A stretch of 64,000 nt of DNA from contig NZ_GG697141.2 of NCBI RefSeq assembly GCF_000155955.1, positions 1,078,588 through 1,142,587 of the forward strand. The letters are read 5' to 3'. Positions 1-64,000 of this stretch are shown here, piece by piece (position 1 is the stretch's first letter; each line of letters starts with the position of its first letter). Under the pieces are notes generated by a model. The model made no database searches. It saw only the letters and a list, made by a program, of their open reading frames with translations, and was not told the DNA's origin. The translations under genes were made by a program, and so were the position numbers. Origin of the DNA: Mitsuokella multacida DSM 20544. GTDB lineage: Bacteria > Bacillota > Negativicutes > Selenomonadales > Selenomonadaceae.

Positions 1-370
1 CGGCTCCGACTACTCCGAGGAAGTCCAGGCAAAGCACCGCTCCGCCGGCGCGACGGAAGCCCTCTGGGTCAACGGCTCGCCTGTCTTCGGCGGCCGTGAC
101 GGCGGCATCCTCGCCGACAAACAGGCAGCCGAGGCAGCCAACCCCATCCACTACATCAGCAAGACGAGCGCCCCGATGCTCTTGATGCACGGCACCGCCG
201 ACACCATCGTCTCCCCGAGCCAGACCGACCTGCTCTATCAGGCCCTGCAGCAGAACGGCATCCCGAGCGAGCGTTACCTCGTCACCGGCGCCGCACACGG
301 CGGCAAATACTGGGTCCAAGAACCCGTGCTCAACATCATCACCGACTTCTTCGACCGCTATCTCAAATAA
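1..370 (+). CDS. alpha/beta hydrolase, C-terminal part
   Basis: The reading frame is open from base 2 to the TAA at 368-370, giving the last ~122 residues of a protein that begins outside the window. The segment MLLMHGTADTIVSPSQ carries the late-strand acid residue (Asp in GTAD) and TGAAHGG carries the catalytic His of the alpha/beta hydrolase fold. The layout is typical of esterase/acetyl-xylan-esterase-like (BD-FAE) or S9-type hydrolases. The nucleophile elbow lies upstream and is not visible, so the substrate cannot be assigned. A strong hairpin follows the stop directly. Confidence 0.75.
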   Translation, partial: GSDYSEEVQAKHRSAGATEALWVNGSPVFGGRDGGILADKQAAEAANPIHYISKTSAPMLLMHGTADTIVSPSQTDLLYQALQQNGIPSERYLVTGAAHGGKYWVQEPVLNIITDFFDRYLK

Positions 371-379
371 TGTTTCACT

Positions 380-420
380 GTCCCCTGATTGATAGGAATC
401 ATTCTGATCAGTCAGGGGAC
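380..420 (+). terminator. hairpin after the hydrolase gene
   Basis: Arms GTCCCCTGATTGAT (380-393) and ATCAGTCAGGGGAC (407-420) pair with G-U tolerance around a short loop. The T-run after it is weak. It sits 10 bases after the hydrolase stop. Confidence 0.6.
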
Positions 421-461
421 TTCTGTCATGCCTGTCATCAGTAGCAGAAATGCCAGCAACA

Positions 462-470
462 TGATATACT
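462..470 (+). promoter_or_regulatory. extended -10 promoter of the small peptide gene
   Basis: TGATATACT (TGn plus TATACT) is an extended -10 element about 50 bases before the ATG at 521. No clear -35 is visible. Confidence 0.4.
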
Positions 471-520
471 CATATCGGCGGTCGATGAGTTGGCCTTCCC
501 TTCTAAAGGGGGTGGTGCTC

Positions 521-595
521 ATGACGAACGAAGAGCTCGCATTGTTGCTGGCATTTCTTCAACTAGTCGTTAGCATTATCGCGTTGCTGAAGTAG
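521..595 (+). CDS. 24-residue hydrophobic peptide, holin-like type I toxin candidate
   Basis: The ATG at 521 follows a purine-rich Shine-Dalgarno site (AAAGGGGGTGG, 505-515) and opens a 24-residue peptide: MTNEELALLLAF then LQLVVSIIALLK. It has an acidic N-terminus, one hydrophobic helix of about 18 residues and a terminal Lys. This is the shape of the Firmicutes 'putative holin-like toxin' (TxpA/BsrG-like, Hol_Tox) peptides, which act in the membrane and are silenced by an antisense RNA. A minus-strand promoter-like sequence about 120 bp downstream (712-720) would produce such an RNA. Family membership is inferred from size and composition; the peptide is too short for sequence identity to settle it. 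Confidence 0.45.
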   Translation: MTNEELALLLAFLQLVVSIIALLK

Positions 596-596
596 T

Positions 597-720
597 TCAG
601 CGCACAAGGTCTTGCAACGGAACACGGCGCTTTCTTCAATCTTGGTAAGAAAGAGAAGTCTGACGGTTCGAATCATCAGCCGCTTTTCCTTACAAGATCA
701 ACGCTATCTTTATTATACCA
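597..720 (-). ncRNA. candidate antisense antitoxin RNA
   Basis: On the minus strand TGGTATAAT (720-712) is an extended -10 element. Transcription from about 705 would run leftwards through the 3' untranslated region of the 24-residue peptide gene and could overlap its end. This convergent arrangement is known for txpA-ratA-type type I toxin-antitoxin pairs. The RNA itself is inferred; no clear terminator defines its 3' end. Confidence 0.25.
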
Positions 721-935
721 TAAATCCTTTAAGCGTGCATCGAAGTGAGAACGACATCCCTCGGATAAGAAGATAGGGCTAGGGATAAGAAAAGGCAAGC
801 AAGCAATCGGCTGTGGATAACAGCCCACTGCTTTGCTTGCTTTATATATAAATGCTTTCTATTGCTTTCGGCTTCTGGAAGCCTTGCGGCACAAGGCTTT
901 GCGGGGAAATATGGGGACCAGATGTGACCTACAGG
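721..935. other. intergenic stretch with one DnaA-box match
   Basis: There is no convincing gene here. An imperfect inverted repeat (AAGCAAGCAA near 797, TTTGCTTGCTT near 832) surrounds TGTGGATAA (812-820), a perfect reverse-strand DnaA box. A lone box in a hairpin is not enough to call an origin. Confidence 0.4.
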
Positions 936-1006
936 GGGACAATTTGTGCCCAATTTACGCCGTTAAAAGGGACAGATTGTGCCCTATAGAGGGACGAATT
1001 GTGCCC
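936..1006. repeat. three short palindromic repeats GGGAC(A/G)NNTTGTGCCC
   Basis: Copies at 936-951, 969-984 and 991-1006 share GGGAC at one end and TTGTGCCC at the other. A degenerate fourth copy (GGGGACCAGATGTGACC) lies at 913-929. Repeated short motifs of this kind occur at the ends of some IS21-like elements, so this may be a transposon-end relic. No transposase is beside it. From 1007 to 1180 only a short open tail (to the TGA near 1178) is seen, perhaps a gene fragment. Confidence 0.5.
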
Positions 1007-1180
1007 AAAGATTTATAAAAGGTGGAAATAGGTTGTTTTCATGTCCCTTTATCCATGCTGTAACGAAATAGTATGAAGAGCAAGGCTGTATTCAGCATAG
1101 AAGCCAGGTCACATATCGACCTTCTTGGAAGAGCATGGCATGTCGGTCGCGCGGTTCATCGAGCTCTACTGCAAGGCGTG

Positions 1181-1204
1181 AAAAAGTCCAGTGCTGGACT
1201 TTTT
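1181..1204. terminator. dispersed palindrome family 1, copy 1
   Basis: Perfect palindrome with arms AAAAAGTCCAG and CTGGACTTTTT around a two-base centre. The A-run/T-run flanks make it a bidirectional Rho-independent terminator. Six further copies lie elsewhere in the window. Confidence 0.7.
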
Positions 1205-1319
1205 GGTGGGAAGTGACTCTGCGTAAGGCAGAAAAAGGAACGGCATAGCACGCGTTATCTGCGGTGCTATGCCGTTCCTTTTTGCTTGTTTGCTTGTCTG
1301 GATGTACCTAAAACGCACT

Positions 1320-4300
1320 TCAGGATTCTTTGTGGTGCGCGTGCATCTGGCGCTTGTTCTCGTACATGAGGGCGTCTGCTTCGGAGAGGATGGTGTCGAT
1401 GCTGCGGAGGGGCGAGACTTGGACGGTGCAGCCGATGGCGACGCTGACGTGCTGGCGGGCGTAGGTAGCGCGCAGCTCTTTGAGCATGGCGTCGGCTTCC
1501 TGTTTGGTGATGTTCTCGACGACCAGCAGGAATTCGTCGCCTCCCATGCGGAAGACGCGCTCGGGGCCTGCGGCGGCGACGAGGACGGTCGCGGCTTTCT
1601 TGATGAGCAGGTCGCCGGCCTCATGGCCTTTTGTATCGTTCTCGACCTTGAGGCCGTTAATGTCGCCGAAGAAGAAGGCGAGCGAGGTGCCGTCGGGTAT
1701 CGTGCGGATGAAGGACAAGAGGGCGCGGCGGTTGCCGACACCGGTGAGCTGATCGCGGTAGCTGTAGGTCTCGAGCCGGCGGATCATATCGCGGTTGCGC
1801 AGCATGATGGCGAGGACGCTCGTCAGGGAGCTCAGCAGGAAGGTCGCGGAGGAGAAAGTCTCTGATGCCGGATTGACGACTTCGGTGAAGCCGATGGAGC
1901 GGCCGGACTGGGTCAGATGGCCGGAGACGAGGCTCGTGAGCCCCTGCAGCACGGGATGGAACCCCGGATGGAGCTGCAGGAACTGGTCGACGTCGTGGAT
2001 GATCAGCACGTGGCTGTGCTCAAAGTGGTCGTAGAGTGCCTGAAGGCGGGAGAGCGGGATTTCCTGCGTGTCCTTCATGACGGATTCTGCGGTGTCGCGG
2101 CGCCATTCGTAGGTGCTGCTGACAGTCCCGCGTCCGTTCTCCTCGAGGATCAGGAAGCGCTCGGCCTGCAGCGTCTCGCCAATCCTTGCCATCATCTTGC
2201 GGATGCCTTCCTCGGGGTCGGGCTCCTGGATGCCGATGGTGATGATGTCGTTGATGACTTCCTCGCGCCGCAGCAAGGTGTTCTTCTCGGATTCGAGGTC
2301 CTTCTGGTAGTGCTGGAGGTTTGTCATGATGGAGAAGCGCGCATTCTTGCCCTTCCATGGCACGAGCATGTCGCGCTGCAGGATCGTTCCGCTCGTGAAG
2401 TACGCGCTGCGCTTCCAGGTGTGGAGGTGATAGCGCTGCAGGGTGTGATTGATGCAGTTCGTGCAGGGGGCAGCGCGCCCTGCCAGCAGCTCATAGCACT
2501 TCCTGCTGCGATACGAATCGGGGCTGACCGGCAATTTCAGCATGTGCAGCAGTGCGGGATTGAAATAGAGGATGTCGTAGGTATCGATGTCGATGAGGGA
2601 GATGCCATCCTCTGCCTCCTTGAGCTGGGCCATACTGATCTGGATGCTGTCGCCGCTGGGGCGCTCAAATGGCCAGCGCTGGCAGATGGCGTCGTTGAGG
2701 CGCTTGGCGAGCAGGTAGAGCAGCGTGTTGAATCCCTTGGCCTCTGAGCCGCGGATGGTCGTGGCGGTCAGCGTCAGGGTGCAGCTGTAGCCCGCGACTG
2801 AGGTGATGCTCTCGACGGTGCTCTTGAGTGCATTGAGGCGCTCCGTCAGGGCATCGGTGTACTTGGCCTTGCTGAAGATGCAGAAGACGCCGCTGCCGAT
2901 GTAGCAGAAGATGGCCGACTTTGGCGCATGGCCCCGGATGGCCGTACAGATCTCCGAAAGGATCTGCTGCTGTGTCTCGCGGCTGTACTGGTGGACGAGT
3001 GCCTTGATCTCGGGGACCTGCAGGATTGTGGCCAGATAGTCCTCCCCACGCCGGACGCGGTCGTCCTCGAGGCGCATGCCAGCCATCGTCATGCCGCGGA
3101 ACCCGAGGAAGCCCGTATCGTGGTCGAGGATGCCGAGGCTCTCCAGCTCGCGCTTCTCTGTGACGGTGTCTCTGACGTTGATGGAGCCGAGCAGCCCTGT
3201 GATCTTCCCGCCTTGGTAGACGGGAAAGGCGGATAGAGAGATGCGCTGTGGGATGCCGTGCACGAGGACGAAGGTGCGGTAGTCACGGCAGGTCTTGCCC
3301 TTTTGCAGGATCTCCTTTTCGGCCTGCTCTTCCTCTTCGTCCTGCAGGCACCAGCCGAGTTCCGCGTCGGTCTTGCCGAGGATGGCTTCGGCATCCGCTA
3401 AGCCGAAATAGTCGAGAAAGGCAGGATTGACGCCGCGGTAACGCCGCTCATTGTCTTTCCAGTAGAAGGGGATGGATGAGAAGTTGCAGGCGGCCTGCCA
3501 GAGCATAGCGGCCTCGTGCAGGGACGACTGCTCGGACGGCTGCAGGTAGGGCAGGAATTTTGGCAGCAGGGCGTGAAGGTTCTCCTGGCGTTCCCAGATG
3601 TTTTCGCGCACGCAGATCAGGATGTCCTTGGCCGTGCTCTTGTAGATGACGATTGCATCGAAGATCATCCAGACAAAGCGCCCATCGGGCCGCTTGACTC
3701 GGAACATCTCGATTGCCTCAGAGCGGCCCGACCGCTCGGCCTGCTGGTAGATGACGGCCGGATCCAGGAAGCGGCGGAAGCGGGCGCGGTCTTCGGGGTG
3801 GATGTAGTGGCGGGCATAGGTGTCGGCCATCTTCTTGAGGTCGTCGACGACATCGCCTGCCTGCCAGAGGGACGTCATGCTCTCGATGACGTAGAGCGCT
3901 TTCCGCTGGCGGTCGATGAAGTAGATGCCGTCGTAGACGAGCATGAGGTTGCGGAAGACGTTCTCGTACTGGTGGAAGGCCGTGAGGTCCTGGTCGTAGG
4001 TGATGTTGGCGAGGCGTGCGAGCATGAGCGTGAAATCCGGCGTAGCGGCAATCTTCTGGGCGTTCAGGCGCAGGTACTGGCCATTCTCGACAAAGGTCAT
4101 GTGCTCTTCGCGGACGCTGTGGGCTGCGCTGGCGAGCAGCGTCATGAATTTCTCGCGCATGGGGTAGCTTGCCGTCCGCATGTTCTCGTTGAATTCCTCG
4201 CGGCTGCTCGTGCCAGATGTCGCGAGGACCTTCTGATAGGCATCGTTCGCGCTGATGATCTGGGCATCGTCTTCACGGTACTGGAAGATGGCGACCGGAG

Positions 4301-6044
4301 CATCTGTGATGAGATTGACGAGGCCTGCTGAATCGCAGGCCTGTTCTTCTGACAGCGTCTCGAGGAGCCAGCCCTTTTTCTTGCAGTGCTCGCGCAGGAG
4401 CTCATACGGCATGGGGCGTCCGTAGTAGTAGCCCTGGATCTTCTCGCAGCCGATGGAGCGCAGGAAGTCGACATGCTCCTTCGTCTCCGCACCCTCGGCC
4501 AGCACGTGGATGCCCATCTCCTTGGCCATCAGGACGATGGAGCGGATGATCTTACGGCTATCCTCGTTGAAGTAGCGCAGGAGGCCCTGGTCGATCTTGA
4601 GCTCGTCGAACTCATAGTTCTGCAGGACGTTGAGCGAGGAATAGGCGCTGCCGAAGTCGTCGAGCCAGACCTGATAGCCCGACTGGTGGAACTGGCGCAG
4701 CTTGTCGATGAGCAGGTGGCGGTTCTTGACGAGCACCGACTCCGTGACCTCGATGCGCAGGTAGTAGCGCGGGATGTGGTATTGCTCGACGATGTGTTCG
4801 ACAAAGGCGAGCGGGTCCATCAGGATGAAGTCGTAACGAGAGAGGTTCACAGAGATGGGGACCATCGGGAGATTGTTCTCGAGCTGATAGCGCAGGAGCT
4901 GGGCCACCTTCTCGATGACGTAGCGGTCGAGCCGCGAGATCAGGCGCGATTCCTCGAGCACGGGGATGAAGCTGGCGGGCGAGATCGTCCCCTTGACCGG
5001 GTCGATCCAGCGGGCCAGCGCCTCGCAGCCGCAGAGTTTGCCGGTCATCGTGCGGATGACCGGCTGGTAGTAGACCTGGATGTGGCCCTGCTCGATGGCC
5101 CGGTCGAGGTTGTCGAGGATGAAGATGCGGTCCGCCATGCTCCGGCGCATGGAGTCGTGGTAGAAGGCGGCAAAGCGCGTCGCATCCTTCTTGATGCTGT
5201 CGCAGGCGAGCTTCGCCTGGTCGAAATACGCCGTGATGGCGCGGCGGCGCGTGCCGGCTTCCTCGTCAAACGAACCGATACCAGCTTTCATCGTGATATT
5301 GGGGAGGTGAATCTCATTGTTGACCGCCTGGCAGAGGTCGCGGATCTTGATCTCGAGCCCCTGACGCGGCACGAAGAGCGCGAAGTTGTCTCCTGAGAGG
5401 CGCGTGATATACGACGAGGGGAACTTGCTCTTCAGTATCTGCCCGATCTTGCGCAGCATGCGGTCGCCCTCGTAGAGGCCGTGCGTCTCGTTGTAGACCT
5501 TGAAGTTTGTGAGATTCAGGTAGATCGGGCAGTAGAGCATGCCCGTGTCGTCTGGCTGCCGCTTGGCGCGCTGCGCATCGATCTTCTTCTCCACGCGTTG
5601 ATAGAACGCGTGCATGTTCAGAAGGCCCGTGACCGGGTCGAGGTCACTGACGGCCATGCTGCGCTCCTTGTTGACGAGGTTCAGCATCCAGACTTTGCCA
5701 AAGCCCGGCACCGTGCCATTCTGGAACGTCCCCTCGACGTGGAGGTAGACGCCCTCCTTCGTGTAGCAGCGGAAGGCGAGGAACGCATATCCCTCTGCAG
5801 CCTCCCCGTGCCGGCTGTTCATGCGGGCCTCGAGGGGCATGTAGTCATCCGCTTCCATGAGCCCCGCGAAGCGCCCCTTCGTCAGCTGGTAGAACTCCTG
5901 CTCCGTCTTGCACTGGTAGAGCTTCAGCATCTCCTTGTTGACAAAGAGAATCTGCTCCTCCGCGCTCTGCCGGACCAGGCACACCCCTCCCGCGATCATA
6001 TCGTAATAGCGATGCAGTTTTTTCTTGATTGGCTCCGCGTCCAT
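1320..6044 (-). CDS. giant PAS/GGDEF/EAL/GAF c-di-GMP signalling protein (1574 aa)
   Basis: Domains in order: PAS-like (~1-125), degenerate GGDEF (~130-300, SGDNF at 217-221), EAL (~305-560), PAS-like domains (~580-980), a second degenerate GGDEF-like segment (~985-1100), another PAS (~1130-1240), GAF (~1270-1420) and a C-terminal GGDEF with the intact motif at 1501-1505. The EAL domain keeps E341-A-L, N400, E432, D462-D463, K483, E517 and Q537, so phosphodiesterase activity is predicted. The last GGDEF lacks an obvious RxxD inhibitory site. No membrane segment is seen, so it is probably cytosolic. The start at 6044 follows AAAGGGAG. It is unusually long for the family, and its EAL domain is clearly paralogous to the 961-residue protein at 53283-56168. 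Confidence 0.9.
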   Translation of the reverse strand: MDAEPIKKKLHRYYDMIAGGVCLVRQSAEEQILFVNKEMLKLYQCKTEQEFYQLTKGRFAGLMEADDYMPLEARMNSRHGEAAEGYAFLAFRCYTKEGVYLHVEGTFQNGTVPGFGKVWMLNLVNKERSMAVSDLDPVTGLLNMHAFYQRVEKKIDAQRAKRQPDDTGMLYCPIYLNLTNFKVYNETHGLYEGDRMLRKIGQILKSKFPSSYITRLSGDNFALFVPRQGLEIKIRDLCQAVNNEIHLPNITMKAGIGSFDEEAGTRRRAITAYFDQAKLACDSIKKDATRFAAFYHDSMRRSMADRIFILDNLDRAIEQGHIQVYYQPVIRTMTGKLCGCEALARWIDPVKGTISPASFIPVLEESRLISRLDRYVIEKVAQLLRYQLENNLPMVPISVNLSRYDFILMDPLAFVEHIVEQYHIPRYYLRIEVTESVLVKNRHLLIDKLRQFHQSGYQVWLDDFGSAYSSLNVLQNYEFDELKIDQGLLRYFNEDSRKIIRSIVLMAKEMGIHVLAEGAETKEHVDFLRSIGCEKIQGYYYGRPMPYELLREHCKKKGWLLETLSEEQACDSAGLVNLITDAPVAIFQYREDDAQIISANDAYQKVLATSGTSSREEFNENMRTASYPMREKFMTLLASAAHSVREEHMTFVENGQYLRLNAQKIAATPDFTLMLARLANITYDQDLTAFHQYENVFRNLMLVYDGIYFIDRQRKALYVIESMTSLWQAGDVVDDLKKMADTYARHYIHPEDRARFRRFLDPAVIYQQAERSGRSEAIEMFRVKRPDGRFVWMIFDAIVIYKSTAKDILICVRENIWERQENLHALLPKFLPYLQPSEQSSLHEAAMLWQAACNFSSIPFYWKDNERRYRGVNPAFLDYFGLADAEAILGKTDAELGWCLQDEEEEQAEKEILQKGKTCRDYRTFVLVHGIPQRISLSAFPVYQGGKITGLLGSINVRDTVTEKRELESLGILDHDTGFLGFRGMTMAGMRLEDDRVRRGEDYLATILQVPEIKALVHQYSRETQQQILSEICTAIRGHAPKSAIFCYIGSGVFCIFSKAKYTDALTERLNALKSTVESITSVAGYSCTLTLTATTIRGSEAKGFNTLLYLLAKRLNDAICQRWPFERPSGDSIQISMAQLKEAEDGISLIDIDTYDILYFNPALLHMLKLPVSPDSYRSRKCYELLAGRAAPCTNCINHTLQRYHLHTWKRSAYFTSGTILQRDMLVPWKGKNARFSIMTNLQHYQKDLESEKNTLLRREEVINDIITIGIQEPDPEEGIRKMMARIGETLQAERFLILEENGRGTVSSTYEWRRDTAESVMKDTQEIPLSRLQALYDHFEHSHVLIIHDVDQFLQLHPGFHPVLQGLTSLVSGHLTQSGRSIGFTEVVNPASETFSSATFLLSSLTSVLAIMLRNRDMIRRLETYSYRDQLTGVGNRRALLSFIRTIPDGTSLAFFFGDINGLKVENDTKGHEAGDLLIKKAATVLVAAAGPERVFRMGGDEFLLVVENITKQEADAMLKELRATYARQHVSVAIGCTVQVSPLRSIDTILSEADALMYENKRQMHAHHKES

Positions 6045-6173
6045 GCCGATGTCTCCCTTTCGCGCGCCCCGAATCCCCCGGCAAGACGCGCCACATGTTT
6101 TCTATATGGTGATAACAGTTCGCTTTAATAAGACCAAATCCCTGCCGTCTGCTCAAGAAAGTTCGATTCTGCT

Positions 6174-6217
6174 AAGAGAGCCTGTCTGCAATGCATCGCT
6201 TGCAGACAGGCTCTCTT
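6174..6217. terminator. 17-bp perfect-stem terminator
   Basis: AAGAGAGCCTGTCTGCA (6174-6190) pairs perfectly with 6201-6217 across a 10-base loop. It lies between the MarR gene end and the start of the giant signalling gene, both on the minus strand. Confidence 0.7.
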
Positions 6218-6229
6218 TGACGGTACGGC

Positions 6230-6253
6230 AAAAAGTCCAGCGCTGGACTTTTT
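6230..6253. terminator. dispersed palindrome family 1, copy 2
   Basis: Arms AAAAAGTCCAG and CTGGACTTTTT. It lies directly after the stop of the MarR gene (minus strand), where it serves as that gene's terminator. Confidence 0.75.
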
Positions 6254-6256
6254 GGT

Positions 6257-6715
6257 TTAGACCAGGTGGTCCAGCATCTTGTAGAGTTCGCCCTTGAAGG
6301 CAGTGATTTCATCGGGGGTGAAGTTCAAATTCCGTTCACTGAGGTAGCAGCGCATCTGCTCGGGGACTTTGCTGACTTCCTCTTTGAAGGCCTGCCCCTT
6401 CTCGGTCAGGCGGGCCTCGACGACGCGCTCGTCGATGGTGCTGCGGTGACGCTCGATGTAGCCGAAGCTTTCGAGCTTCTTGAGCACGGGCGTCAGGGTG
6501 CCGGAGTCGAGGTAGAGGATGTCGCCGAGTTCGTGCACGGAGATTTCTTTCTTCTCCCAGATGACCATCATCGTGACGTACTGGGTGTAGGTCAGGCCAA
6601 GGGCTTTGAGGAAGGGATGGTAGGCCGCGACAATCTTGCGCGCGCAGGCGTAGAGCGGGAAGCAGAGCTGCTTATCGAGCAGCAGGAGATCTTCTTTTTC
6701 GTTTTCAGTTGCCAT
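6257..6715 (-). CDS. MarR-family regulator, OhrR-like
   Basis: The protein has 152 residues from the ATG at 6715, preceded by AAAGGA; an in-frame ATG further up (6763) has no better site. The N-terminal stretch DKQLCFPLYACARK matches the OhrR signature around the redox-sensing Cys (here C18, with C24 nearby), and YTQYVTMMVIWEKKEISVHELG followed by GTLTPVLKKLESFGYIER is a typical MarR winged helix. OhrR proteins repress peroxide-resistance genes until the Cys is oxidised. No ohr gene is present here, so the target is unknown. A palindrome over its own promoter (6770-6789) suggests autoregulation. Confidence 0.85.
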   Translation of the reverse strand: MATENEKEDLLLLDKQLCFPLYACARKIVAAYHPFLKALGLTYTQYVTMMVIWEKKEISVHELGDILYLDSGTLTPVLKKLESFGYIERHRSTIDERVVEARLTEKGQAFKEEVSKVPEQMRCYLSERNLNFTPDEITAFKGELYKMLDHLV

Positions 6716-6769
6716 ATGTATTCCTTTCATGCGTGTCATGCGTGTATTTCTCGTGGGTTGCATCGATTC

Positions 6770-6789
6770 TTTGATTCTATTGTATCAAA
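6770..6789 (-). promoter_or_regulatory. promoter and inverted repeat upstream of the MarR gene
   Basis: TTTGAT-N8-ATCAAA overlaps a minus-strand -10 (TACAAT) with TTGCAA 16 bases upstream as -35. An operator inside the promoter is the usual arrangement for MarR autorepression. Confidence 0.45.
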
Positions 6790-6887
6790 TTTTCTTGGCG
6801 TTGCAAAATAGATTTTCTCAACAAAGTTTAGCAAAATGGATGGAGCAGGAAAAGCCGCAGAGCGGCTTTGTGCAGAGTCCGACTCTT

Positions 6888-7868
6888 TCAGTGAGTGTCG
6901 GGGAAGGGCAGTGCAGCGCTCGCGCGCAGGGCATCGACGGTTTCCATGACGGCTTGAGAGATGGCGAGATGTTCGTCGATGGTCTGTGTGTCTCGCTCGG
7001 CAAAGAGGCGCGCGATGGCTTGGAACTCGTGGACCATGCGGTGTGCGTAGCGGTTCTCACGGAAGGTCTTCTCTTTGCCGTCTTGAGCGACCGTGACGCT
7101 CGGCAGCTCGTTGGGCGCGCCGTCGACGCGCAGCCAGCCGTCCTCACCCTGCACGGTGAAGAAGCCGGGGCTCGCGCTGTCCTTCGCGCCGACGGCCGTA
7201 GCGAAGAAGTCCTTGTAGCGCAGCGTTGCGACGCCTGAGGTGTCGATGCCGTTGAAGCCGCAGTTCGCCGTGTAACGGGCCTCCTGCGGCTTGCCAAACA
7301 GCGCGATGATCAGGTTGAGGTTATAGATGTTGATGTCGTAGAGCGCACCGCCAAAGCGTGCGGGGTCGAAGGCGGGCAGGACCGTGCCTGCGCGGTAGGC
7401 ATCGTAGCGGCTCGAGTACTGCGAGTAGTTGGCCTGCACGGCGCGGATGCGGCCGAGCTTCGGCAGGGATTCGCGGATGACGGCGAAGTTCGGCAGGAAG
7501 AACGGCGTGACCGCCTCGATGATGAGCTGTCCCTGCTTCTTGGCCAGCGCGCGGATAGCGGCAACATCGCTGCCGCACGGCGCAAAGGGCTTCTCCATGA
7601 TGACATCATGGCCGCCACGCAAAGCCAGTTCCGCATAGGGCACATGCACGCGATTGGCCAGCCCGACGTAGATGACGCAGTCGCTTGCAAGCAGCGCCTG
7701 CATATCCGTGTAGACATGCGGAATCTGCCACTCTGCCGCAAGCTTCTCCGCCTTCGCGCGGCTCTGCGGCCGTGCAAACACACTGTCCACGGTAATCTCC
7801 GGCACCTCGCGCAGCGCCAGGAGCGCGTCCTGCACGATCTTCCCCGTGCCAAGCATAGCTAATTTCAT
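6888..7868 (-). CDS. Gfo/Idh/MocA-family oxidoreductase
   Basis: This 326-residue NAD(P)-dependent dehydrogenase begins MKLAMLGTGKIVQDAL, the Rossmann nucleotide-binding turn GxGxI. The EKPFAP motif near residue 93 carries the conserved catalytic Lys of the family. The C-terminal half has the expected mixed sheet (FGGALYDINIYNLNLI). Members oxidise or reduce sugars, inositols or diols; nothing here fixes the substrate. The start at 7868 follows GGAGGG. It is followed at 170 bp by the MarR gene on the same strand. Confidence 0.85.
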   Translation of the reverse strand: MKLAMLGTGKIVQDALLALREVPEITVDSVFARPQSRAKAEKLAAEWQIPHVYTDMQALLASDCVIYVGLANRVHVPYAELALRGGHDVIMEKPFAPCGSDVAAIRALAKKQGQLIIEAVTPFFLPNFAVIRESLPKLGRIRAVQANYSQYSSRYDAYRAGTVLPAFDPARFGGALYDINIYNLNLIIALFGKPQEARYTANCGFNGIDTSGVATLRYKDFFATAVGAKDSASPGFFTVQGEDGWLRVDGAPNELPSVTVAQDGKEKTFRENRYAHRMVHEFQAIARLFAERDTQTIDEHLAISQAVMETVDALRASAALPFPDTH

Positions 7869-7987
7869 GAGAATCCCTCCTACCAGATTGGCGGTCTAAC
7901 TATATCATATTTTCATTCGACGGTCCGCAGCTCCTTCCCTGCCTGGCTGTGCCAAAGCCGCCATTCCTATTGGTTGCCACTGAAATG

Positions 7988-8016
7988 TTGACAGATATTT
8001 TCCCAGATGATACGAT
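7988..8016 (+). promoter_or_regulatory. sigma-70 promoter of the PNPOx-ferredoxin gene
   Basis: TTGACA (7988-7993), a 17-base spacer, TACGAT (8011-8016). Operator TGTAAT-N7-ATTACA begins 12 bases downstream. Confidence 0.7.
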
Positions 8017-8027
8017 GAATCTATTGG

Positions 8028-8046
8028 TGTAATTAATATTATTACA
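8028..8046. promoter_or_regulatory. operator TGTAAT-N7-ATTACA, copy 1
   Basis: A 19-bp inverted repeat with perfect 6-bp arms covers the predicted transcription start. The same architecture recurs at 8747-8765. Confidence 0.65.
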
Positions 8047-8070
8047 TTTATAAACGATACGATTCAGATA

Positions 8071-8691
8071 ATGGAGATGGAGACAGTGAAGTATTTACAG
8101 ATTTTGACCGAAGAGATTCACTCGGTCGTCGTGGCAACACTCAACGAAGAAGGACGCCCGGAGACGCGCGTCATTGACATGATGCTCTACGATGAGCAGG
8201 GGCTCTACTTCCTGACGGCCCGCGGCAAATCGTTCTACCGTCAGCTGATGCAGCAGGGCTATGTCAGCCTATCGGGCACGAAAGCAAAGCGGGCCGTGCG
8301 CGTCGACGGCAAAGTCCGGAACATCGGCCACAAGAAGCTGGCGGAGATTTTCGCCCACAATCCCTACATGGGGAAGATCTATCCGGGCGATACGTGCGAA
8401 GTACTCGAGGTCTTCCAGCTCTACGAGGGGACAGGCGAGTTCTTTGATATCTCGAATCCCGCGCATATCAAGCGCGGCAGCTTTGTCATTGGCAAGGCGG
8501 CAGAAGTCGCGACAGGCTATCAGGTCAGCAAAGCCTGCGTCGGCTGTCGGCGCTGCTTGTCCGTCTGCCCGCAAGCCTGCATTACCATGGGAGAGAATGA
8601 TTGCGCTCACATCGAGGACTCGCACTGCCTGAGCTGCGGCCGCTGTGCCGAAGTTTGCCCGGTACAGGCGATTCATCGTCCTGAAAGATAA
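8071..8691 (+). CDS. pyridoxamine 5'-phosphate oxidase-like flavoprotein fused to a 2[4Fe-4S] ferredoxin
   Basis: Of 206 residues, 1-~140 form a PNPOx-like split-barrel (VVVATLNEEGRPETRVIDMM, LYFLTARGKSFYRQL), which usually binds FMN. The last 50 carry two clusters: CVGCRRCLSVCP and CLSCGRCAEVCP. The fusion implies electron transfer between FMN and iron-sulphur clusters, so a small anaerobic reductase is likely; the acceptor is unknown. The start is ambiguous: ATG 8071, ATG 8077, or GTG 8086, which has the best Shine-Dalgarno spacing. Its promoter and operator match those of the downstream sirtuin operon, implying co-regulation. Confidence 0.85.
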   Translation: MEMETVKYLQILTEEIHSVVVATLNEEGRPETRVIDMMLYDEQGLYFLTARGKSFYRQLMQQGYVSLSGTKAKRAVRVDGKVRNIGHKKLAEIFAHNPYMGKIYPGDTCEVLEVFQLYEGTGEFFDISNPAHIKRGSFVIGKAAEVATGYQVSKACVGCRRCLSVCPQACITMGENDCAHIEDSHCLSCGRCAEVCPVQAIHRPER

Positions 8692-8705
8692 ATGTAATAT
8701 TTGCG

Positions 8706-8734
8706 TTGACATCAAAGACAGGGCGTGTTATAGT
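8706..8734 (+). promoter_or_regulatory. strong sigma-70 promoter of the sirtuin operon
   Basis: TTGACA (8706-8711), a 17-base spacer, TATAGT (8729-8734). An operator begins 13 bases further on. Confidence 0.8.
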
Positions 8735-8746
8735 AAAACTACAAGA

Positions 8747-8765
8747 TGTAATATCATTAATTACA
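8747..8765. promoter_or_regulatory. operator TGTAAT-N7-ATTACA, copy 2
   Basis: A 19-bp inverted repeat with perfect 6-bp arms, in the same position relative to the -10 as the copy at 8028-8046 (13 versus 12 bases). Confidence 0.7.
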
Positions 8766-8846
8766 AAAAGAGATTTACGATAAAAGAACGGCGGCTTGAC
8801 CGGCGGCCGATAGGAGGAATATTACGCGGGTAAGAACGACTTGGAG

Positions 8847-9110
8847 ATGACGGCAGCAGCCCTGTTCCCGGAAAAGCAGGAAGCAGCGATCCCGAATACG
8901 GGCTCGGCTCAGGACATCGCGGCCATCAAGAAAGTCATCGGCCAATATGCGGATTCCATCACGAATTACAACCTGAAGGAAGCGGAGCGCATCTGGCAGA
9001 CGGACGATCGCACGATGTTCATCCAACCGCGCGGCAATGAGTACGGCTGGAAGATTGTCCATGTCCACTATTCGCAGATGCCGATCACGGGAGCAAAGCA
9101 GGGATTCTGA
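8847..9110 (+). pseudogene. NTF2/SnoaL-like protein with an internal deletion
   Basis: The frame encodes about 87 residues (ATG 8847; TTG 8841 is possible). The front part (AIKKVIGQYADSITNYN...) is the N-terminal helix region of NTF2/SnoaL-like proteins, ending FIQPRGNEYGW. It then jumps straight to the family's C-terminal strand GWKIVHVHYSQMP. The usual length is about 130-150 residues, so roughly 50-60 central residues are missing in frame, apparently by recombination across the GGCTGG (Gly-Trp) codons near 9046. A strong AGGAGG (8813-8818) lies too far from the ATG, suggesting the original start was also altered. It is first in the sirtuin operon. Confidence 0.6.
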
Positions 9111-9149
9111 TGTCGACCCAAGAACTAGAGAGAAGAAGAGGTGGTAACC

Positions 9150-10115
9150 ATGTTTGGTTTTTCCGATAAAGTCATATATCCAGAAGCCGCTCCCTATGAG
9201 GAACAGCTGGCGGTGCTGCGGGAGAAGCTCGCGCAGGCGGATGCTCTGCTCGTGGGGGCCGGGGCGGGCCTCTCGACAGCAGCCGGACTATCGTACGGCG
9301 GTGCGCGCTTCCAGAAGTACTTTGCGGATTTTGCCGAGAAGTACGGCATCCGCGACATGTACACGGGTGGGTTCTACCCCTTCTCGAGCCCGGAGATCTA
9401 CTGGGCGTGGTGGAGCCGCCACATCTATTTCAATCGCTATGTCGATGCACCGAGCGATGTCTATCCGACCTTGCGGCATCTTGTCGAGGACAAGGACTAC
9501 TTCGTGCTGACGACAAATGTCGACCACCAGTTCCAGCGCAGCGGCTTCGACAAGCGGCGGCTCTTCTACACGCAGGGCGACTATGGACTGCTGCAGAGTG
9601 TACAGCCGGAAGTGGCAAAGACGTACGACAACCGCGAGATGGTCGAGGCCATGCTCGAGGCGCAGGGCTTCGTCCGTGGGGCAGACAGCATCTTTGAGGT
9701 GCCGTCATCGGGCAAGCTCAAGATGGTCGTGCCGAAAGAGCTCGTGCCGGTCTGTCCGGACGATGGCCGTGCGATGATGGTCAGCGTCCGCTGCGACGGG
9801 CGCTTCGTCGAGGACGATGGCTGGCATGCGGCGCAGGCGCGCTACAAGGCGTTCCTCGCCGCGCATGAAGACGATGCCATCCTCTATCTGGAGCTCGGCG
9901 TCGGACTCAACACGCCGGTCATCATCAAGTATCCGTTCTGGTACTACACGAAGATGAATCCGAACGCATTCTACACTAGCATCAACCTTAGCGGCGCAGC
10001 GTGTTCATCTTCCATCCGCAAGCGCAGCCTCTGCATCGAGGCCGATATCGGCAAGGTCCTGCACGACCTCTCCCGCATGGGGAAGGTGCCGTCTGGAGAA
10101 GGGGTGATCGTATGA
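9150..10115 (+). CDS. class M sirtuin (SirTM), predicted protein ADP-ribosyltransferase
   Basis: This 321-residue sirtuin starts at ATG 9150, 8 bases after AAGAGGTGG; the GTG at 9141 is less likely. The NAD-binding GAGAGLSTAAGLSYGG (residues 36-51) is present. The active-site stretch TTNVDHQFQ (121-129) keeps Asn123 and Asp125, but the catalytic His of deacetylase sirtuins is replaced by Gln142 (YTQGDYG). That replacement is the mark of SirTM enzymes, which ADP-ribosylate rather than deacylate. The zinc site looks incomplete (VCPDDG). It overlaps the macrodomain gene by 4 bases (ATGA). Known SirTM operons of Staphylococcus and Streptococcus also carry GcvH-L and LplA2; neither is here, so the target protein is unknown. 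Confidence 0.88.
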   Translation: MFGFSDKVIYPEAAPYEEQLAVLREKLAQADALLVGAGAGLSTAAGLSYGGARFQKYFADFAEKYGIRDMYTGGFYPFSSPEIYWAWWSRHIYFNRYVDAPSDVYPTLRHLVEDKDYFVLTTNVDHQFQRSGFDKRRLFYTQGDYGLLQSVQPEVAKTYDNREMVEAMLEAQGFVRGADSIFEVPSSGKLKMVVPKELVPVCPDDGRAMMVSVRCDGRFVEDDGWHAAQARYKAFLAAHEDDAILYLELGVGLNTPVIIKYPFWYYTKMNPNAFYTSINLSGAACSSSIRKRSLCIEADIGKVLHDLSRMGKVPSGEGVIV

Positions 10116-10900
10116 CACAGGAGGAACAGCGCCTCTGGCTCATCCGCTATCTGCAGCAGGAAATGCCGGAATATGCGCATTACCGTATCCCCGACGATGA
10201 AGAAGGGGAGTGGCATCTCCTGCGCGCACTCTTCAACGTCCGGCCGCCTGCGCCGGTGCCAATGGAGTTCCAGCGCATCGAAGGAGCGCTCTTGGAGGCA
10301 ATGACGGCGGCCAAGGGCATCGTCAATGGCATGGGGCTGTCCGCATCTAGCCTAGACCCTCGTCTGGTGCTCTGGCAGGGCGACATCACGCGACTGCGCA
10401 TCGATGCCATCGTCAATGCGGCCAACAGGCAGATGCTCGGCTGCTTCCTGCCAAACCATAACTGCATCGACAACATCGAGCAGACGATGGCAGGCGTCGA
10501 GATGCGCTACAACTGCTACAAACTCATGCAGGCACAGGGCCACGATGAGCCGACAGGCAAGGTCAAGATCACGTCTGGCTACCATCTTCCCGCGCGCTTC
10601 GTCCTGCACACGGTAGGTCCCATCGTGCAGGGCAGCCTGACAGATGAGCACCGCAGGCTTCTGGCCTCGTGCTACGAGTCCTGTCTCACGCTTGCAGCAG
10701 AGCATGGTCTCAAAGGCGTCGCCTTCTGCTGCATCTCGACGGGCGTCTTCCGCTTCCCGAAAGACGCGGCGGCCCATATCGCCGTCCGCACCGTGCAACA
10801 CTGGCTTGACGTGCATCCCGCAGCCTCCATCAAACGCGTCATCTTCGATGTCTTCGAGGATGCCGACCGTCGGATTTACGAAAATTTACTGAACGCATAA
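10112..10900 (+). CDS. zinc-dependent macrodomain ADP-ribosylhydrolase of the SirTM operon
   Basis: The protein has 262 residues. An N-terminal helical extension (1-80) is followed by the macrodomain: QGDITRLRIDAIVNAAN (89-105) and a substrate-loop stretch ISTGVFRFP. The segment GCFLPNHNCIDN (110-121) has C111, H116 and C118, the zinc-binding pattern of SirTM-linked macrodomains. Such proteins remove the ADP-ribose added by the adjacent sirtuin. The 4-base overlap with the sirtuin implies coupled translation. An intrinsic terminator follows the stop. Confidence 0.88.
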   Translation: MTQEEQRLWLIRYLQQEMPEYAHYRIPDDEEGEWHLLRALFNVRPPAPVPMEFQRIEGALLEAMTAAKGIVNGMGLSASSLDPRLVLWQGDITRLRIDAIVNAANRQMLGCFLPNHNCIDNIEQTMAGVEMRYNCYKLMQAQGHDEPTGKVKITSGYHLPARFVLHTVGPIVQGSLTDEHRRLLASCYESCLTLAAEHGLKGVAFCCISTGVFRFPKDAAAHIAVRTVQHWLDVHPAASIKRVIFDVFEDADRRIYENLLNA

Positions 10901-10908
10901 TGTCAATA

Positions 10909-10942
10909 AAAAACGCCTGACCGTTTCGAGTCAGGCGTTTTT
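10909..10942. terminator. bidirectional terminator between macrodomain gene and parB
   Basis: AAAAACGCCTGA and TCAGGCGTTTTT form a 12-bp stem with a 10-base loop, serving the convergent genes on both sides. Confidence 0.85.
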
Positions 10943-10951
10943 GTATGATTT

Positions 10952-12040
10952 TTACTGCTGGAGCATCTTGCGGATGACCTGCTTCGTATGGTCGGACAGT
11001 CCGTCGGCGAGGTCGAGGGCCTGGTTCAGGAATTCCTTGAAGGCGTCGACTTCTTTGTGGTCGACGGCCAGTGGCACGAGGTCGAAGTTACTCGGCTTCG
11101 CGATCTTCGTCGCGACGAGGTACTCGAACTTCTCGCGCGGCTTGCGGCGGCCCTTGATGATGGCGTCGATTTCCTCTTTTGTCGTGACTTTCTTCATCAC
11201 GTAGCGCATGGCTGGATCCATGAGCAGGTGGTAGCGCTGCTCGTAGATGTACTCCTGCAGCTCCTGCGGGAGGTCGCAGAGCATGTTGGCGACGGCCTGC
11301 GTGATCTGGCGCTTGTCGTAGGCGTCGAGCAGCGGCGCGATGAGCTTCTCGAGGCGGCGGTAAAAGAAGACGGTCGAGCGGCTGACGCCGAAGAGCTTCG
11401 AGACGGCCGTGTTGACGTCGACGCCGGAGCCGTAGAAGGACTCTTCCTTCTCGAGGCGGGCCATCTCGCTGTAGCAGCGGACGCGGATGGCGGAGTCCTC
11501 CTTGGCACGCTGGGCGATGTTCGTCAGGATGACGATTCGGCGCGCCGTCGGCGCTGTGATCTGCCCGTGCTGGTAGACCTTGCAGGGAATGCGCAGGTAT
11601 TTCTCGTCGTGCGTGACTTCGTAGAGCTCATGGTAGACGAGCGTGCGCGTGTGGCCCCCGAGGATCATGTAGCTGCCGTCCTCCTGCTCCCAGACGGTGC
11701 AGGGATGCCAGAGGCCGTACTTGTAGATGGACTGGAAGATCAGCGCGTACTGGTCCGGCTGCGGACGGCTGAAGAAATTCCAATCATCCGGCGCGGGGTG
11801 AAGCTTATCAAGGTCGATGAGCTGCTCGTGATGTGCGGGCAGCAGCGTGTCGACGCGGGCGGGCTCCTCCGCGTGCTGCGGCGCGACGGCTGCGGCGGGC
11901 TTAGCCATCAGTTCCTTGAGCGCGGCGATGCGCTCCGGCGACATCGCGCTCGCGGCCGACGGCGCGCTGGACATGGCGCCGACGTCAGCAAAGTCCGGCG
12001 TCTTCTTGGTGGAGATGAAGAATGATTTTCGCTTAGCCAA
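10952..12040 (-). CDS. parB: ParB/Spo0J-family partition protein
   Basis: The 362-residue protein has a flexible N-terminus (1-70), then the ParB N domain (LIDLDKLHPAPDDWNFFSRP, LGGHTRTLVYHELY, the box II-like nucleotide-binding segment) and a central helix-turn-helix (GVDVNTAVSKLFGVSRSTVFFYRRLEKL). It would bind a centromere and stimulate the ParA ATPase. The start appears to be TTG at 12040: an in-frame TGA lies just upstream and the next Met is 22 residues in. It overlaps the end of parA by 8 bases, so the pair is one operon. A terminator shared with the macrodomain gene follows. Confidence 0.85.
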   Translation of the reverse strand: MAKRKSFFISTKKTPDFADVGAMSSAPSAASAMSPERIAALKELMAKPAAAVAPQHAEEPARVDTLLPAHHEQLIDLDKLHPAPDDWNFFSRPQPDQYALIFQSIYKYGLWHPCTVWEQEDGSYMILGGHTRTLVYHELYEVTHDEKYLRIPCKVYQHGQITAPTARRIVILTNIAQRAKEDSAIRVRCYSEMARLEKEESFYGSGVDVNTAVSKLFGVSRSTVFFYRRLEKLIAPLLDAYDKRQITQAVANMLCDLPQELQEYIYEQRYHLLMDPAMRYVMKKVTTKEEIDAIIKGRRKPREKFEYLVATKIAKPSNFDLVPLAVDHKEVDAFKEFLNQALDLADGLSDHTKQVIRKMLQQ

Positions 12041-13007
12041 TTCGAGTCAATACCTCCTCTACGAGTTTGGAATAGGCGCGCGTCGCCTTGCCCGACGGAT
12101 AGGCTTCCGTGACGGGCAGATGGCGGCTCTCGGCCTTGTGGGCGTCCTCGGAATGGGGGACGATGGTCTCGAGAATCAACGGCGCGTACTTCGCACGGAT
12201 CTGCGGCACGTAGTCGTGCGCGACAGCTGTGCGCATGTTGACGGCCTCGAAGAAGATGCCCGCGACACAGAGGTCGGGATTCGCATGACGGATTTTCGAA
12301 GCGTAGCCGAGCACCGTGTCGACGCCATCGACGGAGTCGTCGGCCGCATTGACCGGGATCATGAGGTACTGCACGGCGCGCATGATCTGGGCAATCTCAT
12401 TGTCGACGGCCGGACGGCAGTCGAAGATGATGTAGTCGTAGAGGCCATCGAGCTCCTGTATGAGCACCTTGTAGGCATTGATGCCGAGCATGACCGCCTC
12501 GAGAAGCGTCTTCGTCGTGGCCGTGTAGCGGTCGTCGTTCGGGATGATGTCGACATTCTTGTTCTGCGTGGCGAGCACGAAATCGCGGAGCGGCTTCGGG
12601 TCGTCCGACAGGATGTTGAGCACCGCCGCGCTCAGCTGGACCGCGCCGCGGTATTCCTTCGGATGGTAGCCAAAGCGCTTCGAGAGATTGCCCTGCGGGT
12701 CCGCGTCGATGAGCAGGACCTTGTAGTCCCGGCGCCCCAAGAGGTCCGCAAAGGCCGCCGCCGAAGTCGTCTTGCCGACGCCGCCTTTGTGTGAACAGAA
12801 TGCGATAGTCTTAGCCATAAAGATAGATACTCCTTCTCCGCCGCTCGCGAGAACGCGGCCTCTGTACTTCTGGACCAAGAGCTCGAGCGCCTCGTCGACG
12901 AGTGCCGTCTTCTGTGTGCCCGTCACCTCCGCAATGCGGTCGAGCTTCTCGTACAGCACCTTCGACACCGACGTCGAGAACCGGGTCCGGGGATTGTTTC
13001 GCGACAT
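12033..13007 (-). CDS. parA: ParA-family partition ATPase with an N-terminal ribbon-helix-helix domain
   Basis: From the ATG at 13007 the protein has 324 residues. Residues 1-50 (RFSTSVSKVLYEKLDRIAEV, then TALVDEALELLVQKY) look like a CopG-type ribbon-helix-helix DNA-binding domain. After a short linker comes a complete ParA with deviant Walker A SHKGGVGKTTSAAA, LLIDADPQGNLSKRFG and a FDCRPA Walker B-like segment. A second ATG at 12818, with GGAG 11 bases before it, would give a classic short ParA, so both forms may be made. An ATG at 13055 is also in frame. The fusion is unusual: small RHH centromere-binding proteins normally have their own gene. Confidence 0.85.
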   Translation of the reverse strand: MSRNNPRTRFSTSVSKVLYEKLDRIAEVTGTQKTALVDEALELLVQKYRGRVLASGGEGVSIFMAKTIAFCSHKGGVGKTTSAAAFADLLGRRDYKVLLIDADPQGNLSKRFGYHPKEYRGAVQLSAAVLNILSDDPKPLRDFVLATQNKNVDIIPNDDRYTATTKTLLEAVMLGINAYKVLIQELDGLYDYIIFDCRPAVDNEIAQIMRAVQYLMIPVNAADDSVDGVDTVLGYASKIRHANPDLCVAGIFFEAVNMRTAVAHDYVPQIRAKYAPLILETIVPHSEDAHKAESRHLPVTEAYPSGKATRAYSKLVEEVLTRIG

Positions 13008-13083
13008 ACTCCCCCTGCTTCCTGAAAATCTTCGAGTTCGTGTACGGCTCTGCATTATTACAGTACAAAACCTTCATACAAAA

Positions 13084-13092
13084 ATTATACCA
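13084..13092 (-). promoter_or_regulatory. extended -10 promoter of the par operon
   Basis: Minus-strand TGGTATAAT (TGn plus a perfect -10) lies about 80 bases before the parA start. The repeat array at 13148-13236 is immediately upstream of it. Confidence 0.6.
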
Positions 13093-13121
13093 TCTTCGCG
13101 GGGGAAAGACAATGCAGATGC

Positions 13122-13147
13122 AAAAAAGTCCAGTGCTGGACTTTTTT
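13122..13147. terminator. dispersed palindrome family 1, copy 3
   Basis: Six-A and six-T flanks around the AGTCCAG/CTGGACT stem. It lies between the par promoter and the GTCGGACT array. Confidence 0.65.
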
Positions 13148-13236
13148 GTCGGACTGAACTTTTTGAGGTTCGTATGGTCGGACTGTCGGACTGTGGTCAG
13201 ACTATCGTCGGACGACTGTCGGACTTTTGCCGAACT
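13148..13236. repeat. phased GTCGGACT direct repeats, candidate centromere (parS)
   Basis: GTCGGACT or one-base variants start at 13148, 13177, 13185, 13196, 13207 and 13218, with a weaker copy (GCCGAACT) at 13229. From 13185 on the interval is exactly 11 bp, one helical turn. Short direct repeats at helical spacing are the usual centromere sites of RHH partition proteins (for example R1 parC). The array sits directly upstream of an operon whose ParA carries an RHH domain. Confidence 0.65.
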
Positions 13237-13250
13237 CCGATGGTCGTGGC

Positions 13251-14480
13251 TCAGTCGCTTGCGAGCTTGCGCACGGCGGCAGAGAGCAGCTCGGTACCGC
13301 GCACGATGTCCTCGAGCTTGGCAAATTCTGCTGGGTTGTGACTGATGCCCGCGCGGCACGGGATGAACAGCATAGCCGTTGGCGCATAGTCGGCCCAGTG
13401 CATGCTGTCGTGGCCCGCGCCGCTCATCATCCGGCGGCAGGGAATGGCGAGCTCCTTGGCCGTCTCCTCGAGCAGATCGACGAGTGCCGCGTCCATGCGG
13501 GCTGGCTGCTCCTTGCTGACTGGTTCGATGTCGTAGGTCAGCTGACGCCGCTCAGCGATGGCCTCGATATCTTGGCGGACTGCCTGCTCGACGGCATCCT
13601 TGGCCTCTGCGGAGATACTGCGGATGTCGACGCCAATCCGGACTTCACCCGGGATGACATTCATGACGCCCGGCGTGACTTGCAGGATGCCGACCGTGCC
13701 GACAACAGGCGCTTCTGTGTAAGACGAGGCCTCGCGCTCAACGGCTAGCACGGCTTCTGACGCCGCGCAGAGCCCATCGTGGCGCAGGTTCATTGGTGTC
13801 GCACCGCTGTGATCGGCACTGCCGTGGAAGTTGACGTAGAAGCGCGTCGGCGCTGCAATGCCCGTGACGAGGCCGATGGGCAGGCCCTCATGCTCGAGGA
13901 CTTTGCCCTGCTCGATGTGGAGCTCGAGGAAGGCGCGCAGGGGCCTCGTGTACCGGGCCGACTCGATATGGTCAGGGGCAAGATGACGGCTCTTGAGCAC
14001 CTCGTAGAGCGTATGGCCTTCCTTGTCGTGCAATCGCAACAGGTCATCGTGCGAGAGCTCGCCGCGCATGGCCCGACTGCCGAGCGTCGCCGCCGAGAAG
14101 CGGCTCGACTCCTCACAGAGGAACAAGACGACCTCAAGCGGCCTCTGCGGCGTGAAGCCGTCCTCCTGCATCGAGCGGACCGTCTCGATCGCCGCAAGGA
14201 TACCGACAATGCCGTCGAAGTTGCCGCCTTCCGGCACACTGTCGCCATGCGAACCGAACATAACAGCGGGCAAGCTCTCATCTGCGCCCTTCACATGGCC
14301 GATGACATTGCCGAAGGCATCCTCACGCAGCTCCATGCCCGCCTCGCGCATCAAGCCCATCAGATACGCGCGCCCCTGCCAATCCGCATCCGTGAACGCC
14401 AGCCGGTTGATGCCCTTCCCCGGCGCCGTGATGTCCTGCAGATCTGCGAGTTGCTGCTGCAAGCGCGTTCTTGAAATCAT
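13251..14480 (-). CDS. M20-family amidase/hydantoinase (allantoate amidohydrolase or N-carbamoyl-amino-acid hydrolase)
   Basis: The protein has 409 residues from ATG 14480, 8 bases after GGGAGG. Metal-binding features of the binuclear zinc family are visible: MFGSHGDSVPEGGNFDGIVG (His and bridging Asp), CEESSRFSAATLGSRAM (the Glu pair), LELHIEQGKVLE, and a late MSGAGHDSMH His. About 410 residues is normal for allantoate amidohydrolases and L-N-carbamoylases. It removes ammonia or a carbamoyl group from ureido acids. It is divergent from the transporter/amidohydrolase pair at 14642-17276, suggesting a common amide-catabolism theme. The exact substrate is not decided. Confidence 0.85.
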   Translation of the reverse strand: MISRTRLQQQLADLQDITAPGKGINRLAFTDADWQGRAYLMGLMREAGMELREDAFGNVIGHVKGADESLPAVMFGSHGDSVPEGGNFDGIVGILAAIETVRSMQEDGFTPQRPLEVVLFLCEESSRFSAATLGSRAMRGELSHDDLLRLHDKEGHTLYEVLKSRHLAPDHIESARYTRPLRAFLELHIEQGKVLEHEGLPIGLVTGIAAPTRFYVNFHGSADHSGATPMNLRHDGLCAASEAVLAVEREASSYTEAPVVGTVGILQVTPGVMNVIPGEVRIGVDIRSISAEAKDAVEQAVRQDIEAIAERRQLTYDIEPVSKEQPARMDAALVDLLEETAKELAIPCRRMMSGAGHDSMHWADYAPTAMLFIPCRAGISHNPAEFAKLEDIVRGTELLSAAVRKLASD

Positions 14481-14565
14481 AAAAATACCTCCCATCTTAC
14501 AATGAAACTCCTATCTCGATCTTCTCTATATATTGTATACTTCTTCGAATCTCCTTTCGCCTTTC

Positions 14566-14595
14566 TTGACAATCATTATACCGCAATCCTATAAT
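14566..14595 (+). promoter_or_regulatory. sigma-70 promoter of the DcuC-like transporter
   Basis: TTGACA (14566-14571), an 18-base spacer, TATAAT (14590-14595). Confidence 0.75.
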
Positions 14596-14641
14596 AAACC
14601 AAATGGTATAATTACTTTTAATTATGAAAGGTGGAATCTGC

Positions 14642-15904
14642 ATGCTAACACTCATGCTGATTGTCGGTGCCATCATTGTCTGTGGTGTCGTCTACGCACT
14701 CGTCAAGGGTGCGGATGCGCGCATCACGCTGATTGGTTCCGGCATCCTCATGGCGGCCATCGGCGGTGTGCCAATGGCTGCTCTCGACGCTTTCGCAAAG
14801 AGCATGACGAACAGCGGTCTGATACAGGCCGTATGTTCGGTCATGGGCTTTGCGCTGGCGGTCCGCTTCACGGAATGCGATAAGCACCTGATCAATGCCA
14901 TGGCCTCCGTGATTTCGCGCGTCCGTTTCTTCCTGATTCCGGGCGTCGTCATCTGCACGTATCTCGTCAACATCGCGCTGCCGAGTGCCGCCGGCACGGC
15001 CGCTGCTGCCGGCGCCATCTTCATCCCGCTGCTCATGGCAGCAGGTGTCGGCCCGGCGCTCGCGGCAGCCGCCGTCAAATGCGGCACGTACGGCAGCATG
15101 CTGAATCCGGGCCTTGCGCACAACCCGTTCGTCGCTAAGATTGCCGGTGTCGATGTCATGGATGTCATCGGATTCCACTACAAGGCCAATCTCGCCTCCC
15201 TCGTCGTCGCGACCATCTGCATCACGGTCATCGCGCATGTGCTCAAGGAAGATAAAGGCCATGTCCCCGAGCATCTGCAGGTGGACAAGAACTTCAAGGT
15301 CAATTACCTCTACGCGCTGATGCCAGTCGTCCCGATCGTCATCCTGCTGCTCGGCTCGACCAAGATTGTCCCCCTCTTCAAGATGGGCGTGCCGCAGGCC
15401 ATGATCATCGGTGCTCTGCTGACGCTCGTCGTCACGCGCACGAAGCCGAAAGCGCTCTGCGATGCGTTCTTTGAGGGCATGGGCAAGGCGTACGGCAGCA
15501 TCATCGGTATCATCATCTCAGCTGGCGTCTTTGTTGCCGGCCTCACCTCAATTGGCCTCGTCAAATGGTTCATCGATGCGATGCTCAACAACCCGGCCAT
15601 CGTCAAGATCTGCGCCGCTTTTGGACCGTTCCTGCTCGGCTTGCTGACAGGCTCCGGCGATGCGGCGACCTTCGCCTTCAATGAGGCTATCACGCCGTAC
15701 GCACCAGACTTCGGTATGTCGCAGGTCCAGATGGGCAGTATGGCGACGCTCGGCGGCACGCTGGGCCGCACGATGTCGCCGATTGCCGGCGCGACCATCA
15801 TCTGCGCCGGTATCGCTGGTGTCAACCCGATGGAGATCACAAAACGCAATGCCATCCCGATGCTCTGCGCATTGACGGTCGGCATGCTGATCCTGCTCTT
15901 CTGA
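14642..15904 (+). CDS. DcuC-type anaerobic C4-dicarboxylate/anion transporter
   Basis: The 420-residue integral membrane protein starts at ATG 14642 after AAAGGTGG; the ORF extends to an ATG at 14624 without better support. It has about 11-12 hydrophobic segments, small-residue-rich loops such as PSAAGTAAAAGAIFIPLL and LNPGLAHNPFVAKIAG, and an internally repeated layout typical of the DcuC/ion-transporter superfamily. DcuC proteins exchange or excrete C4-dicarboxylates anaerobically. With amidohydrolases on both sides it may instead take up an acylated amino acid or ureido acid; this is inference. Confidence 0.8.
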   Translation: MLTLMLIVGAIIVCGVVYALVKGADARITLIGSGILMAAIGGVPMAALDAFAKSMTNSGLIQAVCSVMGFALAVRFTECDKHLINAMASVISRVRFFLIPGVVICTYLVNIALPSAAGTAAAAGAIFIPLLMAAGVGPALAAAAVKCGTYGSMLNPGLAHNPFVAKIAGVDVMDVIGFHYKANLASLVVATICITVIAHVLKEDKGHVPEHLQVDKNFKVNYLYALMPVVPIVILLLGSTKIVPLFKMGVPQAMIIGALLTLVVTRTKPKALCDAFFEGMGKAYGSIIGIIISAGVFVAGLTSIGLVKWFIDAMLNNPAIVKICAAFGPFLLGLLTGSGDAATFAFNEAITPYAPDFGMSQVQMGSMATLGGTLGRTMSPIAGATIICAGIAGVNPMEITKRNAIPMLCALTVGMLILLF

Positions 15905-15918
15905 TATACAGACAAGAC

Positions 15919-15946
15919 GAGGTGCTGCGGAGCGGCACCTCTTTTT
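15919..15946 (+). terminator. intergenic terminator between transporter and amidohydrolase
   Basis: GAGGTGC and GCACCTC stem followed by five T. It precedes the Shine-Dalgarno site of the next gene, so expression of that gene may be stepped down rather than abolished. Confidence 0.65.
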
Positions 15947-15962
15947 ATAAGGAGGAATCATT

Positions 15963-17276
<1,314 letters not shown>

Positions 17277-17312
17277 TACCTGCCATCACCACAACCGCAT
17301 CACGAGGCGAAC

Positions 17313-17388
17313 CGTCCGACTACCAGCCGACTCCTTCGTCATCTCAAAAGTCCAGTCCGACCTAAAAAGTCCAGTGCTGGACTTTTTT
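17313..17388. repeat. GTCGGAC half-sites and family 1 palindrome, copy 4
   Basis: Reverse-orientation GTCGGAC matches occur at 17313-17320 and 17354-17361, then the AAAAAGTCCAG/CTGGACTTTTT palindrome (17364-17387). It terminates the amidohydrolase transcript. The combination of this palindrome with GTCGGAC motifs also occurs at 13122-13236 and 43717-43842. Confidence 0.55.
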
Positions 17389-17455
17389 CATAGGAAAAAG
17401 ACTTCATCCATGATATAATATCCCTGTTCAGACAACAGAAAGGGGAATGTATTTC

Positions 17456-18610
17456 GTGATATCCGAAAAGAGACAACCAGGTGTGCCCGAGCAGCATGCA
17501 ACGCGGGCCATCTTTTTTGTCGGGGGATTTGGTGCGGCTTCATGGGCGCCGCTCGTGCCGCTCCTCAAGGCGCGGCTCGGCATCGCAGAGGACGTGCTCG
17601 GCATGCTGCTCTTATGCATCGGCATCGGCTCGCTGCTGACAATGCCGCTGTCGGGTGCGGCGGCAGTCCGACTCGGCTGCCGCAAGGTGCTGACAGCGGC
17701 GGGGATCGTCTACGCTGCTCTGCTGCTCTTGCTCTGCACAGTATCGTCGTTCGGCATGGCCGTGCCGCTGCTGCTGATCTTCGGCGCGACGATGGGCTGT
17801 ATCGATGTCGTCGTCAACATCCAGGCCGTCATCGTCGAGAACGCAGCGGGGCGCCGCCTCATGAGCGGCATGCATGCGCTCTGGAGTGTCGGCGGCTTTG
17901 CGGGGGCCGGGCTCTTCGGCATCTGGGTCGGCACCTTCTCGCTGACGCCGCTGCTCTCGACCATCATCGCGGCCGCCATCATGGTGCTCGTGACGCTCGC
18001 GGCCTCGCGCCATCTGCTGCCCTACGGCGGCGATGCCGGCGGCAAGCTGCTCGCGCTGCCGAAGGGCATCGTGACCTTCGTCGGCATCATCGCCTGCATC
18101 GCCTTCCTCGTCGAGGGCGCCATCATGGACTGGAGCGGTGTCTTCCTGACGACTGTGCGCCATTTCGACATGTCCCTCGCCGGAACGGCCTTCACCGTCT
18201 TCTCGGCGGCCATGCTGACGATGCGCCTGCTCGGCGACTGGACCGTGCAGAAACTCGGCCAGGAGCGCGTCGTCATCGGTGGCAGCCTGCTGGCCGTCGC
18301 CGGCTTCCTGCTCGTCATCTTCGCCGCTGAGCCTGCGCTGCTCTACCTCGGCTTCTTCGCCATCGGTATCGGCTGCGCCAACGTCGTGCCCGTCTTCTTC
18401 TCCCTGCTCGGCAAGCAGCGCGTCATGCCCGTCAGCCTCGCCGTGCCAGCCGTCAGCACGCTCGGCTACCTCGGCATTCTCATGGGCCCCGCCGTCATCG
18501 GCTTCATCGCCCATCAGACCAGCCTCTACACCGCCTTCGGCCTGCTCGCTTTCCTCGTGCTGCTGCAGTCCATCATCGCCGCCTATGTCTATCGTCATAT
18601 CTTAGATTGA
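17456..18610 (+). CDS. MFS transporter
   Basis: About 384 residues with 12 predicted membrane segments. GTG 17456 fits the AAAGGGGA ribosome site (9-base spacing) better than ATG 17447, which touches it. MLLLCIGIGSLLTMPLSGAAAVRLGCRKVL contains the MFS loop 2-3 signature. The sequence resembles the small fucose-permease-like/YbjJ-type MFS group, with unknown substrate. It is a single-gene unit between two intrinsic terminators. Confidence 0.8.
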   Translation: MISEKRQPGVPEQHATRAIFFVGGFGAASWAPLVPLLKARLGIAEDVLGMLLLCIGIGSLLTMPLSGAAAVRLGCRKVLTAAGIVYAALLLLLCTVSSFGMAVPLLLIFGATMGCIDVVVNIQAVIVENAAGRRLMSGMHALWSVGGFAGAGLFGIWVGTFSLTPLLSTIIAAAIMVLVTLAASRHLLPYGGDAGGKLLALPKGIVTFVGIIACIAFLVEGAIMDWSGVFLTTVRHFDMSLAGTAFTVFSAAMLTMRLLGDWTVQKLGQERVVIGGSLLAVAGFLLVIFAAEPALLYLGFFAIGIGCANVVPVFFSLLGKQRVMPVSLAVPAVSTLGYLGILMGPAVIGFIAHQTSLYTAFGLLAFLVLLQSIIAAYVYRHILD

Positions 18611-18639
18611 TGATATAGTCTGCCTATCATAAACGCATA

Positions 18640-18687
18640 CAAAAAGAGAACGCCTCGGAAGATCTGCCTTCCAAGGCGTTCTCTTTG
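18640..18687. terminator. bidirectional terminator
   Basis: AAAAAGAGAACGCCT and AGGCGTTCTCTTTG arms between the convergent MFS and metallophosphoesterase genes. Confidence 0.8.
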
Positions 18688-18688
18688 T

Positions 18689-19804
18689 TTACGCAGATGG
18701 TTTCACGACCTTCACCAGCACGATCTCCGGTGCCGGGCCGATGCGGAAGCGCTGGCCCCAAGCGCCGTAGCCGCTGGAGACAATGGCCAGCAGATGGCCG
18801 AAGTGGCGGGCACCGTAATCGAGGGGGAAGACGCGCTTCGTCACGAAGCGGTTCGGCCAGAACTGGCCGGCGTGCGTGTGGCCGGCGAAGTAGAGGTCCA
18901 TGCCGCAGGAGGATGCCTGCTCGATGCGCAGGGGCTCGTGCTCCATCGCGATCGTGAAAGCGTCCGGCTCCGCCTGCGGAAACTCCGCATGCGGGGCGAT
19001 CCTATAGTCCTCCAAGCCGACGAGCGAGACGCCGGCCGCCAGATGCACCGTGCCGCCGCGCAGGCAGCGCACGCCGCTCCGCTGCAGCCGGCGCTGTTCT
19101 TTATGGAGGTTCAGCCCGTACGTGTCGTGGTTGCCGAAGACCGCGTAGACGCCCCACGGCGCCTTTAGCCCCTCGAAGCCTTTGAAGCTGCGGTCGCGCA
19201 GCACATAGTCGAGGTTGCCGTCGATGATGTCGCCGCCGAGCAGGATGAGGTCCGGCCGCAGCTTCATCATGTCGCGGCGCAGCTCTACCGCGAACGAGCG
19301 CCCGAGCACCGCGCCGAGGTGGATGTCGCTCGCAAAAGCCACCGAGAATTCCCGCTCAATGGGCTTCGCCGTCTTCACCTCGACGATGCGCACCACCGGC
19401 TGGCGCGCGCGCCAGCTGCCGGCTGCGAGCAACAGGGCAAGGCCCAGCAGTGCAGCCCTGCCGTAATGAACGGCAAAGACCGACTGCCACCAGTCAACCC
19501 CGAAGCCCAACGGCTCAGCAAGGCAGACAAGCCAGACGATGAAGGCGGGCACGAGCAGCATCGTCATATAGTAGCCGTAGACAAACCAATAGCCGCCGAT
19601 CCGCGCCAGCAGCCGCGACACCTGCAGGGGCAGGTGATTCGCAAGAATGTTCGGCACGAGATAGATGAACGGCAGCAAGAGGAAAATCAGGAGCAGGCCG
19701 TGCGCCAGGACCGGCAGCGCCCAGCGCAAGAGAAGCCACTGCCCCAGTCCCGAGAGCTCGCCGAGCCCCCAGAGAATCCAATAAAAGGTATAGCGATGTT
19801 TCAA
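18689..19804 (-). CDS. membrane-anchored metallophosphoesterase, YkuE-like
   Basis: Of 371 residues, the first ~135 hold four or so hydrophobic helices. The calcineurin-like phosphoesterase domain follows, with all metal motifs: FASDIHLG, LGGDIIDG, FGNHDTYG, and a final GHTHAGQFWP. Proteins of this type act at the membrane, some on UDP-diacylglucosamine or lipid phosphates; the substrate here is not determined. It is convergent with the MFS gene and shares its terminator. Confidence 0.85.
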   Translation of the reverse strand: MKHRYTFYWILWGLGELSGLGQWLLLRWALPVLAHGLLLIFLLLPFIYLVPNILANHLPLQVSRLLARIGGYWFVYGYYMTMLLVPAFIVWLVCLAEPLGFGVDWWQSVFAVHYGRAALLGLALLLAAGSWRARQPVVRIVEVKTAKPIEREFSVAFASDIHLGAVLGRSFAVELRRDMMKLRPDLILLGGDIIDGNLDYVLRDRSFKGFEGLKAPWGVYAVFGNHDTYGLNLHKEQRRLQRSGVRCLRGGTVHLAAGVSLVGLEDYRIAPHAEFPQAEPDAFTIAMEHEPLRIEQASSCGMDLYFAGHTHAGQFWPNRFVTKRVFPLDYGARHFGHLLAIVSSGYGAWGQRFRIGPAPEIVLVKVVKPSA

Positions 19805-20077
19805 TACAATTCTCCAGACTTTATGTATGCAACAGAACGATGAGAGCGATTCACACGCTCATCTCCGTCTTGATTCGACAGAATGCCGCAAAATCCTGCT
19901 GACAGCTGCTACAGAGAACCCCAACGATGTTCCATCAAAAAGTCCAGTGCTGGACGTTTCGGGCGCCAAATTCAACCTTACTGGATACACAACAGCTGTT
20001 ATGGCAGGAAACTTTGAGCAGCATGGCGAATCGTATCCATACAGAATGATACGGAATTGTAACTATCGGAGGATGCG
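19805..20077. other. intergenic stretch with a damaged family 1 palindrome
   Basis: No gene is supported. A copy of the dispersed palindrome at 19937-19959 has lost its T-run on one side (CTGGACGTTTC). Confidence 0.45.
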
Positions 20078-20359
20078 ATGGACATAAATCTACATGATAC
20101 TGTTGCCTGGTACTTTACCATCATAAATGCAGCAGCCATAGCTGCCTATGGCTGGGACAAACTGTGCGCCATCCGCAAGTGGTGGCGTGTACCGGAGCTA
20201 ACGCTGCTCGGCATAGCAGCCATTGGCGGCAGCGTGGGGGCTCTGCTGGCGATGAAGCTGTTTCACCACAAGACACTGCATCTGAAATTCAAGTACGGCG
20301 TGCCGCTGATACTGGTGCTGCAGGTAGCGGCCCTTGTCTATCTGCACATGCCGAGATAA
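20078..20359 (+). CDS. DUF1294 family small membrane protein
   Basis: This 93-residue protein starts at ATG 20078, 6 bases after GGAGG. It has three hydrophobic segments and the family pattern AAYGWDKLCAIRKWWRVPELTLL ... GGSVGALLAMKLFHHKT. The family's function is not established. It lies 38 bp before the UmuC-like gene on the same strand and may be cotranscribed with it. Confidence 0.85.
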   Translation: MDINLHDTVAWYFTIINAAAIAAYGWDKLCAIRKWWRVPELTLLGIAAIGGSVGALLAMKLFHHKTLHLKFKYGVPLILVLQVAALVYLHMPR

Positions 20360-20397
20360 TGCGATACAGAAGCGTGAAGTGGTGTTGAAGGACATAT

Positions 20398-21897
20398 ATG
20401 AAGAAAAACTGTTTCATCGCGATTGACCTTAAGTCATTCTACGCATCAGTGGAATGTGTGGAGCGTGGGCTTGATCCGCTGACTACTAATCTGGTGGTAG
20501 CCGATGAGAGTCGTACGGAAAAGACCATATGCCTTGCCGCCACACCGGCCATCAAATCATATGGTGTGCCAGGACGGGCACGGCTTTTCGAAGTCATACA
20601 GAAAGTCAAAGCAGCTAACAGCATGCGCCGCTTCTACGCACCGGGCAGGAAGCTCACAGGAACGTCGCATGACGCGACCGAACTGGCCAACAATCCAAAT
20701 CTCGCCATAGACTACATCGTGGCACCGCCTCGCATGGCGTTTTACATGGACTACAGTGCACGCATCTACAAGGTGTACCTGCGCTACATCGCGCCGCAGG
20801 ACATACATACCTATTCCATCGATGAAGTGTTCATCAACGCCGCGCCGTATCTCGGCACCTATGAGATGACGGCGCATGATCTAGGCATGAAGCTCATGCG
20901 AGAGGTGCTGAAAGAGACGGACATCACCGCTACCGCAGGCATTGGCACGAATCTGTACTTAGCAAAAATCGCCATGGATATCGTCGCAAAGCACATGCCG
21001 CCAGATCCGGATGGCGTGCGGATTGCCGCACTCGATGAAATAAGCTATCGGCGGAAGCTCTGGGCGCATACCCCGCTAACGGACTTCTGGCGCGTGGGCA
21101 AGGGCTATGCCGAAAAGCTTGCCAACATGGGCCTTTATTCCATGGGCGATATTGCCCGCCGTTCCTTAGATGCGCAGGGAGAGAAGGAACTCTACCGCGT
21201 CTTCGGCGTCAATGCCGAACTCTTGATCGACCATGCCTGGGGCTATGAGCCCTGCACGATGGAAGCCATCAAGGCGTATCGCCCCGCCTCCACAAGCGTC
21301 AGCAGTGGCCAGGTACTTCACTGCCCCTACACGAATGAGCAGGCAAGGCTCATCGTCTGGGAGATGGCCGACCAGATGATACTGGACCTCGTTGCCAAGA
21401 AGCTCATGACAAGTCAGATTGTCTTGGACATAGGCTACGATATCGAAAACATCGCCAAGGGCTACACTGGCCCCGTACATATCGACCATTACGGTAGAAG
21501 GGTGCCCAAGCCAGCCCATGGCACGGTAAGCCTGAAGAAGCATAGCTCTTCGACAAAGCAGTTGCTTCATGAGACACTGGCTCTTTACGACCGCATCGTA
21601 AGTCCCACGTTGATGGTGCGCCGCATCACCATCACAATGGGGAAACTCATAGACGAAGACAGCGCTACCAAGAAAAACGAAGATATTGTCCAATTCGATC
21701 TCTTCAGCGATACAGAGAAAGAGGCCAAGGAGAGCGAAGCGGCCGAACATGCAGAGCAAAAGGAAAAATCCCTGCAACACGCCATGATCGCCATCAAGAA
21801 CAAGTTCGGTAAGAACGCCATCCTGAAAGCCACCAATCTCAAAGAAGAAGCCCGCACCATTGCCCGCAATAGCGAAATTGGAGGTCATAAGGCATGA
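20398..21897 (+). CDS. Y-family DNA polymerase, UmuC/ImpB-like
   Basis: The 499-residue protein begins MKKNCFIAIDLKSFYASVEC, the catalytic palm motif with the first metal-binding Asp and the YASVE pair. The second motif YSIDEVFINA carries the Asp-Glu pair. The little-finger region and a long charged C-terminus follow. It is the plasmid/phage-borne 'UV-damage repair' type of translesion polymerase, usually SOS-induced. No umuD partner is present. The next small gene overlaps its stop, as is common for this type. Confidence 0.9.
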   Translation: MKKNCFIAIDLKSFYASVECVERGLDPLTTNLVVADESRTEKTICLAATPAIKSYGVPGRARLFEVIQKVKAANSMRRFYAPGRKLTGTSHDATELANNPNLAIDYIVAPPRMAFYMDYSARIYKVYLRYIAPQDIHTYSIDEVFINAAPYLGTYEMTAHDLGMKLMREVLKETDITATAGIGTNLYLAKIAMDIVAKHMPPDPDGVRIAALDEISYRRKLWAHTPLTDFWRVGKGYAEKLANMGLYSMGDIARRSLDAQGEKELYRVFGVNAELLIDHAWGYEPCTMEAIKAYRPASTSVSSGQVLHCPYTNEQARLIVWEMADQMILDLVAKKLMTSQIVLDIGYDIENIAKGYTGPVHIDHYGRRVPKPAHGTVSLKKHSSSTKQLLHETLALYDRIVSPTLMVRRITITMGKLIDEDSATKKNEDIVQFDLFSDTEKEAKESEAAEHAEQKEKSLQHAMIAIKNKFGKNAILKATNLKEEARTIARNSEIGGHKA

Positions 21898-22091
21898 GGA
21901 AAATCGAGCGAAAAATAGAGCAGTACAGCGACATTATCAACCTGCCGCGACCAGAGACAAGATGCCACCCACGCATGCCCATAGAAAAACGAGCCGTACA
22001 GTTCGCCCCCTTCGCAGCCCTGACCGGCTACGAAGAAGTCGTCAAAGAGACGATACAAAGGCATGAAGACGAGATTACGCGCAAGATATAA
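21894..22091 (+). CDS. small YolD-like protein cotranslated with the UmuC-like polymerase
   Basis: This 65-residue basic protein overlaps the polymerase stop (ATGA). The stretch MPIEKRAVQFAPFAALTGYEE resembles YolD-type proteins, which often accompany Y-family polymerases in mobile DNA. Its role is unknown. Confidence 0.7.
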   Translation: MRKIERKIEQYSDIINLPRPETRCHPRMPIEKRAVQFAPFAALTGYEEVVKETIQRHEDEITRKI

Positions 22092-22102
22092 TGTTGTTTC
22101 AT

Positions 22103-23591
22103 TCAGGAGTCAGCAGTTTACAGCTTTTAAGCCGCTTGCCCATCGCCCCAGGCCAAGACCTGCAAGGCTTTGAGCAGAGCGCTTGAATTTATGCTACTTT
22201 GGGCTTTGGACACCAAAGTGGCGAAAAATACTTCCTTGTGGATCTGTTGACTCAGCGCGTGCCGCAGCTCTTGCGGGCTCTTGTCCCGGTAGGTGCTTAA
22301 CTTCTCGTCCTCGTACGGTAGGATCTTCATGAGAGCGTGCCCGGCATTCGTAAGGTTCAGTAGACGCTCAATCGCAGTCTTTGTGCGAACTTTGTAGCTG
22401 CCAAGCTCCCAAAACATCTTCTGCTCGTAGTAATTCGTCTCAATGCCCCAGCGAAGCTTGTAAAGCTTGAGCGGGTAAAACGTCATGAGCTTGGAACTGG
22501 TGTCACGGAGGGTCTTGCTCTCCTGCCATGCAATGCTCATGTGCAGGGCCATCGGGTCCACGGTGCTGAAAAAGAGACGGCAAGAACCGCTCTTGCTCAG
22601 CGTCACATAGGTATGGACGGTTCGGTCGCCAAAGATGTGTGTCTTCACCAGCCGGTGGGAGACAAGATAACCATCCATTTTGTAAGGGTAGTTCTCGGGC
22701 GCAACGGGAATCTCGTCCAGCTTCAAGCGCCTGCCGTACTTTGGCGGACGGCCGCGGCGGCCTGCCGTCGAAGTTGGCAGCTCAAAGATGGCCGTATCGC
22801 GACGTGCATTGCAAATCATGTTGAGATTCGGGTAGCGGAGTGCAAGCGCGAGCAGCTCACGCTTGGCATACCAGCTGTCGAAGAGCAGGATGACCTGGCG
22901 TTTTTCAAGGATTGGCATGACTTCATCGAGAAGCTGGCAGGCAAGTGTCAACTTCGAGGCTTCGCCGTTGCTCATGACGTAGCCAATCGGTACCGCGATA
23001 TAACGAATCTGCTGCTTGCCTGCGTTCTCATGGAGGACCGGCACGCTCATCGTCAGGCTGACGAAGGCATGGCCATTGAAATAGGACTTGCCATCGTGTT
23101 TGGCGTGGTCGTACAGGATGCCTACACCGTCGAAGTGCTTGCCCCACTTGGCAATGGACGTGTCGTCCACGCTGAGCAGGATAGGCTCCTGCCGCAGTGC
23201 CTCTGGCACTATGGCAAGCGCCCGCAGCGCCAAGGCCTGGCGAATGGATGCATCTGTGACAAGCCCGTTGCTGAGGGCACGGTAATAGCTGTTAAGCGAT
23301 GCGTCCGTTTGCTTCGACAGGAACTGCCGGAACAGGCAGCGCACCGACGGAGCCGACTCCAGAGCCAGCTGAGCGATGAGGAGCCACGCCAGCAGATGGC
23401 GCGTCGGTCTCGTTGCAGCGAGAAACAAGGAAGAAAAAATCGTCAAGAGTTTGTCAACTGTCGACTGACTGGTGTATAATTGAGACATCACGTAGCACCT
23501 CTCGTGTTTGGTTTGTGGTGAATCTATTATACACCAGCAGGGGCTACGTGATTTTATTATGTCTCAAAAGCTGTAAACTGCTGTCAGGAGT
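22103..23591 (-). mobile_element. complete IS4-like insertion sequence with 8-bp target duplication
   Basis: Terminal inverted repeats of 21 bp, CAGCAGTTTACAGCTTTTRAG, lie at 22111-22131 and 23563-23583 with 20/21 identity. The direct repeat TCAGGAGT flanks them at 22103-22110 and 23584-23591. The element proper is 1473 bp with one intact transposase gene. Clean duplication and near-perfect ends suggest a recent insertion. It separates the YolD-like gene from the secreted-protein gene at 23599, whose ribosome site is inside the duplicated bases. Confidence 0.93.
22127..23488 (-). CDS. IS4-superfamily DDE transposase
   Basis: The 453-residue protein starts at ATG 23488, 9 bases after GAGAGG. 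Catalytic DDE pattern: ILLSVDDTSIAKWGKHFDG (first Asp), ILLFDSWYAKREL (second Asp), YKLRWGIETNYYEQKMFWELG (Y-x2-R-x3-E type signature). The stop codon lies inside the left terminal repeat. A minus-strand TATAAT just inside the right end drives it. The 8-bp duplication is compatible with some IS4 subgroups; the exact subgroup needs a database comparison. Confidence 0.9.
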   Translation of the reverse strand: MSQLYTSQSTVDKLLTIFSSLFLAATRPTRHLLAWLLIAQLALESAPSVRCLFRQFLSKQTDASLNSYYRALSNGLVTDASIRQALALRALAIVPEALRQEPILLSVDDTSIAKWGKHFDGVGILYDHAKHDGKSYFNGHAFVSLTMSVPVLHENAGKQQIRYIAVPIGYVMSNGEASKLTLACQLLDEVMPILEKRQVILLFDSWYAKRELLALALRYPNLNMICNARRDTAIFELPTSTAGRRGRPPKYGRRLKLDEIPVAPENYPYKMDGYLVSHRLVKTHIFGDRTVHTYVTLSKSGSCRLFFSTVDPMALHMSIAWQESKTLRDTSSKLMTFYPLKLYKLRWGIETNYYEQKMFWELGSYKVRTKTAIERLLNLTNAGHALMKILPYEDEKLSTYRDKSPQELRHALSQQIHKEVFFATLVSKAQSSINSSALLKALQVLAWGDGQAA

Positions 23592-23598
23592 GATTCTT

Positions 23599-24726
23599 AT
23601 GAAAATAGGGACGAAAGGATTTATCGCACTAGGAAGTACATTTATTCTGACAACCTGTGTTGTGCAACCTATAGGATATGCCACAGAAATAACAGCACCA
23701 TCTAAACCTATTTATATGGTTAATAAAGGTACGCAATATTTCGATAGTACAAGTGGGAGTATTTCCTTTACACGTTCACAAAATGGCATACTGTATCTAT
23801 CTGATGCAGGTGGAAATCAATTGATGGCATTCCAAGGAAATCTAACATCAACAGACCATGACGCTGTTTATGAAATTACAAAATTGGATATGCAGGATCC
23901 AACTCGAACTTTTTTCGTCATAAATGTAACCATCGGCGTTCATCCTATGAATACTGGCTTTTGGATTATAGGCGAGGAAGGTGGTAAATGGAAACCATTT
24001 GTAACGCGTGAAACATTAGGCCGTGCAGGTTATGACCTTAGTTTGCCTCAGCGTCTGAGTATTGTTGCGACAGGTGATGAAGCAATCTATCTAACCAGTA
24101 AGCATGAAGGGATGCCGCGACCAGATCAAAGTATGGCACAGGCCCCGTTAACAACTGTTTTCCGAGCCGGCATTCGTTGGGATGATTCAAAACATAACTT
24201 CAATGTATATTCTTTATCCGAGAATTCATCCTCTAGTGCTACATCATCGAGTACCGGCTCTGCATCGTCATCACGGATTAATCAGTACTCGCCGCGTATG
24301 CCGATGGATCAAGCTAGAATTGGTGGCATCGGCATTGGTGACTCAATAGACTACGTAAAATCCATTTATGGTGAGCCTACATATGTAGGCCAAAGAGGAA
24401 AGAATTACCTTTATGATGGCTTATACGCTTACGACATGACATACGGTGATTCCTTTAAGCTCAGTGTAGTCGAGAATTCGGATGGCACAGAAGAAGTCAT
24501 TGATATTGCTTCCACTGCCAATAACGGATTAGCAATGCCATGTGGAATAAAAGTCGGCTCATCTATCGGGGAAGTCTATAAGAACTTTGGCATGCCATGG
24601 CGAATAAATTCCGCAAAAAGTATTGAGCGGAACTATGTGTATCGCACGCAGTATTCACCTAAAGTAGTATTTACTACAAATCAGCAACATACTATCACGC
24701 GTATCACAATTATTGGTATGGAGTAA
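23599..24726 (+). CDS. secreted protein with tandem 'GIxxGxS..YGxP' domains
   Basis: This 375-residue protein has a signal peptide (MKIGTKGFIALGSTFILTTC, cleavage near YATE) and starts after AGGAG. The front half (~30-200) is a beta-rich segment with no recognised family. A Ser-rich linker (~205-225) is followed by two copies of a motif seen as GGIGIGDSIDYVKSIYGEP and CGIKVGSSIGEVYKNFGMP. The same motif pair occurs in the 26445-26912 protein. It resembles small Firmicutes secreted domains (DUF4309/BamE-like in spacing), but no function is assigned. The gene is more AT-rich than its neighbours. Confidence 0.7.
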   Translation: MKIGTKGFIALGSTFILTTCVVQPIGYATEITAPSKPIYMVNKGTQYFDSTSGSISFTRSQNGILYLSDAGGNQLMAFQGNLTSTDHDAVYEITKLDMQDPTRTFFVINVTIGVHPMNTGFWIIGEEGGKWKPFVTRETLGRAGYDLSLPQRLSIVATGDEAIYLTSKHEGMPRPDQSMAQAPLTTVFRAGIRWDDSKHNFNVYSLSENSSSSATSSSTGSASSSRINQYSPRMPMDQARIGGIGIGDSIDYVKSIYGEPTYVGQRGKNYLYDGLYAYDMTYGDSFKLSVVENSDGTEEVIDIASTANNGLAMPCGIKVGSSIGEVYKNFGMPWRINSAKSIERNYVYRTQYSPKVVFTTNQQHTITRITIIGME

Positions 24727-24777
24727 AACGTTTCGTTAAAAAAGTGGTGAGCAGATTGGAACGAATCGAAGGAACTG

Positions 24778-25404
24778 TCAATCTTTTTGGCCCCTTATCT
24801 TTAATCGACTCGACCGTCTCTGCCAATCCAACTCATGGAAGACCACACCGCTTTCCTTCAGCCACATGTACACGGTAGGCCGTGAAGCATGGCAGATGCG
24901 CATGAGCTCGGATACGGAGTGGATCTCGCGGTTCTGGTACTTTTTGACAAGCTCGTCCCAGTCGGCGGGCTTTTTCTTTTTCTGCCTGCCCTTGTAGATG
25001 CCCTTAGCCTTGGCGACGGCGATGCCCTCGGCCTGACGCTGCAGCATGATCTTGCGCTCGAAGGTGGCAATGGCCGCAAAGACCGTCATCGCCAATTCGC
25101 CGGCAGGGGTGGATGTATCAAAATTCTCTTTGAGCGAGATGACCTGCACACCTTTCTCGCGAAGGTCCTGGATGATATCGAGCAAGTCCTTCGTGCTGCG
25201 AGCCAAGCGTGAAAATTCCGATACATAGATGGTATCGCCTTCACGCGCAAAATCGATCATAGCTCTCAATTGTGGTCGCTCGGTATTTTTGCCAGACAAT
25301 TTATCTTTATAAATACGTTCTACATTTGCCTTCTCCTTCAACTCGATGATCTGCCGTTCTTCGTGCTGCTCAACTGTTGAGACCCTGACATAGCCAATTT
25401 TCAT
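24778..25404 (-). CDS. serine recombinase (resolvase/invertase family)
   Basis: This 208-residue protein begins MKIGYVRVSTVEQHEERQI with the catalytic Ser of the resolvase fold, has FSRLARSTKDLLDI and the Arg-rich FERKIMLQRQAEG helix, and ends with a Hin-like DNA-binding domain (HSVSELMRICHASRPTVYMW). On a plasmid it could resolve multimers or be a transposon relic; no transposase accompanies it. An inverted repeat just upstream is a candidate crossover site. Confidence 0.88.
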   Translation of the reverse strand: MKIGYVRVSTVEQHEERQIIELKEKANVERIYKDKLSGKNTERPQLRAMIDFAREGDTIYVSEFSRLARSTKDLLDIIQDLREKGVQVISLKENFDTSTPAGELAMTVFAAIATFERKIMLQRQAEGIAVAKAKGIYKGRQKKKKPADWDELVKKYQNREIHSVSELMRICHASRPTVYMWLKESGVVFHELDWQRRSSRLKIRGQKD

Positions 25405-25416
25405 GAATATTCCCTC

Positions 25417-25448
25417 TATAGTATAAAAGAACTTCTAGACATACTATG
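25417..25448. promoter_or_regulatory. inverted repeat upstream of the resolvase, candidate res subsite
   Basis: TATAGTAT (25417-25424) and ATACTATG (25441-25448) are nearly perfect inverted arms across 16 bases, in AT-rich DNA 12-45 bp before the resolvase start. Resolvase sites are usually placed here. It could equally be promoter structure. Confidence 0.35.
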
Positions 25449-25616
25449 ATATATTGTTCATTATAGCATATTTTACAATTTGATTCGCACTGTAAATGCA
25501 TTTTGTACCTATCAAAATAGGGCACGCGCTAATTTTATACTACGCAAAAAGGCACGTACTACAGTTCTGTAGCACGTGCCTTTTGCTATTCCTTATAATT
25601 TCGATGCCTTCGGTGC

Positions 25617-25943
25617 TCACATCAATTTCTTCTCATCCTTTGAGGTGGCCTCCTTCAACCTCTTTTTTTCCTTCGAAGTATGGGATAAGTTCACTTGGTA
25701 CGATCCAAAAAACGTGAATCGTTGATCCGCAAGGGCAGGCAGTTCTTTGATATCCAGTTCGTCCTCAGAAGCCTCTAAGGCCGAAATATCGCTTTCCAAT
25801 GGCTCGGAGGTATCGATAGGTTGTTCAGATGCGATTGCGACTCGATGCGCTTCTTGCATCGAGTCCGAGAGCCCCGCCCCGCAATTCGAGCAGAATTTAG
25901 CGTGATCCGGCATCTTGGTACCGCAGTTCTTACAATACATCAT
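25617..25943 (-). CDS. truncated zinc-ribbon protein, paralogue of the 35515-38286 protein
   Basis: From ATG 25943 the product has 108 residues. The N-terminal zinc ribbon YCKNCGTKMPDHAKFCSNCG is almost identical to that of the 923-residue Sel1-type protein (FCMNCGTKLPDHAKFCFNCG). An acidic linker follows, and then FTFFGSYQVNL, matching FTILGKYKVEL of the larger protein. Soon after this point the frame ends in a Lys-rich tail. It looks like the first ~100 residues of that protein family left after a truncation. A function is not known. Confidence 0.6.
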   Translation of the reverse strand: MMYCKNCGTKMPDHAKFCSNCGAGLSDSMQEAHRVAIASEQPIDTSEPLESDISALEASEDELDIKELPALADQRFTFFGSYQVNLSHTSKEKKRLKEATSKDEKKLM

Positions 25944-26444
25944 ATACATCTCCCTTCCGGAAATCCTTTCACTCGGCAAAGAAAATTCACCCGGTGAATT
26001 CTCTAGGTCCAGCAGCAGATCGTTCCAGCACGGATACAAGAGCGAAAGGGATTGCCCTTAGCTATTGCTAGGATGTAATCCATCACTCGTGAAAACCTAC
26101 TGAGGGACGTGTCCTCTTTATTATACCCGAAAAAAGCTGGCAAGGCTAGTCATGTTACCCAGGAAATAGACATATGAGTCCAACCAGCGGGCAAATTGCT
26201 GATAATCTTACAAATTATCGCAATATATATAGCTATTCTGTATCACTGCGGATGACATCCTTCATTTAGGTAAAGGGAATTCACCCGGTGAATTTTTATC
26301 CTGCTCGTGTAGCGCCTCAAGATCTCTTCAGAAAGAAATAAGCCAGCTCCGCGGCATACTAGATGCACCGGCGGAGCTGGCCTTTCTATGTCTGATGGTA
26401 ACACAAGCCATTCGGACCTGCAAGCACTGCTATCTAAGAAGACG
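25944..26444. other. intergenic region with palindromes, a shared 24-bp repeat and a terminator
   Basis: AATTCACCCGGTGAATT occurs at 25984-26000 and 26278-26294 (family 2 palindrome). CGTTCCAGCACGGATACAAG begins a 24-bp repeat at 26021-26044 that recurs at 27021-27044. A minus-strand TATAAT lies at 26112-26117. A terminator (AGCCAGCTCCGC / GCGGAGCTGGCCTTT) at 26341-26386 follows the next gene. No coding sequence is supported. Confidence 0.5.
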
Positions 26445-26912
26445 TCAATCCAGATAGCCCATCTCGATCTCGTCGACCTTGTTGTTCTCGATCTCGAAGA
26501 CTAGGCCGATACTCTTGTCTTCATCGCAGTAGTAGATGTACTTGTCGCCGCGAATCTTGTCGGGCTCACCGTAGGCTACCTTCACGGCATCAAGGGTGGA
26601 GCCGACTTCGATGCCGGCAGCTGTCTTAATGCCATTGTGGCGGGAAATCTCGATGTGGCGCACATAGCCGTCTACGAACTTCAATTCGAAGGAATCACCG
26701 TACTCGTATTCCGTGACCTCGCCATTCCACAGCGAATGGTGTTTCGTCTCTACCTCTGTCGGCGTGCCGTATACCTGCTGGACATAATCCGCAGAAGCGC
26801 CGTACTCAATCCCGCCAGCAACAAGCGCTGACGACGGGACAGCAGCCGCGCAGATTGTCGTGCTCATCGTCAAGGCAGCACCAACAGCCAGTGAAGGAAT
26901 CCATTTTTTCAT
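26445..26912 (-). CDS. small secreted protein with two 'GIxxGxS..YGxP' domains
   Basis: The 155-residue protein starts at ATG 26912, 9 bases after GGGAG. A signal peptide (MKKWIPSLAVGAALTMSTTI, cleavage after CAAA) precedes two motif copies: GGIEYGASADYVQQVYGTP and AGIEVGSTLDAVKVAYGEP. They match the C-terminal pair of the 23599-24726 protein, so the two genes are paralogues of different length. The function is unknown; an envelope location is likely from the signal peptide. Confidence 0.75.
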   Translation of the reverse strand: MKKWIPSLAVGAALTMSTTICAAAVPSSALVAGGIEYGASADYVQQVYGTPTEVETKHHSLWNGEVTEYEYGDSFELKFVDGYVRHIEISRHNGIKTAAGIEVGSTLDAVKVAYGEPDKIRGDKYIYYCDEDKSIGLVFEIENNKVDEIEMGYLD

Positions 26913-27158
26913 CAAGATCATCTCCCTTTTCATGCATTTAATAAAATAATCTCTTTTTATTCAATATACATTATCTATATGGAATCTACATGAAACAGCG
27001 ACTGCGCTCAAAAATGATACCGTTCCAGCACGGCTACAATAGCGGAAGAACTGCTTTCTCTTGCCAATCATGTCGGAAATACCTGCGAAAGATTTCGCTT
27101 GCATCTGACGGTAGACATCTTTCATAGCGCCAACGCTGACATATTAGCAGAAATCATA
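26913..27158. other. intergenic stretch before the ars promoter
   Basis: No gene seen. It contains the second copy of the 24-bp repeat (27021-27044, 22/24 matches to 26021-26044), again upstream of a minus-strand gene. Confidence 0.45.
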
Positions 27159-27187
27159 TTGACAATCATCTATGTGTATCCTATAAT
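27159..27187 (+). promoter_or_regulatory. consensus promoter of arsDA
   Basis: TTGACA (27159-27164), a 17-base spacer, TATAAT (27182-27187). Confidence 0.85.
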
Positions 27188-27225
27188 AGACGCATAGAAA
27201 TTTATCAATATGACATAGCCAGACA

Positions 27226-27255
27226 ATCAGGAATAAGACGCCTGATTTTTCTTCT
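27226..27255 (+). terminator. leader hairpin between promoter and arsD, attenuator-like
   Basis: ATCAGG, a 9-base loop and CCTGAT are followed by TTTTTCTTCT. It lies between the only clear promoter and the arsD start, so it could limit read-through. Confidence 0.45.
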
Positions 27256-27313
27256 AACTTATATATTGATGTATTTGAATTTATGAATAATACGGATTAA
27301 CGGAGGGATTCTC

Positions 27314-27667
27314 ATGAAGAACATCGAGATTTTTGAACCTGCTATGTGCTGCTCTACCGGACTTTGCGGCGTGAGTGTTGATCCAGAGTTGCTGCGGATC
27401 TCCACGGTGCTCAACACACTGAAGGAGAGAGGCATCGAGGTCAAGCGCTACAATCTCACCAATGCCCCGATGGAGTTCGTCAAAAATAAGGTGGTCAGTG
27501 AATTCGTCAAAGTCTATGGAGCAGATCGCCTGCCTGTTACCGTTGTGGATAGCGAGCTTGCCATTTCCGGCCGCTACCCGACCAACGAAGAATTTACCGA
27601 ATGGCTGTCCCTGCCGCAGGATCTGCTCGGCAAGCAGGAGTGCTGCTGTGATGGAGGATGCTGCTGA
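27314..27667 (+). CDS. arsD: ArsD arsenical metallochaperone / repressor
   Basis: The 117-residue protein contains the arsenite-binding Cys12-Cys13 and Cys18 (MCCSTGLCGV) and C-terminal CCCDGGCC. The thioredoxin-like core (LERGIEVKRYNL, RLPVTVVDSELAISGRYP) is complete. ArsD passes As(III) or Sb(III) to ArsA and can weakly repress its operon. Its stop overlaps the arsA start. Confidence 0.93.
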   Translation: MKNIEIFEPAMCCSTGLCGVSVDPELLRISTVLNTLKERGIEVKRYNLTNAPMEFVKNKVVSEFVKVYGADRLPVTVVDSELAISGRYPTNEEFTEWLSLPQDLLGKQECCCDGGCC

Positions 27668-29406
27668 TGGAACCATTTGCACTGAGCAAGCTCCATCTGA
27701 CGCAGTACCTGTTCTTCACCGGCAAGGGTGGTGTCGGCAAGACCTCTACCGCCTGTGCAGTGGCCACCAGCCTTGCAGACAGTGGCAAGCGCGTGCTGCT
27801 CGTCAGCACCGACCCTGCCTCCAACTTGCAGGACGTCTTCGCCATGGAGCTTCATAGCAAACCGACGCCGATCACAGAAGTGCGGGGACTTTCTGCGGCC
27901 AATCTGGATCCCATCGAAGCGGCGGCAGAGTACCGCGAAAGCGTGATTGCCCCCTATCGCGGGGTTTTACCGGATGCGGCGATTGCCAACATGGAAGAAC
28001 AGCTTTCCGGCTCCTGCACCATCGAGATCGCAACGTTCAACGCATTTGCCAACTTCATCACGGATGAAGCCATCCAAAAAAGCTACGATCACATCATCTT
28101 TGATACGGCTCCCACAGGGCACACGCTGCGGATACTGCAGCTGCCGTCCGCATGGAGTAATTTCATCAACGAGAGCACCCATGGTGCCTCCTGCCTTGGG
28201 CAGCTGTCCGGTCTGGAAGAAAAGAAAGCCGTCTATAAAACGGCAGTTGATACCCTGGCAGATGGCGGCAAGACCATGCTGCTTTTAGTGACACGACCGG
28301 AAACCGCGCCGCTGCAGGAAGCCAATCGCGCCTCCTGCGAACTGCGGGAACTTGGCATCCAGAATCAGCTGCTGATCGTCAACGGCGTGCTCATGCAGCA
28401 TGATGATGCGCTGTCCTCTGAGCTGTACCGAAAGCAGCAAGCCGCGCTTGCCGATATGCCTGCGGAACTGAAAAAGCTGACACAATACGCCGTACCGCTT
28501 CGCGCGTATCCCATCACCGGCATTGCCAACATCCGCGCCATGCTGACAGAGGACTGCTTCGAGCAGCAACAGCAGGCTGAGATTGATCGGACAAAGCTGC
28601 ATCGGCTGAACGACCTCGTGAACACGCTGGACGCAGAGAACAAAAAAGTCATCTTTACCATGGGCAAAGGCGGCGTCGGCAAGACAACGATTGCCGCCGC
28701 GATCGCGCTGGGACTTGCAAAGCGCGGCAAGAAAGTCCATTTGACGACCACCGACCCCGCCGCACATCTGAAATTCGTCCTGTCCGAACAGGATGGTATC
28801 ACCATGAGCCACATCGACGAAGCTGCCGAACTGAAAAAGTATCAGGAAGAAGTGCTGTCAAAAGCGCGGCAAAACGGCCTATCCGGCGAGGATATCGCCT
28901 ATATCGAGGAAGACCTGCGCTCTCCCTGTACGCAAGAGATTGCCGTGTTCCGCGCCTTTGCCGAAGTGGTGGAGAAAGCAGATGATGAAATCATCGTGAT
29001 CGACACCGCACCCACGGGCCATACGCTGCTACTGCTGGAGTCCACGGAAAACTATGATCGCGAAATCCGTCGCACAAAGGGAGAGACGCCCGAATCCGTC
29101 AAGCATCTGCTACCGAGATTGAAGGGCAAAGAAACCGAAGTCATCATCGTGACCCTCCCCGAAGCAACGCCAGTCTATGAGGCAATGCGCTTGGAAGACG
29201 ACCTGAAGCGAGCCGGCCTTTCAGCAAACTGGTGGGTCATCAACCAATCCTTCGCGCTTACTGGCAGCAGCAACCGAACACTGGCAGTCAAAGCCAATAA
29301 TGAGGCAGAATGGATCAACAAGGTAGATCAGCATACACACGGTAAGACCGTGCTGCTGCCCTGGCATCCAGAAAAAGTCAAAGGCGATAAGCTCTTATCC
29401 CTGTAA
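27667..29406 (+). CDS. arsA: ArsA arsenite-translocating ATPase
   Basis: The start is ATG 27667, 9 bases after GGAGG and overlapping the arsD stop (TGATG); 579 residues. There are two homologous halves, each with a P-loop (TGKGGVGKTSTACAVA near 20 and MGKGGVGKTTIAAAIA near 335) and the DTAPTGHTLRILQL / DTAPTGHTLLLLES signal motifs. This is the normal two-domain ArsA length. It energises the ArsB efflux channel, but neither arsB/acr3 nor arsR is in the window, so the partner must be elsewhere or absent. Confidence 0.95.
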   Translation: MEPFALSKLHLTQYLFFTGKGGVGKTSTACAVATSLADSGKRVLLVSTDPASNLQDVFAMELHSKPTPITEVRGLSAANLDPIEAAAEYRESVIAPYRGVLPDAAIANMEEQLSGSCTIEIATFNAFANFITDEAIQKSYDHIIFDTAPTGHTLRILQLPSAWSNFINESTHGASCLGQLSGLEEKKAVYKTAVDTLADGGKTMLLLVTRPETAPLQEANRASCELRELGIQNQLLIVNGVLMQHDDALSSELYRKQQAALADMPAELKKLTQYAVPLRAYPITGIANIRAMLTEDCFEQQQQAEIDRTKLHRLNDLVNTLDAENKKVIFTMGKGGVGKTTIAAAIALGLAKRGKKVHLTTTDPAAHLKFVLSEQDGITMSHIDEAAELKKYQEEVLSKARQNGLSGEDIAYIEEDLRSPCTQEIAVFRAFAEVVEKADDEIIVIDTAPTGHTLLLLESTENYDREIRRTKGETPESVKHLLPRLKGKETEVIIVTLPEATPVYEAMRLEDDLKRAGLSANWWVINQSFALTGSSNRTLAVKANNEAEWINKVDQHTHGKTVLLPWHPEKVKGDKLLSL

Positions 29407-29425
29407 TCGCTGTATGCCACAGCAA

Positions 29426-29486
29426 AAAATTCGACGGGTGAATTTCCTTCATCATGGTAAAGGAAATTCGCCCGTCGAATTTTTGT
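29426..29486. terminator. family 2 long hairpin terminator
   Basis: AAATTCGACGGGTGAATTTCC pairs with GGAAATTCGCCCGTCGAATTT across a short loop, with a T-run. It separates convergent arsA and the sigma-54 activator gene. A sister hairpin lies at 34084-34142. Confidence 0.85.
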
Positions 29487-29585
29487 TTATCATCAAACAT
29501 CCTTCCGTTTTGTCATCGTCGTGCATCTCCACCGTCATCGTGCAAAAAGCCCCACTTTTGGCACAATCTTATCGAATAGACCCTT

Positions 29586-31322
29586 CTACTGCAAAGCATC
29601 CTCATCCGCAGCCAAGATCTCTGACCAGCTTCTCTTGAGCTGAATGCCGCCGCGTCCAGGTTTGAGGACAATCTCGCCCTCTGTCACGAGCTCCTGACAG
29701 ACATGGCGGATCTGACTTTCTGGGACCTCCAGATTTCGTGCTAAGGAACGGCGTCCCAAGTGCTGGCCAATGCGCGCGGCTATTGCTAGCTCCCGCAGGA
29801 CAGCCGTCTTCAATGTCTCTCCACCGGCAGTTTGTTTCCCCTGCCGATTCCGCACGGATGCAATGGCAGCAGAAAAGTTCGGTGGCAAATCTTCCGGGCG
29901 CGGATTGCTGTCACAGACATTAGCCAGATATTCGACGACATTCTGCAATTCGCGGATATTGCCCGGCCAGCTGTACTGGAGTAAAATCGGCAGGATTCCC
30001 TCCATCCACGCCCGTGTCTCTCGCACGCCCATGTCCAGGAAGAACGATTGGAGAAAGGTAGAGACCAGCACGGGGATATCCTCTTTCCGTTCGGCGAGTG
30101 GTGGAAGCGTCAGCGGCAGGACGCTTAGGCGATAGTAAAGGTCCTCACGGAATTTTCCCTGACGGACGAGTTCCTTAAGATCCTGATTTGTCGCTGCAAT
30201 GATGCGCACATCGATATGGATGGGAACGGCGCTGCCCACACGACGGATTTCACGCTCCTGCAAGACGCGCAAGAGCTTCACCTGAAAAGAAAGCGGGGCA
30301 TCGCCAATCTCATCGAGGAAGATCGTCCCATGATTGGCCCGTTCGAACAGTCCGCTCGCACCATGTCTCGATGCTCCTGTGAAGGCTCCCTCCACATAGC
30401 CGAAAAGCTCCGAATCCAGCAGGGACTCGGTGATAGCAGCAAAATTAACGGCTACGAAGGGACCGTTTGCACGACCAGAAGCATTATGGATACTCTGCGC
30501 CATCAGTTCCTTTCCCGTACCACTCTGCGCCTGGATGAGCACGGTGGAGACCGAATCAGCAAAGCGCTTGGCGATGCGAATCGCTGACAGTAGCGAAGGA
30601 GCACTTCCCAGAACATCATCGAAGTGATAGACTGCCTGCAGGTTGACATCGGGGGATTGATGGCTTCGGGAGGACTCGACACGACTGAGTTCCTGTTCAA
30701 GCTGCGCAGCTCGATTCTTGTAACGCTGATTCTTATCGATGAGCTGAATGATATCGCGGACATACTGTGCCGAGAGGAAATCGGCATAATGGTCCAAGAT
30801 CCTCATGCGTGACAGCATTTCACCCAGCGAAGTGATATCGATGAGCCGTGTCTTGATATCAACGATCTTCTCAATGGCAGGCGGCACAAAGCGAGACTCC
30901 CCGGGTGTTATCGCTACCTTTGCCACCTTCGGATCATCCATCCCAGGCGCAAACGCATAGTAGTTGAGATGATCGATGCCAAGGGTCTGCAACAAGGATA
31001 TGGTATCGTTAGCACTCTGGAGGCAGTCATTGACGAGCAGGACATTCGTACCAGCAGGCAGTTCGAACAGCTTGTCGACCTCATGATAGTTGATGGAGCG
31101 CCGCGAAATCAGATAGGGGACGCCCTGCGACAGATGCGTATGGGCTTTCTGATAGGCCAGACGGCTCGTAAAAATGGCGAAGTCCGCTTTGATCCGTTGC
31201 GGAAGGTTGCCCTCTACATAATAGTTGCTGATATTGATGCGATTATCCAGCAGCCTATGGAGCTGCTCACGGCAACAATATGAGGTATCCCTGCCGAGAG
31301 CGATTAAAGCAATATGTTTCAT
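29586..31322 (-). CDS. sigma-54-dependent transcriptional activator
   Basis: The 578-residue protein has an N-terminal sensory region (~1-200, no PAS seen, resembling PrpR_N-type activators in layout), a coiled stretch, and the AAA+ domain with Walker A AQSGTGKELMAQS, the sigma-54 contact motif EGAFTGAS, TIFLDEIGDA (Walker B) and the WPGNIRELQNVVEYL R-finger region. A C-terminal winged-helix-like DNA-binding segment ends the protein. It is divergent from an operon with a perfect -24/-12 promoter (31527-31543), so it almost surely activates that operon. The signal it senses is unknown, perhaps an isoaspartyl dipeptide. Confidence 0.92.
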   Translation of the reverse strand: MKHIALIALGRDTSYCCREQLHRLLDNRINISNYYVEGNLPQRIKADFAIFTSRLAYQKAHTHLSQGVPYLISRRSINYHEVDKLFELPAGTNVLLVNDCLQSANDTISLLQTLGIDHLNYYAFAPGMDDPKVAKVAITPGESRFVPPAIEKIVDIKTRLIDITSLGEMLSRMRILDHYADFLSAQYVRDIIQLIDKNQRYKNRAAQLEQELSRVESSRSHQSPDVNLQAVYHFDDVLGSAPSLLSAIRIAKRFADSVSTVLIQAQSGTGKELMAQSIHNASGRANGPFVAVNFAAITESLLDSELFGYVEGAFTGASRHGASGLFERANHGTIFLDEIGDAPLSFQVKLLRVLQEREIRRVGSAVPIHIDVRIIAATNQDLKELVRQGKFREDLYYRLSVLPLTLPPLAERKEDIPVLVSTFLQSFFLDMGVRETRAWMEGILPILLQYSWPGNIRELQNVVEYLANVCDSNPRPEDLPPNFSAAIASVRNRQGKQTAGGETLKTAVLRELAIAARIGQHLGRRSLARNLEVPESQIRHVCQELVTEGEIVLKPGRGGIQLKRSWSEILAADEDALQ

Positions 31323-31343
31323 GAATGACTTTCTCCTTATAAA

Positions 31344-31359
31344 ATGGGGTATATCCCAT
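31344..31359. promoter_or_regulatory. palindrome upstream of the activator gene
   Basis: ATGGGGTATATCCCAT is a near-perfect 16-bp palindrome, followed by a partial copy (ATGTTATCCCAT). It is a candidate upstream activating or autoregulatory site for the sigma-54 activator. Confidence 0.4.
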
Positions 31360-31526
31360 AAAATGTTATCCCATTCCCATTATTATACTGCTTTTTATTG
31401 TCACTGTGTATACATATTGATTCAAAACATCATTATATGTACTCACACAACGCACAAATATTGTTTTACATCCCAAATTTCGACTAAAGCCCATTTTTTT
31501 CGCGAAAAATGTCCATCGTTCAAAAG

Positions 31527-31543
31527 TTGGCACCTATCTTGCA
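31527..31543 (+). promoter_or_regulatory. sigma-54 promoter of yjiH-yjiG-iadA
   Basis: TTGGCAC-N5-TTGCA, with GG and GC exactly 12 bases apart. It matches the -24/-12 consensus and lies 70 bases before the first gene. Confidence 0.9.
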
Positions 31544-31612
31544 TTATAAATAGACGTGGCCATATCTTAGAACGTATATGCATCAAGCAACATCAGCAAG
31601 GGAGAGATTCTT

Positions 31613-32302
31613 ATGGGAGAGAATAAGACACCCAAGGACGAAACGCCGAAAATCAAGGTTGGATGGGTAGGCTACGCTGCTTTCATCTTTGCCATCATCA
31701 TCTTCTCTGGTATTTTCTCATCATCGGATAGCTGGCTCAAGGTATTCGACTTCAATGTGCTGAACGGTAAGTTCGGCACGATTCCGCCGGGAGCCGAAAA
31801 GGCTCTGGACTTCCGTGGTGCTGGCGGTACAGGTGCCCGCGATGGCTTCTTGTTCGCCATTGAGCTCATTCCAGCTGTCATCTTGGCTCTCGGTATCGTC
31901 AATGTCATTGATGGCCTCGGCGGCCTGCGTGCAGCACAGAAGCTCATGACGCCAATCCTGAAGCCTCTGCTCGGCATCCCGGGCATCACGGCTCTTGCCA
32001 GTATCGCCAACATGCAGAGCACAGACGCCGCAGCCGGCATGGTCAAGGAACTTTACGACCAAGGCGAGATTACAGACAATGAGCGCTCCATCCTGATTGC
32101 CTATCAAACCAGTGCTTCCGCTTTTATCACCAACTACTTCTCATCTGGCGCAGCCGTATTCAGTTACATGGTCGCACCAATCATCGTGCCAATCATCGTC
32201 ATGTTCGTCTTCAAGATCATCGGCGGCAATTTGATGCGCATGTACTTGAAGATGTTCTACCGGAAAGATACGACTGGAGGGAATGCAAATGGCAACGCCT
32301 GA
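31613..32302 (+). CDS. yjiH: YjiH-like nucleoside-recognition/permease subunit
   Basis: This 229-residue membrane protein starts after GGGAGAG. It has about five hydrophobic segments and the 'nucleoside recognition' Gate-like domain (IELIPAVILALGIVNVIDGLGG ... PGITALASIANMQSTDAAAG). E. coli yjiH-yjiG-iadA has the same order, and these two proteins are thought to form one transporter, probably for the isoaspartyl dipeptides cut by IadA. That substrate is inferred from context. Confidence 0.85.
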   Translation: MGENKTPKDETPKIKVGWVGYAAFIFAIIIFSGIFSSSDSWLKVFDFNVLNGKFGTIPPGAEKALDFRGAGGTGARDGFLFAIELIPAVILALGIVNVIDGLGGLRAAQKLMTPILKPLLGIPGITALASIANMQSTDAAAGMVKELYDQGEITDNERSILIAYQTSASAFITNYFSSGAAVFSYMVAPIIVPIIVMFVFKIIGGNLMRMYLKMFYRKDTTGGNANGNA

Positions 32303-32768
32303 AACTGCAAAAAAGAAAAATGTCCTTGACCTCTTCATCGACGGTGCGCGCAATGGCTTTACGATTGGCACGACGAGCCTGCTGCCGAATGTCATCATGG
32401 CTTTCGTCATCATCCGCATTCTCGATGTCACAGGCCTCCTGCACATCATCGGCGTGATCTGCGCTCCAATCATGGCACTCTGGGGACTACCCGGAGAAGC
32501 TGCAACCGTGCTCGTCACGGCAATCATGAGCATGGGTGGTGGCATCGGTGTTGCGATGAGCCTCTTCACGAGCGGCATACTGGATCCGACACAGCTCACC
32601 ATCCTTGTCCCGGCAATCTACTTGATTGGCAATCCGGTACAGAACGTCGGCCGCTGCCTCGGTATCTCTGGTGTCAACACTAAGCACTACGTTGCAATCA
32701 TCAGCATCTGCTTCATCAATGCACTGCTCTCGATCTGGGCAATGCGCCTTATCCTGCTGTTCATCTGA
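32289..32768 (+). CDS. yjiG: YjiG-like nucleoside-recognition/permease subunit
   Basis: The 159-residue protein starts at ATG 32289, 7 bases after GGAGGG, and overlaps the end of the preceding gene. Membrane segments and a Gate domain (LPNVIMAFVIIRILDVTGLL, AAVTLVTAIMSMGGGIGVAM-like) match YjiG. It is the partner of the YjiH-like protein. Confidence 0.85.
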   Translation: MATPETAKKKNVLDLFIDGARNGFTIGTTSLLPNVIMAFVIIRILDVTGLLHIIGVICAPIMALWGLPGEAATVLVTAIMSMGGGIGVAMSLFTSGILDPTQLTILVPAIYLIGNPVQNVGRCLGISGVNTKHYVAIISICFINALLSIWAMRLILLFI

Positions 32769-32848
32769 GGACCGCAGCAGGGCATCTCAACAACATATCC
32801 AAGTACATGGTACATGCATAAGCACTTTTATGAGAGGATGATGACTTT

Positions 32849-34039
32849 ATGTCGAACCAGCCATTTTTCACGATGCTGCGCAATGCGCATCTCTACGCGT
32901 CTGAAGACCAAGGGATCCAAGATCTGTTGATTGCCGGAGAGAAGATTGCCGGCATCGGCAAAGGTATCGAAGCACCGAAAGGCATCGAATGCCGCGAGAT
33001 CGACCTCAAGGGCGCACGTGTACTGCCAGGCTTCATTGACGGCCATGTCCACATGATTGGCGGCGGCGGTGAAGGCGGCTACCATACGCGCACACCGGAG
33101 CTACTGCTCTCGAAAGTAACGACCTCTGGCGTCACGACCGTCTGCGGCCTGCTCGGTACCGATGGTACGACACGCCACGTCGAGAGCCTGCTCGCCAAAG
33201 CGCGTGGTCTGGAATACGAGGGCCTGTCCACCTATATTTACACGGGTGCTTACGAGCTGCCCACACCGACCATCACAGGCAGTGTCCGCAAGGATATCGT
33301 CATGATCGACAAGATCATCGGTGCTGGCGAGATTGCCATGAGCGATCATCGTTCCGGTCAGCCAACGGCACAGGATTACCGCCGTCTCGCTGCCGAGACG
33401 CGCGTCGGCGGCATGATCAGCGGCAAAGCCGGCATCATCAATATGCATATGGGCGATGGCCGCAACGGCATGAAATACCTCTTCGAGATCACAGAAGATG
33501 GCGAGATCCCTAAGACACAGTTCCTGCCGACGCATGTCAACCGCAATAAGCACCTCTTTGCTGAAAGCATTGAATGGGCGAAACAAGGTGGCTACATGGA
33601 CATCACTTCCGGCATCGACCCGAGCCATCCGGGCTCCGAAAATGCTGTGAAACCGAGCAAAGCCGCAAAAGCAGCTCTCGATGCCGGTGTTCCTCTTTCC
33701 CATATCACCATGAGCTCCGATGGCAACGGCAGCATGCCGGTGTTCGATGAAGCCGGTAACCCGATTGGCGTCGGCGTCGGCGATCAGCATTCTATGTTCA
33801 CAGAATTCCGCGATATGGTCGAAGAAGAAGGCATCGCCATCGACCAGGCCGTCCAGATTCTCAGCACCAACGTCGCCAAGGCACTCCATATCTATCCGAA
33901 GAAAGGCATCCTAGCTCCACAGAGTGATGCCGACTTCATCGTCATCACCGACGACTTCAAGCTCCAGCACGTCTGGGCAAGAGGCCAGCAGATGGTAGAA
34001 GCTGGCAAAGCCATCGTCAAGGGTACCTTCGAGTCCTAA
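32849..34039 (+). CDS. iadA: beta-aspartyl (isoaspartyl) dipeptidase
   Basis: The 396-residue protein belongs to the amidohydrolase superfamily. The DGHVHMIGGGGEGGYHTRTPE segment gives the first metal-binding His pair, MSDHRSGQPT and NMHMGDG are conserved in IadA, PTHVNRNKHLF carries further His ligands, and MSSDGNGSMP holds the catalytic Asp. The enzyme splits beta-Asp-X dipeptides from damaged or cyanophycin-type peptides, releasing aspartate. It is last in a sigma-54-controlled operon with its putative transporter. Confidence 0.93.
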   Translation: MSNQPFFTMLRNAHLYASEDQGIQDLLIAGEKIAGIGKGIEAPKGIECREIDLKGARVLPGFIDGHVHMIGGGGEGGYHTRTPELLLSKVTTSGVTTVCGLLGTDGTTRHVESLLAKARGLEYEGLSTYIYTGAYELPTPTITGSVRKDIVMIDKIIGAGEIAMSDHRSGQPTAQDYRRLAAETRVGGMISGKAGIINMHMGDGRNGMKYLFEITEDGEIPKTQFLPTHVNRNKHLFAESIEWAKQGGYMDITSGIDPSHPGSENAVKPSKAAKAALDAGVPLSHITMSSDGNGSMPVFDEAGNPIGVGVGDQHSMFTEFRDMVEEEGIAIDQAVQILSTNVAKALHIYPKKGILAPQSDADFIVITDDFKLQHVWARGQQMVEAGKAIVKGTFES

Positions 34040-34083
34040 TCCTGCTTGGTGCAAGTCGCCCCCTTCACACCTGCATCAGTAAT

Positions 34084-34142
34084 AAATTCGATGGGTGAAT
34101 TTCCTTCATTGTATTAAAGGAAATTCACCCGTCGAATTTTTT
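34084..34142. terminator. family 2 long hairpin terminator after iadA
   Basis: AAATTCGATGGGTGAATTTCC and GGAAATTCACCCGTCGAATTT arms with a T-run. It is closely similar to the hairpin at 29426-29486. Confidence 0.85.
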
Positions 34143-34279
34143 CTAGTTGCTATGCTGAGACAATCCGGTATCCCACTCGTCAGCAAGATGCCCCAAAAGA
34201 TACTGAATCACATACGAATGACGATCTTCATGATAGAATGAAATCTAGCGAACACGATAAAAGGAAGGGGACGCGTGAT

Positions 34280-34993
34280 ATGAACGAGAAAGCAATCATC
34301 GAAACGGTAAAGGTGGCACAGCCAAAGCTGCGCCGCGAGGATTTGCTGCATGTCCTGAAGTACCGCTATGCGACAAAGGCATGGGATAGGGACAAGAAGA
34401 TCAGCGACGAGGACATGCAGACGATTCTAGAGGCGGCACGCCTTGCGCCGACATCGTTCGGCTTTGAGCCTTGGAAGATCATCGTCCTGCAGGACCCGGA
34501 AATCCGTCAGGCCATCCGGCCATATGCCTGGGGTGCAGATGCCGCGCTGCAGGATGCCAGCCATTTTCTGGTGTTCCTGGCACGGAAAAAGGCGGATATC
34601 ACCTTCGGCTCGCCCTACCTTGAGCACATCACGCACGACATCATGGAACTGCCCGAGCAGGCATACAACATGTTCGAGAAGGCCTATACGGGATTCTGCC
34701 GCGACCAGCATAAGATTCTCGAGTCCGATCGTGCAGCCTTCGACTGGTCAGCAAAGCAGGCCTATATCGTCATGGCCAACGTCCTCTTTGCAGCAGCCTA
34801 CCTCGGCATCGACTCCTGCCCGGTCGAAGGCTTCACGAAGGATAAGATCGAGACGGTTTTAGCGAATACCTACCATCTCTACGATTCCGAGCACTTCGGT
34901 GTCGCCTGCATGACTGCTCTCGGATATCGCGGCGAAGTACCGCATCGCGACAAGCGCCGTCGTCCCCTCGAAGAATCCATCATCTGGAAATGA
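34280..34993 (+). CDS. NAD(P)H-dependent nitroreductase-family oxidoreductase
   Basis: The start is ATG 34280 after AAGGGG; the ORF extends upstream to 34238 without a ribosome site. In the 237-residue product, LKYRYATKAWDRDKKISDEDMQ and RLAPTSFGFEPWKI are the FMN-contact motifs of the NfsB-like group, and FGVACMTALGYRGE is the usual C-terminal block. These enzymes reduce nitroaromatics, quinones or flavins. It is a monocistronic unit. Confidence 0.88.
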   Translation: MNEKAIIETVKVAQPKLRREDLLHVLKYRYATKAWDRDKKISDEDMQTILEAARLAPTSFGFEPWKIIVLQDPEIRQAIRPYAWGADAALQDASHFLVFLARKKADITFGSPYLEHITHDIMELPEQAYNMFEKAYTGFCRDQHKILESDRAAFDWSAKQAYIVMANVLFAAAYLGIDSCPVEGFTKDKIETVLANTYHLYDSEHFGVACMTALGYRGEVPHRDKRRRPLEESIIWK

Positions 34994-35202
34994 GCCGTTT
35001 TTTAACGCCTTCCCTATAAAGACGGTACCGTACCCAGCGTACTGATACCGTAAGGAAATCGGATTGTGTAGCTAACGTTACAGAACTAGCAGCGGCAAAT
35101 CTGTATACTGATAACCGTAAAGAGCAAACGAACCCGGCCCACCGAGACGAAAGCTGAAGGGATAACCGAAACAGAACTACCCTGAGCAAAGAAAGGAATG
35201 TG

Positions 35203-35433
35203 ATGACCATGGCTGACAAGAATGCATTTGTCCTGCAGGATGACTGCAGCTACTGCGGTGCACAGGAGAAGGAAGAACAGCAAGAACTCTTATACGAATG
35301 CAGCAATTGCGGCACGCTCTACTGCGACAGCTGCGGCGAAGATAAAGGCTGCCCAAACTGCGGGGCTCCGTTCAGCGACGCGCATCCAATCGAGCCGTTG
35401 GGTGCCAGCAGCTGGAATCCGAATCAGGGCTGA
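35203..35433 (+). CDS. small zinc-ribbon protein
   Basis: The 76-residue protein starts at ATG 35203, 5 bases after AAAGGA; ATG 35209 is also possible. Eight cysteines form CSYCG, CSNCGTLYCDSCG and CPNCG pairs, enough for two zinc sites. No other domain is seen. It may act as a protein- or nucleic-acid-binding adaptor. Confidence 0.75.
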   Translation: MTMADKNAFVLQDDCSYCGAQEKEEQQELLYECSNCGTLYCDSCGEDKGCPNCGAPFSDAHPIEPLGASSWNPNQG

Positions 35434-35445
35434 TTTTACCAGAAA

Positions 35446-35500
35446 AGCTCCGTGACCACGAACATCTTCCTCAGAGAGATGTCCGTGGCCACGGAGCTTT
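35446..35500. terminator. bidirectional terminator
   Basis: AAAAGCTCCGTGACCACG and CGTGGCCACGGAGCTTTTT arms between the convergent zinc-ribbon genes. Confidence 0.8.
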
Positions 35501-35514
35501 TTCAGTATCATGTG

Positions 35515-38286
35515 TTAAAGTATCTGGCCTGTATCGCCTCTTCTCGGATGCAACAGCAGCACGATCTCGTTTAGGAGCCCGCAGAACACCGGGTCTTCAT
35601 CCGACTGCCCCTTGAAGCGGGCCAGCACGGTGCCGGAGATGGTTGCCACGAGCTCTTCTTCGCGGTATGCTACAGGGCCCAGTTCGTCAAGCGAGATCTT
35701 GGTGCCGAGCGAGCTGATGAGCTGGCCGTCCTCGGTGATCAGGAAGCCTTCCTCGCCCTTGCCCCAGAACAGGGAATGGGTCGAGTCACCGAGCACGACG
35801 ACTTCATCCGCCTCGACACCGGCCTGCGATCCGTAGGACTTCATGGCATTTTCCAGCGGATTGGACAGCTTCTCGCCCCAATAGTAGTAAGCGGCATCTG
35901 CCATCTGGTCTGCCACGGCTTCCGTCAGGCAGGCCACGCGCTCCTCCAGCGGCACGAGCGCCTTGCGGCTGTCCCATTCTGCTTGGACGGCTTCCTCATC
36001 CGCCTCGGTCTCAGCATCCTCAGCGGCCTTCTGGTAGAGATGCCATGCCTCTTGGAAGTCAAACGTTTCGTTGCGCGGGTCGACACACAGGCGGGCCGCC
36101 TCCAGCAGCGCTTCCTGACTGCCCTGCGCCAGCGCCGCCTGATAGTAATCCAGTGCTTTTACCGATTCGCCCTGCGCTTCCATCGCCTTGCCGAGCTGGA
36201 GCCCAATTGTCCGGATCTTCTCGTCTGCCCCCGGATGCTGCTCCGCCAGAGCCTGCTGATACGACTGCCATGCCTGCTGCCAGTCGGCCATGGCCTGTTC
36301 GCCCGTCTCTGCACTGGCTCTTTCTTCCCATTGCTGGCCTTGCGCAAAGGCAAGCGCGCCGATGGCAGTCCCCGCTTCTTCGCAATCAAGGGACTTGGCT
36401 TTCTCGTACCACGCCATGGCCTTGTCTTTATCTTCTTCCATGCCCTGACCCTGCTCGGCCATCTGGCCGATGTAGAAGCAGGCCGTGCCATCGCCTTCGG
36501 CCACGAGTTTCTCGTACCAGTCCAGCGCCTCGGCGAATTTCCCCTGCGCGACCAGCTCCTGCGCGTCCTTGGCGGCCAGTCTCCGGTAAGCAGCGCACTG
36601 CTCGTTCTGTTTCTTCTTCAGATACTGGTACAGCACCCAAGCAGCATCTTTCTTGCCCAGCACGGCCGCTTCCACAGCGGACCACTGCGCTTCATCCTGC
36701 TGGCCGCTTCTCGCCTGCAGGATTCCCGCCTGCCAGGCCGCTTCGGCACTGCCCATCTCTGCAGCAAGCTGGAACGCCAGCAGCGCATGCGCCTTGTCAC
36801 CGGCTTCGAGGGCCTCCTGCGCCTCTCGGAGTTTCTTCTCGCGGATGCCATTAGACCATGCCTCTGCGGCACCGGTGAACTGCACGAGATGGAAGTGGAC
36901 ATCATGCGCAGCCCAGTCGGTCTGCTCTGGCTTCTCAAGCTCCAGCAGTACTTCGCTGTCCATGCCCCAAAAGCTCACATCAGCGGCATCCGCCGGAATC
37001 CAATACGTGCCGGCCGCCAGAGCGATGTCCACATGAGGGCTTTCCTCTCTGCGGAACATCTGGGGCAGGTCGCGGAGCTCGATCAGCAGTGCCAGCAGCA
37101 TAGCCGGACCGGCCACCGGATAAAACGGTCGGGAAAGGAAGTTCGGCACCCAGTCGGGGAAATGGAACACCTTTCCGACATTCTTGTTCTTCATGTACGT
37201 TTGCCAGACCGACCTGGCCAGATCGAGCTCCTCGCCTTCGGCCTCTGCCATCTGGAACACATCCCTTGCGGCAGAAGGCTCCAGCTCCAGCAGCGCCTTG
37301 TAGACCGGCAGCGTGTTCCCCGTGATTTCCAGACAGCTGCAAAGCCCTTTGAACACATCCTCTTCCTCGATCTTGCCATTGGCAAAGCGCTCCAAGAGGT
37401 TCTTGCGCCGGCTGTCGGCCTTATCCGTTTCAAATGACGCTTCCGGCAGATCGCACTCTGCGACCAGCAGCCGATGCACCTCGGTAAAGAGGTCAAACCG
37501 GCAAATGGTGCTGATGAAATCGCAGGCCATGGCCGGATAGTTCCGCTTTGCACTGCGGTCGCGGATGAAGTTCTCGAGCCGGTCCGAATAGGAATTGCCC
37601 GTGATGCTGCGTCCAAGAGAGCTCAGGGCATCCTGCGCCGTGTTCATCATCGACGCCTTGATCGTGCCCGTGATGGCTCCCATGATGCCGAAGCCGCCAC
37701 CCCGCCAGCTCGCCTTGTCGGCCTGCTTCTCCACGGCCAGGTCCTTCTCATAGTCCTCGATGGCCGCCTGGTCCGCCAGCATGGCCTGGACGAGGTCCGT
37801 CGACTTGACGGAATCATCGAGCCGGTCCCAGAGGTCCTTCTTCGTCACATAGTCGATATCGTGGTCGATCAGGAGGTCCACGGCCTGCTCAAACAGCGGC
37901 CCGCAGGCGCTCATGCAGTACGCGAGCACCTGTGCCGAGAACTCGACGGGATTCTCCACCGTGTGTTCCTTCAGGTGCTTGCGGATCTCATGACGGGCCA
38001 GCAGGGCAAGCCGCGTCCCCTCCCGGTTGAACGGCGCCCAGAGCTGATTGTATACCGCCGTGCCGCGCGGCAGCTCTACCTTGTATTTTCCGAGAATTGT
38101 GAAATGGCTGCCCGGAACAGATTCCTCCTGCGGCTCTGTCACAGGAGTCTTCGTATCTGGCACCTGCTCTTCCGGAGCAACAGATGCCGCCTCGCCATCG
38201 CCGAGACCATCCGGGACCTTGGCCCCGCAGTTAAAACAGAATTTAGCGTGATCCGGCAGCTTCGTGCCGCAGTTCATGCAAAACAT
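35515..38286 (-). CDS. 923-residue zinc-ribbon and Sel1/TPR repeat protein
   Basis: The start at 38286 follows AGAGGTGGAG. An N-terminal zinc ribbon (FCMNCGTKLPDHAKFCFNCG) is followed by an acidic linker, then FTILGKYKVELPRG and a large helical middle (~100-480) with no recognised family. Sel1-like/TPR repeats fill roughly 530-840 (for example WYEKLVAEGDGTACFYIGQMAEQGQGMEEDKDKAMAWYEKA). A hydrophobic KASWRGGGFGIMGAITGTI segment near 200 may be a membrane contact. Sel1 proteins serve as scaffolds. A truncated paralogue sits at 25617-25943. Confidence 0.8.
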   Translation of the reverse strand: MFCMNCGTKLPDHAKFCFNCGAKVPDGLGDGEAASVAPEEQVPDTKTPVTEPQEESVPGSHFTILGKYKVELPRGTAVYNQLWAPFNREGTRLALLARHEIRKHLKEHTVENPVEFSAQVLAYCMSACGPLFEQAVDLLIDHDIDYVTKKDLWDRLDDSVKSTDLVQAMLADQAAIEDYEKDLAVEKQADKASWRGGGFGIMGAITGTIKASMMNTAQDALSSLGRSITGNSYSDRLENFIRDRSAKRNYPAMACDFISTICRFDLFTEVHRLLVAECDLPEASFETDKADSRRKNLLERFANGKIEEEDVFKGLCSCLEITGNTLPVYKALLELEPSAARDVFQMAEAEGEELDLARSVWQTYMKNKNVGKVFHFPDWVPNFLSRPFYPVAGPAMLLALLIELRDLPQMFRREESPHVDIALAAGTYWIPADAADVSFWGMDSEVLLELEKPEQTDWAAHDVHFHLVQFTGAAEAWSNGIREKKLREAQEALEAGDKAHALLAFQLAAEMGSAEAAWQAGILQARSGQQDEAQWSAVEAAVLGKKDAAWVLYQYLKKKQNEQCAAYRRLAAKDAQELVAQGKFAEALDWYEKLVAEGDGTACFYIGQMAEQGQGMEEDKDKAMAWYEKAKSLDCEEAGTAIGALAFAQGQQWEERASAETGEQAMADWQQAWQSYQQALAEQHPGADEKIRTIGLQLGKAMEAQGESVKALDYYQAALAQGSQEALLEAARLCVDPRNETFDFQEAWHLYQKAAEDAETEADEEAVQAEWDSRKALVPLEERVACLTEAVADQMADAAYYYWGEKLSNPLENAMKSYGSQAGVEADEVVVLGDSTHSLFWGKGEEGFLITEDGQLISSLGTKISLDELGPVAYREEELVATISGTVLARFKGQSDEDPVFCGLLNEIVLLLHPRRGDTGQIL

Positions 38287-38463
38287 CGTCTCCACCTCTT
38301 CCGTCCAAAAGTCCGTTTTATGATAAGAAGGGGTTCGCCGTCTGCCGCCGGAAATCCTCCTCTCACGCTGCGCTTCGCCGACGCTGCCTGCCGTGAATGA
38401 AAAAGACACAGCAGGATTCAGGCAGCAGCCCGACGAATCCCTGCAGTAACTGAATCTAACCCG

Positions 38464-38487
38464 AAAAAGTCCAGCACTGGACTTTTT
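38464..38487. terminator. dispersed palindrome family 1, copy 6
   Basis: Arms AAAAAGTCCAG and CTGGACTTTTT between the divergently placed Sel1 and ADP-ribosylglycohydrolase genes, so here it ends neither gene and may block read-through. Confidence 0.6.
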
Positions 38488-38560
38488 CGCTCCTGTGCCT
38501 CATATGCATTCTGAGGCATCCGACTAAGACAAACAGCAGCAGAAAGGATTGGTGATCGAT

Positions 38561-39349
38561 ATGATGGGAGCTATCATTGGTGACATTGTCGGCTCGCGCT
38601 TCGAGTGGCACAACTACCGTCACAAGGACTTCACACTCTTCCATCCGAAGTGCCGTCCGACGGACGACAGCATCATGACGTTGGCGGTGGCGAAGGCCAT
38701 CTTAGCGGCGCGACCGGATTATGAGGATCTGCCCGCTAAGGCAGTGGCGGCGATGCAGGAGCTCGGGCGCGCCTATCCGAGGGCCGGCTATGGCCGCGGC
38801 TTTCGCGCCTGGCTGCAGTGTGACCACCCGGAGCCCTACAACAGCTTCGGCAATGGCTCGGCTATGCGCGTGAGCCCAGCCGGCTTTGCGGCGCGCACGG
38901 AAGAAGAAGCCCAGAAGCTCTCCCTTGCCGTCACAGCCGTGACCCACAACCATCCAGAGGGCATCAAAGGCGCAGAAGCTGTAGCCGTCCTGATTTACCA
39001 TGCGCGCCAGGGCATGGCGATGGAGGATCTGCATGAGCTCGCGCAGGACCGCTACTACCCGCTGGACTTCACGCTCGACGAGATCCGGCCGACCTATGAG
39101 TTCAGCTCTGCCTGCCAGGGCTCCGTGCCGCAGGCGCTCGTCGCCTTCTTCTCCTCGACGGGCTTTGAAGACGCCATCCGCAACGCCATCTCGATTGGCG
39201 GCGACAGCGATACCATCGCCGCCATTGCCGGCAGCATTGCTGAAGCCCACTACGGCATCCCCGCTGACCTGCGCGAAGCCGCCATGCAGCTCCTCGACGC
39301 GCCACTGCAGCAGATCGTGACCGAGTTCGAGTCGGCCTATCCAAACTGA
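38561..39349 (+). CDS. ADP-ribosylglycohydrolase family protein (DraG/ARH-like)
   Basis: About 262 residues; the start (ATG 38561, GTG 38552 or TTG 38549) is uncertain because AAAGGA lies at 38543-38548. Metal motifs are complete: GAIIGDIVGSRFEW near the N-terminus, PTDDSIMTLAVA, NSFGNGSAMRVSP and the C-terminal GGDSDTIAAIAGSIAEA. The family removes ADP-ribose from proteins or small molecules using two Mg2+ or Mn2+ ions. Its presence on the same replicon as a SirTM/macrodomain pair is notable. Confidence 0.88.
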   Translation: MMGAIIGDIVGSRFEWHNYRHKDFTLFHPKCRPTDDSIMTLAVAKAILAARPDYEDLPAKAVAAMQELGRAYPRAGYGRGFRAWLQCDHPEPYNSFGNGSAMRVSPAGFAARTEEEAQKLSLAVTAVTHNHPEGIKGAEAVAVLIYHARQGMAMEDLHELAQDRYYPLDFTLDEIRPTYEFSSACQGSVPQALVAFFSSTGFEDAIRNAISIGGDSDTIAAIAGSIAEAHYGIPADLREAAMQLLDAPLQQIVTEFESAYPN

Positions 39350-39355
39350 ATCAAA

Positions 39356-39445
39356 AGACCTCCACGCTTATTGATCGTGGAGGTCTTTCTTATAAAGCAA
39401 AAGCCGCTCAATCTGTTTCGACTGAACGGCTATTTGCTTTCTGTT
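39356..39445. terminator. two consecutive terminator hairpins
   Basis: AAAGACCTCCACG/CGTGGAGGTCTTT (39358-39391) is followed by AAGCAAAAGCCG/CGGCTATTTGCTT (39396-39441). Confidence 0.7.
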
Positions 39446-39457
39446 TGATTGTCCATG

Positions 39458-39600
39458 TTAATGTCTACCGCATGGAACCTTTACTGGCCCATCGGACTCC
39501 CCTCCTTCTGGAGAATTTGGAGAAACCACTTGCCCGCCCCAGTGGGCTAAGCTATTCGCGTCCGGTAAGAAGTCATCCTTGGTTTTCGTATGGCTTTCTT
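39458..39600 (-). mobile_element. possible tail of a TnpB-type gene
   Basis: A minus-strand open tail reads PDANSLAHWGGQVVSPNS and ends about 30 residues later at 39458. It resembles the variable C-terminal tails of IS605/IS1341 TnpB proteins, but no RuvC motifs remain and upstream DNA is AT-rich and non-coding. The assignment is weak. From 39600 to 39746 nothing is seen. Confidence 0.25.
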
Positions 39601-39746
39601 CCTTTTGCTTGATTTTATTGTAGCAGGATTGCGTAACATTGTCAAGTATTTTCGCGAAATATTTTGGCTTTTCTGTAATGCAACATACTATTTTATCGAA
39701 CAATCCTGCATAGATATACAGTTTTTATTAATTTGCCATTTTATAT

Positions 39747-39775
39747 TTGACAAAATTGATTTTGTGCAATATAAT
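39747..39775 (+). promoter_or_regulatory. consensus promoter of the rubrerythrin gene
   Basis: TTGACA (39747-39752), a 17-base spacer, TATAAT (39770-39775). Confidence 0.85.
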
Positions 39776-39828
39776 AAAGTCATACTATAAACAACCGATA
39801 TGTGTATGTATTTTAGGAGGACATGATG

Positions 39829-40374
39829 ATGAGCTTGAACGGGATCACGAAAGGTACGGAATTTGAGAGCATGATGAAGAGCCTGATGCAGGCAGAGGCC
39901 AATGGCGTCATGATGTACTACGCACTAGCGCAGCTCGCACGCGAGCAGGGCCTCGAAGATGTGGCAGAGGGTTTCATTGCTGCAGCCAATGAAGAGGCTG
40001 TCCACGCTGGCTTCTATGCCGTGCTCAATGGCAAATACCCGTCCGATTTCTGGGGCCTCGTGCGCACGGTACAGAAAGCAGAAGCGAACGGCGAAGCACA
40101 GGTCAAGGCGATTGCCGACAAAGTCCGCGCCGCCGGTTTTGCAGAAGCAGCCGATCAGATGGACGTCTTCGCACGTCAGGAAGGCGGCCACGGCGTCCGC
40201 CTGCAGGCCATGCTCGACAAGTACCAGCCGAAGAAAGCGGATACGACCGGCAAGAAAGTCTATGTCTGCCCCGTCTGCGGCTACGAATACGTCGGCGACA
40301 TCAACGACGAGGACGACTCCTACGTCTGCCCGCTCTGCGGCCAGCCGAAGAGCGCTTTCGTCCTGAAGAAGTAA
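39829..40374 (+). CDS. rubrerythrin
   Basis: The 181-residue protein starts at ATG 39829, 8 bases after AGGAGG; ATGs at 39823 and 39826 are closer. Residues 1-~140 form the ferritin-like diiron helical bundle (QAEANGVMMYYALAQLA, ANEEAVHAGFY, and RQEGGHGVRLQ at the last helix). The C-terminal rubredoxin domain has VCPVCGYEYVG and VCPLCGQPKSAF. It reduces hydrogen peroxide in anaerobes using electrons from rubredoxin or ferredoxin. A strong promoter precedes it, and the PAS-like gene at 40456 follows closely. Confidence 0.93.
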   Translation: MSLNGITKGTEFESMMKSLMQAEANGVMMYYALAQLAREQGLEDVAEGFIAAANEEAVHAGFYAVLNGKYPSDFWGLVRTVQKAEANGEAQVKAIADKVRAAGFAEAADQMDVFARQEGGHGVRLQAMLDKYQPKKADTTGKKVYVCPVCGYEYVGDINDEDDSYVCPLCGQPKSAFVLKK

Positions 40375-40455
40375 CCCCTACAGAATAACACATCATGCAG
40401 CCGATCCCCCTCGGCTGCAAAACTCCCAATAAAAGCAGATTGAGGTGCAAAAGCA

Positions 40456-40797
40456 ATGGATAACCAGAACGTAATCGATGCATTTCACATGATGTGGGAC
40501 AATTTCCCCGAACCCGTCATGCTCATCCAGAAGAGCCGCCAAATCTACGCTGTCAACAAGAAGGCAGCGTCGATGGGCCTCAACACCGAGATGAAATGCT
40601 CCCAGATTGGCACAGAGCCGCATCACGGCTGCCTCTGCAATAAGGCAGCTGACGAGAAGAAGGCCGTCTACATCACCTATGAGACTCCCTTAGGTCAGGC
40701 CTATGGTTACTGGATCCCCGTTGCCGGTCACGAAGAGTACCTGCTCCACTTCGGCGTAGGCTACACGTTCGAATACCCCAAGGCTGGCGCACGTTAA
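40456..40797 (+). CDS. small PAS-like protein with conserved cysteines
   Basis: The 113-residue protein starts at ATG 40456, about 10 bases after GAGGTG. Its fold pattern (MMWDNFPEPVMLIQKSRQIYAVNKKA) is like a single PAS domain. A cysteine group (GCLCNKA, plus MKCSQ) could bind metal or act in redox sensing. It lacks an output domain. Lying 80 bp after rubrerythrin without a clear terminator between, it may share the redox-stress operon. Confidence 0.6.
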   Translation: MDNQNVIDAFHMMWDNFPEPVMLIQKSRQIYAVNKKAASMGLNTEMKCSQIGTEPHHGCLCNKAADEKKAVYITYETPLGQAYGYWIPVAGHEEYLLHFGVGYTFEYPKAGAR

Positions 40798-40809
40798 TCT
40801 TATCAAAAT

Positions 40810-41216
40810 GCGCCGTAAAACCCCGTTCCTTCAGGGCTGGGGATATAAGGCGCGTCTGCCGACTTCACGTAAGTGTTGGAGGCGGACAACTGCTAACTTT
40901 CGTGGTATGATAAGCTTAACCTAAAGAATACGAGAGAAAGGAGAAGCCTCGCCATAATAGATACTGGACGAATCGAAAACCAAGGCCTACGGGCAACCAG
41001 TTCTTAGCGGGTTGAGGTTGCGTGTATCAACCTGTCGTAATTTAAAGACCTTGCGGCTGTAAAGATAACAAGCATTCACATACACAAATACCGTGGGACA
41101 CACGGGAATTTACGCTTTTGGAGATTGTGTAAGACGAATAGGCCTAGGTCGATTCGCAACGGTCGTTGAATTAAGAATCCCCTGCGTTTACGCATGGGGA
41201 GTGTCAAGAATCCCTT
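40810..41216 (+). mobile_element. remnant of an IS200/IS605-type element (TnpB end, omega-RNA-like)
   Basis: The left part is a structured hairpin (GCGCC ... ACCCCG ... GGGGATATAAGGCGC, 40810-40853), typical of the subterminal hairpin of these elements. The right part ends in CCCCTGCGTTTACGCATGGGG and AGTGTCAA (41179-41207), typical of their right end. Between them, translation gives only scattered TnpB-tail-like residues (RFATVVELRIP). No intact tnpA or tnpB remains. It would be a deletion derivative retaining the guide-RNA-like end. Confidence 0.5.
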
Positions 41217-41232
41217 TCCTAAAAAGTGAGTG

Positions 41233-41279
41233 AACACCCCCGACCGACTGGGAACCAGACCAATCGACCGGGGGTGTTT
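41233..41279. terminator. family 3 palindrome (CCCCCGACCGACTGG type), copy 1
   Basis: AACACCCCCG and CGGGGGTGTTT arms. Relatives lie at 42846-42893 and 62201-62246. Confidence 0.65.
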
Positions 41280-41428
41280 GCTATTTGAGCGACATTGCAC
41301 CGATACGCAAGCATTCCATACCGACGCAAGCAAAAAATCCTTCTTGATGAACGGACAAAAAGGGCTTATGATAATACCATATCGTACTAATTAAATCAAT
41401 CACTTCACATCCATCGGGAGGTTTTATC

Positions 41429-41939
41429 ATGAAAATGAAAAAAGTACTTGTCACCATGCTTGCCGCGCTTTCCTTTGCTAGCATCTGCTCGGCAGCGGAC
41501 ACGAATGCCAAGAGCGTCGTACCGACGGCTGAGCAGGTTGCAGCGGCACAGGCTGCGGCGGAGAAGAGCAAGATCGCCACGGCTGCGACGGCCGAGAAGG
41601 AAAAAGAAGCCTTTTTCAAGCATGTCCAGGGCAAGACCATCTCTGTGAGCTATGACAGCGGCTTCAAGTTCAACATCGACTATCCAGAAGTCGGCGTGCT
41701 GAGATGGACGCCGACGACTGGCCTCTCCCTCGCGCCGTCCGACAACGAGCAGTATGATCGGCAAGGACGTCTATCAGGTCAACTGGATTGAGCAGAAGGG
41801 TGTCGTCATCTCGCAGGTCATCAACTTCAAGACCCATAAGGTCTTCGCCTACATGACCTGGAACAAGGAAGGCGAGCGCGGCAACCGTGCCTCGATCTTC
41901 CATCGCGGCACCTTCACCATCCACGAAGCCAACAAGTAA
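41429..41939 (+). pseudogene. frameshifted secreted protein
   Basis: The frame from ATG 41429 encodes a signal peptide (MKMKKVLVTMLAALSFASIC, cleavage near CSAAD), an Ala-rich helix and FFKHVQGKTISVSYDSGFKFNIDY, then runs out of phase near 41745-41755. The adjacent frame (41754-41939) continues with IGKDVYQVNWIEQKGVVISQ and ASIFHRGTFTIHEA, a plausible C-terminal half of the same lipocalin/MoaF-like beta-barrel. The break is at CAGTATGATCGG, consistent with a small indel. Either it is a real pseudogene or a sequencing error. Function unknown. Confidence 0.65.
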
Positions 41940-42173
41940 GCATACAGAAACGCCCCTTGCTGCGTCCAAAGGGTGAGCCATCCCCAGCCGACCGGCATGA
42001 AGCAGGTCCGCTGGGGATTTCTCTTTCAGAAAAAATTTTGCCATTGTTGTAATAAAGATATTGACACTAAAACACCCCTATGGTATAGTATGAGCTGTCA
42101 GATGAAATAACGATAGTTACAAAACCAATAATGATTGAGGGCGCTGGCCCGTATACGAAAAGGAGAAATCACT

Positions 42174-42806
42174 ATGAAAATCGCAGTTGTAGCAGCAAAT
42201 GGCCGTGTCGCTAGAAAAGTCATCGCCGAGGCGCTGAGCCGTGGCCATGAGGTCGTCGCCTTTGGACGCCATGCGGAGAACAACACGCAGGCAAAGGACT
42301 ACCGCCAGAAGGACATCCTCGACCTCACGAAGGAAGATCTCGCCGGCTTTGACGCCGTCGTTGATGGATTCGGTGCTTGGAAGGAAGAGACGCTGCCGCT
42401 TTATTCCACGACAACGCAGCACCTCGCCGATATCCTCTCGGGCACGGATACGCGCCTGCTGATCGTCGGCGGTGCCGGCTCCCTTTACCTCAATCCAGAG
42501 CATACGATGCAGCTGTTCGATGCACCGGATTTCCCGGCCGACTATCTGCCGCTGTCCAAGGCAATGGCCAAATCCCTCGACGAACTGCGCGAACGCAAAG
42601 ACGTCAAGTGGACGCACATCAGCCCGGCAGCCGACTTCCAGGCTGACGGTGAGCGCACGGGCAAGTACATCCTCGCTGGTGAGGAGTTCACGCTCAACAG
42701 CAAGAACGAGTCCGTCATCTCCTACGCCGACTACGCCATCGCCATGGTCGACGAGATTGAGAAGGGCCACCACATCCAGCAGCGCATCTCCGTCGTCCGC
42801 GCCTGA
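42174..42806 (+). CDS. NAD(P)H-binding atypical SDR (NmrA/YwnB-like)
   Basis: The 210-residue protein starts at ATG 42174 after AAGGAG. Its N-terminus MKIAVVAANGRVARKVIAEAL has the Rossmann turn in the degenerate form found in PF13460-type proteins. GGAGSLYLNPEH and THISPAADFQADG are usual family blocks. These are reductases or redox sensors without the Tyr-Lys pair. No substrate can be named. Confidence 0.8.
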   Translation: MKIAVVAANGRVARKVIAEALSRGHEVVAFGRHAENNTQAKDYRQKDILDLTKEDLAGFDAVVDGFGAWKEETLPLYSTTTQHLADILSGTDTRLLIVGGAGSLYLNPEHTMQLFDAPDFPADYLPLSKAMAKSLDELRERKDVKWTHISPAADFQADGERTGKYILAGEEFTLNSKNESVISYADYAIAMVDEIEKGHHIQQRISVVRA

Positions 42807-42845
42807 TTCCCTCTTCTCCAAAAAATTTCCCTAAAAGACAAAGAT

Positions 42846-42893
42846 ACCCCCGGTCGACTGGATTCCCCACCAGTCGACCGGGGGTGTTTACTA
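42846..42893. terminator. family 3 palindrome, copy 2
   Basis: ATACCCCCGGTCGACTGG and CCAGTCGACCGGGGGTGTTT arms after the SDR gene. Confidence 0.75.
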
Positions 42894-42904
42894 TTCGAAG
42901 GTAT

Positions 42905-42934
42905 ATTGTAATTACAATGTAATTGCGATATACT
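42905..42934 (+). promoter_or_regulatory. promoter and operator of the relB-yafQ pair
   Basis: ATTGTAATTACAAT (42905-42918) is a perfect 14-bp palindrome that contains the -35-like TTGTAA; TATACT (42929-42934) follows at 17 bases. A further half-site (GTAATTGC) is adjacent. This is the usual autoregulated toxin-antitoxin layout. Confidence 0.7.
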
Positions 42935-42959
42935 ACAGATAAAAGAGGAGGTGACGCTA

Positions 42960-43220
42960 ATGTCCACAGCGTTATTACAGGTACGTGTCGATGAAGAATT
43001 GAAGCATCGTGTGGATAAGAAGCTGAAACGTATGGGCTTGACCACTAGCAGCGCAGTGAACCTACTGCTCCATCAGATTGACATCCAGGGGAAGATTCCC
43101 TTCGAGATTGTCGACCGGCCCAATGATCTACATCATGCAGTCCAGGATATCGAGGCAGGTGTCGGACTGAGCAAGGTGTATCAGGATACTGACGAGCTTT
43201 ACAAGGATTTAGGGATATGA
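42960..43220 (+). CDS. RelB/DinJ-family antitoxin
   Basis: The 86-residue protein starts at ATG 42960 after GAGGAGGTG. Residues 1-45 (ALLQVRVDEELKHRVDKKLK, then TSSAVNLLLHQI) form the RHH DNA-binding domain, and the rest is the toxin-neutralising tail. It overlaps the toxin start by 4 bases (ATGA). It would repress its own promoter through the palindrome at 42905-42918. Confidence 0.9.
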   Translation: MSTALLQVRVDEELKHRVDKKLKRMGLTTSSAVNLLLHQIDIQGKIPFEIVDRPNDLHHAVQDIEAGVGLSKVYQDTDELYKDLGI

Positions 43221-43502
43221 CACTAAAAATCCAATATTATACGCAGTTCAAGCGTGATATCAAACGAGCTAAGAAGCGTCGTCTCGACATGGCCCTGCTG
43301 AAAGAGGTCATTAACACCTTACAGGCTCGTAAACCACTCGATGCAAAAATATCGAGATCATGCATTGAGTGGGGAATACATGGGGTATCGCGAATGCCAT
43401 ATTCTCTCAAATTGGCTCTTGATCTACAAGATCATTGAGGACCGCCTGATCCTGGTGTTGGCCAGGACCGGAACACATGACGATGTTTTCAAAGGTTATT
43501 GA
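43217..43502 (+). pseudogene. YafQ/RelE-family toxin, frameshifted
   Basis: The frame from ATG 43217 encodes YYTQFKRDIKRAKKRRLDMALL..., the normal YafQ N-terminus. At the A5 run 43345-43349 it goes out of phase and would stop at 43438. Reading with four A instead restores KYRDHALSGEYMGYRECHIL then SNWLLIYKI and ARTGTHDDVF up to the TGA at 43500-43502. That is the full catalytic half (His, Arg, Phe) of a ~94-residue YafQ ribosome-dependent mRNA endonuclease. One extra A therefore inactivates the toxin, unless it is a sequencing error. Confidence 0.8.
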
Positions 43503-43511
43503 CGAACTTCC

Positions 43512-43713
43512 AAAGGTAGCCCTATTTTAACCTCCACCGACTCTGAAACGAGCGGACTGAGGTAAAATGCGGCTACCTTTCCTGTTATCTGAGGCAATCT
43601 TGGGGAAATGTAGACGTCACGAGCAGGGGATTTCTACCTTTAGGCGGCCTTTTGGTTAAAATGCGGCTACCTTTAGAGCAGGTGCGGTTGGTACGGTTAA
43701 AATGCGTCTCTCT
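43512..43713. repeat. GGTTAAAATGCGGCTACCTTT repeats
   Basis: Direct copies at 43561-43580, 43654-43674 and 43695-43713 (last one decayed), plus an inverted copy at 43512-43532. The core AAAATGCGG resembles the AAATTTGCGG core of the array at 58531-58871. No gene is seen in 43503-43853. Confidence 0.6.
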
Positions 43714-43716
43714 ATG

Positions 43717-43842
43717 AAAAAGTCCAGCACCGGACTTTTTGCTGGTGCTGGACTTTTGGGTGGTGGTCGGGAGTCCGACTGTCGGCGTGCCGACTATCGG
43801 ATGGGGGGATGGTCGGACGGTCGGACTGCTGACGGTCGGGAG
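43717..43842. repeat. family 1 palindrome, copy 7, next to a GTCGGAC cluster
   Basis: The palindrome (43717-43740) is followed by a partial second copy (43741-43757) and GTCGG-type motifs at 43766, 43781, 43812, 43820 and 43835, with reverse AGTCCGAC at 43772. It repeats the association of motif types seen upstream of parA. Confidence 0.6.
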
Positions 43843-43853
43843 GGTTCTGTTAT

Positions 43854-45779
43854 TCAGTCGGTATTGGTGCGGACGGTTGGAGCGGTGGTCTTGAGGTAGT
43901 GCAGGAACTCGTCCATGGGCAGGGGCCTTGCGAAGTAGAAGCCCTGCAGGATGCGGCAGCCGAGGCGTGTGAGGGTCTCGGCCATCTGCTTGTTCTCGAT
44001 GCCCTCGGCGGTGATCTGGACGCCGAAGGACTGGAAGCCCTCGATGATGGCGGGCAGCAGTTTGTTGGTCTGGTCGAAGTAGGCGCGGACGAAGCTCATG
44101 TCGAGCTTAACGTCCTCGAACGGGAACTTCAGCACGCGCATGAGGTTGGAGTAGCCGGTGCCGAAGTCGTCGAGCGAGAGGACGGCGCCCTGCGCGATGA
44201 GCATGTCCATGTTCTGCTGCAGGCGCTGCTCATAGGAGAGCGCCGACTCGGTGATCTCGAAGCGGAAGCTGTGGATGGGCACCTTGTGGCGCTGCGCGAT
44301 GCGGCAGAGCCGCTCAGCCATGTGGCTGTCGCGGCACTGGATGGGCGAGAGGTTGAGATTCAGGCGCTCGAGGCCGAGCTCGCGGAGCGGATGCTCGGCG
44401 AGGAACAGGCAGGCTTTCTCGAAGACCTGCTCGCCGAGCTGGGTGATGCTGCCGCTGCGCTCGGCGACGGTGATGAAGATGTCGGGCCGGATGAAACCGA
44501 GCTCCTCGTCGTGGAGGCGCGCGAGCACCTCCGCGCCGATGATGCGGTGCTGCTGCGTGCCGTAGAGCGGCTGGAAGTAGATCTCGACGGCGTTCGTCTC
44601 GATGGCACGGTCGACGGCCAGACGGACTCTGGCATTCATGCGGGCCTGGTCGAAGAGCGACTGCTCCATGACGATGACGTCGTGCTGCTCCTCGGCGCGG
44701 TGCAGGGCCGTGGCCGTGTAGTCGAAGAAGAGCTCGATGTCTTTGCGGCGCTTCAGCTGCCCCTGGAACATCGCGTAGCTGGCCGTCAGGTAGAGGTGCG
44801 CGTGCTTGTCGACCCACGGGGCCTGCATGTGCGCATTGACTTCCTCATGGACTTTCGTGAACGGTGTTTCTTTCGTTGAAAGCAGGACGAAGCGCCCCAT
44901 GGCCGCGTAGATGACCTGACAGTCGGGAAACACTGCCTTGAGGTAGCGCGTGATGGCGCGCAGTCCCTTCGTCATCTGCCGCTCGCCGTAGAGCGAGCAG
45001 CTCTCCATGTAGTCGTTGATCCCGATGGCAAACGCGAAGAACGGCCCCCGGTCATTGAGCTCCTGCAGATAGGGCACTGCTGTCGCGTGGCTCAGAGCTC
45101 CCGTCCTGCGGTCCAGGAAGATGTCGGGGTTCTGGAACGCGAAGTACTGGATGAGGATGCCCAGCATGTAGAAGGAGTCCATGACGAGGTAGGGCGAGGC
45201 GTACATGCGCACGACATAGCCGACGCAGAGCACGAGCCAAGCCCCGACCAGCGAGAATTGCTCGATGCGCGTCCAGGAGAAGCGCCGCAGACCGATGATG
45301 GACAGCGTGATCATGAGCAGCAGGTAGAAGTAGGCGTTCGCGTAGATGATGCGGTAGAGCGGCCCGCTGTGGTAGCCCTGCGCGTCGATCGAGAAGACGA
45401 GCCCCGTCAGCGGCGCGCTGAGGAGCACGAGCGTCGAGAGGATGGCGGGCAGGTCGACGAGCCAGCGCGGGAAGAGTGCGATGACGCCGCGCTCGCGCAT
45501 GAGCGACTCGATGTACGAGAAGTCGAGGTAGGTGCGCCAGATGAAGCCGAGAAAGAAGAGCATGTTGGCGAGATAGAGCGCCCCACTCGAGAATTGCGGG
45601 TAATGCGCATCCATCTCGCTCGACACGATGTCGAAGATGAGCGTCAGCCCCTCCATGCCGAGCAGCGCGCGGAAGAAGCGGTTCCGCCGGATTGGCAGAT
45701 ACTCGCGCCGCAACGACAGGATGCAGAGGAGGATGAGCACCACGAAGGACGACAGCGCGAATTCATAATGGTAGATCAT
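43854..45779 (-). CDS. membrane-anchored EAL-domain c-di-GMP phosphodiesterase
   Basis: The start at 45779 follows TTGGGAG; 641 residues. Residues ~1-215 hold seven to eight membrane helices. A degenerate GGDEF-like segment (~240-370; AAMGRFVLL in place of the signature) follows, then a C-terminal EAL domain (~385-635) with EVLAR, NLNLSP, EITES, LDDFGTGYSN, VKLD, TAEGIEN and QGFYFARP. All catalytic positions are kept, so c-di-GMP hydrolysis is predicted, controlled by a membrane signal. Confidence 0.88.
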   Translation of the reverse strand: MIYHYEFALSSFVVLILLCILSLRREYLPIRRNRFFRALLGMEGLTLIFDIVSSEMDAHYPQFSSGALYLANMLFFLGFIWRTYLDFSYIESLMRERGVIALFPRWLVDLPAILSTLVLLSAPLTGLVFSIDAQGYHSGPLYRIIYANAYFYLLLMITLSIIGLRRFSWTRIEQFSLVGAWLVLCVGYVVRMYASPYLVMDSFYMLGILIQYFAFQNPDIFLDRRTGALSHATAVPYLQELNDRGPFFAFAIGINDYMESCSLYGERQMTKGLRAITRYLKAVFPDCQVIYAAMGRFVLLSTKETPFTKVHEEVNAHMQAPWVDKHAHLYLTASYAMFQGQLKRRKDIELFFDYTATALHRAEEQHDVIVMEQSLFDQARMNARVRLAVDRAIETNAVEIYFQPLYGTQQHRIIGAEVLARLHDEELGFIRPDIFITVAERSGSITQLGEQVFEKACLFLAEHPLRELGLERLNLNLSPIQCRDSHMAERLCRIAQRHKVPIHSFRFEITESALSYEQRLQQNMDMLIAQGAVLSLDDFGTGYSNLMRVLKFPFEDVKLDMSFVRAYFDQTNKLLPAIIEGFQSFGVQITAEGIENKQMAETLTRLGCRILQGFYFARPLPMDEFLHYLKTTAPTVRTNTD

Positions 45780-45999
45780 GAAAATTCTCCCAAAATAAGA
45801 TAAAACTATTGTGTGCAAAACATATTGCTTTTACATTTTACCACAGTATAGAAAGGGAGACCATTCCCAAGGCCGTCTCCGTGCCTTAAATTTTGCGTTT
45901 CCTCGTAGAATGTGGTACATTGTTGGAAGAATCGTTTTTTCATAGTGCTTTAAAGATGCAGGTGATTGGTTCGCCTGCTGGAAAAGGGACGGATTTTTG

Positions 46000-46881
46000 A
46001 TGGAACGAAAGCAATGTTATATGCTTCTCGGCGCCTTCTGCGTGATTGCCCTGCTGGTCACGGGGGTGCTGGGATGCATTGGGAGATCCCCTCTGGATGC
46101 GTTCGCCGCGCGCAGCGCCAAGCCCGTGCCGCTGACGCCGATGGAGCAGGCCCAGAAGGACTTGGCAGGCGTCACGGTCACCTACCAATTCGGCGATCAG
46201 AGTGAGGTCTTAGACAATGACCGCATCCTCTCGTGGCTCAAGGAACAGGAGGACGGCAGCGTCGCCATCGACGAGCAGCAGGCCAAGGCTTTTGTCAAGG
46301 AGCTCGCCGAGAAGTACGACACGGCCTACACAACGCGTACCTTCCACACGACGGGGGGCCGCGACATCCAGATCGCGCAGGGCGATTACGGCTGGCGCAT
46401 CGACCAGGAGGCCGAGACGAAGCACCTCCTGGAGCTGCTCGCCGCCAAACAGAGTGCGGTCTGTGAGCCGATCTACGCACAGACCGCCGCGGTCCACGCC
46501 AAGAACGACTGGGGCACGACCTATGTCGAAGTCAGCCTGACGGACCAGTACCTCTGGCTCTACAAGGACGGCCATTGCATCCTCGAGAGCTACTTCGTCT
46601 CGGGCAACCCGACCCGCGGCCATGCCACGCCGAAAGGCATCTACGGCCTGACCTACAAGACGCGCGACGCGACGCTGAGCGGCGAGGGCTACGACTCCAA
46701 GGTCAAGTACTGGATGCCGTTCAACTGCAACGTCGGCCTCCACGACGCCCCATGGCGCAAGACCTTCGGCGGCCAGATCTACAAGAATAACGGCTCCCAC
46801 GGCTGCATCAACCTGCCGCCAGCCAATGCCGCCAAGATCTACGAGAACGTCGACAAGAACACGCCGGTCATCGTCTACTGA
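46000..46881 (+). CDS. L,D-transpeptidase (YkuD domain)
   Basis: The 293-residue protein has an N-terminal membrane anchor (LLGAFCVIALLVTGVLGC; the Cys could be a lipobox-like site). A peptidoglycan-binding-4-like domain (~45-165) precedes the YkuD domain (~170-290) with the catalytic NNGSHGCINLPP motif. It crosslinks or anchors at meso-diaminopimelate in the cell wall, outside the cytoplasmic membrane. It is monocistronic. Confidence 0.9.
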   Translation: MERKQCYMLLGAFCVIALLVTGVLGCIGRSPLDAFAARSAKPVPLTPMEQAQKDLAGVTVTYQFGDQSEVLDNDRILSWLKEQEDGSVAIDEQQAKAFVKELAEKYDTAYTTRTFHTTGGRDIQIAQGDYGWRIDQEAETKHLLELLAAKQSAVCEPIYAQTAAVHAKNDWGTTYVEVSLTDQYLWLYKDGHCILESYFVSGNPTRGHATPKGIYGLTYKTRDATLSGEGYDSKVKYWMPFNCNVGLHDAPWRKTFGGQIYKNNGSHGCINLPPANAAKIYENVDKNTPVIVY

Positions 46882-46930
46882 CCCACCTGCTAACCAGACG
46901 ATCAGTCAACATCCTATACCGGTAATATAC

Positions 46931-46974
46931 AAGAGACCGCTGAAACACTGCATTGCGCTTCAGCGGTCTCTTTG
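46931..46974. terminator. bidirectional terminator
   Basis: AGAGACCGCTGAA and TTCAGCGGTCTCTTT arms between the convergent transpeptidase and kinase-like genes. Confidence 0.8.
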
Positions 46975-46998
46975 CTTTTTGCTTGTTCTCTTTGTGTT

Positions 46999-47595
46999 TC
47001 AGCTCCGGCAGAACTGGATATACGCCAGGATTGTATTGGCAGCAGTCTCCAGAGAGATTCCGCTCGTGTTGATCATCATGTCGTAGTTCGTCGGGTCGCC
47101 CCATCGCTGGCCGGTGTAGAATTCGTAGTACTGCTTGCGGCGATTCTCTTCGCGGTTGAGCTCTTTGAGGCTCATGCCATGGTACTTGAGTTTGCCGCGC
47201 TCTGCGCGAAAATCATCGTCGGCATAGATGAAGAAGGAGAACACATCCTTGCGGTTCCGCAGGATGTAGTCCGCGCAGCGCCCGAGAAAGATGGCACTCT
47301 CTGGCCGTTCAGCCACATTCAGGATGACTTTGGCCTGTTCCACATACATGCGGTTATTCTCGACCATGCGCTCGAAGCCCTCGTATTTATCGAGATTCCC
47401 CTGCGCCTCCTCAGGAGTGTGATATGAGCGTGCAATCGCTTCGTTGATAGATACACCATCGTGCAAGTTCGCAGCAGCCATCTCGACGATCTTGCTGTTG
47501 AAATGATGGCAGTGCAGTTTCTTGGTCAAAAGCTCAGCAATCTCTCTGCCGCCGCTGCCGAACTGGCGGGAAATCGTGATCAGTGTCTTTTCCAT
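46999..47595 (-). CDS. cytidylate kinase-like family protein
   Basis: The 198-residue protein starts at ATG 47595 after GGAGGAA. The N-terminus MEKTLITISRQFGSGGREIAELLTKKL is a P-loop of the cytidylate-kinase-like type, and FLGRCADYIL and the DDDFRAER segment are typical. The true substrate of this family is unclear. It lies 42 bp after the GPH transporter as last gene of the polyol/pentose operon. Confidence 0.85.
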   Translation of the reverse strand: MEKTLITISRQFGSGGREIAELLTKKLHCHHFNSKIVEMAAANLHDGVSINEAIARSYHTPEEAQGNLDKYEGFERMVENNRMYVEQAKVILNVAERPESAIFLGRCADYILRNRKDVFSFFIYADDDFRAERGKLKYHGMSLKELNREENRRKQYYEFYTGQRWGDPTNYDMMINTSGISLETAANTILAYIQFCRS

Positions 47596-47637
47596 AGGTA
47601 TTCCTCCGTATTGATTCTGTACAGGTCTCGCCAAACA

Positions 47638-49032
47638 TCAGCGCCTTGCCTCGGGGTCATACTGCGGCATAGCCTGGATGATGTCCGGCGTCTCGGATTG
47701 CCCTGCCAGAATCTGGCGGCGCAGATCAAGTTCAGCGGTCATATCGGTGCGGATGTAGTCGAGCTTGTAGAAGTAGATCAGGGCCGCAATGATGGCGCAG
47801 AGCGCAATCGGGATCCAGATGAAGCACGTCTCGATCGCTGAGAGCGCCGAGGCACTCTGCACGGCATTCGGGACATAGCCACCCATGTTGAGGAACAGAC
47901 CAACGACAAAGCTCGTCAGGCCCATGCCGCCTTTGACAAAGAAGCCTTGGAAAGCGGCGATGAGGCCGGCGACACTCTGGTTCTTCTTGTACTCGGAGTA
48001 GTCGATGACATCCGGCTGCATTGCAAAGGTGACACCGAAGATGCCGTAGATGCCGAGGCCCGTGATGACGAGGCCGGCCAGCAGGCAGAAGATGGAAGAC
48101 TGGCCGAAGTAAATCAGCAGGTCGCCTGCTATATAGAGCGCAACGCTGAAGAACATCAGGCTGCGCTTCTTGAAGCGCGTCTCGAGCGACGGCAGTGCCA
48201 GGAGCATCGGCAGGCCGGAGAGAATGCCGAGGAGGCCGACGAGTGCCAGCAGATCCGAGCGGTCCAGATTATACTTGAAGTAGTAGATGACCGTCGTGTT
48301 GCGGACGACGTAGAGCGAGAAGTAGAAGAGGTTCAGGAAGAACAGGATCCATGCCTGTCCCGTGAGTCCCTTGAAGCTGTCTTTCAGGCTCATATGCGCA
48401 TTGTTGACCGTCGGGGGGACGACTTCCTTCGTGCTCGAGAAGGTGAAGAAGAAAATGAACATGGCGACGATGCCGTAAAGCGTCATCGTGACGAGATACC
48501 CCTGCGCCTCATCCCCTGCGCCAAAGAAATCGACGAGCGGTGCCGTAATGGACATGACGATGGCTGTACCGATCATGGCACAGATCATGCGGGTAGACAC
48601 GAGAATGTCGCGTTCATGGATGTCCGAGGTCAGCCGCGGGACAATGGTATTGAGTGGGATATTCACGACGGTGTACGCTGTGCAGAGCAGGCAGTAAGTG
48701 ACATACGCCCATATCAGCTTGCCTGTCGCATCAAAATCTGGGATATAGAACGTCAGGAACGTAAAGATTGCAAAGGGGATGGCGCCAATCAGGAAATACG
48801 GACGCCCCTGCCCCCAGCGGGTATGGGTATGATCGACGATGATGCCCATCATCGTATCCGTCATGGCATCGATAAACTTCGTCACCAGCATCATCGTGCC
48901 AGCGGCTGCCGCTGCAATGCCGAATACGTCGGTGTAGAATACCATCAGATACGAGGCCATCGTACTGAACACCAGATTACAGCCCAGGTCGCCCATGCCG
49001 TACCCGATGCGAACCCGCCACTTACTCATCAT
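47638..49032 (-). CDS. GPH-family sugar/polyol:cation symporter
   Basis: The start is ATG 49032, 8 bases after GGGAGG; 464 residues with 12 membrane segments. GYGMGDLGCNLVFSTMASYL and DAMTDTMMGIIVDHTHTRWGQGRPY are the signature of the glycoside-pentoside-hexuronide family. It lies 15 bases after the kinase gene. The context points to a pentose, pentitol or similar substrate. Confidence 0.9.
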   Translation of the reverse strand: MMSKWRVRIGYGMGDLGCNLVFSTMASYLMVFYTDVFGIAAAAAGTMMLVTKFIDAMTDTMMGIIVDHTHTRWGQGRPYFLIGAIPFAIFTFLTFYIPDFDATGKLIWAYVTYCLLCTAYTVVNIPLNTIVPRLTSDIHERDILVSTRMICAMIGTAIVMSITAPLVDFFGAGDEAQGYLVTMTLYGIVAMFIFFFTFSSTKEVVPPTVNNAHMSLKDSFKGLTGQAWILFFLNLFYFSLYVVRNTTVIYYFKYNLDRSDLLALVGLLGILSGLPMLLALPSLETRFKKRSLMFFSVALYIAGDLLIYFGQSSIFCLLAGLVITGLGIYGIFGVTFAMQPDVIDYSEYKKNQSVAGLIAAFQGFFVKGGMGLTSFVVGLFLNMGGYVPNAVQSASALSAIETCFIWIPIALCAIIAALIYFYKLDYIRTDMTAELDLRRQILAGQSETPDIIQAMPQYDPEARR

Positions 49033-49046
49033 GATTTGAACCTCCC

Positions 49047-50639
49047 TTACCAATCTAAGGCTGCAATCGCAGCCTTCTCGACACAGAGCCCAGCCCGATA
49101 ATGCTGCATGAACGACTCAAAGCCTTTCATCTCCTCGTCCGTTGCCATCAGCGTCTCACCATCGAGATGCGCGAAGATGCGCTGCTCCAGATACGCAGCG
49201 AGGGATTCGCCGGGCTGCTGGTCAATCAAATAGGCCGCCAAGAGCGCAATGCCCCAGGCACCGCCTTCACTGGCCGTATTCATAACGGTCACAGGTGCAT
49301 GGCAGGCTGCCGACAGATAGCGCTGACCGACGCCCTTTGTCTTGAAGAAACCGCCATGCCCCATGATGCGGTCGACTTCGACGCCTTCTTCTTTCAGGAT
49401 GTCCAAGCCAATCTTGACGGCGCCCAGCGAGGTGTAAAGATGCGCCCGCATGAGGTTGGCGAGATTGAAGCGGCTCGTCGTCGTCCGCAGAAAGATGGGG
49501 CGTCCTTCATTGATCATCGTGATGTTCTCGCCGGAGTAGTAGCCGTACGGAAGCAACCCCCCGCAGTCCGGGTCGCCCTGCAGAGAGTTTGTATACAGCT
49601 TGTTGAACAGGTCTCCCGTGCTGGCAGGAATCCCCATAAGGCTGGCAAACTCACCAAAGAGGCGGACCCAGGCATTGAGATCCGTCGTGCCGTTATTGGC
49701 ATGTGACATTGCACAAGGAGCTCCTGTCGGCGTCGCGACCATGTCAATCTCGCGATGAAGTTTCTTCAGCGGACGCTCTAGGACAATCATGGCAAAGGTG
49801 CTCGTTCCTGCTGACACATTGCCCGTACGCGGCGCAACGGCGTTCGTCGCCGCCATGCCTGTCCCCGCATCGCCTTCTGGCGGGCAGAACGGGATGCCCT
49901 GCTGGAGATCGCCTTCCTCATCTAAGAGGTGGCTGCCCTGCTCTGTCAGTCGACCAGCCGGCTGGCCGGCGACTAGGACACGCGGGAAGACATCGCGCAG
50001 GTGCCACGAGAAGCCATAGGGCTGCAACAGCTGATCAAATTTTGTGACCATCGGCTCTACATAGTCATTTGTCAGAGGATCGACAGGGAACATACCCGAG
50101 GCATCGCCAATGCCGATGACTTTCTCCCCCGTCAATTGCCAGTGGATGAAGCCGGCCAGCGTAGAGACGTAGGCGAGGTGCTTCACATGGTCTTCGCCGT
50201 CCAAGATGCGCTGATAGAGATGCGCGACGGTCCAGCGGAGCGGAATATTGAAGTCAAAGCACTCGGTCAGGCAGTCTGCCGCTTCCTGTGTGTTCGTATT
50301 GCGCCAGGTCTGGAACGGTGCCAAGAGCTGTCCCTTTGCATCAAAGGCCATGTAGCCATGCATCATGGCGCTGACGCCGATGGAGCCGACACGCGTGAGT
50401 GTGAGGCCGTACCGCTCTTTGACGGACTGCTTCAACACATGGTAGCAATGGTGCAGGCCATTGTAGATCTCATCCAGATGATACGTCCAGATCCCGTTCT
50501 CGAAGGAATTCTCCCAGTCGTAGATGCCGACGGCCAGCACCTTTCCCGCGCCATCAATCAGGACCGCCTTGATACGCGTCGAGCCGAGCTCGATGCCCAG
50601 AGCAGTCTTCCCTTGGCGGATTGCTTCTTTCGTTTTCAT
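49047..50639 (-). CDS. FGGY-family carbohydrate kinase
   Basis: The 530-residue protein starts after AAAGGAGG. ALGIELGSTRIKAVLID is the N-terminal phosphate-binding segment and GNVSAGTSTFAMIVLERP, GHGGFFKTKGVGQRYLSAA and TASEGGAWGIALLAAYL are C-terminal FGGY blocks. It phosphorylates a sugar or polyol, possibly a ketopentose made by the SDR. Family members include xylulo-, ribulo- and glycerol kinases; specificity is not decided. Confidence 0.9.
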   Translation of the reverse strand: MKTKEAIRQGKTALGIELGSTRIKAVLIDGAGKVLAVGIYDWENSFENGIWTYHLDEIYNGLHHCYHVLKQSVKERYGLTLTRVGSIGVSAMMHGYMAFDAKGQLLAPFQTWRNTNTQEAADCLTECFDFNIPLRWTVAHLYQRILDGEDHVKHLAYVSTLAGFIHWQLTGEKVIGIGDASGMFPVDPLTNDYVEPMVTKFDQLLQPYGFSWHLRDVFPRVLVAGQPAGRLTEQGSHLLDEEGDLQQGIPFCPPEGDAGTGMAATNAVAPRTGNVSAGTSTFAMIVLERPLKKLHREIDMVATPTGAPCAMSHANNGTTDLNAWVRLFGEFASLMGIPASTGDLFNKLYTNSLQGDPDCGGLLPYGYYSGENITMINEGRPIFLRTTTSRFNLANLMRAHLYTSLGAVKIGLDILKEEGVEVDRIMGHGGFFKTKGVGQRYLSAACHAPVTVMNTASEGGAWGIALLAAYLIDQQPGESLAAYLEQRIFAHLDGETLMATDEEMKGFESFMQHYRAGLCVEKAAIAALDW

Positions 50640-50749
50640 GATGGTCCTCCTTTTCTAAGCGATGCGATACAATGCGAGGATACGATGAGCCAGCAGCAGA
50701 CTGCTGGCTCATCTTGCATCCGTATATCAGGGATGTCCTGGAACACTGC

Positions 50750-51526
50750 TCAGAAACAGGTGAATGCACCATCGACGATGACATCCGTGCCCGTCGTGAA
50801 CGTGCTCGTATCACCAGCCAGGTAAACGCAGATGGACTCGAGCTCTTCCGGCTTGCCCATGCGTCCCATTGGTGCCATCGCATTCCACTTCTCGATCAAC
50901 GGAATCAGCGTCGGGGAGTTCATCGTGAGTTCCGTTGCCATGTAGCCCGGGCTGATGCAGTTGACGCGGACGCCTTTCTTGGCCCACTCGATGGCCAGGG
51001 ATTTCGTGAGCTGGATGACACCCGCCTTCGAGGCATTGTAAGCGCACTGCGGCTGTGGAACATTGACGATGTGAGCCGACATCGAAGCCGTGTTGATGAT
51101 GGAGCCGCCGCCGTGTGCCAGCATGTATTTGCCAGCCGCAATATCCGTCAGGAAGATACCGTTGAGATTGATGTTGATGACCTTCAGCCACTGTTCATAC
51201 CTCATCTCCTCTGCCGGTGCATTGATGCAAATGCCTGCGTTGTTGTGGCAGAAGTCCAGGCCGCCGAGTTTCGCGACGACTTCCTCGACCATGGCGTCGA
51301 CCTGCTCCTTGCTGGTGCAGTCCGTCTGGATGGCGATGACCTTGCGGCCCGTCTTCTCTGCCAGCTCCGCAGCCGTCTTCTTCGCCGTCTCGATGTCGAG
51401 ATCAACGATAGCCACATCTGCACCTGCCTCAGCAAACGCTGTAGCCGTGCATTTACCGATGCCGCGCGCAGCGCCCGTAACGAACCCCTTCTTGCCCGTC
51501 AATGCCATTTTCTCAAGGATACCCAT
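50750..51526 (-). CDS. SDR-family dehydrogenase (polyol/sugar type)
   Basis: In this 258-residue protein all classical motifs are present: TGAARGIG, NNAGI, the catalytic Ser, YNASK and a C-terminal DGAFT. Such enzymes next to FGGY kinases and GPH transporters commonly oxidise polyols such as arabinitol, xylitol or sorbitol. It is the first gene of the operon, divergent from the ROK regulator. Confidence 0.9.
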   Translation of the reverse strand: MGILEKMALTGKKGFVTGAARGIGKCTATAFAEAGADVAIVDLDIETAKKTAAELAEKTGRKVIAIQTDCTSKEQVDAMVEEVVAKLGGLDFCHNNAGICINAPAEEMRYEQWLKVININLNGIFLTDIAAGKYMLAHGGGSIINTASMSAHIVNVPQPQCAYNASKAGVIQLTKSLAIEWAKKGVRVNCISPGYMATELTMNSPTLIPLIEKWNAMAPMGRMGKPEELESICVYLAGDTSTFTTGTDVIVDGAFTCF

Positions 51527-51551
51527 GATACAACTTCCTTTCTGTTTAGCT

Positions 51552-51745
51552 ATTTTGTAAAATCATTTTTCAAATCTGCTTATATAATAACCGTATACCA
51601 GCACATTGTCAAGAGAGAAAATGAAAAAATCATAGACAATACGATAGGAATTGGATTGTTTTCCAAGAAAAGAGTGCAATATGGCGTTATCAAGGGGCTT
51701 GTGCTATAATGATAACAGTGATTAAGAAAAGCCATTTTGTAAAAA
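51552..51745. promoter_or_regulatory. two ATTTTGTAAAA operators in the divergent control region
   Basis: ATTTTGTAAAAT (51552-51563) precedes the SDR gene and ATTTTGTAAAAA (51734-51745) precedes the ROK gene. They are probably ROK-repressor sites controlling both directions. A plus-strand TATAAT lies at 51706-51711. Confidence 0.55.
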
Positions 51746-51764
51746 GAGAGGGTCCTCATTTCCA

Positions 51765-52892
51765 ATGAAGAAGAGTATCACACCATCTGAGATCCGCCAG
51801 ACGAATCGCCAGCGAATCTACCAATACATCTATCAGAAGCAGACTGTCTCGCAACAGGATATTGCCTATGACCTTCATCTGAGTCGTCCGACCATCACGA
51901 CAAACCTCAATGCCTTGAAGGAAGAAGGTCTCATCCATGAGGCAGGCCAACTCGAGAGCGAAGTCGTCGGACGAAAGCCGAGCGCCTATGCCATCCAGCC
52001 GCAGTACCGCGTCAGCATTGGCGTGGAGCTCCTGAGCCACCTGATCAAGATCATCGCCATCGACCTCTACGGGCAGAAGATCCATCGCTCAGTCTTCGAA
52101 GTGGACTTCCATCCAACGGATGCGTACTTCCAGGATGTCTGTTCCCATATCCTGCAGTTCAAGGACACCTGCCAGATCCGCGATGAGCAGATCCTCGGCG
52201 TCGGTTTTGCCATGCAGGGCCTGATTTCGCCCGACGGTCAGCGCGTCATCTACGGGAAGATCCTCGGCTGCACGGGGCTGCATGTCTCTGTTGTCAAGAA
52301 GTACCTGCCGTATCCCTGCCGCTTCATCCATGATGCAAACAGCGCGGCCATCGCAGAGCTCTGGGCTGCGCCCAACCTCAAAGATGCATTCTACCTCTCG
52401 TTGAGCCGCCATCTCGCCGCCGCACTGATTTTAGACCGCAAGATCATCACGGGGCGCCATGGCCACAGTGCCACGATTGAGCACATCCAGATGGACCCTG
52501 ACGGCGAGCGCTGCTATTGCGGCAGACGTGGCTGTCTTGAGACGCTCTGCTCGCTGCGTACGCTCCAATGTGACCTCGAGGACCTCGATACATTCTTCGA
52601 GAAAGTGCGTTCCGCAGACCGGCGCGCACAGGAAATCTGGATCACGTATCTCAAGAACCTCGCACGGGCCATCAACATGCTCCATCTTGTCTACGACAAG
52701 ACGTTCATCCTCGGTGGCTACCTCGCTCCGTATCTACAACAGACCGACATCGACTATCTCTACCAGGAGATTGCCGAGCAAACGCCTTTCCCAGAAGCAC
52801 ACGACTTCCTGGAGATCAGCCGCATGCCAAAGCACAACATCACCATTGGCGCGGCACTCCCCTATGTACAGCAGTTTCTGGAACAAGTCTGA
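51765..52892 (+). CDS. ROK-family transcriptional regulator (XylR-like)
   Basis: The 375-residue protein has an N-terminal winged helix (NRQRIYQYIYQKQTVSQQDI then DLHLSRPTITTNLNALKEEG), followed by a ROK domain with the CYCGRRGCLET zinc motif and a HDANSAAIAEL block. Sugar-binding ROK repressors of this type release DNA when the inducing sugar is present. It is divergent from the SDR/kinase/transporter operon, which it most likely represses. Confidence 0.9.
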   Translation: MKKSITPSEIRQTNRQRIYQYIYQKQTVSQQDIAYDLHLSRPTITTNLNALKEEGLIHEAGQLESEVVGRKPSAYAIQPQYRVSIGVELLSHLIKIIAIDLYGQKIHRSVFEVDFHPTDAYFQDVCSHILQFKDTCQIRDEQILGVGFAMQGLISPDGQRVIYGKILGCTGLHVSVVKKYLPYPCRFIHDANSAAIAELWAAPNLKDAFYLSLSRHLAAALILDRKIITGRHGHSATIEHIQMDPDGERCYCGRRGCLETLCSLRTLQCDLEDLDTFFEKVRSADRRAQEIWITYLKNLARAINMLHLVYDKTFILGGYLAPYLQQTDIDYLYQEIAEQTPFPEAHDFLEISRMPKHNITIGAALPYVQQFLEQV

Positions 52893-52901
52893 CCTGTGCA
52901 C

Positions 52902-53282
52902 AAAAAAACGAGAGACACGATGGTCTCTCGTTTTTTTATCTTAGATTCGTATCGACGGATTCGTTTCTTCGAAGGCTCGCCTGTCCGGGATGACGAAGCG
53001 GCGCAAGGGCCCTCTAAGGCGCGGGGGCTGTGGGGCCTCCTGCTGCTGAGCCGCGACAACGGCGGTGGCGTACAAGGTGACGGCCGCGTTGGTCGCGAGC
53101 GTGCGGACGGCGTCGAGGTAGGGGAAGACGACGAGTGCGAGGAACAGCATGGCCGCTGTCAGGCGGGGCGGGATCGGGAAGAAATCAAATCCTTTCTAGT
53201 TGTCTGGTTTTCATGTCAAATGCTTGATTGGCTGTATTCTACCGGGCAATCCTGATTTTTACCTGAGAACGCCAAATTTTTT
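52902..53282. terminator. terminator (52902-52939) and a gene-free GC-rich stretch
   Basis: AAAAAAACGAGAGAC and GTCTCTCGTTTTTTT form the ROK terminator. The rest (to 53282) holds minus-strand open frames without a ribosome site or start, one reading MLFLALVVFPYLDAVRTLAT. This may be a degraded membrane-protein tail, but no gene is supported. Confidence 0.6.
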
Positions 53283-56168
53283 TCAGTCCTTATGGCGCAG
53301 CCGTTCCAGCGCGAGGCGGTAGATGTGGCTGATGCTGGTATCGGAGAGGTGGTGGATAGCCGGTTCGTCGGAGTGGACGATGCTGTAACCGTAGGTGATG
53401 GTGACGGGGTTACCTGCGACCTCGTGGATGGCCTGCAGCCGATACTGGAGCTCGCGTGCGAGCTCCTCCGACTCCTTGTGGCTTGTCTCGCGGCGCAGGA
53501 TGGCGAAGGTCGCGTTCTGGATGCGCGAGATGGCCGCACCCTTGCCCGTGTGGCGGCGCAGGATGTCCGCCTCCTCACGGACGAGCACGCGCAGGAACGA
53601 GGAGTCATACGAGTCCTGGATGTGCTTGTCGAAGCGGCTCTCGAGCAGGATCAACGCGTAATCCTGCTTGTCCATCGTATAGGCCTCTTGGTAGCGGGTC
53701 AGGTCGCTGAGGAAGCCCTGGCGGTTGTGAAGCCCCGTGATGGTGTCCTCGAATGGCGACGGCAGTTTCTGATGAAGGTCGCGGTACATCGCATCTACGT
53801 CGACGAAGACGCCCATGAGCCCGATGATCTCGCCATTCTGGTAGAGGGGCCATTTGTAGCAGGTGATGTGGTGCAACTCGCCCTGGATGATGCACTCGCC
53901 GACGACGTTCTCGATGGTCTTGCCCTTATGCAGGACATCGAGCTCGTCGAGGCGGTAAGCGTTGTTGTCGACGTGCCAGTTCATGTCCTCGTCGGTCTTG
54001 CCCACAATCTCGTCCACGGACTGGAAGCCATAATACTTCAGGAAGGACTTCGTCGCACCGAGGAAACGGCGCTCCTTGTCTTTCCAGAAATAGCGGAAGC
54101 GCGTATTGCGCTGGAAACTCTGCCAGAGCAGAGCCGCGAAATCCTTGCTGGTGGCAGCAGTGCCTTCCGGCAGCAGCGTCGGCGCTTCGACCACCCAGGT
54201 GGCCGTCAGCATGAGCGGATGCGTACCACTAGAAAGCAGGATGGCAATGCACTCGCGCCATTCGTATTTGCCCTGGCGGTCGCGCACGCGGAACCGGCAG
54301 GAGATGCGGCCGTATGGGCTCTTGCGGATGCGCTCGACGACCGTCTCTGTGTCACAGAACGCAAGGTAGCGCGCGCGGTCTTCTTCGTAGACGAATTCCT
54401 GCGCGACCTCCTGAAGGGCCTTTCGGATATCGTGGGTAACACCGGGTTTGCCGTCATTGCCCATCATGCCTCCCTGTACGTAGAGCGGGTCGATCGTGTC
54501 CTGCTGGAAGTCCACGATGCAGACATGCTCGAAGATGCTGTAGAGGTAGCGCAGATGGGCGTCAAGCTTGCCCTGCTGCAGGCCCTCGATGCTGCGCGAG
54601 ATGTTCTGGAATTCGACATGGACAAGCAGATGGTGATTCATCGCGTAGACGACGCGCAGTCGAGTATTGACGTAGTTGCCGCTGTCGATGTAGTAGAAGG
54701 CCTCCTCCTTATGGCTCTGGCGCGAGCGGTTGATGCCTTCCCAGAAGAAATCATAGACCTCGGTTTTTCCCTTGATGCTGAGATTTTCTTCAACATCCTG
54801 CAGTCGGTAGCCGAGCGCCTGGAGTTGCTCGCGGTAAGCCCTGTTGGTGTAGAGGAAGCGGATGTGGCCGCTCTCCAGCGCATCGAAGAGTGCACTCGTC
54901 CGGTCCGTCTGGCGGATGACCATACTCGCGACGTCATAGTAATGGCACCACTTGCGTTGCTCGATGCCGCGCCGCTCTTCCCGGATATGTGCGAGCGTCC
55001 CCGCCAGCGGGCGTGGCTTGCCGTAGAAGAAGCCCTGCTGGCGTCCGCAGCCAATCGAAGCGAGGAAGTCGGCGTGTTCCTGTGTCTCCACGCCCTCGGC
55101 GAGTGTCTTAATGCCGAGATCCTTGGCCATGGCGATGACCGAGCTGATGATGCTGCGCGACTTCTCGGTGAAGTTGCGCAAAAAGCCCATGTCGAGCTTG
55201 ATGAGGTCGACCGTGTAATCCTTGAGGATGTTCAGCGAGGAGTAGACGCTGCCGAAGTCGTCGAGCCAGATCTCATAGCCCTCCTGGCGCAGGTGCGTGA
55301 GGGCCTGCTGGATGACATGCGAATCCTGCGCCAGGACGCTCTCCGTGATCTCAACATGCAGGAAATCGCGCGGCACAGCGTACTTCCTGCGCGTGTTCTC
55401 GATGAAGGCAAAGACATCCATCATGTCGAAGTCGTAGCGCGAAAGGTTGAACGAGACCGGCGTGATGGGCAGGTTCTCGTCGAGCCGCTGGCGCAGCATG
55501 CGGCATACCTCCTCAAACACGAAACCATCGAGGCGGTGGATGAGGCGCACCTGCTCGAGGACCGGGATGAAGGACCCGGGCGAGAGGAAGCCGATCTCTG
55601 GGTCAATCCAGCGAGCCAGGGCCTCCATGCCGCAGAGCTCGCCCGTCATCGTGCGGATGACCGGCTGGTAATAAACCTGGATCCAATGCTTCTCGATGGC
55701 CTCATCGAGGTGCGCGATGACGCGATCGCGGATATCGCGGTCGACCACGACACCCGGGCGCGGGATATCGATTTCCTGTATTGTGCAATAGTAGACCGGC
55801 CCGTACGCCTCCGTCTGGACACGGCGTCCCGAGACATCCGCATAGCGGATGCGGCTCGTGCGCGTGAAGAGATGGCCGCGGGCATGGTTGAAGCCCTCCG
55901 GCGTTTTCGCCAGCGCATGCAGGATGTCCTGCTTGATGCGCGCACGGTCGTCCATCGCGATGAAATGGAATGCCATGCCCGCCGTATGGCGGTAGAGGTC
56001 CTCAAGATCGCGGCAGTCAAGCAGCCGTATCGTCTGCTCATTCGCATAGAGCAGGCGATACGGTTCCTTGCCTTCCGCAATATAGAAACAGCAGGGCAGG
56101 TTCTCCATGACACCAGGGAACTGCCGTAAATCAATCGTGTGTTTCTCCGATTCTGTTGATTCTGTCAT
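53283..56168 (-). CDS. PAS/EAL/PAS/degenerate-GGDEF protein (961 aa)
   Basis: The start at 56168 follows GAGG. Order: PAS-like (~15-130), EAL (~145-400), then three PAS-like domains (~420-790) and a C-terminal GGDEF fold (~810-961) whose signature is lost (RIQNATFAIL). The EAL keeps E182-A-L, SFNLSRYD, EITES, LDDFGSVYSS, IKLD, LAEGVET and QQGFFYG, so it should hydrolyse c-di-GMP. The EAL and PAS segments align with the 1574-residue protein at 1320-6044 over long stretches (IQVYYQPVIRTMTG is identical), so the two arose by duplication. Confidence 0.88.
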   Translation of the reverse strand: MTESTESEKHTIDLRQFPGVMENLPCCFYIAEGKEPYRLLYANEQTIRLLDCRDLEDLYRHTAGMAFHFIAMDDRARIKQDILHALAKTPEGFNHARGHLFTRTSRIRYADVSGRRVQTEAYGPVYYCTIQEIDIPRPGVVVDRDIRDRVIAHLDEAIEKHWIQVYYQPVIRTMTGELCGMEALARWIDPEIGFLSPGSFIPVLEQVRLIHRLDGFVFEEVCRMLRQRLDENLPITPVSFNLSRYDFDMMDVFAFIENTRRKYAVPRDFLHVEITESVLAQDSHVIQQALTHLRQEGYEIWLDDFGSVYSSLNILKDYTVDLIKLDMGFLRNFTEKSRSIISSVIAMAKDLGIKTLAEGVETQEHADFLASIGCGRQQGFFYGKPRPLAGTLAHIREERRGIEQRKWCHYYDVASMVIRQTDRTSALFDALESGHIRFLYTNRAYREQLQALGYRLQDVEENLSIKGKTEVYDFFWEGINRSRQSHKEEAFYYIDSGNYVNTRLRVVYAMNHHLLVHVEFQNISRSIEGLQQGKLDAHLRYLYSIFEHVCIVDFQQDTIDPLYVQGGMMGNDGKPGVTHDIRKALQEVAQEFVYEEDRARYLAFCDTETVVERIRKSPYGRISCRFRVRDRQGKYEWRECIAILLSSGTHPLMLTATWVVEAPTLLPEGTAATSKDFAALLWQSFQRNTRFRYFWKDKERRFLGATKSFLKYYGFQSVDEIVGKTDEDMNWHVDNNAYRLDELDVLHKGKTIENVVGECIIQGELHHITCYKWPLYQNGEIIGLMGVFVDVDAMYRDLHQKLPSPFEDTITGLHNRQGFLSDLTRYQEAYTMDKQDYALILLESRFDKHIQDSYDSSFLRVLVREEADILRRHTGKGAAISRIQNATFAILRRETSHKESEELARELQYRLQAIHEVAGNPVTITYGYSIVHSDEPAIHHLSDTSISHIYRLALERLRHKD

Positions 56169-56534
56169 AAATATGCCTCATTCAAGCAGGGGAGTCTCCT
56201 TGTCCCCCCCAGTAGACTTTCACAATCGTATTCTATCTCTATTATACAGTGAGTCTCTTGGAAAAAGAAGATGGGAGGACAACTTTCTCAGAGCAAATTG
56301 CTTTATAGAGCTACAGGAGGATGGCACAGTGCGAAGGGCAAGGGCAGCGCACTGAGATGTGAAAGTTTTTACAGTATAAGTGCAAAAACTTTCGTGCAGG
56401 ACCTATGCTGGGGCTGACATCATCGGCTTCCTGATGCTCATGAAGCAAGATCAGGCGATAGATAAAAAGAAGCAGCCTTCACCGTGATGAACGGTAGAGG
56501 CTGCTTTGGGATTCGTTTAGATATAGGGTGGTGT
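56169..56534. other. intergenic: inverted repeat and repB terminator
   Basis: GAAAGTTTTT (56361-56370) and AAAAACTTTC (56384-56393) are perfect 10-bp arms across 13 bases. AAGCAGCCT and AGGCTGCTTTG (56472-56508) form the terminator after the rep gene (minus strand). No gene is seen. Confidence 0.55.
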
Positions 56535-57920
56535 TCATTCAAAGAGCGAGTTGGTCTTCGGAGTGGGAATCTCGCCTGCCATCATCTTTCCGAGCACGAC
56601 CTGTGTCAGCAGGCGGTATTCGCGGTACGTCTTCTTGCGTGAGCAGGCATGCTCGCGGTTGAAGCCCCTGCGGCCGGCCAGATAGTCGAGCTGAGAAGCA
56701 TTGCGCTTCATGAAGGAGAGGAGATCCGACAGCGTCATGGCAGCGACATAGTCCTTAGCGTGCTTCAGGTAGAAATTTGCACGGTCCTGATTCTCTTCCT
56801 GCTCCTGCACTTCGCGCATGCGTTCCTCGAGCTGCTTATTCTCGATGCGAGCCATGCCTTTCTTCAAGGCTGTCTTCGTCTGATGCGATGCGCCAGCCCA
56901 ATCCTGCTTGACGGCTGCGATGAAATAGCGGCCGTATACATCCAGCTCCTTCTTCTTGCCCATGCGCTCGTCCTTGGTGATGCGGTCAAAGACGAGGTGG
57001 AAGTTGCTGACGATGCGGTCTTCCGGGATTCCGTCGAAGTTGTCCTTGATGTAGCTTGGCTCAAAGCCTTCTTCACAGGCCATACTGAAGAGGACGAGGA
57101 TGCGCTCGCTGAACTTCTCCCGCAGCTGCTTGACAAGTGCCGGTGCGAGATTGGGGAAGTAGGTATCCGCAATGGCCTGTTTGGTAAAGCCGAAGACAAT
57201 CGTCGTGGCCTTGCGGCCAGGCCCGCCGTCGTCATCGATGAAGAAGTCTTTGTACTTCGTACGGTTCCGGATTTCCTCGATGGAACCCGTGAGAACTTTC
57301 CGCTTGAATTCTTTGTAAGATGATTCAGGATAGATTCCGATTTCACTGCGAAACCGCTCGATTGAAAGTTCATGGATGTTCAGACAATCGAGATTGCGCA
57401 GATAAATAAAGAGGCGCATGGAGACAATCGTATCGAGTGCCAGGATGTCTTCGATGTCCATCGAGAGGTACGTTCCCTCGCGGAGATTGAACAGATACTG
57501 GTTGAGTCGTGGAGGGATGCTGACCTCAAGGATGTGGGTCTTGCGATTGTACGAGAGCTCTGAGATGAAATTGGCGTGGTAGATGTCTTGTTCTCCATTG
57601 TCATCCCCTCGCGACCGAAGGTCTATATAGTTCTGGGAGAGCTTGGTGAAGATCTCCGCGACCATCATACCGCGCGCCTTGCGTGCATCGATATTGAGCT
57701 TATCGGCAAAGCGGAGCGCATCGAAGACGTATGTCGTGCTCTGTTCTGGTACATGATTCTCATCCATCGAAGCAATGAAGAGATACCAAGCCTTGAGCTG
57801 GTTCTTGCTCAGTGTGTACTTTGCCGTAGCGAATTCCTGTGCAATTGTCATCGGGCCTGTATCCTTGGGGATCAGGAACACCGGGCGATGGACCAACTGC
57901 GTCTCTTCTTGTGCCGACAT
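56535..57920 (-). CDS. repB: plasmid replication initiator, Rep_3 (RepB) family
   Basis: The 461-residue protein starts at ATG 57920, 9 bases after AAAGGGG. The N-terminal half (AQEFATAKYTLSKNQLKAWYLF, SVSMRLFIYLRNLDCLNIHELSIERFR) has the tandem winged-helix layout of Rep_3 initiators. The C-terminus is a long charged coiled coil (KQLEERMREVQEQEENQDRA) and a basic tail. It would bind the iterons upstream (58077-58453), open the origin and limit copy number. It is somewhat longer than common RepB proteins. Confidence 0.9.
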   Translation of the reverse strand: MSAQEETQLVHRPVFLIPKDTGPMTIAQEFATAKYTLSKNQLKAWYLFIASMDENHVPEQSTTYVFDALRFADKLNIDARKARGMMVAEIFTKLSQNYIDLRSRGDDNGEQDIYHANFISELSYNRKTHILEVSIPPRLNQYLFNLREGTYLSMDIEDILALDTIVSMRLFIYLRNLDCLNIHELSIERFRSEIGIYPESSYKEFKRKVLTGSIEEIRNRTKYKDFFIDDDGGPGRKATTIVFGFTKQAIADTYFPNLAPALVKQLREKFSERILVLFSMACEEGFEPSYIKDNFDGIPEDRIVSNFHLVFDRITKDERMGKKKELDVYGRYFIAAVKQDWAGASHQTKTALKKGMARIENKQLEERMREVQEQEENQDRANFYLKHAKDYVAAMTLSDLLSFMKRNASQLDYLAGRRGFNREHACSRKKTYREYRLLTQVVLGKMMAGEIPTPKTNSLFE

Positions 57921-58019
57921 GGAATCGTGCCCCTTTCATGCATGCCTGACTTCTCTTTCTATGAATATTATACAGGGCCTTACTCGGAAAAAGAAGACGA
58001 CGCAACAACTTTTCTAGAC

Positions 58020-58070
58020 ACCTTTGCAATATGCGTATTACAGTATTATATATATAGAGTATAGTATAGT
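58020..58070. other. AT-rich candidate unwinding element
   Basis: TATTACAGTATTATATATATAG and neighbours form a stretch far richer in A+T than the flanks, directly between the rep gene and the first iteron. Confidence 0.55.
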
Positions 58071-58076
58071 AGTGGC

Positions 58077-58453
58077 AAAGGTGTCGGGTTTGGTTGTTGC
58101 CGCGAAGCCGCATAAAATCTAGATTCTTGCACATTTACCTGCCGGAAGCAGAACGGAAAGGTGTCTAGTTTGGTTGAAAGGTGTCGGGTTTGGTTGTTGC
58201 AGGAAAATGCCCGCAAACCCTTGATATTACTTGATTTTTGGCCCAAAATACAGGATTGAAAGGTGTCGTGTTCGGTTGTTACGGGAAAACGTGAGGACCT
58301 GGCACAATTCTGACAACTCCGCGAAGCCTTGATATTGCTCACTTTTTTCTTTGATGTAACAAAAAAAACGACAGCCTAAAGGTGTCGCGTTTGGTTGAGG
58401 ATTTTTGCAAAGGTGTCGCGTTTGGTTGAGAAAGGTGTCGCGTTCGGTTGTTT
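58077..58453 (+). repeat. seven replication iterons
   Basis: AAAGGTGTCGNGTTTGGTTG-type direct repeats start at 58077, 58157, 58177, 58259, 58378, 58409 and 58431. All have the same orientation, opposite to repB. Spacing is irregular, with two tight groups (20 bp and 22 bp apart). They are the expected binding sites of the Rep_3 initiator. Confidence 0.9.
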
Positions 58454-58505
58454 TATCCACAAGCTGCCTTTAGTTATGCACAGGATATCCACATAGTTAT
58501 CAACA
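58453..58505 (+). other. four DnaA boxes at the origin
   Basis: TTATCCACA (58453-58461, perfect), TTATGCACA (58474-58482), TATCCACA (58486-58493) and TTATCAACA (58497-58505). Together with the iterons they define the origin of replication (oriV). Confidence 0.85.
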
Positions 58506-58530
58506 GGAAATTATCCTGAAGAATGGTGCT

Positions 58531-58871
58531 GAACTTGTGAAGAAAATGCGGTGACTGCTCAGGCCTTTTCATGAGCTGGATGGCCGAGTTGATGAACCTA
58601 TGAAAAATTTGCGGTTGCCCGTCAGAGGCCCTGAGAACGCTGGTTGGTGGGAAATGAACATACGAAGAAGTTGCGGCTGCCTCTCGGATCCTTTTCGTTG
58701 GCTGGATGACCGAGGTATCGAACCTATGAAAAATTTGCGGTTGCCCGCAGAGACCTTGAGAATACTGATTGGCGGGATGATGAACCTATGAAAGAAATGC
58801 GGTCACCGCTCGGACCCTTTTCGTTGGCTGGATGGCTGAGGTGGCGAACCTATGAAAAATTTGCGGTTGCC
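58531..58871 (+). repeat. six-unit repeat array with ~63-bp period
   Basis: Units beginning GAACCTATGAAAAATTTGCG (or variants) start at 58531, 58594, 58656, 58720, 58782 and 58846, at intervals of 62-64 bp. Units 2, 4 and 6 are identical over 26 bases; 1, 3 and 5 are variants ending AAATGCGGT or AAGTTGCGGC. The intervening DNA also alternates between two types, so the true unit is about 126 bp. A short open frame across it (58600-58791) is a by-product of the repeats. Confidence 0.85.
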
Positions 58872-58904
58872 GAATGGTGTATCGAATGGCCGTGAAGGTG
58901 TTTT

Positions 58905-60122
58905 ATGGAAAAGGGAAGTACAGGTGATGGAATGGAATCGAATCTACAGGTATGGCGGCGGAATCTTTACATCTGCTGCGTTGCTTCGTTTGTGGTGTCG
59001 GTAGGGATGAGCCAAATGGCGCCGATTCTGCCGCTCTACATCGCACAGCTCGGTGTGGAGGGCGTAGGGGAGATTGCGCGGTGGTCGGGCATTGTCTTTG
59101 GCTGTAATTTCATCAGCCTCGCGATCTTCTCGCCGATATGGGGGCGCTTGGCGGACCGCTATGGACGCAAGCCGATGATCTTGCGCGCGTCGTGCTGGCT
59201 CGGTGTCATCATGATCGGCATGGCGTTTGCGCAGTCGGTCTGGCATCTCGTGGCGCTGCGCCTGATGCAGGGATGCCTGTCGGGCTTCCAGGCGGCTGTC
59301 GTGCCGCTGATTGCGCAGGAGACGCCGAAGGAGCACTCGGGCTGGGCGATGGGTATGTTCTTCTCGGCACAGGTCACAGGCGGCCTCCTGGGGCCTCTGC
59401 TCGGCGGTTTCCTCGCGGAGTGCATCGGCATCCGCCAGAGCTTCCTGCTCATCGGCGCGCTCTGCCTGCTCGGCTGCCTTGCACTGACGCGTGTCCGCGA
59501 GACACATCGACCGGTTAAGCAAACGGCAAGTGTCGGATTGCGCGAGCTGTTTGCTGCTCTGCCACATCGCGGCGCGATCGTCGGACTCTTCCTGACGACG
59601 CTCATCATGCAGTTCTCGCTGACCTGTATCCAGCCAATCCTGACGGTCTATGTCAAGGAACTTGCGCCGACGACGGATCACCTCGCTGTGATTGCAGGTG
59701 CCGTTTTCTCGAGCGCGGGCTTTGCGAGCATGCTGTTTGCCTCGCGGCTCGGCCACATCTCCGACCGTGTCGGCTCGAACCGCGTGCTGCCGGCCTGCCT
59801 GCTGCTCGCAGGGCTTGTCTCCATCCCGCAAGGCTTCGTGACGGCACCGTGGCAGCTCGCCCTGCTGCGCTTCGTGCATGGTATCGCTGTCGCGGGCCTC
59901 ATGCCCTCCATCAACAACCTCATCCGCCAGCTTGCACCGTCTTCTTGCATGGGGCGCATCTACGGCTTTAACCAGTCGTTCCAGTTCATTGGCATGTTCT
60001 CGGGCGCGTTCCTCGGCGGGCATCTCGCTGCCTTCTTCGGACTGCGGCATATGTTCTTCCTCGTCGCCATCCTATTGCTCGTCGACGCCATCTGGTGCCA
60101 TCGCATGGAGCGGCGCGGATAG
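58905..60122 (+). CDS. MFS multidrug-type efflux transporter
   Basis: 405 residues with 12 membrane segments (MdtG/TetA-like group). SPIWGRLADRYGRKPMILRA is the loop 2-3 signature and LRLMQGCLSGFQAAVVPLIAQETPKEHSGWAMG the drug-efflux motif C region. ATG 58905 follows GAAGGTG; ATG 58932 is an alternative. It sits inside the repeat region: units of the array occur on both sides. Confidence 0.85.
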   Translation: MEKGSTGDGMESNLQVWRRNLYICCVASFVVSVGMSQMAPILPLYIAQLGVEGVGEIARWSGIVFGCNFISLAIFSPIWGRLADRYGRKPMILRASCWLGVIMIGMAFAQSVWHLVALRLMQGCLSGFQAAVVPLIAQETPKEHSGWAMGMFFSAQVTGGLLGPLLGGFLAECIGIRQSFLLIGALCLLGCLALTRVRETHRPVKQTASVGLRELFAALPHRGAIVGLFLTTLIMQFSLTCIQPILTVYVKELAPTTDHLAVIAGAVFSSAGFASMLFASRLGHISDRVGSNRVLPACLLLAGLVSIPQGFVTAPWQLALLRFVHGIAVAGLMPSINNLIRQLAPSSCMGRIYGFNQSFQFIGMFSGAFLGGHLAAFFGLRHMFFLVAILLLVDAIWCHRMERRG

Positions 60123-60136
60123 CGGCTCCACGCGAG

Positions 60137-60183
60137 AAAGGCTCTGGAACCACGCATGATGCGTGGCCTCCAGAGCCTTTCTT
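60137..60183. terminator. terminator after the MFS gene
   Basis: GAAAGGCTCTGGA and TCCAGAGCCTTTC arms followed by TTGC. Confidence 0.75.
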
Positions 60184-60190
60184 GCAATCT

Positions 60191-60283
60191 GTACCTCTGA
60201 AAAATTTGCGGTGCTGCGAGTCTCGGAAGGGAGACGCGGCCGTTTCAGCGCGGAACTGAACCTATGAAAAAAATGCGGTCACC
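60191..60283 (+). repeat. two further units of the origin repeat array
   Basis: GTACCTCTGAAAAATTTGCG (60191) and GAACCTATGAAAAAAATGCG (60258), 67 bp apart. The second contains the stop codon of the GGDEF gene (60279-60281). Confidence 0.75.
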
Positions 60284-62012
60284 AATTGCTCTCGTCGATC
60301 AGCAGCACGTAGAAGATCTGCCCGTAGACGTCGGTGTCGACGAGGCGGCCTTTGTCGAGGATGTTCTTGACTTTGCCGGTCTTGGTGAGGATGCGGTAGC
60401 GGACGGCGTCGTTGCCCTCGCTGCCGGGCTTCTTGACCTGCTCCCAGATGCTCTGCTCGACGGCGTCGTATTCGTCAGGGTGGACGATGCCGCGGAAGGT
60501 GCCGCCGGTATGCTGCTGGAACTCTTCGAGGGTCGTGCAGTCGAAGAGCTGGATGAGCTCGAGGTTGGAGAAGAGGATCTCTTCTTTGCCCGTGGCCTTG
60601 TAGATGAGGATGGCGCCGGGGAAATTCAGGATGATGTCCTTGAGGCCGAAGGCCAGCTGGCTGCGGTCCTCCTTGCTGATGTGCATCGTGTACGGCAGGA
60701 CGCCGTTCTTGCCGCGGAGTTTCACGGCGTAGAGCGCGGCATCGGCACAGCGGAAGAGCTCGGCGTGGGAGCTGCCCTGCTCGGGGTAGGCGGCGTATCC
60801 CATCGAGATCGTGTAGGTGTGCGAGTGGCCCTCATAGCTGAAGCCCTGCAGGCGTGCCGAGAACTTGCGCAGCAATGGGTCGGCTTCTGCGGCCGTGCAG
60901 TCCGGCAGGAAGATGCAGAACTCGTCGCCGCCGTTGCGCCCGAGAATGGCGGGATGCTGGAAGGTCTCGCTGAGACTGCAGGCCATGCTGCGCAAAGCAG
61001 CGTCGCCGGCGTCGTGGCTGTAGAGGTCGTTGATGCGCTTGAAGTCGTCGATGTCGATCATGATGCCGACGGCCTTGGCCTTCGGGTAGCGGTCAAGGTA
61101 GGCGTCCACGGCGGTATCAAAGCCCTGGCGGTTGTAGAGGCCGGTCAGGACGTCGGTGTCGGCCAGCTGGCGCAGGTAGCGGCGGCGGTTCTGCAGTGTG
61201 ACGAGCACATGCGTCAGGAAGGTCAGGACGAAGACGAGCAGCAATCCGACGGCGAGCGTGACGGCCAGCGGAAGCGGGATGTGCCAACCATCTGCCGGGG
61301 CGACTTCGAGCTTCCACTGGCAGCCACCATAGGAGAAGACCTGTTTCTCCATCTGGTCGGGGAGATTGTTGGAGGCGAGGACGATATGGTAGTCGTCGCG
61401 GCCCGGCGCCGTCTTGGAGATGCGGTAGGCGTGGCGCGTCTCTTGGAGGTCGGTCACCGTCGAGTCAAAGACATCCGGTACCTTGAGGACGGCAATCGCG
61501 AAGCCCCAGAATGTGCGATTGCCCGCGGCATCCGTCAGGTAGATTGGCTGGCGCAGGGCAATCGCCTGATAGTCATCCGTCAGGTTGAATGGACCCTGCA
61601 TGGTCGCTATGCCCGTGTCGCGGCTGTAATGGAGGCTATCCAGACGGTCGGGCAGGGAGTAGAGGTCCACTTTCCCCGCTCCTGCCGCATCGCTGGGATA
61701 GATGTCCGTCACGCGCCCCTGCGGCGCCAGCTGGATGCTTGCGACATAGGGCCGCGTCGCCATCATCTCTTTGGCGACGTCCGCGAAGTGCTCGGGGACC
61801 GTCCCCGTGTCGGCGATCATGTAGGCCAAGGTCTCGGTCACCGAGCTGCTCGTGTTGAAGTCCTTCTCCAGCTCGTCTGCATAGATCTGAGCGGCCTGCG
61901 CGCACTCTTCGCGCTGCATGGCCTGCTGGTTCTCCACAACATGCCCGAGAAGCAATAGGTACACCGTCATGCCTACGACAAAGACGATGGTGGTGATGAT
62001 GCTGCGTCGCAT
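60279..62012 (-). CDS. membrane sensor diguanylate cyclase (GGDEF) with C-terminal PAS
   Basis: The start is ATG 62012 after GAGAGGGGG; 577 residues. A TM helix (IITTIVFVVGMTVYLLLLGHVV) and a second near residue 280 enclose an extracytoplasmic sensor of about 245 residues (CHASE/dCache-like). The GGDEF domain (~305-465) has LTGLYNRQGFD, MIDIDDFKRINDLYSHDAGD and the intact RNGGDEFCIFL. A PAS domain (~475-577) closes the protein, an uncommon position. c-di-GMP synthesis is predicted. Confidence 0.9.
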   Translation of the reverse strand: MRRSIITTIVFVVGMTVYLLLLGHVVENQQAMQREECAQAAQIYADELEKDFNTSSSVTETLAYMIADTGTVPEHFADVAKEMMATRPYVASIQLAPQGRVTDIYPSDAAGAGKVDLYSLPDRLDSLHYSRDTGIATMQGPFNLTDDYQAIALRQPIYLTDAAGNRTFWGFAIAVLKVPDVFDSTVTDLQETRHAYRISKTAPGRDDYHIVLASNNLPDQMEKQVFSYGGCQWKLEVAPADGWHIPLPLAVTLAVGLLLVFVLTFLTHVLVTLQNRRRYLRQLADTDVLTGLYNRQGFDTAVDAYLDRYPKAKAVGIMIDIDDFKRINDLYSHDAGDAALRSMACSLSETFQHPAILGRNGGDEFCIFLPDCTAAEADPLLRKFSARLQGFSYEGHSHTYTISMGYAAYPEQGSSHAELFRCADAALYAVKLRGKNGVLPYTMHISKEDRSQLAFGLKDIILNFPGAILIYKATGKEEILFSNLELIQLFDCTTLEEFQQHTGGTFRGIVHPDEYDAVEQSIWEQVKKPGSEGNDAVRYRILTKTGKVKNILDKGRLVDTDVYGQIFYVLLIDESNW

Positions 62013-62200
62013 AGACAGCCCCCTCTCCGCGGTGCCCCTGTGACACCGTGCCCCGTACAATGCCGAGAGCAGCCAGCGGTCCCGCCACCGCGCCGGGCAT
62101 CGATAGTAACACTTATGGTTTTATTATACCATGCTATGGCATAGAACGTACAAGCGAATTGTTTCGACCATCCCATATTCGCTGCTTCGGCCAAAAAAAA

Positions 62201-62246
62201 TCCCCCCCTCGACCGACTGGAACAGCCCCAGTCAGTCGAGGGGGAT
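62201..62246. terminator. family 3 palindrome, copy 3
   Basis: TCCCCCCCTCGACCGACTGG and CCAGTCAGTCGAGGGGGA arms. Confidence 0.65.
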
Positions 62247-62303
62247 TCTCTAAGAGTTGGACTGCTAGGAAAGATGGCTGGCAGGATTTTCTCTTGCATG
62301 GTA

Positions 62304-62325
62304 GAACAACTAATTATAGTTGTTC
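62304..62325. repeat. inverted repeat near the left end of the IS607 element
   Basis: GAACAACTA and TAGTTGTTC around four bases, 90 bp before the transposase start. It could mark the element's left end or its control region; 62326-62412 holds no gene. Confidence 0.35.
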
Positions 62326-62412
62326 AGTTGAGAAGGAGTTTTCTTAGGTTATTAATTATATAGACAAACATGTATATTCGTGATATTATATAAACAGAGG
62401 AGGGATATGGCT

Positions 62413-63075
62413 ATGCGCATACCCAATATCACGAATTACAAACCGAAAGAATTTGCCGCATTATTGAATGTCACGGTCAAAACGCTTCAACGCTGGGATC
62501 GTGAGAAGATATTGGTTGCAAATAGGACGCCCACGAATCGAAGATATTATACCTACGACCAGTACTTGCAATTCAAGGGCATCGAGAAAGATACGGATTC
62601 GCGTAAGATTGTTCTATATGCCAGGGTATCGAGCCGGAAGCAGGCAGATGATCTAGAGAACCAGGTGGATTTCCTCCAGCAATACGCGAATGCTAAAGGC
62701 TTGATTGTCGATACCATCGTCCGAGATTATGGCAGTGGTCTGAATTATAACCGTAAGAAATGGAATCAGCTCCTAGATGCTGTCATGGAAAATCAGGTCA
62801 GGATAATCCTCGTGTCACACCGCGATCGTTTTGTCCGATTCGGGTTCGATTGGTTTGAGCGGTTCTGCAAGAAGTTCAACGTGGAGATCGTGGTCGTGAA
62901 GAACGAGAAGCTGTCCCCGCAGGAAGAGCTGGTGCAGGATATCGTCAGTATACTTCATGTATTTTCTTGTCGGCTTTATGGGTTACGTAAGTACAAGAAG
63001 CAGATTGAAGGAGATGAGGAACTTGCTGAAGGCATTCAAGACAGAGCTCCGTCTCACCGAACGGCAGAAGGATAA
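62413..63075 (+). CDS. tnpA: IS607-family serine transposase (TnpA/OrfA)
   Basis: The start is ATG 62413, 8 bases after GGAGGG; 220 residues. A MerR-like helix-turn-helix (YKPKEFAALLNVTVKTLQRWDRE) is followed by the serine recombinase domain (VLYARVSSRKQADDLENQVD with the catalytic Ser, and VSHRDRFVRFGFDWFE). IS607 enzymes insert with little target specificity and no duplication. tnpB overlaps its 3' end. Confidence 0.92.
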   Translation: MRIPNITNYKPKEFAALLNVTVKTLQRWDREKILVANRTPTNRRYYTYDQYLQFKGIEKDTDSRKIVLYARVSSRKQADDLENQVDFLQQYANAKGLIVDTIVRDYGSGLNYNRKKWNQLLDAVMENQVRIILVSHRDRFVRFGFDWFERFCKKFNVEIVVVKNEKLSPQEELVQDIVSILHVFSCRLYGLRKYKKQIEGDEELAEGIQDRAPSHRTAEG

Positions 63076-64000
63076 AGTTCGCCGTTCACTCGGCATCTGC
63101 CGCTTTCTCGCGAACCAGTACATCGCCCGCAACATCTGGCTGTACCGCCTGTATCAGCGCGGCGTCCTCGATGAAAAACAGCGCCGTTTCGTTACCGCCA
63201 ATGACTTCGACAAGTACGTCAACCATGTGCTGAAGAAGAAATTCCCCTGGATAGACCAGTGCGGGTCCAAAGCGCGCAAGAAAATCCTCGTCAATGCGGA
63301 GCAGGCGTTCAGGCGTTTCTTCAAAGGACAGGCGCACTTCCCGCGCTTCAAGCGGAAAAACCAGCAGAACGTGAAGCTCTACTTCCCGAAGAACAATAAG
63401 GGCGATTGGACCATCTGGCGTCACAAGATACAGATTCCGACTATCGGCAAAGCGCGCCTGAAAGAATTTGGCTATCTGCCGCAGGGCGTGACCATCAAGA
63501 ATGGGCATGTCTCCTATAAAGCGGGTCGTTACTACGTCTCGGTCACAGCCGAGATTGAGGAGATGAGCCGCTATAACAATGACCTAGAGGCATCGTACCA
63601 TCCGCGGTCGGATGGCATCGGTGTGGACCTTGGTGTCAAATCGCTTGCCATTGTCAGCGACGGCAGGATTTTTGAGAATATCAATAGGACTTCCCGGGCC
63701 AGACGGCTCGAGAGGCGGCTGAGAAGAGAGCAGAGGCGTCTCAGCCGCAAGTACGAGATGCGAAAGAAGAAAGGTGGTAGTACTGCTACTGCCTCTGCAA
63801 ATATAGAGAAAAAGAAATTATCGGTACAGAGACTGCATCAGCGGCTGGCGAATCTCCGCCGCAATCACGAGAATCAGGTCATCCACGCACTGGTGGAGCA
63901 AAAACCACGCTTCATCACGGTGGAAGACCTCAACGTGACCGGCATGATAAAGAATCGTCATCTCTCGAAGGCAGTGTCAGATCAGCGCTTCTATTCCTTC
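63014..64000 (+). CDS. tnpB: TnpB RNA-guided nuclease of the IS607 element, N-terminal part
   Basis: The frame is open from ATG 63014 (ATG 62978 also in frame) to the window end, 329 residues. MRNLLKAFKTELRLTERQ and ICRFLANQYIARNIWLY match the TnpB N-terminus; the RuvC domain begins with GIGVDLGVKSLAIVSDG (catalytic Asp) and FITVEDLNVTGM (catalytic Glu). The zinc ribbon and last Asp lie beyond the window. It should cut DNA under guidance of an omega-RNA encoded at its 3' end. Confidence 0.92.
   Translation, partial: MRNLLKAFKTELRLTERQKDKVRRSLGICRFLANQYIARNIWLYRLYQRGVLDEKQRRFVTANDFDKYVNHVLKKKFPWIDQCGSKARKKILVNAEQAFRRFFKGQAHFPRFKRKNQQNVKLYFPKNNKGDWTIWRHKIQIPTIGKARLKEFGYLPQGVTIKNGHVSYKAGRYYVSVTAEIEEMSRYNNDLEASYHPRSDGIGVDLGVKSLAIVSDGRIFENINRTSRARRLERRLRREQRRLSRKYEMRKKKGGSTATASANIEKKKLSVQRLHQRLANLRRNHENQVIHALVEQKPRFITVEDLNVTGMIKNRHLSKAVSDQRFYSF

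Follow-up and report, generated by a model that had tools for sequence, protein, structure and literature searches.

Plasmid partition systems of type Ia, such as those of F and P1, have the gene order parA-parB and a palindromic parS, as does, with a probable parS, the locus described here. In type Ib systems, the ribbon-helix-helix (RHH) protein is a separate centromere-binding protein and no large ParB is present; RHH dimers bind sites of the size of a 7-bp pseudo-palindrome. The ParA protein of F represses its own operon, autorepression has been proposed for those of P1 and P7, and inverted repeats with a spacing of 26-29 bp have been shown or proposed for all three (PMC8465637, in part). 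In RK2, the two starts of incC have been called unusual, the reason for them being not known, and the word 'ribbon' does not occur in that study (PMC2666795).

The window (the whole stretch of DNA analysed, 64,000 nucleotides) corresponds to bases 1078588-1142587 of C6, a 1.48-Mb contig of a 2.58-Mb genome in 6 contigs. Because a Soj/Spo0J-like pair is present on another contig of the same genome, the parAB pair of the window represents a second system.

The fused ParA and its partner

12033-13007, minus strand: long ParA, RHH domain plus ParA ATPase, 324 aa (open frame, Pfam, AlphaFold2 and relatives)
12861-12989, minus strand: RHH_3 domain (PF12651), spanning residues 7-49 within the N-terminal 65 aa
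10952-12040, minus strand: ParB, 362 aa, overlapping the end of parA (ParB/Noc/KorB-like fold)

The first-pass annotation had described a parA frame that continues upstream without a stop into an RHH domain, and this description holds: between 13055 and 12033 on the minus strand the frame stays open, and it passes from RHH to ParA uninterrupted. The best long start is the ATG at 13005-13007, which is preceded by GGGGGAG and aligns with the starts chosen for the relatives. The domain search and structure prediction that had been proposed as checks identified RHH_3 (PF12651) in the N-terminal 65 residues at 36.9 bits (cut-off, 21.6; E = 3.7e-9), or 32 bits with the whole 340-aa ORF as the query, and two N-terminal helices (residues 16-29 and 33-55) followed by a Soj/ParA fold. 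The AlphaFold2 model, based on 20 aligned relatives, has a mean pLDDT of 87.5, its weak spots being residues 1-4 (<50) and the block 51-60 (average 65); the ribbon strand is not drawn in this monomer model. The remainder of the protein matches AAA_31/CbiA in Pfam and is a complete ParA, and ParA and Soj were top-ranked by Foldseek, with delta (2oze) also among the matches, so that Pfam, AlphaFold2 and Foldseek agree on a Walker ATPase of the ParA type. A sequence search of the PDB with the RHH domain gave seven matches at E values up to 10, the sole RHH protein among them being CopG (E = 0.9).

The nearest named relatives of the long ParA are found in Selenomonas (family Selenomonadaceae, class Negativicutes). 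The RHH-ParA protein is 73% identical in S. ruminis, 73% in S. ruminantium ATCC 12561 and 62% in G176, all with the same frame, which more distant copies also share. Of 18 matches, 17 contain no stop, and the single stop in the other lies upstream of the start that is used. By profile search, the fusion is present in at least 25 loci of 19 of the 380 genomes of the class, with a profile match from model position 14 or earlier and no internal stop as the criteria. A sequencing artefact was therefore dropped as the source of the fusion, the frame being kept in the relatives. The RHH start of the 25th locus, in G183, is damaged; the other 24 distinct loci that were read, this one included, form 15 clusters at 80% identity. 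All 24 are continuous, and the separate, stop-terminated RHH gene that the first-pass annotation had named as the sign of an artefact is found in none of them. All fusion loci among the matches listed belong to one family (f1).

With an RHH profile built from our own alignment, the domain was detected in 18 of 19 positive-set loci, 17 of them from lineages used to build it. The match in L180 was weak (E = 3e-5), L179, which is not a fusion, gave none, and nothing below an E value of 0.74 was obtained in 90 comparison loci. ParB relatives are paired with an RHH-less ParA in L118, L119, L120 and L123. Two ParA relatives were identified in viral contigs (26 and 30% identity), and 112 phage records match, every one at <60% identity. 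In literature searched at the level of titles and abstract openings, no description of an RHH-ParA fusion was found, a depth at which absence from print is not established.

The partner gene encodes a full ParB, as had been noted at first pass. Foldseek matches of its predicted model include Noc, ParB, Spo0J and KorB, which assigns it by fold to the large ParB proteins with a CTPase-like domain and a helix-turn-helix (HTH). No Pfam ParB model matched it above the cut-off, and its match to TIGR03764 is far under the cut-off of that model. The ParB of S. ruminis has exactly the same putative recognition helix, SRSTVFFYRRL, the position of which was assigned by eye.

12033-12818, minus strand: predicted second product, short ParA, 261 aa (internal ATG; junction start codon kept in the clusters)
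12830-12839, minus strand: internal Shine-Dalgarno-like (SD-like) sequence GGAGAAGGAG, preceding the internal ATG

An internal start that could yield a normal ParA had also been proposed, and the ATG at 12816-12818, which follows GGAGAAGGAG, would indeed give an ordinary ParA of 261 residues. A start codon lies at the junction, 10-19 codons before Walker A, in each of the 15 clusters (ATG in 14 and GTG in 1), and a second, short ParA is thus likely to be made from the internal start. Methionine at positions -19 to -10 before Walker A was found in 14 of 15 clusters compared with 3.1 expected (P = 1.7e-9, a value that presumes independent clusters and is too small, as the clusters are related). 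The gene of pSRC2 is annotated from the internal start in its plasmid record, and that of pSRC1 from the long start.

The mean strength of SD-like pairing is about -8.2 kcal/mol at the internal starts and about -8.4 kcal/mol at the long ones. Pairing at the internal start exceeds that at other in-frame positions in 10 of 15 clusters (P <= 0.02). Two in-frame starts with ribosome-binding sequences are therefore present, as in IncC1/IncC2, the internal one not being above the synonymous null: compared with synonymous recodings of the same residues, its pairing was not stronger (z = -1.07; 137 of 1000 nulls as low). The internal SD may thus be an amino-acid by-product, and synonymous selection for it was dropped as not significant. 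A single product, the long fused ParA, with the internal start as a by-product of residues at the helix end, is a possible but rather unlikely reading. The synonymous null agrees with it; the start codon in 15 of 15 clusters (the GTG one chosen post hoc), the variable distance to Walker A and the several dissimilar junction sequences (FMAKT, SMEQE, LMDHK, TMVDE and KMVAK) argue against it and for the two forms of ParA.

Promoter repeat, palindromes and GTCNGAC boxes

13084-13112, minus strand: promoter TTGTCT-17-TATAAT, 10 of 12 consensus positions
13036-13071, minus strand: probable operator, wide inverted repeat GTTTTGTAC...GTACACGAAC, shared with relatives

Directly downstream of the promoter are GTTTTGTAC, a 17-base spacer and GTACACGAAC. 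At the promoters of L159, L007 and L160, the same 9-mer forms one arm of an inverted repeat whose spacer has 16 bases, and GTTTTGTAC-N16-GTAC(A/G)AAAC is located near the promoters of S. ruminis, ATCC 12561 and G176. Within the window there is a single exact GTTTTGTAC, and in the 16.0-kb and 5.7-kb loci it occurs at the two arms and nowhere else; in the pSRC1-like group, which has a different ribbon sequence, ACTTAATTAAGT is found at the promoter instead. The arms in the window are imperfect, with a spacer of 17 rather than 16 bases and one arm agreeing at 7 of 10 bases (by eye). The repeat at 13036-13071 is a probable operator for the long ParA, and a better one than the array described below. 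Its presence at the promoters of relatives fits autorepression by the long ParA, and we infer from this conservation that the protein may repress its own promoter, as the first-pass annotation had suggested.

13121-13148, unstranded: probable parS palindrome beside the par promoter; variants flank parB in relatives
1183-1202, unstranded: parS-like copy
6232-6251, unstranded: parS-like copy
17366-17385, unstranded: parS-like copy, with a AGTCCGAC box beginning 12 bp ahead
19939-19958, unstranded: parS-like copy, one mismatch
38466-38485, unstranded: parS-like copy
43719-43738, unstranded: parS-like copy; three GTCNGAC boxes lie no more than about 110 bp away
13148-13236, unstranded: GTCNGAC array, probable parS accessory, with boxes at 13148, 13177, 13185, 13196, 13207, 13218 and, weak, 13229

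In the window, AAAAAAGTCCAGTGCTGGACTTTTTT precedes the par promoter, and AAAAAGTCYAACGTYRGACTTTTT was seen by eye past the downstream end of parB in the three nearest relatives. The pattern AAAGTCYARCRYYRGACTTT, derived from four sites (that of the window and one beside parB in each of G158, G145 and G176), was found in 6 of 189 genomes of the family, the reversed control giving 0. Its 24 sites are distributed to this genome (9), G176 (6), G145 (3), G158 (2), G173 (2) and G001 (2). This genome, G158, G145 and G176 match by construction, which does not apply to 20 further copies (8 here, 5 in G176, 2 in G145, 1 in G158, and 2 each in G001 and G173). All nine exact copies in this genome are located within 75 kb around parAB (C6:1047147-1122325), and when up to two mismatches are allowed, 13 palindromes are found in a 160-kb stretch, none of them beyond the 75-kb span. 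All six copies in G176 lie on the parAB contig, and one of the three in G145 is on another contig. Only six of the 24 exact palindromes adjoin parB, parA or rep. In L159 and L007 a second palindrome follows rep, about 105 bp beyond the point at which its match ends. The genomes with a ParB of at least 50% identity are the same four that were used for the pattern; among 21 other genomes with weaker ParB matches, the pattern is present in G001 and G173 and absent in 19. A scan of palindromic words for a shared parS produced an uninformative ranking. Because the copies cluster around parAB and are carried by genomes with a similar ParB, and in view of the helix and fold of ParB, the palindrome is probably parS.

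Several other palindromes were noted. G173 contains two perfect copies (C53:5341 and C106:5031), yet its own ParB proteins are only 29-35% identical. In G176, four of the six palindromes of the contig are gathered within about 700 bp (G176:C22:9932-10636, L218), with GTGGGTGG-rich flanks. Upstream of RHH-ParA in L140 (G024) are two TGTCTCCA-NN-TGGAGACA palindromes and a close third, perhaps another type of parS, and L142 and L143 have in common a 27-bp palindrome, AATTCGGGATGAA-T-TTCATCCCGAATT, located some 112-116 bp ahead of the RHH-ParA start.

The first-pass annotation had described repeats at 11-bp spacing upstream of the promoter and had suggested that they may be bound by the RHH domain. 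The spacing stands in part: the units at 13185, 13196 (GTCAGACT), 13207 (GTCGGACG), 13218 and 13229 (GCCGAACT, weak) follow one another at intervals of exactly 11 bp, but additional exact copies at 13148 and 13177 (spacing, 29 and 8 bp) break the phase, and the array is thus not purely an 11-bp array. Six GTCNGAC boxes are present between 13148 and 13224, compared with a maximum of 2 per 100 bp in 200 simulated first-order Markov windows of 64 kb. In the 160-kb stretch there are 62 boxes, 21 of which are no farther than about 200 bp from one of the 13 palindromes. When the par-promoter site is left out, 15 boxes remain within this distance of the other 12 (P = 0.0002, 5000 random placements; P = 0.0026 against 10000 intergenic placements, or 0.0001 if these avoid the array). 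Because of this enrichment beside the other palindromes, the array looks like an accessory of the centromere that accompanies the parS sites and not the promoter itself, and ParB is favoured over ParA as the protein that would hold it. Half-sites of the form YGGACTT are not enriched near the palindromes (4 versus 1.9, P = 0.16); the boxes are therefore not plainly halves of parS, and these half-sites were dropped as the basis of the array. Conservation of the array was likewise dropped: the GTCGGACT array was not found upstream in 22 relatives, in which two single 1-mismatch matches, both in L144, were obtained.

That the array is a tandem repeat in decay, or debris left by recombination where the amidohydrolase gene ends, and is devoid of binding function is unlikely, although this reading has points in its favour: the unit spacing varies both within the array (11 and 8 bp) and between species (about 8 bp in G001, the sister species), and parAB has been deleted in G001 at these very repeats. 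The same boxes recur, however, beside distant palindromes at the P values given above, and a pair of them is retained beside the orthologous palindrome in G001. Binding of the boxes by the RHH domain of the long ParA, which would then touch the centromere directly beside ParB, is less probable still. The boxes are 7-bp pseudo-palindromes spaced by 8 or 11 bp, and 9 of the 13 palindromes have at least one of them at a distance of up to about 200 bp (4 have none). The claim nevertheless fits poorly with boxes that are enriched far from the promoter, with relatives whose 73% identical RHH-ParA accompanies the palindrome and no boxes (in the S. ruminis locus GTCNGAC is nearly absent, with 1 in 16 kb), and with a promoter repeat that is shared with those relatives and differs in sequence. 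We give slightly less weight again to the fuller version, in which ParA sits with its own RHH domain on boxes beside parS, flanking ParB, and the short form patrols the nucleoid; if true, it would represent a two-form ParA with a centromere-anchored subunit. Least probable is that the palindromes are bidirectional terminators and not parS, a reading that the layout of A-run, stem and T-run and the location of 12 of 13 palindromes outside ORFs of at least 150 aa would suit, but which is opposed by a simple consensus terminator scan of 12750-13300 that found none, by the restriction of the copies to 75 kb here and to 6 of 189 genomes, and by the L159 palindrome, which comes after another hairpin behind parB.

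The surrounding segment and the sister species

56535-57920, minus strand: plasmid replication initiator (Rep3), 42% identical to Rep of pSRC2
62956-64000, plus strand: right-hand IS605/TnpB copy (OrfB_IS605), running past the window and bracketing the plasmid-derived segment
C6:1043312-1044782, outside the window: left-hand IS605/TnpB copy, in direct orientation relative to the right copy

The Rep3 initiator, which is of plasmid type, is located 43 kb away from parAB inside a chromosomal contig. A segment of ~97 kb (C6:1044.8-1141.5 kb) is bracketed by two direct IS605/TnpB copies that are 91.9% identical over 1477 bp, with chromosomal sequence outside them: sequence conserved in G001 or G002 stops at 1042618 on the left and restarts at 1143008 on the right (G002). 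G001 and G002 both retain the left flank; the right flank was found in G002 alone, and the flanks lie on different contigs. The simplest reading of this arrangement is that a Rep3-type plasmid of ~97 kb was integrated between the IS605/TnpB copies, with recombination of the IS copies as the route; an assembly join at these copies, instead of true integration, is the alternative. Beside parB, at 9141-10900 on the plus strand, a 324-aa ORF overlaps a 299-aa ORF, a pair that we take to be, apparently, a sirtuin and a macro-domain protein; neither G001 nor G002 has a match to the second. No Rfam RNA family matched in 9000-18000.

G001 lacks parAB at this place: a 43-bp parB tail is joined to GTCGGAC repeats, and the same amidohydrolase gene adjoins. 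The scar of the deletion, at L156:15245-15320 (G001:C12 about 40244-40319), consists of the parB 3' end and GTCGGAC repeats; recombination at short GTCGGAC matches is its probable origin. A large part of this gene set, rep included, is found in G001 on a 64-kb contig in a circularly permuted order with inversions; the ends of this contig do not overlap, so that circularity is not shown. Five of the 13 sites can be aligned with G001 across the palindrome. The palindrome is present at three (two perfect and one with 3 mismatches), and at the other two (1084819 and 1095953) no palindrome within 4 mismatches was identified, a loss at some of these few sites that absence of ParB would predict. In this sister species, the decay of parS may thus be traced. 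The 13 predicted sites in one genome, together with those on contigs of relatives, provide a test set for the parS prediction.

Comparison with known partition systems

The explanation that we consider reasonably probable as a whole is a plasmid ParABS system in which an RHH domain has replaced the HTH domain of type Ia, with autorepression, two forms of ParA and dispersed parS. A small RHH domain would stand where type Ia ParA has its HTH domain, and the long RHH-ParA would bind, in dimeric or tetrameric form, the inverted repeat at 13036-13071 and repress the operon. The short ParA from the same frame would be most of the motor. ParB would bind the palindromic parS, in about 13 copies over 75 kb with one beside the par promoter, and the GTCGGACT array would belong to that parS as an accessory, with ParB the protein most likely to contact it. 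All of this would be carried by an integrated Rep3-type plasmid of about 97 kb between IS605/TnpB copies. Of the mixed design proposed at first pass, the fusion, the possible short ParA, the ParB and the inferred repression are supported, and the array as an RHH site is not supported in that form.

The type Ia systems of F and P1 likewise have an N-terminal DNA-binding domain on a long ParA, a large ParB and a wide inverted repeat at the promoter (PMC8465637, in part). They differ in that the domain is an HTH domain of ~100 residues there and an RHH domain of ~45 residues here (RHH_3, 43 matched residues), and in that this locus has an internal start and many dispersed parS-like sites. The type Ib systems (delta-omega of pSM19035 and ParFG) likewise use an RHH fold with a ParA, and delta was among the structural matches noted above; here, in contrast, the RHH domain is carried by ParA and a large ParB is present, and a short ParA with a separate small RHH protein was found in none of the 24 distinct loci. 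Because neither the HTH domain of type Ia nor the separate RHH protein of type Ib is found, the system is filed as a variant. The S. ruminantium plasmids pSRC1 and pSRC2 likewise encode an RHH-ParA fusion followed by ParB and a replication initiator, but with 32-38% identity and different promoter and palindrome sequences.

In RK2, IncC1 and IncC2 are likewise long and short ParA forms from alternative starts in one parA frame, and the ParB partner is KorB, which is among the fold matches of the ParB described here; unlike what is proposed for the RHH domain here, the N-terminal domain of IncC1 does not bind DNA alone (PMC2666795, in part), and korA occupies another frame of incC. By analogy, the system may work in the manner of a type Ia ParABS, and its two starts resemble those of IncC1/IncC2. 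HTH domains are known from long ParA proteins; in the present case, another DNA-binding fold is found at the same place in one family, together with an in-frame second start. As an apparently independent case of two starts, this family may allow the reason for the starts of RK2 incC to be approached by comparison.
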